Source: a virus. Taken from it: a stretch of DNA of 33,920 nt. The number at the start of each line of letters is the position of its first letter. Within the stretch, counting starts at the first letter, position 1. A program made the translations under genes and the position numbers. Below, in pieces: positions 1-33,920 of this stretch. The DNA is taken from the IMG/VR virus record IMGVR_UViG_3300026097_001382, positions 1-33,920 of that record; one strand, written 5' to 3'. The notes under the pieces were generated by a model, which saw only the letters and a program-made list of their open reading frames with translations, was not told the DNA's origin and ran no database searches.

Positions 1-1
1 C

Positions 2-160
2 ATCCAACAATTAAAGCACAATTATCAAATTAATCAAAAAACAATGAACTCTATTAAACAACAAATCTTAGAGAAAATTCTTAAACTAAAAAAAGAACCC
101 CAAACACCAAAAGTAAAATTAGAAATTCAAAAACTACAACAATTATTAGATGAAAAATAA
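2..160 (+). CDS. Partial small ORF, unknown function, entering from upstream
   Basis: This frame is open from the left edge of the window to the TAA at 158-160. An in-frame ATG lies at 44, giving 38 residues from there, but the frame stays open upstream, so the true start may lie outside the window. The translation is rich in Lys, Gln and Leu and looks helical (for example KVKLEIQKLQQLLDEK at the C-terminus), with no recognisable domain. Its end overlaps the start of the PspC-like gene by 11 nt, a typical phage operon junction. It could also be a chance reading frame in AT-rich DNA, so confidence is limited. Confidence 0.4.
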   Translation: MQQLKHNYQINQKTMNSIKQQILEKILKLKKEPQTPKVKLEIQKLQQLLDEK

Positions 161-335
161 ATTTTACAGAAGTTATACAGATAAAAAACTTGCAGGAGTT
201 TGTAGTGGATTGGGTAGATATACAAATACAGATCCTCTATTATGGAGATTGGGTTTTATTTTATTAGGACCTGGTATGTTACTTTACTATATATTAATCA
301 CCCTATTAACAGAAACAATAGAGTATAATGATTAG
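150..335 (+). CDS. PspC-domain small membrane protein
   Basis: The 61-residue protein matches the PspC domain along almost its whole length. A short basic N-terminus is followed by the conserved KLAGVCSGLGRY block (about residues 13-24), then DPLLWRL (about 28-34), then one hydrophobic segment (about 35-53) that should cross the membrane. In bacteria PspC proteins sit in the inner membrane and take part in the phage-shock envelope stress response. Stand-alone PspC proteins of this size are common in Bacteroidota. The start overlaps the preceding frame. The role in the phage is inferred only: it may protect the host membrane during infection or may be a captured host gene. Family assignment is fairly secure. 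Confidence 0.8.
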   Translation: MKNKFYRSYTDKKLAGVCSGLGRYTNTDPLLWRLGFILLGPGMLLYYILITLLTETIEYND

Positions 336-378
336 ATTATTTTAAATAACAATAAATTAAATTAGGAGTTAAAAAATT

Positions 379-627
379 ATGAAAAAAATATTTGATTTAG
401 TTAAAAAGTATCCCAATAATGCAGAACTGGGTGCAGAAATTAGAAAACTTTATTGGGATCATATTGATAAATTTCAAGAGTTAGAAAAAGAAATGGAAGA
501 TTCTTTTATCTATGAATCACCAGATGATGGTAATACAGTTTACGAACGAAAATTTGGACAAGATATAAGTGAAAGAACTCTTGTTACCGATAAATCACAA
601 TTATCTTTATTTCCAGATTACAAATAA
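379..627 (+). CDS. Hypothetical protein, 82 residues
   Basis: An AGGAG-like ribosome-binding site (TTAGGAG) lies just upstream of the ATG. The 82-residue product is acidic and charged, with a helical middle (about residues 15-40, KLYWDHIDKFQELEKEME) and a polar C-terminus. It has no signal peptide, membrane segment or motif that I recognise. It lies in a run of small plus-strand genes and is followed after 13 nt by peptide deformylase, so co-transcription is likely. The function is unknown. Confidence 0.7.
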   Translation: MKKIFDLVKKYPNNAELGAEIRKLYWDHIDKFQELEKEMEDSFIYESPDDGNTVYERKFGQDISERTLVTDKSQLSLFPDYK

Positions 628-640
628 TTTATAAAATAAA

Positions 641-1255
641 ATGAGATTAGTTACAGATAGTAGTAAATTAAAAAAGGTTGTTGAACCACAACCAATGACA
701 CAAGAACAAATTGATGAAGTATCAGTTAAACTTCTTGATGGTCTGAAAAAGTTTGGTGGAGTTGGATTGGCTACAAACCAAATCGGATTAGATGTTCGTG
801 CTTGTGTAATCAATGTAAAAGAACCTTTAGTTCTTATCAACCCAAAAGTAGTTGAGGTTTCTGAAGAAGTTGTTGCGTATGTAGAACAATGTTTATCTAT
901 TCCTAAAACAATTAAAACACCAAAGAAAACTGTAAGACATAAATCTATTACAGTTGAGTGTGATAACTTAGGAACAGTATTATTTTCACCAGACCAAAAA
1001 GAACCGTATAAAGATTCACAAGAGTTTTTCTCAGATGAAGGCCTTTTAGAATGTGTGGTTGCTCAACATGAGATTGACCACTTAAATGGTATCTTAATGA
1101 CTGATGAAAAAAGAAGATATACAACTACTTTAACTTCAACAAAAAAATATGGTAGAAATGAAAGAGTGATGATTAAATTACCTAATGGAAATACTGAATT
1201 TATGAAGTATAAAAAGGCAGAATCATTACTTTCAATGGGAGCAGAAATTTTATAA
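641..1255 (+). CDS. def: Peptide deformylase
   Basis: Peptide deformylase removes the formyl group from the N-terminal methionine of new proteins, using a bound metal. All three family motifs are visible: motif 1 GVGLATNQIG (residues 40-49, consensus GxGLAAxQ), motif 2 EQCLS (82-86, consensus EGCLS, metal ligand Cys84) and motif 3 QHEIDHLNG (142-150, with His143, Glu144 and His147). The 204-residue length is slightly above the bacterial norm because of an insert at about 108-132 and a tail of roughly 50 residues after motif 3. Gly to Gln in motif 2 is a visible deviation, but the ligands and catalytic Glu are intact, so it is probably active. Marine phages, notably cyanophages, are known to carry this gene, usually explained as keeping deformylation going late in infection. 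Confidence 0.95.
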   Translation: MRLVTDSSKLKKVVEPQPMTQEQIDEVSVKLLDGLKKFGGVGLATNQIGLDVRACVINVKEPLVLINPKVVEVSEEVVAYVEQCLSIPKTIKTPKKTVRHKSITVECDNLGTVLFSPDQKEPYKDSQEFFSDEGLLECVVAQHEIDHLNGILMTDEKRRYTTTLTSTKKYGRNERVMIKLPNGNTEFMKYKKAESLLSMGAEIL

Positions 1256-1267
1256 AAAAAAGAAAAT

Positions 1268-1522
1268 ATGGCAAAACTTATATTTAAATATACCGATGAA
1301 CTCTTAGAAGATTATAGAGAAGCATCTGAAATCGAATTCAAAGTACCAGATGATATGGATATTAATGAGTTCAAAATTATGTGTGTTAGATTGGCATCTT
1401 CAATCGGTTACCATCAAAAAAGTATCGAACGGGCTTTCGGTGATTTGGTTTGGGGAGATGAAGATAAAGATGAACTAAGAGAACTATTGGATGGACTCAA
1501 CCTCAAGAGAAATAATAAATAA
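1268..1522 (+). CDS. Hypothetical acidic protein, 84 residues
   Basis: The 84-residue protein begins 12 nt after the deformylase stop. It is acidic, with a mixed N-terminal part (MAKLIFKYTDELLEDYREAS) and a helical region around residues 36-60 (FKIMCVRLASSIGYHQKSI), ending in an Asp/Glu-rich stretch. I recognise no domain. Its 3' end overlaps the next gene by 32 nt in a different frame, longer than the usual 1-4 nt overlaps here. The function is unknown, but base composition and placement fit a real phage gene. Confidence 0.7.
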   Translation: MAKLIFKYTDELLEDYREASEIEFKVPDDMDINEFKIMCVRLASSIGYHQKSIERAFGDLVWGDEDKDELRELLDGLNLKRNNK

Positions 1523-1748
1523 ACTAAACGATAGATTACTAAATCAAACAGTAATTATTCAAACTTTATGTAATATCCTCATTGACAAGGAAGTTATATC
1601 ACAAGATGAACTCGAAAAAAGAATCGAAGAAAATGTAGATGATGTTAATAATCAACTAAAAGAATTAAAAAGCATTTTTGATTCCACAACAGATTCAGAA
1701 GAAGAGTTCGAAATCACCAATTATTATGGGCCACTTGGTGAGGCATAA
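1491..1748 (+). CDS. Hypothetical coiled-coil protein, 85 residues
   Basis: The start lies inside the preceding gene (32-nt overlap, different frame). No later in-frame ATG would remove the overlap, so this start is kept. The protein is predicted helical over most of its length (about residues 6-65, with regular Ile/Leu spacing), consistent with a short coiled coil, and ends in a distinct YYGPLGEA tail. There is no signal peptide or known domain. It is the last gene before a promoter and inverted repeat at 1752-1799, so it probably ends this small operon. The function is unknown. Confidence 0.65.
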   Translation: MDSTSREIINKLNDRLLNQTVIIQTLCNILIDKEVISQDELEKRIEENVDDVNNQLKELKSIFDSTTDSEEEFEITNYYGPLGEA

Positions 1749-1751
1749 TAA

Positions 1752-1799
1752 TTAAATTTGTATAATTGAAATTTTTTTTGTATCTTTATACAAATTTAA
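1752..1799 (+). repeat. 13-bp perfect inverted repeat bracketing a promoter
   Basis: The left arm TTAAATTTGTATA (1752-1764) is the exact reverse complement of the right arm TATACAAATTTAA (1787-1799), with a 22-nt spacer. The left arm covers the -33 box of the promoter described next, and the right arm covers the end of its -7 box and the expected transcription start. This suits a two-half-site operator, or a stem-loop that would form only if transcription started upstream. It is not followed by a T-run, so it is not a standard terminator. Confidence 0.7.
1757..1788 (+). promoter_or_regulatory. Bacteroidota-type promoter for the lysozyme-like gene
   Basis: TTTG at 1757-1760, then exactly 20 nt, then TATCTTTA at 1781-1788. 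This matches the Bacteroidota housekeeping consensus TTTG-N19-21-TAnnTTTG with one change in the final base. Transcription would start around 1795, shortly before the AGGAG ribosome-binding site at 1801-1805 and the ATG at 1812. It fits an early or middle promoter read by unmodified host RNA polymerase. Confidence 0.7.
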
Positions 1800-1811
1800 A
1801 AGGAGTATCTT

Positions 1812-2387
1812 ATGAAAAACTTTTTATTACTAATTTTAATCAGTACTTTATTTTTCATTACGGCATTCAAAGTTGCTGAAGCTCACTTAGAACCGATAAA
1901 AGAATTACCAGATAAAATGGATACGGTTTCATACATTGGTAAAGTAGAAGTATTGAATATTGATTTGAAAACTCATAATTCTTTTTTAGATAAGATTGGC
2001 TTTTATGAAAGTTCCAATGATTATTCAAAAGTAAATCGATTTGGGTACATGGGAAAATATCAATTTCACGTGGAAACATTAAAATTAATTGATATTAATG
2101 TACCAAAGAAACAGTTTTTATCTTCACCAATATTACAAGAAGAAGCAATGAAACGATTATTAACAGAAAATAAAAAAACATTAAGATACTTTATTAAAAA
2201 ATATAATGGCAAAGTAAAATATGGTGTTTATATAACTGAAAGTGGAGTTCTTGCCGCAGCACATTTAGGTGGTGCAGGTAATGTTATAAAATGGTTTAGA
2301 AATGGAGAAGATTTTCAAGATGCAAACGGAACTCCTATTACAAAATATATGAAAACCTTTTCAGGTTATAACTTAAATTTAGAATAA
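1812..2387 (+). CDS. Secreted lysozyme-like (transglycosylase-type) protein
   Basis: The 191-residue protein starts with a signal peptide: Lys3, then a hydrophobic core (about residues 4-19) ending near VAEA (24). Positions about 58-185 resemble a lysozyme-like/transglycosylase fold. The block GFYESSNDYSKVNRFGYMGKY places a likely catalytic Glu at residue 66 and is followed by the YQF element (residues 84-86) usual in this family. Near the C-terminus, GVLAAAHLGGAG matches the helix found at the end of such domains. It would cut peptidoglycan from the periplasmic side, in lysis or envelope weakening. It has a strong AAAAGGAG ribosome-binding site and its own host-type promoter with an inverted repeat. 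No holin is evident beside it. The fold is fairly sure; the exact bond cleaved is not known. Confidence 0.75.
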   Translation: MKNFLLLILISTLFFITAFKVAEAHLEPIKELPDKMDTVSYIGKVEVLNIDLKTHNSFLDKIGFYESSNDYSKVNRFGYMGKYQFHVETLKLIDINVPKKQFLSSPILQEEAMKRLLTENKKTLRYFIKKYNGKVKYGVYITESGVLAAAHLGGAGNVIKWFRNGEDFQDANGTPITKYMKTFSGYNLNLE

Positions 2388-2388
2388 T

Positions 2389-2664
2389 ATGATAGAATAT
2401 TTTACAACTTTCAACATTATCATTACAATTTCTATTATCTTAAATATTATATTCCTTATTGGAATACGGAATTTGTTAAGACAGAATGAACAGTTGGAGG
2501 ATAGATTGGTTACCTTAGTAGAAGATGTAAGAACACGGGTATCTAATTCTCTTGAGAATATGAGAAGATTAGATAATAGAGAAGTTTTTGAAAAGGATGA
2601 TGAAGTAGGAGTTTCATTTGATGAAATAAAAAAAATAATAGAAGATTTAGATAACGAAATATAA
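2389..2664 (+). CDS. Small membrane-anchored coiled-coil protein
   Basis: The 91-residue protein begins right after the lysozyme-like stop. Residues about 7-27 form one hydrophobic membrane segment (FNIIITISIILNIIFLIGI). The rest is a charged helical region (about 30-65), then an acidic block (VFEKDDEVGVSFDEI, about 66-80). It ends 3 nt before the gp55-like gene. I recall similar small membrane/coiled-coil proteins in marine T4-like phages, but I cannot name a function. A spanin or holin role next to the lysozyme-like gene is possible but not supported by a specific motif. Confidence 0.7.
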   Translation: MIEYFTTFNIIITISIILNIIFLIGIRNLLRQNEQLEDRLVTLVEDVRTRVSNSLENMRRLDNREVFEKDDEVGVSFDEIKKIIEDLDNEI

Positions 2665-2667
2665 TTT

Positions 2668-3390
2668 ATGGCTAAACAGAGAAGAAAAAAATCCAAAATT
2701 TATTTTGGTACACCTGCACAAGAAGCAATTATAGAATATAACAAATGTAAAGATCCTGTAAAGAGGTCAAAAATTTACGAAGAACGAATTAAATATCCAT
2801 TTGAAAAACTTGCAGAAAATGTAATTAACACATTTAAGTTTTCATACTTTGATGTTCCAAAAAAAGATATTCAAACGGAAGTAGTTTCTACGATGGTAGA
2901 AAAAATGCATATGTTTCAAGAAGGAAAGGGTAGAGCATTTTCATACTTTACCATCATTGCAAAGAACCATTTGATTCTAAAAAATAATGGAAACTATAAA
3001 CGATGGAAACAAAATGCTCTTATATCAGAAATGCCAGAAACTTGGAATCCTGAAAATGATCATTACCAGATGGAAGAGAATAATGAATTTAGGGATTTTA
3101 AAGATTTAATGTTAGAGTATTGGGATAAGCACCTTAATACAGTTTTTACGAAAAGAAGAGATATACAAATTGCTGATGCAGTATTAGAACTTTTCCGTAG
3201 AAGTGAGTATATAGAAAACTTTAATAAAAAACACCTGTATCTACTTATTAGAGAAATGACTGATTGTAAAACTCATTATATTACCAAGGTTGTAAATGTA
3301 ATGAAGACTCATCAGAAGAAAATGTTAAATGAATATTTAGAAAGAGGTCAATTTGATGATATTGACGATGTAATTTGGGATAATAAATAA
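2668..3390 (+). CDS. gp55: Late-transcription sigma factor, gp55-like
   Basis: T4 gp55 is a small, divergent sigma factor that directs host RNA polymerase to late (virion) promoters together with the sliding clamp and gp33. This 240-residue protein shows the gp55 pattern. A helical segment YPFEKLAENVINTFKFSYF (about 43-61) is followed by KDIQTEVVSTMVEKMHMF (about 66-83) and GKGRAFSYFTIIAKNHLI (about 86-103), which corresponds to sigma region 2, the part that binds core polymerase and the promoter box. The C-terminal half is helical and basic, then ends acidic (FDDIDDVIWDNK). It is longer than T4 gp55 (185 residues). Its presence fits the repeated TATATTTAT sites upstream of virion genes here. 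Family call is by pattern, not by search. Confidence 0.75.
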   Translation: MAKQRRKKSKIYFGTPAQEAIIEYNKCKDPVKRSKIYEERIKYPFEKLAENVINTFKFSYFDVPKKDIQTEVVSTMVEKMHMFQEGKGRAFSYFTIIAKNHLILKNNGNYKRWKQNALISEMPETWNPENDHYQMEENNEFRDFKDLMLEYWDKHLNTVFTKRRDIQIADAVLELFRRSEYIENFNKKHLYLLIREMTDCKTHYITKVVNVMKTHQKKMLNEYLERGQFDDIDDVIWDNK

Positions 3391-3392
3391 AT

Positions 3393-5105
3393 ATGAAAAC
3401 TGGTTATATTTTAGGATTGAGTTGTGGGTTTCACGATTCAGCTGTATCTTTATTAAAAAATGGTAAAGTGATAGCTGCAGTAGAAGAAGAAAGATTTACT
3501 GGTATAAAACACGATTCATCTTTCCCTAAAAATAGTATAGATTGGATTTTTAAACAATATAATATTGGTTCTGATGATTTAGATGCAATTTGTTTTTACG
3601 AAATTCCTGATTTAAAAATAAATAGAATAAAAAAATCTACAAAGAGAGGTGGTATTTTTAATACCTTCAAAAGAAATAAAATAATTTCTAAAAATGTTTC
3701 TCAATACAAGTTATTTAAAAATGAACTTAATTCTATTAAAGGTAAGGATACTGAAATATCTTATGTAAATCATCACGACTCTCATGCTGCTTATTCTTAT
3801 TATACATCCCCATTTGATGAATCAACCATCTTATGTGTAGATGGAGTTGGTGAGTGGGATACTACTACTACCTATTATGGTAAAGAAAATAAACTAAAAA
3901 AGTTATCAGAAATACAGTTTCCACACTCACTTGGAATGTTGTATTCAACCTTTACTGCTTTCTTAGGATTTAAACCAAACGAAGGTGAGTATAAAGTAAT
4001 GGGTCTTGCACCATATGGGGATTACAAAAAATACTTATCTAAGTTTTCTCAACTCATTATACCAACTATTGATGGTGGGTTTGAATTAAACATGAATTAC
4101 TTTACCTTTGATTGGGATGATAAAACAATGTTTAACGAAAAGTTGGGACAGTTGTTTGGATTACCAAATAGATTACCAGATGAAGAACTTACCCAAGACC
4201 ATAAAGATTTAGCAGCAACTTTACAACATCAATATGAGTATTACTTTTTTAGATTATTAGATAAACTATATAAAGATAATCCCATAGAGAATATTTGTTT
4301 GGGAGGTGGTTCTGCTTATAATGGTACTGCAAATGGTAAAATACTTACTTATACCGATTATAAAAACTTATGGATTCCACCTGCACCATCTGATGCTGGT
4401 TCTGCTATTGGATGTGCTTTATATTATTATTATTCAACTAATAATGATGGAGAACGAATCGATAATACAAACCCATATCTAGGGCCATCTTATAATAAAG
4501 AGGATATACAAAAAAGTTTAGATTTATTTTCTAATCAAATAAATTATGTTGAAAGGAACGATACTGATTTAATTCCCTTAATCGCAAAACAAATAAAAGA
4601 AGGAATGGTAATTGGTTGGTTTGACGGTAGAATAGAATTTGGTGCACGTGCTCTTGGTAATCGTTCTATACTTGCAAATCCACGAGACCCTCATATGAAA
4701 TCAAGAGTAAATCGTGTAATTAAAAAACGAGAAGGGTTCAGACCATTTGCCCCAATAGTTAGATGGGAAGACCAGGATAAATTTTTTGATTACCCACATG
4801 AAGTTCCTTATATGAATCAAGTTGTAAAGGTAAATTATAAACATACTTCCAAACTTCCTGCAATTACTCATGTAGATGGTACTGCAAGAATACAATCTTT
4901 AAAATCAAATCAACACCCAAGAATATATAAACTTCTATCAGAACTTGAAAAATTAAATGGTTATCCGATTGTACTTAATACATCATTTAACTTAAAAGAC
5001 CAGACAATGGTATTAGACCCAAAAACAGCAATTGAAACTTTTTTAAATTGTGAAATGGATACTCTTGTTATAGAAAATTATATTATAAAGAAAAAAGTTT
5101 CATAA
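3393..5105 (+). CDS. Carbamoyltransferase, NodU/TobZ family
   Basis: Family members make carbamoyl-adenylate from carbamoyl phosphate and ATP and transfer the carbamoyl group to a hydroxyl on a sugar or similar acceptor. At 570 residues the length is normal. Visible motifs are GLSCGFHDSAVSLL (8-21), AAVEEERFTGIKHDSSFP (28-45), the metal-site block NHHDSHAAYSYY (about 126-137), CVDGVGEWDTT (about 148), EGEYKVMGLAPYG (about 197), and in the C-terminal domain GRIEFGARALGNRSILANPR (about 412) and PAITHVDGTARIQ. All expected elements are present, so it should be active. The acceptor is unknown: a modified nucleotide, a surface glycan or a virion sugar. Relatives occur in cyanophages and other large phages. 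It starts 2 nt after gp55. Confidence 0.93.
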   Translation: MKTGYILGLSCGFHDSAVSLLKNGKVIAAVEEERFTGIKHDSSFPKNSIDWIFKQYNIGSDDLDAICFYEIPDLKINRIKKSTKRGGIFNTFKRNKIISKNVSQYKLFKNELNSIKGKDTEISYVNHHDSHAAYSYYTSPFDESTILCVDGVGEWDTTTTYYGKENKLKKLSEIQFPHSLGMLYSTFTAFLGFKPNEGEYKVMGLAPYGDYKKYLSKFSQLIIPTIDGGFELNMNYFTFDWDDKTMFNEKLGQLFGLPNRLPDEELTQDHKDLAATLQHQYEYYFFRLLDKLYKDNPIENICLGGGSAYNGTANGKILTYTDYKNLWIPPAPSDAGSAIGCALYYYYSTNNDGERIDNTNPYLGPSYNKEDIQKSLDLFSNQINYVERNDTDLIPLIAKQIKEGMVIGWFDGRIEFGARALGNRSILANPRDPHMKSRVNRVIKKREGFRPFAPIVRWEDQDKFFDYPHEVPYMNQVVKVNYKHTSKLPAITHVDGTARIQSLKSNQHPRIYKLLSELEKLNGYPIVLNTSFNLKDQTMVLDPKTAIETFLNCEMDTLVIENYIIKKKVS

Positions 5106-5167
5106 TATACACTTAATAATATTAACAATTTCTTAACATTACTATACTTATAATAAAGAAACTTATT

Positions 5168-5521
5168 ATGAAGTATATTATTACAACTATTTTATTATTG
5201 TTTTTTTCAGTTAATTTATTTTCCCAAGAAAGAAAACTAATTAAACTAAATAAAAATCTTTACCAGTACAAAGTTTATGATAACAATGGAAATTTAGAAC
5301 AAAGAGGTTTTTACAAAAAAGAAAATGATATTTTTCTTAAACAAGGGATGTGGAGAAATCAACTAGGAACAAAGGCTTTGTTTGATAATGATAAATTAAT
5401 TTGGGTCAAACTTAAAGGAGAAAAAAAATACTATTGGAAAGAAATTCAGTTTGAACGATTAAAGAGGAAAGTCAGAAAATTAGAACAAATAATCGTTTCT
5501 ATTGATAAAGATTTAGAATAA
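5168..5521 (+). CDS. Small secreted protein with Bacteroidota-type signal peptide
   Basis: The 117-residue protein begins with a signal peptide (MKYIITTILLLFFSVNLFSQ). The likely cleavage after FS, before QE, is very typical of Bacteroidota exported proteins. The mature part contains YDNNGNLEQRGFYKKEN and QGMWRN, which resemble the repeats of MORN/YwqK-like proteins, and a basic helical C-terminus (about 93-117). It has no Cys at the cleavage site, so it is not a lipoprotein. A terminator follows at once (5533-5558). The function is unknown; it would act in the periplasm or outside. It may be a host-derived gene. Confidence 0.75.
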   Translation: MKYIITTILLLFFSVNLFSQERKLIKLNKNLYQYKVYDNNGNLEQRGFYKKENDIFLKQGMWRNQLGTKALFDNDKLIWVKLKGEKKYYWKEIQFERLKRKVRKLEQIIVSIDKDLE

Positions 5522-5532
5522 TTAAAAAAGAT

Positions 5533-5558
5533 AAACCCCACCGAAGTGGGGTTTTTTT
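5533..5558 (+). terminator. Rho-independent terminator, stem AAACCCCAC/GTGGGGTTT
   Basis: A 9-bp perfect stem, AAACCCCAC (5533-5541) and GTGGGGTTT (5546-5554), has a 4-nt loop CGAA and is followed by a T-run. It closes the first gene block. The late promoter-like box starts 11 nt after the stem end, the same arrangement as at 22332. Confidence 0.9.
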
Positions 5559-5564
5559 ATTTGA

Positions 5565-5573
5565 TATATTTAT
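5565..5573 (+). promoter_or_regulatory. Putative late promoter, TATATTTAT
   Basis: A perfect copy of the motif seen before most virion transcription units here, 25 nt before the ATG at 5599. No TTTG -33 box lies about 20 nt upstream, as expected for a gp55-type single-box late promoter. Functional assignment is inference. Confidence 0.65.
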
Positions 5574-5598
5574 ATGAAACATACTATGGTAAAATGAT

Positions 5599-6012
5599 AT
5601 GAGTACCGATTTTGAATTATTTCCTGGTAAATCTCTAAGTGGATTGTTCAAAGATATCTATGATAATCAACAGAACAAGAAACAAAGAATATCAGAACTA
5701 ATCTCTGAAATGAAAAAAGTGATTAGACATGCTGGTGATATGGCAACTATTGGGCCCATCATCAAAGACCTAGTTGATACCTCAGTTAAAAATGATGATT
5801 CTTTAATTAAGATGGCAGCAATTGCTCAAAGAATCATTGGTGCACAACATAAAGCAGAAGGTGATGTTGGTTTTCTTTCCGATGAAGAAAAAGAACAACT
5901 ACTCAAAGATTTAGAAACTACTGCAAAAGAAGTAGTAGATGAACAAGATTATAAAGTCGATGAACTAACTAATGAAGTTGAAGAACTAAAAAAGAAAGTT
6001 GGTAATAGATGA
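5599..6012 (+). CDS. Conserved hypothetical protein at head of baseplate block
   Basis: The 137-residue, mostly helical protein opens with FELFPGKSLSGLFKDIYDN and ends in a coiled-coil-like segment (about 107-135, DYKVDELTNEVEELKKKV). It overlaps the gp5-like gene by 4 nt (ATGA), so the two are translationally coupled. From memory, proteins with this ELFPGK...LFKDIY opening occur beside baseplate genes in marine T4-like phages, but I know of no assigned function. A baseplate assembly or packaging role is possible. It is the first gene after the late promoter-like box at 5565. Confidence 0.75.
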   Translation: MSTDFELFPGKSLSGLFKDIYDNQQNKKQRISELISEMKKVIRHAGDMATIGPIIKDLVDTSVKNDDSLIKMAAIAQRIIGAQHKAEGDVGFLSDEEKEQLLKDLETTAKEVVDEQDYKVDELTNEVEELKKKVGNR

Positions 6013-7247
6013 GTAATAGATTAACTTATTCAAATCAAATATCATCAAAGATAAAATCTAAAAAAAGTGATGTAAAATTAGCTATTGTTTTAGATGTAGT
6101 TACCGATGATACACATCCTATAATTTTTGATTTGGGAATATCAAATAATACCGGTGATGGCAGAAATACAAGTGTAATTGGTTCGGTAAAGCTTAGAAAG
6201 TTGGATGATGTTACATCTTCAGTTGATTCATTATTATATTATCCTCCCCTAGATTATGGTTCAATAGATTTACCTATCGTTGGTGAAATTGTAGAAATTA
6301 TTACTAATGGATCAGGTAAAAGATTTTATCGAAGAATAACCACTTCAAAATTAAATACTGGAAACGCAAATATAGATACAGAAAAAAATTTAAATCCTGT
6401 AATAGAAGAATCATCATCTGATAAATCAACTAATTACAAAAATACATCTCAGACCGGTACTCCCTCATCTACTAATGATGAGAATGATACTTTCGAAAAC
6501 AAATACTTTGAACCATCACAGATAAATCATCTTATTTTATATGAAGGTGATAAATTAGTCCAATCACGATTTGGTCAATCAATCCGTTTTAGTGGTTTTA
6601 ATAATGAAAATAATGTATTCTCACCAACTATTATTATTAGAAACCGACAAGGTGATAAATCAATAGAAAATTTAAAAGAAGGAACTCCAACAGAAGAAAA
6701 TTTCATTGATGATGGTTCAACAATTGCGATGACAAGTGGTGAATATGAAATGGGGTTTGCTCCAGGTACAGTTGATACTCCACTTGAAACCACTCCAATT
6801 TATACAGAAGAACCAGAATTAAAAGGAACTGATCAAATCCTTATTAATAGTGGTAGAATTATTATTTCATCTAAAGATTCAGAAATGATGTTTTACTCAA
6901 AGGGTAATTACTCATTTGTTTCGGATGGTAAATTAACTATTGATAATGGATTAGATGGTGCCGAAATGGATTTTAATGGTGAGGTTAGAATGACCACAAA
7001 TTCTAATGATATATTTTTAATAGGAGATGGTGGAGAAATTTACTTAAACACTGAATCTAATGAACAACCTCTCGTAAGGGGGAATGTACTTGTAGAGATA
7101 TTACAAGATTTAATCGATACAATCAATCAACAAGTTTTCTTAACACCATCTGGTCCAACTTCTGCTGGCCCAACAAACTCAACCGATTTCAATACTATAA
7201 AATCTAGACTAGAAGATTTTCTTTCTACTACAAACTACACTGAGTAA
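6009..7247 (+). CDS. gp5: Baseplate central spike/hub protein, gp5-like
   Basis: T4 gp5 forms the needle at the centre of the baseplate through an OB-fold and a beta-helix. This 412-residue protein has a beta-rich N-terminal half with an OB-like entry (DLPIVGEIVEIITNGSGKRFYRR, about 97-119), then a Ser/Thr/Asn-rich linker (about 125-165). The block YEGDKLVQSRFGQSIRFSGF (about 178-197) and ILINSGRIIISSKDSEMMFY...GEIYLNTES (about 277-350) follow, and their short regular strands fit the beta-helical spike. No lysozyme domain is inserted, unlike T4 gp5; the lysozyme-like gene at 1812 is separate and has a signal peptide. The next gene starts at its stop (TAATG). Confidence 0.72.
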   Translation: MSNRLTYSNQISSKIKSKKSDVKLAIVLDVVTDDTHPIIFDLGISNNTGDGRNTSVIGSVKLRKLDDVTSSVDSLLYYPPLDYGSIDLPIVGEIVEIITNGSGKRFYRRITTSKLNTGNANIDTEKNLNPVIEESSSDKSTNYKNTSQTGTPSSTNDENDTFENKYFEPSQINHLILYEGDKLVQSRFGQSIRFSGFNNENNVFSPTIIIRNRQGDKSIENLKEGTPTEENFIDDGSTIAMTSGEYEMGFAPGTVDTPLETTPIYTEEPELKGTDQILINSGRIIISSKDSEMMFYSKGNYSFVSDGKLTIDNGLDGAEMDFNGEVRMTTNSNDIFLIGDGGEIYLNTESNEQPLVRGNVLVEILQDLIDTINQQVFLTPSGPTSAGPTNSTDFNTIKSRLEDFLSTTNYTE

Positions 7248-7813
7248 TGTCTTTACAAATTTTTAAATCAAATATGTTAAGATTTATGCAAAATCAAGAA
7301 GGTATAGAATCTTCTGATGATTTTGCGGATAAATTTGTTAGTGAGTATGATTTGATGGTAAAAAGAGGATTTCAAACTATAAATAATGTACCTATTCAAA
7401 TGGGTAATACCGAAACTATGAAAACCTTTTGTAGAATTGCAACTCAAACGGCATTATCGGTACGAGAAGGTAATCATACTTTTATTGATGATTTAGGTAA
7501 TGCAATTGTATTTTATTGGTCAGGTGCAACTTTAATAACAGGCATACCACCCGTAATACCGGCAGTGGGTTCGTACCAAAACATAACTACAACAAATGCA
7601 TCTGTTATAAATCCTGGTACATGGACTCCAATTGGCCCAACATCGCCAATAAATGATTCAAATATTTTTTTAGATACTTTATTGGCTGGAATACAATCAC
7701 ATTTACCTTCTATACAATTTTTATATAATACAATATCATTATATCCAAGTGTACCTCCAACTCCTCCTGCACCAGGAGTATTAACATCTAATGGATACAC
7801 GATACCACAATAA
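7247..7813 (+). CDS. Hypothetical virion-block protein, 188 residues
   Basis: The start is coupled to the gp5-like stop (TAATG, 1-nt overlap), which implies matched expression and perhaps a physical partnership. Residues about 1-85 look mixed alpha/beta (FKSNMLRFMQNQEGI; MKTFCRIATQTALSV). A hydrophobic Gly/Pro segment follows (GATLITGIPPVIPAVGSY, about 93-110). The C-terminus is Pro-rich (PSVPPTPPAPG, about 167-177). I recognise no family. By position it is likely a baseplate or tail component. It ends before a late promoter-like box at 7848. Confidence 0.7.
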   Translation: MSLQIFKSNMLRFMQNQEGIESSDDFADKFVSEYDLMVKRGFQTINNVPIQMGNTETMKTFCRIATQTALSVREGNHTFIDDLGNAIVFYWSGATLITGIPPVIPAVGSYQNITTTNASVINPGTWTPIGPTSPINDSNIFLDTLLAGIQSHLPSIQFLYNTISLYPSVPPTPPAPGVLTSNGYTIPQ

Positions 7814-7847
7814 TAAAATCAATTAGATTCTATAAAATCTATATAAC

Positions 7848-7856
7848 TATATTTAT
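7848..7856 (+). promoter_or_regulatory. Putative late promoter, TATATTTAT
   Basis: A perfect motif copy in the 67-nt gap between two virion-block genes, 24 nt before the ATG at 7881. The gap has no terminator, so read-through from 5565 is also possible. Confidence 0.62.
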
Positions 7857-7880
7857 TATAAGAACTGAAAATACCATAAA

Positions 7881-8486
7881 ATGGATAAAAAACAATTATT
7901 AAAAGTTATTAAAGTAATCGTAGAGGCGGAAGTTGCGAAAAAACAAGAACAATTTCTATCTAAAACCTTTCCTAAAATTTTAAAGGAAGAAGTAAATCGT
8001 AGAGTAAAGGCTCTATTGGAGGAGAAGGGAGGTGTTGTTGATTCCTCCTCTCTAGTTGTAGAAGAACAAGATCCTTTTACAAAAGCAGAAGAGTTATTAA
8101 AAAAAGAAAGAACACAGGTTCAAGAACAAAGACAGTTCACCAAGAATCCTGTTTTAAATGAAGTTCTTAACAAGACTAAACCATTTTCAAAAGAACAAAG
8201 AAGTGGTAGTCAAGTTGGAGGTGGAAGTAAATCAGTATTAGAATCATTCCAACCTCAACAACCACAAGTTCAAGAAAGTATGGATAAAACTGTAAACTTT
8301 ACAAATCAAGGTGCACAGATGGGAGTTGATGGAATGAGAAGTCAAATGGCATCTCAAATGGGATATGGAGATATGCCAGGTGTTGGTGCAAAGAAAACAG
8401 GACTTGGAGTTCAAACAGGATTGCCAGGATTAGATAGAATATTAAATAGAGATAATTCGGAACTTGTTAAAAAGTTTAAAAGATAG
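7881..8486 (+). CDS. Hypothetical structural protein with N-terminal coiled coil
   Basis: The 201-residue protein has a strongly helical, basic N-terminus (about 1-50, MDKKQLLKVIKVIVEAEVAK), a second charged helical stretch (about 65-100), then a Gln/Gly/Met-rich low-complexity C-terminal half (MGVDGMRSQMASQMGYGDMPG, about 148-168). It has no signal peptide or known domain. It lies between the late promoter-like box at 7848 and the gp25-like gene (10-nt gap), so it is probably a baseplate-block structural or assembly protein. No homologue can be named from sequence alone. Confidence 0.72.
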   Translation: MDKKQLLKVIKVIVEAEVAKKQEQFLSKTFPKILKEEVNRRVKALLEEKGGVVDSSSLVVEEQDPFTKAEELLKKERTQVQEQRQFTKNPVLNEVLNKTKPFSKEQRSGSQVGGGSKSVLESFQPQQPQVQESMDKTVNFTNQGAQMGVDGMRSQMASQMGYGDMPGVGAKKTGLGVQTGLPGLDRILNRDNSELVKKFKR

Positions 8487-8496
8487 GAATAATTAG

Positions 8497-8928
8497 ATGG
8501 CATTTATTCTTGATAGAAAAGTTGTAAAGGATACCGAAGAATTTAATAATTTCGCGTACGGTATTACTTTACCCGTTAAACGAGGTAACACAGGTTACTT
8601 CGAACAAGCCTTTTCATCATTTGAACAAGCTAAATCTAATCTTAAAAATTTACTTTTAACTCGTAAGGGTGAAAGAATCATGCAACCAAACTTTGGTTCT
8701 GGATTACATGAACTTTTATTTGAACAAGCGGATGAACAACTCGAACAAAGATTAGAAGAAGAAATTACTAACACGGTAAATTTTTGGTTACCGTATGTTT
8801 CTATATCTGAAATAGAAGTAAATATGACAGATGAAATGAAAGATAGGAATCGTGTGGATATGAAAGTTGTATTTACGGTAGGTAATACATTTGAACCACA
8901 AGAAATAACATTTACAGTTGAGGGATAA
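8497..8928 (+). CDS. gp25: Baseplate wedge protein, gp25-like
   Basis: gp25 is the small wedge component conserved in all contractile injection systems; it has a lysozyme-like fold without need for enzymatic activity. The 143-residue length fits the family. The pattern is clear: QAKSNLKNLLLTRKGERIMQPNFGSGL (about 44-70) carries the family core (...N...LLLT..GER...P.FG..L), then LEEEITNTVNFWLPYVSI (about 86-103) and a beta-strand C-terminus ending EITFTVEG. The gp6-like gene follows after 6 nt, the usual neighbour in T4-like phages. Confidence 0.93.
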   Translation: MAFILDRKVVKDTEEFNNFAYGITLPVKRGNTGYFEQAFSSFEQAKSNLKNLLLTRKGERIMQPNFGSGLHELLFEQADEQLEQRLEEEITNTVNFWLPYVSISEIEVNMTDEMKDRNRVDMKVVFTVGNTFEPQEITFTVEG

Positions 8929-8934
8929 TATAAA

Positions 8935-10956
8935 ATGGCTTTAAATAATTTAGTAAGAAAGGTAAATAACGGCAGAGATATAAAATATCTTAACAAAGAT
9001 TTTTCTCAATTTAGAAAAAATCTAATTGAGTATGCCAAAACTTACTTCCCACAGACTTATTCTGATTTTAACGAATCATCTCCTGGTATGTTGTTTATTG
9101 AAATGGCATCATATCTTGGTGATGTCATGTCCTACTATGTTGATGATTCTCTTAAAGAATCATTTATGACTTATGCCGAAGACCCATCTTCGGTAATTGC
9201 TCTTGCAGAATATTTAGGATATAAACCAAAAGTTACTTCTCCTGCAATTGCTAAATTATCGGTATATCAAACTGTACCATCAACAAGAGATTTGGATGGG
9301 AATTTTATTCCAGATTCACAATATTATCTTAGGATACGAGAAGGAATGGAAGTTCGTTCATCTTCTACTGGTGTTAGATTTAGAACTACCGAACTTTTAG
9401 ATTTTAATGATTCAACGGATAGGGAAATTTCAATTTATCAAACAGATGATTCAAATGACCCATCAACTTACTTAATAAAAAAATATGTAAATTGTATTTC
9501 TGCAACAGTAAAAACAGTAACCCAAACCTTTGGATCAAATTCACAACAATTTTCAAAAATTAATATTGCCGATACTAATGTAATTGATATTTACGATGTG
9601 AGGGATTCCAATGGAAACAAATGGTATGAGGTTCCTTATCTTGCACAAGAAATGGTTTATGTGGATTACCCAACTTCAGCTCAAAATGATAAAGATATTT
9701 CTTCAGTAAATGGAGCTCCATCAAATGTTTTAAAGTTAATTAAAACATCTCGTAGATTTACAAAAAAAATAAATGATGATAATACAACATCTATTGTTTT
9801 TGGTGGAGGTACTGCAACAAATGATGAAACTCTGATACCAAACTTTAAAAATGTAGGTCTTGGTTTACCATCATCAATTGATAGATTAGGAGCTTCATTT
9901 GATCCTGCTAACTTTTTAAAAACAACATCATACGGACAAGCTCCATCAAATACAACTTTAACAGTATCGTATCTAGTAGGTGGTGGAGTTGAATCAAATG
10001 TACCTTCTGAAGATTTAACTCAAGTTGATACTATTTCATTCGATGAAGATACTAGTATATTTACTGATGATGAATTAAGATTATATAACCAATCAAAAAT
10101 ATCAGTTGCGGTTGATAACGAAGAACCTGCAACAGGAGGTAGGGGTTCAGAAACTATTGAGGAAATTAGACAGAATGCACTTGCCAACTTTGGTTCACAG
10201 AATAGAGCAGTAACTAGAAAAGATTATGAAGTTAGAACCTTATCACTTCCATCAAAATACGGTTCGGTTGCAAAAGCATTCTGTGCACCAGATGGTCAAT
10301 TAGATAACAATTCTCCAAGTTCTATTTTAAATAATCCAGATTCATTAGAAGAATTTGTTGGTTTAATTGAATCTTTAAAAGAAAGAAGTTTAACAGAGCA
10401 ACAAATCAAAGATGAAGTAAAACGATATCTTCAAAACAAACAAGGTGAAATAAATGAAAAGAATAATCCATTTGCAATTAACTTGTATATTCTTGGATAT
10501 GATTCTAATAAAAAACTTACAACTCTTAATCGTGCCGTTAAAGAAAATTTAAAAACATATTTGCAAGATTTTAGAATGTTAACCGATGGTGTTAATATGA
10601 TAGATGGGTATGTTGTAAATATTGGCGTAGATTTTGAAATTAGAGTTTATGGTGGATATAATAAACGTGAAGTCTTAACAAGAGTTCAACTGGAATTAAC
10701 AAATTATTTTAATATTGATAATTGGACATTTAATATGCCAATAAACATATCTGAAGTTGAATTAATAATTGCCGGAGTTGAGGGAGTTCAATCTGTACCT
10801 AAGTGTGAAATCGTAAATAAATGTTTAGGAAGTTATTCTCAATATTCATATAACATAACCGAAGCAACAAAAAACAAAATGGTATATCCATCATTAGATC
10901 CTTCAGTATTTGAGCTTAAATTTCCAAACAGAGATATAAAGGGGAGGGTTCTATAA
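8935..10956 (+). CDS. gp6: Baseplate wedge protein, gp6-like (baseplate J family)
   Basis: gp6 forms the dimeric ring of wedges around the baseplate and changes shape on sheath contraction. The N-terminus has the T4-like signature YAKTYFPQTYSDFNESSPGM (about 37-56), then FIEMASYLGDVMSYYVDDSLKES. In the middle, RGSETIEEIRQNALANFGSQNRAVTRKDYEVR (about 402-433) matches the baseplate J core, with Arg-Asn...RaVT..DYE. The C-terminal part (VNIGVDFEIRVYGGYNKREVL...INISEVELIIAGVEGVQSV) is also typical. At 673 residues it is close to T4 gp6 (660). It ends TAATG into the next gene. Confidence 0.92.
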   Translation: MALNNLVRKVNNGRDIKYLNKDFSQFRKNLIEYAKTYFPQTYSDFNESSPGMLFIEMASYLGDVMSYYVDDSLKESFMTYAEDPSSVIALAEYLGYKPKVTSPAIAKLSVYQTVPSTRDLDGNFIPDSQYYLRIREGMEVRSSSTGVRFRTTELLDFNDSTDREISIYQTDDSNDPSTYLIKKYVNCISATVKTVTQTFGSNSQQFSKINIADTNVIDIYDVRDSNGNKWYEVPYLAQEMVYVDYPTSAQNDKDISSVNGAPSNVLKLIKTSRRFTKKINDDNTTSIVFGGGTATNDETLIPNFKNVGLGLPSSIDRLGASFDPANFLKTTSYGQAPSNTTLTVSYLVGGGVESNVPSEDLTQVDTISFDEDTSIFTDDELRLYNQSKISVAVDNEEPATGGRGSETIEEIRQNALANFGSQNRAVTRKDYEVRTLSLPSKYGSVAKAFCAPDGQLDNNSPSSILNNPDSLEEFVGLIESLKERSLTEQQIKDEVKRYLQNKQGEINEKNNPFAINLYILGYDSNKKLTTLNRAVKENLKTYLQDFRMLTDGVNMIDGYVVNIGVDFEIRVYGGYNKREVLTRVQLELTNYFNIDNWTFNMPINISEVELIIAGVEGVQSVPKCEIVNKCLGSYSQYSYNITEATKNKMVYPSLDPSVFELKFPNRDIKGRVL

Positions 10957-12014
10957 TGTATTACTTTTTAACAGCTTCTAAAGATGCATCAATCTATTTA
11001 CAACAACCTACTCAAAACACAGGTAGAGATGAGATATTAGAGGTTTCTAAAACTTACTATGGAAATCTTAAAGACGTTGCACATTCTTTAATTAAGTTTG
11101 AAACTTTAAACTTATCAACTCTTATTTCAAGTGGTGAGGTAACAATGAGTTCTGCAGAACTTATTTTAAGAGAATGTGAATCAAGTGAGATTCCATTAGA
11201 TTATACTTTATACGCATATCCTGTTTCTCAATCTTGGGATATGGGAATTGGAACTCGTTTCGATGAAATATCAACAGAAGGGGTTTCTTGGAATAAAAGA
11301 ACCACAACTGATAATTGGTTGGTTGGTGGGTTCACCGAAGGAACTTCTGGTTCATTCAATGGTAAGGGTGGTGTATGGTACACGGGTTCGGTTGTAACAC
11401 AATCATTCTCATATGAATCATCTGATATAAACATGGATGTATTAGAACCAATGAATTCTTGGTTGAGTGGTTCGATTCCAAATGAAGGTTGGATTTTAAA
11501 ACACTCATCTGCGGTAGAAAATGATACTGATGATTATGGGCAATTAAAATTTTTCTCAAAAGAAACTAATACTATTTACCAACCTAAAGTTAGAATTGGT
11601 TGGGATGATTCATCATTTGTAACAGGTTCTTTAACCGAATTAGATAGTGATGATATTCATGTAACATTCAAACGACTAAAGACCAGATACAAGAGTGGGA
11701 GTAAACCTGAAATTAGAGTTTTTGGTAGAGAAAAATATCCTCTTAAAACATATACCAACTCTTATGGTTATACGGATGTAAAATATTTACCATCAACTAC
11801 TTATTACCAAGTAAAAGATGTCATTACCGATGAAGTGATAATACCATTCTCAGATTACACAAAAGTATCATGTGATTCAAATGGAAATTATTTTAAACTT
11901 AATTTAACTAATTGGGAATATAATAGAGATTACTATATTGAAATCAAAGTAGATAGAGATGGTGTAGTTGAATACTTTGAAGATAAAGATTTAACTTTTA
12001 CAGTTGAAAAATAA
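10956..12014 (+). CDS. Beta-sandwich (DNRLRE-like) baseplate-associated protein
   Basis: The start is coupled to the gp6-like stop (TAATG). The N-terminal 200 residues look like a jelly-roll domain of the DNRLRE type found in surface proteins. SKDASIYLQQPTQNTGRDEILEV (about 8-30) is followed by SLIKFETLNLS (about 46-56), LILRECESSEIPLDYTLYAYPVSQSWDMGIG (about 69-99) and VSWNKRT (about 110). The C-terminal third is beta-rich (YYIEIKVDRDGVVEYF). It takes the place of T4 gp7/gp8-type wedge genes in the order but shows no clear similarity to them. It is a likely outer baseplate component; a carbohydrate-binding role is possible from the fold only. Confidence 0.68.
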   Translation: MYYFLTASKDASIYLQQPTQNTGRDEILEVSKTYYGNLKDVAHSLIKFETLNLSTLISSGEVTMSSAELILRECESSEIPLDYTLYAYPVSQSWDMGIGTRFDEISTEGVSWNKRTTTDNWLVGGFTEGTSGSFNGKGGVWYTGSVVTQSFSYESSDINMDVLEPMNSWLSGSIPNEGWILKHSSAVENDTDDYGQLKFFSKETNTIYQPKVRIGWDDSSFVTGSLTELDSDDIHVTFKRLKTRYKSGSKPEIRVFGREKYPLKTYTNSYGYTDVKYLPSTTYYQVKDVITDEVIIPFSDYTKVSCDSNGNYFKLNLTNWEYNRDYYIEIKVDRDGVVEYFEDKDLTFTVEK

Positions 12015-12016
12015 AG

Positions 12017-13282
12017 ATGAGTTTAAAGGATAGATTTAGAATAGATGAATTAACAAGTGTTGGTTCAAAGTCTATCACCAGAGATAAAGATGGTGGTATT
12101 ACTTTACGTCGTGTAAATAACCAAGAAACAAAACCATCCTCAAACTCAGATAAGCCATTTGGTACAGAACCAATAAAATCAAAATCAGATACTTCAATAT
12201 TAAAATCTGATACAGTAAATCCAACAAATGGAACAAATCCATTACAAGAATCATTCTCAGGTGAAACATCAACTTTTATTGAAAAACCAATTTACAATGA
12301 AGAAGAGATACAAAAAGCAGTTGATGTAAAGGTAGATGAACTTATAAAAGAAAAGAAACCGAAAAGGGGTCAGTTTGTTCGTAAAGATAGATATGATGCT
12401 AAACTTAATGAGATACAAGAATTAAACAATCAGATAAAATCATTACAATCTGATAAATCTAATTTACAATCTCGTGTATCCCAATTGGAATCCGAAGTTG
12501 AATCTCTCCAATCAAGAATAGAATCTATTCAAGAAGAACTTAATGTTAAAGATGTTTCTTTTAACAACTTATTAGAAAGATACAATATATTACTTAGTGA
12601 TTTACAAACTGCCATTACCAAAGGAACTAAAGAGGCAGTAGAGAGGGCATCGGTAACTGCTCAAGTAAAAGGATTACAAGCTCAAAAAACAAGTTTAACA
12701 GCTCAACTAAATGCACAAAGGGGTATAAATGATACTTTAAAAACACAAATCGAACAACAAGCAATTTCGTTTGATGGAATAATTACATCATTACAATCTC
12801 AGGCAGATAACTTGCAAGCAACTATACAAAACCAAGCAGGACAAATTACATCAACTCAAGAAAGTTTAGCTGCCGCTCAAGCCGAGGCTTCAAGGGCACA
12901 AGCTGAATCTGCAGAAAAGGGTAGAAAAATAATCTGTAATGAACTTTATAGACAAGGTTATCTTGATGAAGATATTTGGGTTGCAGATGAGAAATTTGGT
13001 GATTGGTTATGGGAAACAAATAGAAAAACTGCAATTGGATACACAATATGGGCTAGAAAAGTGGTAAGGTTCATGCAACAAAAACCACAATACACTAAAT
13101 ATATTTATAAATTCCTAAAACCATGGACACTTCAAATGGCTTACCAAATGGGTGTAGTTGAAAAAACTAATTTATTAGGTTGGTTGACTATGAAAATAGG
13201 ATGGAAGTTTTCAGATGTAATTTATACCATATACGGTAATAAGTTTGAAAAAGTATTAACTAGATTAAATAGAATAAATTAA
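12017..13282 (+). CDS. Long coiled-coil virion protein with tail-fibre-type C-terminal domain
   Basis: The 421-residue protein has three parts. Residues about 1-115 are polar and disordered. Residues about 125-300 form a long coiled coil (NQIKSLQSDKSNLQSRVSQL and similar heptads) interrupted near 190-215. Residues about 302-400 form a compact domain (IICNELYRQGYLDEDIWVAD...GYTIWARKVVRFMQ...WTLQMAYQMG). The last resembles the Cys-x-Glu-Leu...RQG...A...FG...GY..WA..VV..M domain seen at the C-terminus of many phage tail proteins and some bacterial ones. The function of that domain is not known to me. It is likely an elongated tail or baseplate appendage. The next gene begins after 1 nt. Confidence 0.72.
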   Translation: MSLKDRFRIDELTSVGSKSITRDKDGGITLRRVNNQETKPSSNSDKPFGTEPIKSKSDTSILKSDTVNPTNGTNPLQESFSGETSTFIEKPIYNEEEIQKAVDVKVDELIKEKKPKRGQFVRKDRYDAKLNEIQELNNQIKSLQSDKSNLQSRVSQLESEVESLQSRIESIQEELNVKDVSFNNLLERYNILLSDLQTAITKGTKEAVERASVTAQVKGLQAQKTSLTAQLNAQRGINDTLKTQIEQQAISFDGIITSLQSQADNLQATIQNQAGQITSTQESLAAAQAEASRAQAESAEKGRKIICNELYRQGYLDEDIWVADEKFGDWLWETNRKTAIGYTIWARKVVRFMQQKPQYTKYIYKFLKPWTLQMAYQMGVVEKTNLLGWLTMKIGWKFSDVIYTIYGNKFEKVLTRLNRIN

Positions 13283-13283
13283 A

Positions 13284-15176
13284 ATGGCAATCAAGAACTT
13301 CAAAAAAATAGAAGATAGAAAAGGATATCTTGTAGATGACGAAGATAGAAAAATATTTGAGAAAGAAATTGGTAAATCTAATTTCGGTCTTGGATTTGCC
13401 GATATGATTGAATTTATTTTATATGATTCAAGTGATAACCCATTACCACAGGGTGAAAACGGAAAATTGGTTCGTTATATAAACATTAATGATAAAGAAT
13501 CTCAAAAGTATTTTTTAGTTTCTAGAAACGAGTTTACTAAAAAATCAAATGATGCATCCGAAATGATATTTGATTTGGAAGAATTAATTCGTGATGCTGG
13601 ATATGGAAATGGTATTTTTAAAACCCAAATTACTTTATTAAATAGAAGAGTTGGTAGTGAAGAACTTGATAATGATAAGCTATGGATACAAGAAATATCA
13701 CCTTCACGAACTGAGGTAAGATTGTTACCAATAAAAAATACAGATAATCCAAATGAAGACCTTTTAAATCGATACGAAGTATTTACTCAAGAATCTCAGT
13801 TTAGAGATGATACAATTTATTACTTAAAAGATTTTATAAATTCAATTGATATCAATTCTCTTTTTGAAAAATTTTTAAGAATAAGGGGAAAGGTAACTGA
13901 TGGTGAAAAATACGTTTCATTGATTAAAAAGGAATTCAAAGTTAATTCAGTAGAGGAATTATTTACTACAATTAAAAACAAACTTGTGGAAGCTTCGGAT
14001 AATTTTGCAAAAGGAAATAACTATCACATTACTGATATAAATTATGGTAAGCCAAGAGAAGGTATTGATTTGGTTGAGCTTTCAATTTCTCAAATTCAAA
14101 ATGTAATTTCCGAAATCTTAACCGAGGTAATTGATTTTTATTTACCGAAACGAAACATTCAAGAAAAAAATGAATTAACACCAGAACAACAAGTAACTTT
14201 TGATGAAGTAAAAGAAATTTTAAAATCTACCACTTCTAATGAACTATATGATTCAACTATACCAGATGAGGTTAGAGGACAGATAAGAGGTTGTACTGAT
14301 TCTGAGGCATTAAATTATAACCCAAATGCAGATATTGATGATGGTACCTGTAGATATGAACAAAACCAATTACCACCAGAACCAATATCTGGATGTACTG
14401 ATCCTATAGCTATCAATTACAATAAAGATGCATCAAATGATGATGGTTCATGTAAGTATGAATTAAATACATCACAACCAACTCCAATAGAAAAAACTAC
14501 TAAAACTTGGTATGTTTGGTCATCTACTGCAGATATAAGGTATAAATCAAATGATTCGTTCTTTAGTGAAACCTATAAAGAATATGATGAATTTACTATA
14601 ACATATAATGAAGGTTCTTTTACATTTTCAGGAGATATAAGAGAAATACCAAAACCAAAAATCGTAGAGATACCAACTAAACAATATGTAGTAAAAAACA
14701 ATACTTTTAAAGGTAGGGATTTTAGAGATAATTTTAATGCAAGTGGAATTGATTCGTATTCAAATGATTCTATAGATTATGGTCAACCAATTAGGGTTAC
14801 ATACCAAGATAAAAGTGGTGCAGTAAAACAAAGTTCGGTTATAGATGTAGGTGATTCAATTACATTATGTGCAAAAGAAGATTCAATTGTACAAATACCA
14901 GGTATGATAATTATAGAACAAGGAGAGTGTGGTTCAACTCCACCATCCCCACCTCCACCTCAACCAATTAGAGGATGTACTGATCCTTCGGCAATAAATT
15001 ATAATGCATTTGCTCGAGAAAATGATGGTACTTGTAGATATAATATACCAATAGGGAATAGTGAAAATTCGATACAGGTAAACGATACACGAGTAGAAAC
15101 TACTGGTTTTGGAATAAATGTTAATACCAACGATAGAGAGTTGTCTTTAGGAAATTCGGATAGGAATATGTTATAA
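13284..15176 (+). CDS. Large virion protein with three GCTD repeats
   Basis: The 630-residue protein sits in the baseplate block. The N-terminal part (about 1-310) is mixed alpha/beta with no recognised domain. Three 21-residue repeats of the form GCTD.xA.NYN..A..DDG[ST]C lie at residues 336-356, 370-390 and 564-584, each with two Cys and several Asp/Asn that could bind calcium. Between the second and third is a beta-rich segment, ending in a poly-proline linker (PPSPPPPQP, about 553-561). Such repeats are common in secreted proteins of marine Bacteroidota and I take them as host-derived. The likely role is an exposed baseplate or fibre-attachment protein. A late promoter-like box follows at once. 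Confidence 0.75.
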   Translation: MAIKNFKKIEDRKGYLVDDEDRKIFEKEIGKSNFGLGFADMIEFILYDSSDNPLPQGENGKLVRYININDKESQKYFLVSRNEFTKKSNDASEMIFDLEELIRDAGYGNGIFKTQITLLNRRVGSEELDNDKLWIQEISPSRTEVRLLPIKNTDNPNEDLLNRYEVFTQESQFRDDTIYYLKDFINSIDINSLFEKFLRIRGKVTDGEKYVSLIKKEFKVNSVEELFTTIKNKLVEASDNFAKGNNYHITDINYGKPREGIDLVELSISQIQNVISEILTEVIDFYLPKRNIQEKNELTPEQQVTFDEVKEILKSTTSNELYDSTIPDEVRGQIRGCTDSEALNYNPNADIDDGTCRYEQNQLPPEPISGCTDPIAINYNKDASNDDGSCKYELNTSQPTPIEKTTKTWYVWSSTADIRYKSNDSFFSETYKEYDEFTITYNEGSFTFSGDIREIPKPKIVEIPTKQYVVKNNTFKGRDFRDNFNASGIDSYSNDSIDYGQPIRVTYQDKSGAVKQSSVIDVGDSITLCAKEDSIVQIPGMIIIEQGECGSTPPSPPPPQPIRGCTDPSAINYNAFARENDGTCRYNIPIGNSENSIQVNDTRVETTGFGINVNTNDRELSLGNSDRNML

Positions 15177-15395
15177 ACATATTTATATAAAATAAGAATA
15201 TAAATGCAGAGTAAAGAGTTTTTTGATTTTTCTTTTTCAAATCCAACCCTTAATCCAATTTTGGATGATAGGGGTGATAGTGATGCTCTGTCTGAAGGTA
15301 GACCCATCGGTGGTGGAATTATTATAAGAAGTGGTTGTACTGATAGAAATGCCACAAATTATAACCCACAGGCAACAACAAATGATGGTTCTTGT
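14289..15395 (+). repeat. Four 21-residue GCTD...DDG[ST]C coding repeats across two genes
   Basis: The copies are at 14289-14351, 14391-14453, 14973-15035 (gene at 13284) and 15333-15395 (gene at 15204). Each is exactly 63 nt and in frame. The shared pattern is Gly-Cys-Thr-Asp, then Ala (Ala/Thr context) and Asn-Tyr-Asn, then (Asp/Asn)-Asp-Gly-(Ser/Thr)-Cys, each followed within three residues by Tyr. They are diverged from one another, so they are protein repeats and not recent DNA duplications. Confidence 0.9.
15178..15186 (+). promoter_or_regulatory. Putative late promoter, CATATTTAT (one mismatch)
   Basis: Differs from TATATTTAT in the first base only; 17 nt before the ATG at 15204, in the 27-nt gap between two large virion genes. 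It is the weakest member of the set. Confidence 0.5.
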
Positions 15396-18300
15396 ATATA
15401 TAGAACACCAGAACCATCTTATAACACATACAGTGGAAATGTAAACATTAATTTTAAATCAAATGTTCCTTCTACTAAATTTATAATTGATGGAAGAGAA
15501 CAAGGAACTTCTCCACTTTCTTTAACTTTTACTGAAAAAGAATTACAAACCAAAAGAACAATATCTGCAGAAAAAAGTGGATATACTTCTTCGGATAGAT
15601 ACGAAATATTTACTAAGAAAAAAACTTTCACAAAAAATGTAAGACCGTTATTTAACGAGAATGGAGAACGTTTAAGAGATGATAGTTTTTTAGATAGAGA
15701 ACGAGGAACGGTTTCAACTGGTATTAATGATTTAAACGAAACGGTTTTCTTTGGGTCAAGAGAATCTCAAAGAGAAAGAGAAGATGCTAGAGTTGTATTT
15801 GATGGAAACAATACTCTTTTAAATGAGTTAACTTATACCTACTTTGAATTATCGGTAATTAAAATAAATTCAGATGGAACACGAATTCCATTTGCAGTTC
15901 CAAATATTACAGATGTATCTTCATATGATTTTAAAGAACCAAGAAATGTAAGTTTCGAACTTCCATTTTCTCTTACTCAAAATGATATTGAAGTACCACC
16001 TCCTACTACAACAACTTATACCGTAAGAATACTCGGTGATGTATCATCAAACGATATCATTACATACCGAAACCAAAAAGGACAGGGTGGGTATGTAATA
16101 AACGATCAACCAACCGAATTCACGTTTGTACAAGAAATTGGTGATACTACTCCATATTTAGATTTACAAGGTAATGGTATATCACACAATACCCATACTG
16201 TAAAATATGAATTTAGAAATAGTGAATCAAATATCATTAGAACCAAGCAAGGAATGGAGGCTCGTTTCGAATTATTACCTGGTAATAATGATATTCAAGT
16301 TTCTGCAGTAAAAGTACCATCAACTCCAACTCCAGTTGGTAAGCCACTTATCAATGTTGATAATAATCGCTTGGTATTAAATATAGCAAGTGAAGATGAA
16401 GTTAGATTATCATACTCTACAAGTGATTCGGATATTGTAAATTACTCTTTGGGTAATATTCAAAAACAAATAGAACCAAATGGAAGTTTAGTTTTAAAAA
16501 AATCAGATTTTCCAAACGGAGTAGGAACTTATAATTTATTTTTACAACCAGTATCAACAAGAGATGGTAATGGTGATACAGAAAAAATATCCATTGTAGT
16601 AGAAAGTAAATCATGGTTACCTGGTCCTGATATTACTCATATAAATTATCCTCAAAATATCAAAGGGGTCGATTTCAAAGAATATGATATTGACTTTAAT
16701 ATCACCTGGCAATCTATTAATACAAACTATGTAAATGTTTATGTAGGTAAAGTTGATCAATCTACATTTTTAGGAAAATATACAAAAAGTAGTAAGGCTG
16801 TTTTTAATGTTGAATCTATTTTAAGAAAATCACTTACAAACACCGATGAATCAATAGATATTACACGATTTAAACTTTTATTTGTTCCTTATAATCTTGA
16901 AGGAGATTCTATCACAACAGGTAAAGTAGAAGAAATTAATATAACTTTTGATAAGGGGGATTTAAAACTTAGAAGAGGTTCGGTAGTAAATGATATTAAA
17001 AATGTATTTGAAAATTCATTTAATATAGATGGATTTAATCGATATACATCTGATTTACTAACTAACTATATTCATCTAGGAAACGGTGATAATAAATTAA
17101 TTGGTAGATTTGGTATCGATAGAGATACATTTTCAGAAAAAAGAATTAATCCAGATACCAATCAAGAAGAAGTTATTAAGGAAGAGAGAAGTTTAGTTCT
17201 TAAACTATATGAACCACTTCCAAGAGGAATTGATACTAACGATAAAGTTTGGATTTCAAAAGTACAATCTATACCAGTAATAGATAAAATTACTATTATT
17301 GAAGATACAACGAAAGATTGTATAAGATTGACACCGAATTTTGATTTGGAATTAGGCGATGATGTTGGATATCAAATATACGATGAGTTAGTCGCAAGTG
17401 GTTCCACTTCATCAACAAGTGTTGTAAATCAATTTATATCTTCATCTGGGTTTTCTTTGGAAAATTTAGATTTAGAATTTGAATCTGATTCTGATTATTA
17501 TTGGGAAAATTTTGTAAAATATTCAAGTGCAACAGAAAGAGTTGAAAACTTTTATTACAAAGTAAAATTGATTGAAGCATATGAAGATAAAATCGAAAGA
17601 AATCAGAATTTAACATCAGCATCTATATCTCCTACAACATTAAAAGAGAATGAAAGAAATCAAACTCAAATAAATAACATAAAGAAAGAGTTTGATGCTT
17701 TTGAAAAATTCTTATTTGTATCATCATCTGAAAGTGGATTAACTTATCCAAAAACAAATAATACAGGTAGTTTATCACACACAACTTCATCTGAGGTTTT
17801 AAGTTGGTATAATGGAATTAAATATTCTGCTCAAGAATATGATTATAATAACTTAAATTCACTAAGAAACAACTTACCCTCTCATATATTAGATGATGGT
17901 AATAATTCTGATTATGTTTTATTCTTTGATATGATAGGTCAGCACTTTGATGTTGTTTATACTCATGCAAAAGGATTTGCACAATCTAGAAAATTAGAAC
18001 ATAAATTAGATAATGGTATTAAAGATTCTTTAGTTTATCAAATGTTAGAATCGTTAGGATGGGATACTAAATCTGGACTTCAATCTCAAGTACTTTGGGA
18101 ATATGCATTTGGTCAATCAAAAGATGGTACTCAATTATCATCCATGTCGGGTAAAGATAGACAAGAAGAAATTTGGAGAAGAATCTTAAATAACCTACCA
18201 TATCTTTACAAACATAAGGGTACTAAACGAGCAATTCATGCAGCAATGTCCTCATATGGAGTTCCTGCTTCTATGTTGACGGTGATGGAATTTGGTGGAC

Positions 18301-20366
18301 CAAAAGACCCATCACAACCAGGTACAACTAAATTTTCATTTGAAGATAGAACTGCTGCAATAAACATTAGTGGTTCTTCTGCAATTACTATTCCTTGGAA
18401 AGAGTATAATGGAGAACATCCTAATGCGGTTGAAATAAGAGTACAAACATCTCAAAGGCAAGACCAACAAGTTATTAGTGGTTCTAATTGGTCTTTAGAT
18501 ATTTTAAAAGATACAGGTTCTCTTGCAAGAGTACAACTAACAATCGGTAATCAATCATCGTCAACCGAACCAATTCCATTCTTTAACGATGAATATAGTT
18601 CAATTTTCATTAATAGGATTTCTGGTTCATCAAACTACTCGTATGATTTATATGTAAAAGAAGCCTTCCAAGAAAGAATCAGAAACGAAGAATCTTCTTC
18701 TATTTCTTCTGCATCTTTAGATTGGGAATTGGGTGACGAAATTAAAATTGGTGGTTCAACTTTTACTGGTTTAGTTGATGAGTTCCGTTTATGGAAAGAG
18801 CCATTAGATGAATCTTTACTAGATAATCACACTTTATTGCCTGATGCAATTAATGGTAACCACATTTCATCATCTACCGAAGACCTTTTATTTAGAAACG
18901 ATTTCGAATATCCAAAAAATAGAAGTACAAGTGGTGATGTTTATATTAAGAACGTTGCTCTTCTCCAAGATTATGCAACTTTCTCAACTGCATCAAACTT
19001 TGAGAATGTAACTTCATATCCATATCAATATACTCCATATGATAGAACTGTAACGGCCGAAGTTCCTTCGAGTGGATTCAATGTTGGTAATAAAATTAGA
19101 TTTGAAGACCAAACTTTAATTTCAAATCTTAATTACAAAACTCGTGCAACACGAAGGTCATTTGACCAATCACCAATTGATTCAAATAGGCTAGGGTTAT
19201 TCTTCTCACCTATTAAAGAAATCAATATGGATATTCTTAAATCTTTGGGTTCATTTAATATTGATAATTATATTGGAGACCCAAGTGATGATTACTCATA
19301 TGAGTATCGAAACTTACGAGATTTAAGAAATTACTATTTCGATAGATATACTCTTAACTTCCAAGAATATATTCAGTTAGTTCGTTATATTGATAAATCC
19401 CTTTTTGATGTTTTAGAATCTCTTGTACCTGCAAGAGCAAAGGTATCAAAAGGATTATTAATAGAACCACACATTTTAGAAAGAAGTAAAACCGATTGGA
19501 CAAAACCAACTGGTTCTAATGATTCTTATCAAACTAAAATTGATACACAAGAAAATATCCATGTAGTATCAACTGAAGATACCCATTTGGCAATCATATC
19601 TGCAAGTGATGATACTGAACTAAGTGGGGAAACTCCATTTTATTCTTCAAGTGTTGATGCATCTCCATTTTCACAATTAATAGGTACTAAGGATGATTAT
19701 CAATCAACAATTGATACAACCGAAGATACTTCATTAAATGGATTTATGACTGTAAATAGTGGTTCAGATATGGGTGGTATATCTATAACAATTGATGCGG
19801 AAATTACATCATCTATTACATCTCAATACGATAGTACACAAAATTACCAACAAGTTGGAATGGATATCCAATCAATGACCGTTGCTGGATTTGGTTTATA
19901 TGGTGAAAATGGAGAATCTATAAGAACTTATATAGATTCATTCGGTAATAAAATAAAAGATAGAGTTAAGGTATATTTATTAACAGAAGAATATACTGAA
20001 TTAGTACCAACAATAAGTGGTAGTTCAAATGAAATACCTTACTTTGAAGAAGTAACAAAGTATAGAAAGAAAGTAAATATACTACCTTTCACAGGATCAG
20101 ATGGATTAGAAAATCAACTAAAATTTACAGGTAGTGAGGATTATTTTACACATGAACCGTTGAATGGTTATTTCCCAACACATTACAGAAATGTTGGTGA
20201 TTTAACAACTGGATTACAAAATTCATACTATAATGGATCAAAACAAACTTCTGCAACTACCTTAGATGGTGGTTCACCTGTACAAACATTTACAACTAAT
20301 CCAAATACTCTAAGAGTAAATGATAGTGGTAGAGGAAGTGGCGAACCCATATTGGAAGTTGATTGA
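15204..20366 (+). CDS. Giant baseplate/tail structural protein (PEGA-like and LamG-like regions)
   Basis: The largest gene in the window, 1720 residues. Domains in order: one GCTD repeat (44-64); a PEGA-like beta domain (about 80-146, with STKFIIDGREQGTSPLSLTF); a long beta-rich part; then WENFVKYSSATERVENFYYK (about 767-786) and WRRILNNLPYLYKHKGTKRA (about 991-1010) followed by YGVPASMLTVMEFGG, patterns I recall from very large baseplate proteins of marine phages. A LamG/concanavalin-like region with VDEFRLWKEPLDESLL lies at about 1042-1217, followed by LVPARAKVSKGLLIEPHILE near 1410. No enzyme motif is seen. It is probably a peripheral baseplate protein with possible glycan-binding modules. 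It has no strong ribosome-binding site. Confidence 0.82.
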   Translation: MQSKEFFDFSFSNPTLNPILDDRGDSDALSEGRPIGGGIIIRSGCTDRNATNYNPQATTNDGSCIYRTPEPSYNTYSGNVNINFKSNVPSTKFIIDGREQGTSPLSLTFTEKELQTKRTISAEKSGYTSSDRYEIFTKKKTFTKNVRPLFNENGERLRDDSFLDRERGTVSTGINDLNETVFFGSRESQREREDARVVFDGNNTLLNELTYTYFELSVIKINSDGTRIPFAVPNITDVSSYDFKEPRNVSFELPFSLTQNDIEVPPPTTTTYTVRILGDVSSNDIITYRNQKGQGGYVINDQPTEFTFVQEIGDTTPYLDLQGNGISHNTHTVKYEFRNSESNIIRTKQGMEARFELLPGNNDIQVSAVKVPSTPTPVGKPLINVDNNRLVLNIASEDEVRLSYSTSDSDIVNYSLGNIQKQIEPNGSLVLKKSDFPNGVGTYNLFLQPVSTRDGNGDTEKISIVVESKSWLPGPDITHINYPQNIKGVDFKEYDIDFNITWQSINTNYVNVYVGKVDQSTFLGKYTKSSKAVFNVESILRKSLTNTDESIDITRFKLLFVPYNLEGDSITTGKVEEINITFDKGDLKLRRGSVVNDIKNVFENSFNIDGFNRYTSDLLTNYIHLGNGDNKLIGRFGIDRDTFSEKRINPDTNQEEVIKEERSLVLKLYEPLPRGIDTNDKVWISKVQSIPVIDKITIIEDTTKDCIRLTPNFDLELGDDVGYQIYDELVASGSTSSTSVVNQFISSSGFSLENLDLEFESDSDYYWENFVKYSSATERVENFYYKVKLIEAYEDKIERNQNLTSASISPTTLKENERNQTQINNIKKEFDAFEKFLFVSSSESGLTYPKTNNTGSLSHTTSSEVLSWYNGIKYSAQEYDYNNLNSLRNNLPSHILDDGNNSDYVLFFDMIGQHFDVVYTHAKGFAQSRKLEHKLDNGIKDSLVYQMLESLGWDTKSGLQSQVLWEYAFGQSKDGTQLSSMSGKDRQEEIWRRILNNLPYLYKHKGTKRAIHAAMSSYGVPASMLTVMEFGGPKDPSQPGTTKFSFEDRTAAINISGSSAITIPWKEYNGEHPNAVEIRVQTSQRQDQQVISGSNWSLDILKDTGSLARVQLTIGNQSSSTEPIPFFNDEYSSIFINRISGSSNYSYDLYVKEAFQERIRNEESSSISSASLDWELGDEIKIGGSTFTGLVDEFRLWKEPLDESLLDNHTLLPDAINGNHISSSTEDLLFRNDFEYPKNRSTSGDVYIKNVALLQDYATFSTASNFENVTSYPYQYTPYDRTVTAEVPSSGFNVGNKIRFEDQTLISNLNYKTRATRRSFDQSPIDSNRLGLFFSPIKEINMDILKSLGSFNIDNYIGDPSDDYSYEYRNLRDLRNYYFDRYTLNFQEYIQLVRYIDKSLFDVLESLVPARAKVSKGLLIEPHILERSKTDWTKPTGSNDSYQTKIDTQENIHVVSTEDTHLAIISASDDTELSGETPFYSSSVDASPFSQLIGTKDDYQSTIDTTEDTSLNGFMTVNSGSDMGGISITIDAEITSSITSQYDSTQNYQQVGMDIQSMTVAGFGLYGENGESIRTYIDSFGNKIKDRVKVYLLTEEYTELVPTISGSSNEIPYFEEVTKYRKKVNILPFTGSDGLENQLKFTGSEDYFTHEPLNGYFPTHYRNVGDLTTGLQNSYYNGSKQTSATTLDGGSPVQTFTTNPNTLRVNDSGRGSGEPILEVD

Positions 20367-20386
20367 TTTGAATAATTTAAAATACT

Positions 20387-20395
20387 TATATTTAT
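20387..20395 (+). promoter_or_regulatory. Putative late promoter, TATATTTAT
   Basis: A perfect motif copy in the 59-nt gap after the giant gene, 30 nt before the ATG at 20426. It would drive the two structural genes up to the terminator at 22332. Confidence 0.65.
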
Positions 20396-20425
20396 ATATT
20401 GAATAACAAATAGGATTTATACAAC

Positions 20426-21055
20426 ATGGCTTATTTAGATAATACCGAAATCACCGTTGATGCTATTCTCACTAAAAAGGGTAGAGAGAAATTAGCAGCT
20501 GGAAACGGACTTAACATTTCCAAGTTTGCTTTAGGAGATGATGAAGTAGATTACACACTTTATGAACCTGCTCATCCAAAAGGATCTGCATATTATGATG
20601 CATCAATTAGAGCAATTCCTGTAACCGAAGCTTCTCCAGATGAAACTCAAGTTTTAAAATACAAATTAGTGACCTTACCAAAGGGAACAACAAGAATTCC
20701 TAAAGTGGAATTTGGAGTTCCGAACATTGCGGTAAATCAAAACTCTGGTCAAGTTGCCCTTACACCTACAACTTCACCAAGTGGAAATACTCAAAGTGGA
20801 TATACACTTGTATTATCTAATAAAAACGCCGGTTCAATTGTTGGTACTGGTCTTTCACAAAGTGCATCATCAGTTCCAACATTCTTGGGTGATGAACTTA
20901 CAGAAACTGCAGCAGTGGATACAGGATTAACATTTACTTTCATTCCCAATCCAAACATTACTCAAACTATTAAAACTACTTTGACGGTTTATGGTAATGA
21001 AACAGGTGGTTCACAATCTATACCAGTAACAGTAACTTACGTACAACCAACCTAA
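20426..21055 (+). CDS. Virion structural protein, 209 residues
   Basis: The N-terminus (YLDNTEITVDAILTKKGREK, then FALGDDEVDYTLYEPAHPKGSAYYDASI) is a pattern I recall as conserved in virion proteins of large marine phages. The LTKKGRE...L..G......F..GDDE signature also recalls small fibre or tail-associated proteins. The C-terminal half is beta-rich and Ser/Thr-rich (about 95-209), resembling an Ig-like or adhesin-like domain. No enzymatic motif is seen. It lies 19 nt before the next structural gene, with an AGGAG ribosome-binding site for that gene, so the two form one unit started at the late promoter-like box. The exact place in the particle is unknown. Confidence 0.75.
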   Translation: MAYLDNTEITVDAILTKKGREKLAAGNGLNISKFALGDDEVDYTLYEPAHPKGSAYYDASIRAIPVTEASPDETQVLKYKLVTLPKGTTRIPKVEFGVPNIAVNQNSGQVALTPTTSPSGNTQSGYTLVLSNKNAGSIVGTGLSQSASSVPTFLGDELTETAAVDTGLTFTFIPNPNITQTIKTTLTVYGNETGGSQSIPVTVTYVQPT

Positions 21056-21074
21056 TAGGAGATAAACAAAAGAT

Positions 21075-22304
21075 ATGGCACAGATTTCAGGACAAGCGGG
21101 GATTAACTTATCACAAGAGTTAGCAAATTATTTATCCGCACAACAAGGAAACTTAACATCAGAACAAATTACTTCTATTGTTAACCAATACCTAACGGGT
21201 GGTGATAAACTTGCTGCTCAACAATCACAAATTACAACTGGTCTTTTTAAAAGATTCACAGAGTTTGACCAAATTACAGGTAAGGTTGAAGTAGTAACGA
21301 CAGGCCTTTGGAGTGGAGATACTGGTTCATTAACCTCGTTCTTCATATCACCAACTCAATCAGTTGCAGCTTCATCTGAGTATTATTTAAATGTATATGA
21401 TAAAGACCCATCTTCTGATACATCTGCTGCTATTCAATATGCGGTTGCTTATGGACACAAAACAGGTGGTGGCTCAACTTCATTGGTAGTTGATGATAAT
21501 TCAACCCAAGCAACTAAAGCTACTTATGCACAATATGCACAAATTCTATTAGATGAAGATGAATCTTTATTTACTTTTACCGATGGAACTGATACTGGTG
21601 GTGAAACATCAAATCAAATTTATGCAATCAACATTTCTCGTGCTAGATACAAAGAAGAGATGGATGCAGGTAACTGGTCAATTCAAATTTCTGGTTCTAA
21701 TGGTATTTCTACTTTTATTGATGATAGTGGTAAGAAATTCTCGGATAGAGTTGGTAAGGCGGGTAGAGTATTTAACATTGCATCAGGTTCTCTTAACTTA
21801 GGAACTGAAAACGAAGCAACTATTCAATCAACTATTTCTTCTAATGGAGAAGGTTATGGATTATTTTATCCAGACCAAGGTATCTTAGTATTCAACCCTA
21901 CTGCATTACACGATACAATCGGAACTTCAATCGATAGTGGTTCTATTGAAGGTGCTTCTCTTTATACAGGAACTGATAGAGAAGGTAAAAACCAATTCTT
22001 ATTACACAATGCAATCAAGGGTGGTAGTGATTTCCAAGCAAGAAGAACAGAAAATGTTTCTACATCTCATTACTTTGTAAGAGCAACAAACAGAGAATTT
22101 AACTTCTCAAACAACCCAACTTTTTCAACTGGTTCGGATGGAAGATTTTCAGAATCAACATTTGAAAGAAATCCAATAACTTTTATTACAACAGTTGGAT
22201 TATATAATGATGCTAACGAAATGTTAGCTGTGGCTAAAACCTCACAACCAATCCCTAAATCATTTGATAAAGAGATACTTATAAAAGTTAAGTTGGATTT
22301 TTGA
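21075..22304 (+). CDS. Virion structural protein, paralogue of the gene at 22390
   Basis: The 409-residue protein has a helical N-terminus (about 1-60, SQELANYLSAQQGNLTSEQI) and a long beta-rich body. Its C-terminal block, REFNFSNNPTF...FITTVGLYNDANEMLAVAKTSQPI (about 336-398), is repeated in diverged form in the gene at 22390, marking the two as paralogues over that part. This type of C-terminus is known to me from structural proteins of T4-like marine phages. A strong ribosome-binding site (AGGAG, about 21056-21060) precedes the ATG. The gene ends just before a terminator, so it closes its unit. Its position in the particle is unknown. Confidence 0.78.
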   Translation: MAQISGQAGINLSQELANYLSAQQGNLTSEQITSIVNQYLTGGDKLAAQQSQITTGLFKRFTEFDQITGKVEVVTTGLWSGDTGSLTSFFISPTQSVAASSEYYLNVYDKDPSSDTSAAIQYAVAYGHKTGGGSTSLVVDDNSTQATKATYAQYAQILLDEDESLFTFTDGTDTGGETSNQIYAINISRARYKEEMDAGNWSIQISGSNGISTFIDDSGKKFSDRVGKAGRVFNIASGSLNLGTENEATIQSTISSNGEGYGLFYPDQGILVFNPTALHDTIGTSIDSGSIEGASLYTGTDREGKNQFLLHNAIKGGSDFQARRTENVSTSHYFVRATNREFNFSNNPTFSTGSDGRFSESTFERNPITFITTVGLYNDANEMLAVAKTSQPIPKSFDKEILIKVKLDF

Positions 22305-22331
22305 TATAAAAGTATAAATAAAATTTAAACC

Positions 22332-22358
22332 AAACCCCACTTTCGTGGGGTTTTTTGT
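22332..22358 (+). terminator. Rho-independent terminator, stem AAACCCCAC/GTGGGGTTT
   Basis: The 9-bp stem, AAACCCCAC (22332-22340) and GTGGGGTTT (22345-22353), has loop TTTC and is followed by a T-rich tail. The stem is identical to that at 5533, with a different loop. The late promoter-like box begins 11 nt after the stem in both. Confidence 0.9.
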
Positions 22359-22363
22359 TTCGG

Positions 22364-22372
22364 TATATTTAT
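22364..22372 (+). promoter_or_regulatory. Putative late promoter, TATATTTAT
   Basis: A perfect motif copy directly after the terminator, 17 nt before the ATG at 22390. Because transcription from upstream should stop here, the next gene needs a promoter, which supports function. Confidence 0.7.
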
Positions 22373-22389
22373 ATAGAGGGAAAAAGTAT

Positions 22390-23520
22390 ATGTTAAAAAC
22401 CATACCTAAATCAAGTGTATCTAAACGCTCATTCAAAGTATATAAAGAATGGGAGGTAACGGATTCTGATTATCAGATTATATCTGCTTCATTGGAAAGT
22501 GGTTTATTTGATACAGGTTCTTCTGATAAACAAAATGATATATATACTACTCCTCTTTATCGTTCTATAAAGGCAAAGTTTTATAATCATTCATCTGCTG
22601 ATGTTTTTAATACATTTGGTAGATATGATAACTTAGCAAACATTTCAAAAGAACGAAGGATTTCAGATACAATTTATGTTTTAAAATTACCACAATCAAA
22701 ATATGGTGAAGAAATTAAACCAGAAAGTTCTATATTAACATCTGGTGGATTTTCTTATAATGATGATGGTAAGGGAAATATAACTTCTTTGGTTCCAAGA
22801 TACATAATTAATTTACTCGATTTCGAAACAAACGATATAATCATAGAAGATAGAGATGCTGAAATTTTTACGGGTACGATAATCTCAATGGATTTAGAAA
22901 CTGGAAATACTATTGCTATCTTTGGTGGTGATACTGATTCATTTATTTTAGTTACTCTTGATTTTGAATCTAATATTTTAACTACATCAACTCCATTAGA
23001 TTATCCTCAACTTGAAATTGATGAACTAGTATTTGGAAATATATTTTATGATGAAGGTTTATTGGTATTTACTGATCCAATAGAATCTAATTATACTTTA
23101 AATTATAGAAGTACCAAAACTATTTACGAAACTGAAGTTTTAGTTACTGCTAGGGCAGGAGAGTTTAACTATTCACAAAACCCAACGGCAATTGATGTAG
23201 TAGTTAGTGGTTCTTATTATGGAGAAATTACAAGAGAATTTAATCAAATAGTTGGTACTGATTACAAAAAATATAAAGTTATAGAGGATATAAAACGAAG
23301 AGAAACTTATACAGGATCACTTGGAGATGTAACTGGTTCTTGGGATGATTATTTTGAATCTTCATCAACAGACCCAACCGGTTCTTATCTTACATCGTAT
23401 ATTACCACAATTGGTTTATATGATAATGATGGTGATATGGTTGCAATAGCTAAATTACCAACACCAATTAAGAACTTACCAGATTATGATATGAACTTTA
23501 TTGTTCGTTTTGATACTTAA
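22390..23520 (+). CDS. Virion structural protein, paralogue of the gene at 21075
   Basis: The frame is open from an upstream ATG at 22345, but that start lies inside the terminator hairpin and before the promoter box. I therefore place the start at 22390, giving 376 residues beginning MLKTIPKSSVSKRSFKVYKE. The body is beta-rich. The C-terminus holds EFNYSQNPTAID (about 272) and YITTIGLYDNDGDMVAIAKLPTPI (about 341-364), which pair with REFNFSNNPTF and FITTVGLYNDANEMLAVAKTSQPI of the gene at 21075. The two proteins thus share a C-terminal module and probably occupy similar sites in the particle or bind the same partner. It is followed by another late promoter-like box. Confidence 0.78.
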   Translation: MLKTIPKSSVSKRSFKVYKEWEVTDSDYQIISASLESGLFDTGSSDKQNDIYTTPLYRSIKAKFYNHSSADVFNTFGRYDNLANISKERRISDTIYVLKLPQSKYGEEIKPESSILTSGGFSYNDDGKGNITSLVPRYIINLLDFETNDIIIEDRDAEIFTGTIISMDLETGNTIAIFGGDTDSFILVTLDFESNILTTSTPLDYPQLEIDELVFGNIFYDEGLLVFTDPIESNYTLNYRSTKTIYETEVLVTARAGEFNYSQNPTAIDVVVSGSYYGEITREFNQIVGTDYKKYKVIEDIKRRETYTGSLGDVTGSWDDYFESSSTDPTGSYLTSYITTIGLYDNDGDMVAIAKLPTPIKNLPDYDMNFIVRFDT

Positions 23521-23521
23521 T

Positions 23522-23530
23522 TATATTTAT
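23522..23530 (+). promoter_or_regulatory. Putative late promoter, TATATTTAT
   Basis: A perfect motif copy beginning 1 nt after the preceding stop, 21 nt before the ATG at 23552. A ribosome-binding site AAGGAG follows it (about 23540-23545). Confidence 0.62.
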
Positions 23531-23551
23531 ACTATATAAAGGAGATATATT

Positions 23552-23737
23552 ATGTCTAAAATATTAGAAACTTACCAAAAATCAGAATTTGCTAAATTAG
23601 CTGATAAATCAAAGGATAAAACACCTTTATCTGCAGATGATGGTGGAAATCAACTTCATAAAGATGATACAGCTCTTGCCCAAGCAAGAGGTGGTAAATT
23701 GGCAGATAAGAAATACTCTGATTCAATAGAAAGATAA
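23552..23737 (+). CDS. Small hydrophilic protein, 61 residues
   Basis: The gene has a good ribosome-binding site (AAGGAG) and its own late promoter-like box. The 61-residue product is highly polar (SADDGGNQLHKDDTALAQAR) with no hydrophobic core, likely disordered in part, and ends in KYSDSIER. I recognise no family. Late-type control and position at the end of the virion block suggest a small virion or assembly protein. The function is unknown. Confidence 0.65.
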   Translation: MSKILETYQKSEFAKLADKSKDKTPLSADDGGNQLHKDDTALAQARGGKLADKKYSDSIER

Positions 23738-23748
23738 AATTTTTCCTA

Positions 23749-24315
23749 TTGGCTGTACTTATTAACCATAAACAGAAATGGGGGTATATACATATTCCTA
23801 AAACTGGCGGAACTTCATTAACTAAATTATTACAACATCAACCAAATACCGAAGTAATAACTGGTCATGATTCTATCCGAGTTTTCATTCCATATTCAGA
23901 TTATTTTATTTTTACAATAGTAAGAAATCCATTTACTAGAATATTATCTGCGTATTATCATGGAATTAGAAAAGGGGAGTATGATTATTCTTTTGGTAAT
24001 TTTTTAAAAAAGACTAATTATTTAAATTTAACTATATTACCACAAACATTTTATGTTAATTCAAAAACAACTAAAATATCGTATATTGGAAAATATGAAG
24101 ATTATAATGAAAGTGTAAAAAATATTTTTAATAAATTGGGGTATAAACTGAACACAATACCACATTTAAATTATAACCCCATATACGATAAACATCCGAA
24201 CCTAAAACAAGAAAAATATTATAAACATCTTTACACTGAAGAGTGGATGAAAGATTTGGTTCGAGAAAAGTATAAAGATGATTTCAAACAATTTAACTAT
24301 GACTTGGAAATATAA
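23749..24315 (+). CDS. Sulfotransferase, PAPS-dependent
   Basis: Sulfotransferases move a sulfate from PAPS to a hydroxyl or amine on a sugar or small molecule. The 188-residue protein has the 5'-phosphosulfate loop IPKTGGTSL (residues 16-24, Lys18 key) and the 3'-phosphate block FTIVRNPFTRILSAYY (55-70, Arg59 and Ser67). Spacing and sequence match the short sulfotransferase family that acts on carbohydrates. No ATG fits, and the first usable codon is TTG at 23749, so the start is less certain. It has no signal peptide and should be cytoplasmic. The acceptor is unknown; candidates are host surface sugars or a phage glycan. Its 3' end overlaps the GIY-YIG gene. Confidence 0.85.
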   Translation: MAVLINHKQKWGYIHIPKTGGTSLTKLLQHQPNTEVITGHDSIRVFIPYSDYFIFTIVRNPFTRILSAYYHGIRKGEYDYSFGNFLKKTNYLNLTILPQTFYVNSKTTKISYIGKYEDYNESVKNIFNKLGYKLNTIPHLNYNPIYDKHPNLKQEKYYKHLYTEEWMKDLVREKYKDDFKQFNYDLEI

Positions 24316-24739
24316 AGGAGAATATATTACTCAACTTGAAGATATGCCCGAAAATGTTTTTGGGTTTATTTATAAAATCACCAATACTACGACTGGTGAA
24401 TATTACATTGGAAAAAAACAAGTAGTTTCAATTCGAAAAAGAAATTTTGGTAAAAAAGAAATTGCCTTACTTGAAGATAAGAGAATAAAAAAATACGAGA
24501 TGGTTACTAAAGAATCTGATTGGAAATCATATCGTTCTTCAAACCAAACAGTAAAAAATTGGTTTTTAGATGAATCATTGGTTTCTCATTGTGATTTAGA
24601 AATACTTCGTTTTTGTTCTAACAAAAAATCACTAACTTATTATGAATTACAAGAACAATTTACACACGATGTTCTTGGTGATGAACTTGCTTTAAACGAA
24701 AATTTATTAGGTAAGTTTTACCGAAAAGATTTGGAATAG
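24299..24739 (+). CDS. GIY-YIG endonuclease
   Basis: The GIY-YIG domain is visible at GFIYKITN (residues 22-29) and YYIGKK (35-40). It is followed by ESDWKSYRSSN (about 73-83) and YYELQEQF, where the Glu fits the catalytic position of this phage family. I recall the same layout from many T4-like phages, as putative mobile or repair-type nucleases. An ATG at 24278 would add 7 residues, but the MTWKYKGEY start is more like relatives as I remember them. The gene overlaps the sulfotransferase end by 17 nt. Its last codons (K-F-Y-R-K-D-L-E-stop) and the promoter that follows are copied again at 25425-25477. It may be a free-standing homing-type nuclease. Confidence 0.82.
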   Translation: MTWKYKGEYITQLEDMPENVFGFIYKITNTTTGEYYIGKKQVVSIRKRNFGKKEIALLEDKRIKKYEMVTKESDWKSYRSSNQTVKNWFLDESLVSHCDLEILRFCSNKKSLTYYELQEQFTHDVLGDELALNENLLGKFYRKDLE

Positions 24740-24764
24740 TTAAATTTTTTTTGTATTTTAGTGT
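24712..24764 (+). repeat. Direct repeat, left copy (GIY-YIG gene tail plus promoter)
   Basis: Aligns without gaps to 25425-25477 at an offset of 713 nt. The core CGAAAAGATTTGGAATAGT (19 nt) is identical; flanks differ at scattered bases. It includes the last codons of the GIY-YIG gene and the -33/-7 promoter. Confidence 0.85.
24730..24761 (+). promoter_or_regulatory. Bacteroidota-type promoter before the SGNH-like gene
   Basis: TTTG at 24730-24733, exactly 20 nt, then TATTTTAG at 24754-24761 (TAnnTTTG with one mismatch). The -33 box lies in the last codons of the GIY-YIG gene. The SGNH-like gene starts at 24780. Confidence 0.65.
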
Positions 24765-24779
24765 AAAAGGTATATTGTA

Positions 24780-25427
24780 ATGAAAAATATCTGGATTTTC
24801 GGTAGTTGTTTTTCTTGGGGGTATGGTTGTAGACCATCATATGAATATTCACAAAAATATAAAACCCAAGATGATAAATTATGGACAAGTATCTTATCTG
24901 ATAAACTAGAATTAAACTTAATAGATAAATCTATTCCTACTTATGCAACAAATTTTGATGTATTAAAATCGTTTATCTTAAATATCAACGATATTAAAAG
25001 TGGTGATATTGTTATCTATGAAATAGTCAAACCTCTTGGTTTTTTAAAACTAAATCAGTCAAAAACTAAAGTAAGGGGATATACATCATATACTTTTGAT
25101 AAAGATAAGTTTTGGAGAAATGATGAGGATAAAAAAATAGGTATTCAATATGTTGATTTAAATATCAAGGGATATGACAAACAATGGGTAGATTTCTTTT
25201 ATCCACAAGTAGATAGTTTATCTAAAATTTTATTAGATAAAAATATTAAAACATTTGTTTGGTCATACGAAGTATATGAGGGAGAATCTAGATTTGAAAG
25301 TATATCTACTGCCACTAATGAATCTATTAGTGATTATCATTATAGTTTTGAAGGTCATAGACAAATGTCTAAATATATATTAAATATGATTGAAAGTAAT
25401 CAACATATTAAGTCTAAATTAATTTAA
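24780..25427 (+). CDS. SGNH-hydrolase-like protein
   Basis: SGNH proteins are esterases, lipases or acetyl-transfer enzymes with a Ser-Asp-His site. The 215-residue protein has the block I equivalent IFGSCFSWG (6-14), where Ser9 or Ser12 is the candidate nucleophile, and the block V equivalent DYHYSFEGHRQMS (185-197), matching D-x-H-x-S-x-x-G-H with Asp185 and His187. Blocks II and III are not clear, so activity is probable but unproved. It has no signal peptide. It may deacylate or acylate a sugar. The gene is flanked by direct repeats (24712 and 25425) and has its own host-type promoter, so it looks like an inserted cassette. A second, diverged SGNH-like gene is at 29743-30447. Confidence 0.7.
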   Translation: MKNIWIFGSCFSWGYGCRPSYEYSQKYKTQDDKLWTSILSDKLELNLIDKSIPTYATNFDVLKSFILNINDIKSGDIVIYEIVKPLGFLKLNQSKTKVRGYTSYTFDKDKFWRNDEDKKIGIQYVDLNIKGYDKQWVDFFYPQVDSLSKILLDKNIKTFVWSYEVYEGESRFESISTATNESISDYHYSFEGHRQMSKYILNMIESNQHIKSKLI

Positions 25428-25477
25428 GTTATATCGAAAAGATTTGGAATAGTGAATTATTTTTCGTATATTTGTAC
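25425..25477 (+). repeat. Direct repeat, right copy (remnant gene tail plus promoter)
   Basis: Begins at the SGNH-like stop codon. It still encodes K-L-Y-R-K-D-L-E-stop in the frame matching the GIY-YIG gene (left copy K-F-Y-R-K-D-L-E-stop), though no gene uses it here. It includes the primase promoter. Confidence 0.85.
25443..25474 (+). promoter_or_regulatory. Bacteroidota-type promoter for the primase operon
   Basis: TTTG at 25443-25446, exactly 20 nt, then TATATTTG at 25467-25474, a perfect TAnnTTTG. It is the best host-type promoter in the window. It precedes the primase ATG at 25490 by 15 nt and should also serve the nuclease gene. Confidence 0.82.
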
Positions 25478-25489
25478 TCAAATTAAAAT

Positions 25490-26431
25490 ATGATATCACA
25501 TCACGATAAACAACAAGTAGTAAATATACTCAACGAAGTATTGGGTTATGGTACTTCTATGAAAGGAGATGAACAAGCACACCATTGTCCGTTCTGCCAT
25601 CACCACAAAAAGAAGTTACAGGTAAACCTACAAACTCAACAATGGCACTGTTGGGTATGTGATTCAAAGGGTAGAAAGATTTCTTCGTTACTTAGAAGAC
25701 TTCATGTAGATGCCCATAAACTGAAAAAGTTATATGAAATCTATGGAGATGATTATGTAGTATATCAACAAGATACTGAAGAAGAAAAGGTAGAGTTGAG
25801 GTTACCTAAAGAGTTTCAATCACTATTAAAACAACCAAAAGGATTAAATCCTTTGTTCGGAAAGGTGAAAGAATATGCAAAAAGAAGAGGAATCACACGA
25901 GAAGATATCATCAGATATAATATTGGGTTTTGTGATACTGGTCTTTATACCAATCGTATTATTATTCCTTCCTATGATTCAAATAATAAACTTAATTACT
26001 TCATCGCGAGGAGTGTATATGATGAGGAAAAATTTAAATACAAAAATCCGCCGGTTTCGAAAAATGTTATTATGTTTGAAAATCAAATAAATTGGAATGA
26101 ACCCATTACCTTAGTAGAGGGAGTATTTGATGCAATGGCAGTAAAAAGAAATGCAATCCCTCTACTTGGTAAGTTCGTACCAAAAAAATTAAACGATAGT
26201 ATATATAAACATGGAGTAACCAAAATCAATATCTTACTCGATGAAGATGCACAAGAACAAGCACTAAGACATACCATACAGTTCCAAAATCAAGGTATAG
26301 AAACTAGAAATATACTCCCATCAAATAAAGATGCTTCGGATATGGGATTTAAAGAAGTTAACACAATACTAAAAAATTCACAAAAAACAGGATTCGGTGA
26401 TATTATATCACAAAAATTAAAAGGTTTATGA
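25490..26431 (+). CDS. gp61: DNA primase, T4 gp61-like (DnaG type)
   Basis: The primase makes short RNA primers for lagging-strand synthesis with the replicative helicase. The 313-residue protein has an N-terminal zinc-binding domain (HCPFCHHH with Cys33 and Cys36; HCWVCDSKGRKI with Cys54 and Cys57). Next comes RRGITREDIIRYNIGFCD (about 132-149), as in DnaG-type RNA polymerase domains, and then a TOPRIM domain with Glu210 in LVEGVFDAMA and Asp251/Asp253 in LLDEDA. The length is close to T4 gp61 (342). The start follows a perfect host-type promoter, consistent with early expression. The stop overlaps the next ATG by 4 nt (ATGA), coupling it to the recombination nuclease. Confidence 0.92.
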   Translation: MISHHDKQQVVNILNEVLGYGTSMKGDEQAHHCPFCHHHKKKLQVNLQTQQWHCWVCDSKGRKISSLLRRLHVDAHKLKKLYEIYGDDYVVYQQDTEEEKVELRLPKEFQSLLKQPKGLNPLFGKVKEYAKRRGITREDIIRYNIGFCDTGLYTNRIIIPSYDSNNKLNYFIARSVYDEEKFKYKNPPVSKNVIMFENQINWNEPITLVEGVFDAMAVKRNAIPLLGKFVPKKLNDSIYKHGVTKINILLDEDAQEQALRHTIQFQNQGIETRNILPSNKDASDMGFKEVNTILKNSQKTGFGDIISQKLKGL

Positions 26432-29400
26432 TAATAAACAAAATTTATCATTTGGCAGATTTACACATTAGAAATCTCCAAAGACACAAAGAATATCGTT
26501 CAGTATTCAAAAAGTTTTTAAAACAAGTTAAAGAAGATAAAATCGAAGATTCGGTTATTTACCTTGCAGGTGATATTGCTCATGCAAAAACAGAAATGTC
26601 ACCAGAACTTGTACAAGAAATCTCGTGGTTCTTAACAGAATGTGCTAAGTTAAGAGAAACCATCTTAATCACAGGTAACCACGATTGTAACTTAAATAAT
26701 TCACATAGATTAGATGTACTTACTCCAATCGTTGAGAATCTTAAAAATGATAGGATTCATTATCTTCGAGATACTGGTGTTTACAATATCCACAATCTTA
26801 CTTTTGTTGTTTACTCTATTCTTGATAACAAAGAGAACTGGCCTAAAGGAGAAGATGTAGAAGGAGAAAATAAAATTGTTTTGTTCCACGGGCCAGTAAA
26901 CAAAGCACAAACTGATATTGGTTACACCGTCTCTTCAAACTCATTCCAAGTGGATATGTTTGATGGGTTCGATATGGCAATGTTGGGTGATATTCACAAA
27001 AGACAAACTTTTGGTGAAGGTTATGAGTGGGTTGCTTATGCAGGTTCTATGGTTCAACAAAATCATGGTGAGATGTTAGAGAATCATGGTTACTTATTAT
27101 GGGATGTTCCTACTCGTACTTTCACCGAACATCATATTCATAACGATTATGGATTCTTAACTGTTGATGTAGTTGATGGTAAAATTCCACAATGGGTTTA
27201 CGATGAAGTTGATACTAAACTTCCAAAGTACCCTCGTTTAAGATTGAGGTTTACCAATACCGAACCAAGTGATATGAAACTTCGTATCACCGAGTTGAAA
27301 AAACTATTCAAGGTTGCAGAAGTTACGGTAACAAGAACAGATACAATCGGTCAGTTAAAAACAAACCAAAAGGTAAATAAAAACATTGTTGGTGATGTTA
27401 AAGATGAAACTTTCCAAAACTCACTAATTAGAGATTATCTAGAAAGACAGTATCTTTTAGAACCAGAAGAATTAGATAAGATACAAGAAATAAATAAAGA
27501 GTTAAATACTCAAATAGATAATTCAGATATAGTAGGAAATATTCTTTGGACACCAAAAACCTTTGAGTTTTCTAATATGTTTTCCTATGGTGAAGATAAC
27601 ATAATCAGATTTGATAAAGCACACGGTATCATGGGTATCTTTGCTCCTAACGCAAGTGGTAAATCTTCAATGTTCGATGCACTATCATTTTGTATATACG
27701 ATAAAAACTCAAGAACACACATTGCTAAAAACATTTTAAATAATCGTAAAGATACTTTCTATTGTAAGTTTAACTTCGAGATTGATGGAGTAGATTACTT
27801 CATTGAACGAACTGCTAAGTATGTTAGAAAGAAAACTGCGGTAAAAGTAGATGTCAACTTCTGGTCTGAAAGTGGGGGTGTTACAACTTCACTCAACGGA
27901 GAACAAAGAAGGGAAACCAATACAAATATCGAAAAGTTCTTAGGTAAGTTCGAGGATTTTGTTTTAACTACACTATCTCTACAAGGAAATAATGCACTTT
28001 TTATTGATAAATCACAAACCGAACGAAAAGAAATCCTTTCTCAATTTATTGGAGTAGATATCTTCGATAAATTATACCAAAAGGCATCAGATGAGAATAG
28101 GGATAATGCAACACTTATCAGAAAATTCAAGTCCGATGATTTTACGACAAAATTGGCCGACATCGATACCCAATTAAAAACCGACAAGAATAATTACAAA
28201 TTGTTGGAAATAAACCAAACGGCTTTAAAAACAGAGGAAGAAACCTTAAATAAACAAATTATCAAATTAAACGAGAAAATCGTTAAGTTAAAAGCAGATA
28301 GTGGGGTTTCGTTGGATGAGTTGGAAAATAGACATTCTATTCTTGTAAAAAAGAAAAAAGAAGTTATCTTATCTAAATCATCAATCCAAGAAAAAATTAC
28401 TCATAGAGAAGAATTACAATTAACTCTTGAGGAAATCATTGATAAGTATGATGAAGAAGAATTAAGTAATTCTATTCAAGTGATTGATACAACCAAACGA
28501 GGATTAGAAAAAAATCAATCAGAAATCGATAAAGCTCAAATCAAGTTAGATTCTCTTTACGAAAGAAAACAACATTTAGATTCTCACAAATACAATGAAA
28601 AATGTGAGGTATGTATGGAAAACTCAGAAACCATATTACAAGAAAAGGCTAAAGTTGATTCTTCAATTCAAGATGGAGAATCTTATATCCAATCTTGGAA
28701 AGAAGTTAATAAAAAATTACAACGGATTTTAGATAATTCAGTCGGTATATTAGAAGATTGGAAAAATCTACAAGAATCAAAAGAAAAAGAAGATAAGATT
28801 GATAGAGAAATATCACAACTTCATAATCAACTTGCAACTAAAGAAACCGAAGAAGTTAAAGTAGAAACTCAAATCGATCAATTAGAAAAGTTGATTGAGG
28901 AATATATCAAAAACGAAGAACAAATTCAAGAGAACAAAGAAATTAGAGAAGAAATATCTGGTGTTCGTTCTAAACTTACCATCACTAAAGATGACCTAAC
29001 CAAGATTGATAAAGATATTCTAAGATTGAATGGTAAGATTTCTGCTCTACAAAATCAGAAAGAATCTATCATTGAACGAATCAATGAAGTTAAAGAATTA
29101 GAAGAACAATCTAAGTTATTTGATTATTACCTAAACTCTCTTTCTAAAGATGGTGTTTCGTATGAGTTGATTGAGAAATCACTTCCAATGATTGAAGGTG
29201 AGGTAAATAATATCCTTGCACAAATTGTAGAGTTTGGAATGCAATTAGAAATGGATGGAAAAAATATTAATGCCTATATAGTTTATGGAGACCAAAAGTG
29301 GTCTTTAGAAATGTGTAGTGGTATGGAACGATTTATTAGTGGACTTGCAATCCGAGTTGCCCTAATCAATGTATGTAACCTCCCTAGACCTAATTTCCTT

Positions 29401-29589
29401 GTGATTGATGAAGGTTTTGGTACTTTGGATAGTGAGAACCTACAATCCTTATTTATGTTGTTTACATACCTTAAAACACAGTTTGATTTCGTAATGGTAA
29501 TCTCACATATCGATTCAATGAGAGATGTGGTAGATGGTCTTATTGAAATTAAGAAAACACCAGAAGGATTTTCACAAGTTAAGTTTTAG
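26428..29589 (+). CDS. gp47-gp46: Fused Mre11-Rad50-like recombination nuclease (gp47-gp46 in one chain)
   Basis: T4 gp47 and gp46 (SbcD/SbcC, Mre11/Rad50) form a nuclease complex that resects DNA ends for recombination-dependent replication and host DNA breakdown. Here both lie in one 1053-residue frame. The N-terminal half is a metallophosphoesterase: HLADLH (Asp11, His13), LAGDIAH (Asp49), ITGNHD (Asn84, His85), HGPVN (His154), LGDIH (His190). The C-terminal half is a Rad50-like ATPase: Walker A GIFAPNASGKSS (403-414), long coiled coils around a zinc-hook CEVC (726-729), signature CSGMER (963-968), Walker B FLVIDE (990-995). All key residues are present and no stop or internal start separates the halves. 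Coupled to primase by ATGA. The convergent 3' end overlaps the next gene by 11 nt. Confidence 0.95.
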   Translation: MIINKIYHLADLHIRNLQRHKEYRSVFKKFLKQVKEDKIEDSVIYLAGDIAHAKTEMSPELVQEISWFLTECAKLRETILITGNHDCNLNNSHRLDVLTPIVENLKNDRIHYLRDTGVYNIHNLTFVVYSILDNKENWPKGEDVEGENKIVLFHGPVNKAQTDIGYTVSSNSFQVDMFDGFDMAMLGDIHKRQTFGEGYEWVAYAGSMVQQNHGEMLENHGYLLWDVPTRTFTEHHIHNDYGFLTVDVVDGKIPQWVYDEVDTKLPKYPRLRLRFTNTEPSDMKLRITELKKLFKVAEVTVTRTDTIGQLKTNQKVNKNIVGDVKDETFQNSLIRDYLERQYLLEPEELDKIQEINKELNTQIDNSDIVGNILWTPKTFEFSNMFSYGEDNIIRFDKAHGIMGIFAPNASGKSSMFDALSFCIYDKNSRTHIAKNILNNRKDTFYCKFNFEIDGVDYFIERTAKYVRKKTAVKVDVNFWSESGGVTTSLNGEQRRETNTNIEKFLGKFEDFVLTTLSLQGNNALFIDKSQTERKEILSQFIGVDIFDKLYQKASDENRDNATLIRKFKSDDFTTKLADIDTQLKTDKNNYKLLEINQTALKTEEETLNKQIIKLNEKIVKLKADSGVSLDELENRHSILVKKKKEVILSKSSIQEKITHREELQLTLEEIIDKYDEEELSNSIQVIDTTKRGLEKNQSEIDKAQIKLDSLYERKQHLDSHKYNEKCEVCMENSETILQEKAKVDSSIQDGESYIQSWKEVNKKLQRILDNSVGILEDWKNLQESKEKEDKIDREISQLHNQLATKETEEVKVETQIDQLEKLIEEYIKNEEQIQENKEIREEISGVRSKLTITKDDLTKIDKDILRLNGKISALQNQKESIIERINEVKELEEQSKLFDYYLNSLSKDGVSYELIEKSLPMIEGEVNNILAQIVEFGMQLEMDGKNINAYIVYGDQKWSLEMCSGMERFISGLAIRVALINVCNLPRPNFLVIDEGFGTLDSENLQSLFMLFTYLKTQFDFVMVISHIDSMRDVVDGLIEIKKTPEGFSQVKF

Positions 29590-29743
29590 GAACTCTTAAA
29601 ACACTTTTAGTTTTGGGTTGGTGGATTCTTTCTTTAATGAGAGTTTCTATCAACCCACTTTTTGTATAACCCATATCCGAGCAATATTCACACAATTCCT
29701 CGTATAAATCCTTTTTTACTTGTATTGTAGTATATTTTCCCAT
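29579..29743 (-). CDS. Small ribbon-helix-helix DNA-binding protein, 54 residues
   Basis: This short minus-strand gene starts at 29743, on the last base of the SGNH-like stop (TAATG), so it is coupled to that gene. The product opens with a beta-strand (MGKYTTIQVKKDLYEEL) and continues YCSDMGYTKSGLIETLIKERI, the layout of Arc/MetJ-type ribbon-helix-helix proteins (strand about 4-10, helix about 12-24, turn Gly25, helix about 28-40), which dimerise to bind operators. The basic tail is HQPKTKSVLRVPKT. The stop lies inside the 3' end of the nuclease gene (convergent overlap of 11 nt). Targets are unknown; the inverted repeats or promoters in this window are candidates. Confidence 0.75.
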   Translation of the reverse strand: MGKYTTIQVKKDLYEELCEYCSDMGYTKSGLIETLIKERIHQPKTKSVLRVPKT

Positions 29744-30447
29744 TACTTTATAAGAGGTTTAATTATATTTTCATAAAATATTTTATGACCGTTTGATGAT
29801 GGGTGAAAATCATGAGGCATTAATGCTTCACTTTTCCCAATTAAATTAATAATGTATTCGTTCATACCACCGTGTAATCCAAGTCTCCAAAAATTATCAT
29901 TGTAAATCTTATCAAAAATATATTGATTATTGATATATACTTCATCTGATATTTGTTCCCATCCCCAAAACATAAAATATGAAACATTTTCTGATTCTAA
30001 TATTCTTTGTAATGAATAAATTAACAAAAGTGTGTGTGTATAAAAAGAAGATTCTATCTGATTTAATTTATTAGTTACTTCACCCAATTCCATTTTTTCT
30101 CTCAAAAGATATTCATGAAAATGAACACTTGCTTCAATTGTTCCTGTTGGTAGATTATTTGAAAATTCTTCAACTGTTTTAGTATGTGCCCTCATTACAG
30201 CCGACCATTGAATTATAACAATATCATAATTAAAGTCTTTTTTTATAAGTTCATTTAGAGTATTATTATAAATCAACCCATTACTAGAAGAATCTAACCC
30301 CAAATTTGTGATTTTTATTTTATCTTTATATTCTTGATAAAGTAAATCAGAATATGGAATCCAAGACCTATCCGAGTTTATCCATTCAATTCTATCATTT
30401 ATTCTACTTTGTGTAAAAGAACATCCATTTATTAGTATATTATTCAT
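29743..30447 (-). CDS. SGNH-hydrolase-like protein, minus strand
   Basis: The 234-residue protein has an N-terminal INGCSFTQSR block (6-15, Ser10 candidate nucleophile) and a C-terminal DFHPSSNGH (213-221, Asp213 and His215), the D-x-H-P-S-x-x-G-H form of SGNH block V. In between, FNYDIVIIQWSAVMR (about 72-86) is the usual central beta-strand, and there is no secretion signal. It shares the overall plan of the SGNH-like protein at 24780 but little direct identity. It is transcribed against all neighbours, from a TATATTTAT box at 30478-30486, and is followed by the ribbon-helix-helix gene. Likely substrates are acylated sugars; this is inference. Confidence 0.7.
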   Translation of the reverse strand: MNNILINGCSFTQSRINDRIEWINSDRSWIPYSDLLYQEYKDKIKITNLGLDSSSNGLIYNNTLNELIKKDFNYDIVIIQWSAVMRAHTKTVEEFSNNLPTGTIEASVHFHEYLLREKMELGEVTNKLNQIESSFYTHTLLLIYSLQRILESENVSYFMFWGWEQISDEVYINNQYIFDKIYNDNFWRLGLHGGMNEYIINLIGKSEALMPHDFHPSSNGHKIFYENIIKPLIK

Positions 30448-30477
30448 ATTTTCTCATATTCTATATAATTCTATATA

Positions 30478-30486
30478 ATAAATATA
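30478..30486 (-). promoter_or_regulatory. Putative late promoter on the minus strand, TATATTTAT
   Basis: Read on the minus strand this is a perfect motif copy, 30 nt before the SGNH-like ATG at 30447. Its orientation follows the gene, which supports the motif being a directional promoter. Confidence 0.65.
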
Positions 30487-30503
30487 ACTTATTTTTTAAA
30501 GGG

Positions 30504-30512
30504 TATATTTAT
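30504..30512 (+). promoter_or_regulatory. Putative late promoter for the tail-fibre gene, TATATTTAT
   Basis: A perfect motif copy, 18 nt before the ATG at 30531, with ribosome-binding site TAGGAG (about 30519-30524). It is divergent from the minus-strand box at 30478, with 17 nt between them. Confidence 0.7.
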
Positions 30513-30530
30513 TAAGTATAGGAGTTTTAT

Positions 30531-33500
30531 ATGGCAATAATTAAGAAATTTTCATCTTACCAAAATCTAACAAACGTACAAACCGCATATGTGGATACTA
30601 ATCCGAATTCTGATTACTTTAGAATTACAGAATTTAATGAAACATTTACAGGTGGTAAAAATGGTTTCCTTATTGAAGGTTCGCCTTTATTAAAGGAAAG
30701 TACCGAAGTTAAGATTGAAATCCTTGATGTAGAAGGAAATCCTATCTATTATGAACCAGGTGATGGTATACCCGAATATTATGAGGGAATATCTAAATTA
30801 GTTTCTGTTCATGTATATGATGATACTCCCATTGGTCTTGGTAAGATAACAATTCTTGGTGAGGCAAAACAATTTATTGATATTAATGGTAATACACAAA
30901 ATGTACCAGAAAGTGAAAAGGGTTTTTATAATGTTAAGTGGGAGAGAACATTTCAAATAAATAAAAATTTAAACAACGAATCTATTGTTCGTTTTTATAA
31001 AAAACCTCAAATTCAAATTACAGAACTCGTAAAACCAATATTTTCTAAAACCATACCACAAGTTACCGATACGGTAGAAGTTACGGGAGAACCCCAAATA
31101 CCATCGTTTGATACTGATTTAAGTACATGGAGAGCAGGTACTACTTACAAACTAATACGAACAACGAGTTCTTGGGATAGAGATGTTGATGAAAATACAA
31201 TCACAGTTGATGTAAATGGAACTACCTTTTCTTCAAATATTATTGAAGTTTTAAATGATAGGGAAGTTCTTGTAGATATTCCATATACTGAAAATAATTT
31301 AGTTAAATCATTTGTATCACAATCCTCTTCAGTTACTTACTCAGATTTCCAAAATGAAATTGTAGGAGAATCTACCTTAACTGGTTCTTTTGCAAAAATT
31401 GATATGTCCCAACTTAAAACATTTGTTGGGGATGTTGCAAGAGTAAAGGTATTTAGAAAATCAAGACAATCTGCAGGAGATTTTCAATTTGTTCAAGAAT
31501 CTAAATTAGAATCTACAGAGTTATTACGAGATATTACTACCCAACAAAATACAGAATTATCATATGGTAGATTTGATGAAACTAACTTTGATACGTATTG
31601 GGAAACATCTTCTATTTCACATCCAACATCAATAAACTCTTCGGTATTATCACAAGCAGTAAAAGTTGATTACGATTCAAATGTAGGTGGTGTTCAAAAG
31701 TTAGTTACTAAAAATTCTTTTTCTATTTCTCAAGATGTAGAATATACTTTATCTTTTAGAACTTTATTAAGTGGTTCTATTGATTCTGAAAAATACATAG
31801 ATGTATATTTTAGTGGATCATATACAAATTCATTTGGAAATCCTGCTACATATACTCAATCATTTATGAAAATCGATGGCGATGATATTTACACTACTCG
31901 TCAAAATGTATCTCAAAATATTTTAGGTGAAAGAGATATTGATGCTAAACTAGTATTTGAATTTAAAGGAGATGATTGGTACATTTCAAATGTAAGTTTA
32001 AGAAATGCCCAAGAAACTTCATTTTCACCAGATGAGTTTACTTTAATACAAGATATACCAAGAAAACTAGCTTCTGAAACTTTTGATTTTCGATTTGAGT
32101 TTTACGATATAAATAACAATTACATACCTGTTGATGTTTTATCATCTGCAACTTTCGATGGTGGTAATGATTTTCCAACAAGTGGAAAGCTATTAACCTT
32201 TGAATCAGATAGAAATGCGTTTAGATTTGAAAGTGGTTCTGTTGCTAATCCATATAACCAAACCATACAATTTAAAGTAACATCACAAAATTTAACAGGT
32301 TCTATTTTATTTACATCTCAAGCATTTGATATAGATGGTAATTTATTAGACCCAAATGATTACACACAATATCCAGGAAATCTTACAAACATAACTCCAG
32401 CTGGTGCTTTACTTACACTAAGTAATTTTACAGGTTCTAGAGTGGATGGGTTACAAACTCCGTATGTTGGTTCAATTGTTTATACCTCATCATTAGAAAA
32501 TTTAGAAGAATTTGAAACAGTTTACAGATTAGAGGATGGTGATAATGCACCTCAACTTATTGTAACTTCTAATGCTAATCAATTTATTTACGAACCAACA
32601 ACTCTTTCACCAAAACCAAGTGGACAGAGTATTACCGTTCGTGCTCAAAGAAAAAACTTAGCATCATTAATTACTCCACTTACAATAAACAAAAGTGATT
32701 CAAATGGACCTGATTTAAACTTTGTAAGTACTCAAAATGGAATTGATACTTATACCATTTCTGCATTACAATTTTCATCTTCATTTTCTCAAAATAACTT
32801 TGATGAAATAACTTACTCATTCACAGGTTCAGATGTATTTGGTAATCAACAAAGTGATGAAATAACCTTATCAAAAGTAATTAACTTTGATGGGGTTTCT
32901 GTTGTTCTTTCAAATGAGGCAACATCATTTAGGTCAGATTCTACTGGTACAGTAACTTCTGATGAATTTGATGAAGGAGATGGTACGGTTGATGTTAGGA
33001 TAGGTTCAAATGTAATTTCACATAGTGAAGGTCTTGGTACAAAAAATACATTTGATATAATTTCAGTAACACCTTCAACTGGATTAACTGCAAATGATGA
33101 AACACCAACTACCAACTCATATGGTATTTCTGCAATGTCAGTTGATAAGGGTAATTTAACTTTGTTAATTAGATATAAGGCTGGTGATAATTCAACAACG
33201 GTAGATTTTAGTAAAAAAGTTTCTTATACTAAATCAAAAATTGCCGCTCCAGTCTTATCAATTGAAACCACGAATAAGGATCAAACGGTAAGTGCACTTT
33301 CAACTGGAGAACAAGTTGATTCTTTTTCAAATTCAGTAGTAAATGTTAAAGAACAATATGAAGGAAGTTCTAGTACACGAACAATTACATCATTAACCGC
33401 AACTTCATCTGGTATTTCAAGTATAGTTACTAATCCTACTACGGGTACGATTACTTTAAATGGTAGAACTTTAGCAAACGGTACTAACTCCACAACAATT

Positions 33501-33920
33501 TCAGTTACTGCAACAGTAGTTGATACGGAAGGAACAACAAGAACTATAACTGATACAATTTCTCTTTCAAAAGTTAAAAATTCAGCTCCTGTTGTTATTT
33601 CTTCTGTAAACCCACAAACACAAACAGTAGATTCGGATTCATCATTTAGTAGTGTTGGTACTCCGCAAAATGTAACTCTTATAGTAAATGAAGGAGGTTC
33701 AAACTACACTTACGGAACGAGTGGTAATAATACATTTCAAATAACAAATATAACAGGTGGTTCTCATATTGGTAATGGTGTAGTTACACCAACTACTCCA
33801 ACTAATGAAACAGGTACTAGTGGTACTATAACTTTTTCGTATATAAATTCGGAAGGAACTTCGTTTACAAATAAAACAATAAATTTTAGTGTTGGTGTTG
33901 CCGTACAAGGTGCAGATGGT
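30531..33920 (+). CDS. Large tail-fibre or adhesin protein, partial (runs off the window)
   Basis: The frame is open for 1130 codons from the ATG at 30531 to the window end, with no stop, so the C-terminus is missing. The start has a late promoter-like box and a TAGGAG site. The N-terminal part (about 1-170, MAIIKKFSSYQNLTN...GKITILGEAKQFIDI) probably attaches to the particle. The body is beta-rich and Ser/Thr/Asn-rich. From about residue 680 there are tandem Ig-like units, each ending in a similar strand: EITLSKVINF, KKVSYTKSKI, DTISLSKVKN and then INFSVGVAVQGADG. The last reads like the entry to a Gly-rich collagen-like or tip region. The likely role is host recognition. No enzyme domain is seen in the visible part. 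Confidence 0.85.
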   Translation, partial: MAIIKKFSSYQNLTNVQTAYVDTNPNSDYFRITEFNETFTGGKNGFLIEGSPLLKESTEVKIEILDVEGNPIYYEPGDGIPEYYEGISKLVSVHVYDDTPIGLGKITILGEAKQFIDINGNTQNVPESEKGFYNVKWERTFQINKNLNNESIVRFYKKPQIQITELVKPIFSKTIPQVTDTVEVTGEPQIPSFDTDLSTWRAGTTYKLIRTTSSWDRDVDENTITVDVNGTTFSSNIIEVLNDREVLVDIPYTENNLVKSFVSQSSSVTYSDFQNEIVGESTLTGSFAKIDMSQLKTFVGDVARVKVFRKSRQSAGDFQFVQESKLESTELLRDITTQQNTELSYGRFDETNFDTYWETSSISHPTSINSSVLSQAVKVDYDSNVGGVQKLVTKNSFSISQDVEYTLSFRTLLSGSIDSEKYIDVYFSGSYTNSFGNPATYTQSFMKIDGDDIYTTRQNVSQNILGERDIDAKLVFEFKGDDWYISNVSLRNAQETSFSPDEFTLIQDIPRKLASETFDFRFEFYDINNNYIPVDVLSSATFDGGNDFPTSGKLLTFESDRNAFRFESGSVANPYNQTIQFKVTSQNLTGSILFTSQAFDIDGNLLDPNDYTQYPGNLTNITPAGALLTLSNFTGSRVDGLQTPYVGSIVYTSSLENLEEFETVYRLEDGDNAPQLIVTSNANQFIYEPTTLSPKPSGQSITVRAQRKNLASLITPLTINKSDSNGPDLNFVSTQNGIDTYTISALQFSSSFSQNNFDEITYSFTGSDVFGNQQSDEITLSKVINFDGVSVVLSNEATSFRSDSTGTVTSDEFDEGDGTVDVRIGSNVISHSEGLGTKNTFDIISVTPSTGLTANDETPTTNSYGISAMSVDKGNLTLLIRYKAGDNSTTVDFSKKVSYTKSKIAAPVLSIETTNKDQTVSALSTGEQVDSFSNSVVNVKEQYEGSSSTRTITSLTATSSGISSIVTNPTTGTITLNGRTLANGTNSTTISVTATVVDTEGTTRTITDTISLSKVKNSAPVVISSVNPQTQTVDSDSSFSSVGTPQNVTLIVNEGGSNYTYGTSGNNTFQITNITGGSHIGNGVVTPTTPTNETGTSGTITFSYINSEGTSFTNKTINFSVGVAVQGADG

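Follow-up and report, generated by a model that had tools for sequence, protein, structure and literature searches.

A single-chain SbcD-SbcC (Mre11-Rad50) fusion gene in a myophage-like contig and its viral relatives

The fused gene

Is the nuclease-ATPase pair SbcD-SbcC (Mre11-Rad50; gp47-gp46 in T4) encoded as one protein at this phage locus, and if so, what might such a protein do? In T4 (339 and 560 aa) and in E. coli (genes sbcD and sbcC), the two halves are separate proteins, as the preliminary description of this DNA had stated. The stretch that we analysed (hereafter the window; 33,920 nt, IMG/VR record IMGVR_UViG_3300026097_001382) is a myophage-like contig. As that description had proposed, a single ATG-started frame of 1053 aa at 26428-29589 on the plus strand, with no internal stops, contains both the Mre11/SbcD half and the Rad50/SbcC half, each complete. 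Its start overlaps the stop of the upstream gene by ATGA (26428-26431). This neighbour (25490-26431, plus strand) encodes a DnaG-type phage primase (PHROG 47, E = 4.1e-50) of the Twort type, related to Twort ORF023.

The phosphoesterase domain occupies residues 1-240 (26428-27147, plus strand, as for all parts below). It was recognised by Pfam Metallophos (residues 5-191, E = 4.4e-9, above the cut-off) and by profile matches to the Mre11/SbcD proteins of T. maritima, P. furiosus and E. coli, and it carries D11, H13, D49, N84-H85, H154 and the GDIH motif at 187-190, which includes H190. A capping domain follows at residues 241-304 (27148-27339), delimited by the secondary structure of the models and by alignment to S. 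aureus SbcD (7dog). In the Rad50 half, the N-lobe (residues 373-543; 27544-28056) holds Walker A (G403...GKS413) and Q-loop residue Q519, and matches Pfam AAA_23 (residues 382-618, E = 6.1e-11, above the cut-off). An antiparallel coiled coil spans residues 544-905 (28057-29142); its modelled helices (544-718 and 727-905) flank the zinc hook CEVC at 726-729 (28603-28614). The C-lobe (residues 906-1053; 29143-29586) contains the ABC signature CSGMER (963-968), Walker B ending in D994-E995, D-loop residue D1001 and H-loop residue H1027; Pfam SbcC_Walker_B covers residues 961-1012 (E = 0.0042, below its cut-off), and the SbcC-like family PHROG 77 spans residues 283-1051 (E = 1.5e-53). All of the motifs named in the preliminary description are thus present.

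The fold comparisons agree with the earlier identification of the protein, since both halves strongly match solved SbcD/Mre11 and SbcC/Rad50 structures: the Mre11 half matches S. aureus SbcD (Z 25.5, 3.0 Å over 275 residues), and the Rad50 half matches the E. coli SbcC head (Z 32.0, 3.0 Å over 349 residues, aligned from residue 374). The reading of 26428-29589 as a single-chain gp47-gp46 fusion is hence supported. An Rfam search of the window and one relative (L084) returned zero matches.

Distribution among relatives

A sequencing or assembly error could have joined two adjacent genes: T4 and SPO1 carry close but separate genes, with 47 ahead of 46, and loss of the stop between them would yield the fused layout. 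However, the junction is crossed in one open frame in all 144 distinct viral contigs with relatives, 121 of which contain the gene at full length. These contigs comprise 132 distinct frame sequences, with approximately 40-90% identity to the window protein. The relatives were ranked by their match to the fused query and limited to the best 80 per scan, so distant split homologues are under-sampled in this count. Isolates sequenced independently, Microcystis phage Mel-JY01 among them, show a continuous fused frame too. An assembly error or a missed frameshift is so improbable in light of these sequences that we regard it as ruled out. Neither an assembly join nor consistently split near relatives, both of which the preliminary description had named as arguing against a fusion, was seen; the near relatives found were all fused.

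The surroundings of the gene are also conserved: a primase lies upstream on the same strand in all 145 relatives' loci. In each of nine long relative records, the fused gene is the only one with AAA_23 (Rad50). A gene of the RecA/UvsX family is present in the four longest of these (190-289 kb); no such gene was detected in the other five, which are shorter (101-130 kb) and probably fragmentary.

The search for the same domain order elsewhere, proposed in the preliminary description, was successful in phages (PAU, PTm1, pT24, MA9V-1, RHph_TM30 and Mel-JY01, all annotated under other names). Cellular fused homologues close to the window protein were considered and set aside after a single scan of species genomes, which returned ten loci in metagenome-assembled genomes (MAGs). 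Five of these cross the junction; two do so at full length, and possibly represent misbinned phage contigs. Among the other MAG loci, one encodes a stand-alone SbcD (L173), one stops after the Mre11 part (L174), one is cut by the contig end (L175), and two (L176 and L177) match part of Rad50 only, at 22-23%. A plasmid search for fused homologues gave matches to the Rad50 part only.

In a phylogenetic tree, a 15-row group of fused proteins splits off with support of 96/95. This group unites the window's clade with the fusions of the jumbo phages PAU (gp288), PTm1 (gp075), pT24 (gp019) and MA9V-1 and the huge phage LR756501. These proteins have the same domain order in one frame, although they are longer (1202-1326 aa) and only about 23-28% identical to each other or to the window group. 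The annotations of the jumbo-phage fusions read only metallo-phosphoesterase or DNA repair protein. RHph_TM30 sits on a very long branch and its position lacks support (74/89 when all fused proteins form one side); we do not propose a single origin for all fusions.

The region between the halves

SbcD/Mre11 chains align to the window protein as far as residues 302-308 (303 for 7dog, a nuclease-plus-capping structure), whereas the Mre11 chains of Mre11:Rad50 structures (3tho_B and 6s6v_A) align out to residues 362-364. Between these limits lies a poorly ordered tether (residues 305-326; 27340-27405) with low sequence conservation and pLDDT below 50 at 307-318 in one model and 307-322 in another. 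It is followed by two helices (327-341 and 346-360 in two models). According to these models, Mre11 ends with this helix-loop-helix (residues 327-360; 27406-27507), the predicted Rad50-binding element, and Rad50 starts at residue 373 after some 12 connecting residues (361-372; 27508-27543), a connector that is 11-12 residues long in all 52 aligned relatives. The preliminary description had placed the linker, and the binding of Mre11 to the coiled-coil base, at residues 340-385. The helix-loop-helix does reach into this span, but the span covers only its second half, plus the connector and, from 373, the first strand of Rad50. The full-length model, with a pTM of 0.48, does not reliably position Mre11 relative to the Rad50 head.

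The poor order and weak conservation of residues 307-322 leave room for a chain that is later divided into separate Mre11 and Rad50 products, either by cleavage within residues 305-326 or by internal initiation. Cleavage there would leave the helix-loop-helix attached to Rad50, an arrangement that, to our knowledge, occurs in no split system. As for internal initiation, the linker offers no start with a Shine-Dalgarno-like sequence from which a free Rad50 could be made: the nearest in-frame start (M384, at 27577) has none and falls within the first strands of Rad50. Synonymous sites across the linker are not unusually conserved; we rejected a dual product from an internal start on these grounds. 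Overall, we consider processing of the chain improbable.

Motif conservation and Asp188

Residue conservation was scored in 52 aligned relatives. Walker A, Q-loop, signature, Walker B, D-loop, H-loop and both zinc-hook cysteines are invariant in all 52, with a signature core of SGME in place of SGGE. The Mre11 motifs (DxH, GD, GNH, H and GHxH) are all recognisable save for the first histidine of motif V, which reads GDIH rather than the usual GHxH. The preliminary description had called the key motifs intact; this holds for the residues it named, but it overlooked the substitution. D188 occupies the position of P. furiosus Mre11 His206 and is Asp in 52/52 relatives.

Because D188 replaces a canonical metal-ligand histidine, the metal preference or activity of this Mre11 may differ from the canonical enzyme. 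Taken further, the fusion could be a specialised or regulatory enzyme that has an altered or lost nuclease and serves chiefly as an ATPase for bridging DNA or tethering its ends. The universal D188 and the replacement of H13 by Gln in 9/52 relatives point in this direction, as does the same His-to-Asp change in Mimivirus R555 (PMC3175470). Yet Asp is itself a plausible metal ligand, the remaining catalytic positions vary little or not at all, and GD-x-H also occurs in split T5-like SbcD (GDLH in KookSpook). A mainly tethering enzyme therefore seems unlikely, if less so than a processed chain.

Known fusions and split systems

The fusion arrangement is not new, and the window protein is a well-supported addition to a kind described in 2011. 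Bacillus phage 0305phi8-36 has a published Mre11/Rad50 fusion. The 2011 study described single-chain fusions in Mimivirus (R555), a Bacillus phage, plasmids and eukaryotes (Yoshida, Claverie and Ogata; PMC3175470). Like the window protein, R555 is a single chain in which Mre11 precedes Rad50 and roughly 12 residues join the two, and it has Asp in place of His206, but it belongs to a eukaryotic giant virus and has 1351 aa, compared with about 1053 aa in a tailed myophage. The top viral fold matches of the window protein are mimivirus relatives (Tupanvirus, at 26% identity, Yasminevirus, Harvfovirus and Catovirus); in the viral structure library, mimivirus relatives reach 21-26% identity, versus 14-17% for other fused phage proteins. 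PAU keeps GHIH, unlike the window protein.

The split homologues of T4 (gp47/gp46), SPO1, T5-like phages and Kyanoviridae share the enzyme halves, the gene order and a presumed job in recombination-dependent replication. T4 differs in having two proteins and a shorter coiled coil, and both T4 and SPO1 carry GHxH. E. coli SbcCD is among the best structural matches for both halves, despite its separate genes, much longer coiled coil and only about 20% identity.

Proposed role and significance

Taken together, the fusion is very probably the phage's only Mre11-Rad50 machine, and would work as an M2R2-like homodimer in a resection role like that of T4 gp46/47. Two fused chains would pair at two places, the Rad50 heads (sandwiching ATP) and the dimer surface of Mre11, to form a counterpart of the usual M2R2 complex, and the Mre11 helix-loop-helix would dock on the coiled-coil base. 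Docking is probably on its own chain, since some 12 connecting residues suffice to bridge the roughly 28 Å from the Mre11 C-terminus to the Rad50 N-terminus; for T. maritima Mre11:Rad50, the fused order with a 9-12 residue connector has been argued to be sterically compatible (PMC3175470). A fixed 1:1 stoichiometry of the halves is a fair inference. By analogy with T4 gp46/47, the likely role is end resection for recombination-dependent replication: the enzyme would trim double-strand ends to 3' single strands for use by a phage recombinase of the RecA/UvsX type and, alongside the primase encoded next to it, would supply this mode of replication. The fused nuclease, if active, might perhaps also degrade host DNA. 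Almost all jumbo phages are described as carrying SbcC/SbcD among their core recombination genes (PMC7824862), and these genes are reported to be essential in phage SPN3US (PMC5105663).

As a natural single-chain Mre11-Rad50 with fixed stoichiometry, the protein would be a convenient object for structural and mechanistic work. The fusion, known since 2011 from scattered examples, now takes its place in a large and coherent group of aquatic myophages: the clade comprises more than 130 distinct viral sequences, and a primase always lies upstream. In viral metagenomes from aquatic samples, many R555-like genes stand beside phage primases of the Twort/SPO1 type, and it was suggested that they might belong to phages (PMC3175470). 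The window fits this suggestion: the contig is myophage-like, its primase is of the Twort type and sits directly upstream of the fusion, and the viral proteins closest in structure to the fused protein come from mimivirus relatives. That this clade is the source of the abundant aquatic R555-like genes, R555 was exchanged with this lineage, and the Asp-substituted, tied Mre11 forms a distinct subtype is a more tentative proposal, to which we give somewhat less than even chances. The fusion is widespread in large aquatic phages, and the size of the clade and its constant position downstream of a primase support the suggestion that many "Mimivirus-like" R555 genes in aquatic samples belong to phages.

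Results and discussion

The gene at 26428-29589 (+) is a single stop-free frame of 1053 codons, starting with ATG. Its product matches two Pfam families above the cut-off, the calcineurin-like phosphoesterases (residues 5-191) and the Rad50/SbcC-type AAA_23 (residues 382-618), as well as, weakly, the SbcC Walker B family; PHROG 77, an SbcC-like phage family, covers residues 283-1051 (1.5e-53). Every motif residue listed in the preliminary description is present. Together with the predicted folds, these data confirm that its single-chain fusion of gp47 (Mre11/SbcD) and gp46 (Rad50/SbcC) is real and was correctly read.

A missed frameshift or an assembly error could also have joined two separate genes, and close relatives would then be split. 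We scanned viral contigs twice, using first the protein and then the alignment as query, and kept the best 80 matches each time. One open frame crosses the junction in all 144 distinct viral contigs listed (about 40-90% identity), and 121 contain the full-length fused frame, although ranking by match to a fused query under-samples distant split homologues. Public records also show this domain order, differently annotated: Microcystis phage Mel-JY01 (39% identity; 'AAA domain containing protein'), Rhizobium phage RHph_TM30 ('SbcD-like'), Tenacibaculum phages PTm1 and pT24, Sphingomonas phage PAU and Chryseobacterium phage MA9V-1 ('metallo-phosphoesterase'), and the uncultured huge phages LR756508 and LR756501. 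As all these sequences share the arrangement, neither an artefact nor split near relatives were found.

In the 484-kb LR756508, about 0.9 kb (~6630-7590 of the locus) interrupts the fused gene shortly 3' of GDIHKRQ. Within this stretch is a frame of ~300 aa that has CxxC motifs and a domain resembling TnsA nuclease (PF08722, 5.7e-6). There were no Rfam matches; a mobile intron or a homing insert in the active-site motif is the probable explanation. A different relative, full-length at 999 aa (locus L059, 5995-8991), is missing ~55-60 residues from the capping domain and the tether after it (approximately window residues 261-318), with both enzyme halves remaining in frame. A 287-kb contig filed as Bacteroidales encodes a stand-alone SbcD (locus L173, 5001-5834, 277 aa, GHIH), with a primase-like gene upstream, one short gene between them and no adjoining SbcC seen in the locus neighbourhood; this is a possible split relative.

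AlphaFold2 models of the whole protein (built from 52 relatives, mean pLDDT 80.7) and of residues 1-372 (mean pLDDT 86.4) place the phosphoesterase at residues 1-240, the capping domain at 241-304, a poorly ordered tether at about 305-326, a helix-loop-helix at 327-341/346-360, a connector at 361-372, the Rad50 N-lobe at 373-543, the coiled coil at 544-905 (zinc hook at 726-729) and the C-lobe at 906-1053. The modelled Mre11 half matches SbcD of S. aureus (Z 25.5, 3.0 A, 275 residues) and E. coli, and for the Rad50 half the match is the head of E. coli SbcC, aligned from residue 374 (Z 32.0, 3.0 A, 349 residues). Alignments with Mre11 of Mre11:Rad50 complexes take in the helix-loop-helix, ending at residue 362 for 3tho_B and 364 for 6s6v_A, both with high rmsd, as would be expected if the helices are placed differently in the free half. 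Given these boundaries, the linker originally placed at residues 340-385 spans three elements: helix two of the Rad50-binding helix-loop-helix, the connector proper and the strand with which Rad50 begins. In sequence the connector varies, while its length is 12 residues in 50/52 relatives and 11 in the other two; on its own, this argues weakly for a geometric constraint, since insertions and deletions are scarce throughout the family.

The best-supported account is a homodimer of the fused chain equivalent to the usual heterotetramer (M2R2), in which the helix-loop-helix would dock in cis onto the coiled-coil base of its own chain, and which would resect ends for recombination-dependent replication. 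Production of separate subunits from this gene is unlikely unless the protein is cleaved, because no internal translation start was found within the linker.

Motif V reads GDIH, which a profile of the Mre11 part pairs with GHIH of T. maritima Mre11. Asp188 thus occupies the position of a metal-ligand histidine. It is unchanged in 52/52 relatives, nine of which have Gln in place of H13. Mimivirus R555, also a fusion, has the same His206-to-Asp change (Yoshida et al., 2011; PMC3175470), whereas T4, SPO1, E. coli and one Kyanoviridae homologue have GHxH. Judging from these sequences, the change is not a strict mark of fusion, since the SbcD of T5-like KookSpook has GDLH and PAU is fused yet has GHIH.

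When 22 proteins were placed in a tree built from both halves, the window clade grouped with LR756501 and the PAU/PTm1/pT24/MA9V-1 type, 15 fused proteins in all, apart from the split ones (support 96/95); as the tree is unrooted, it does not show which way the change went. The fused RHph_TM30 has no supported placement among the others (74/89) and may have arisen by a separate fusion event.

A DnaG-type primase gene lies upstream on the same strand in all 145 relatives with sufficient upstream sequence; in 107 of them it is no more than 800 bases away. In the window, the primase gene's end overlaps the fusion's start (ATGA, 26428-26431), an arrangement typical for coupled translation. In each of nine long relative records (101-289 kb), the fused gene is the single AAA_23 gene, and the four longest also have a RecA-family gene. 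It therefore appears that this phage has no Mre11-Rad50 other than the fusion, and that its genome includes the partners expected in recombination-dependent replication of the T4 type. SbcC/SbcD have been described as nearly universal among jumbo phages (PMC7824862) and reported essential for Salmonella phage SPN3US (PMC5105663).

Upstream of the primase lies a SegE-like GIY-YIG endonuclease gene (24278-24739; similar genes flank 91/145 relatives). A 215-aa frame with no family assigned (24780-25427) was detected in 1/145, though the surrounding genes are shared. A frame of 1130+ aa running past the window end (30531-33920; near the fusion in 115/145) had no Pfam or PHROG family match. Besides the SegE-like gene, the myophage gene set of the window includes homologues of baseplate wedge and hub-lysozyme proteins, a weak tail-protein match, a peptide deformylase gene, and sulfotransferase-like (23749-24315) and NodU-type carbamoyltransferase (3393-5105) genes, likely modifying small molecules or glycans.

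Yoshida, Claverie and Ogata (2011; PMC3175470) described R555 and twelve more Mre11/Rad50 fusions, including those of Bacillus phage 0305phi8-36, plasmids, bacteria and eukaryotes, and made the case that the T. maritima complex accommodates a linker of 9-12 residues. They found R555-like genes very abundant in viral-fraction aquatic metagenomes, adjoining phage primases (Twort ORF023, SPO1 gp21.95), and suggested that their source may be phages, not giant viruses. Twort has a relative of the window's primase, and the five whole-model matches that rank highest in a viral structure library all come from mimivirus-like giant viruses of eukaryotes (Tupanvirus, 26% identity; Yasminevirus, Harvfovirus, Catovirus, Terrestrivirus), with the fused proteins of pT24 and PTm1 ranking below (15-17% identity). 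We infer that the window belongs to the phages they predicted. Domain fusion as such was already known; what this phage clade adds is its size, its coherence and its fit to a suggestion left open in 2011.
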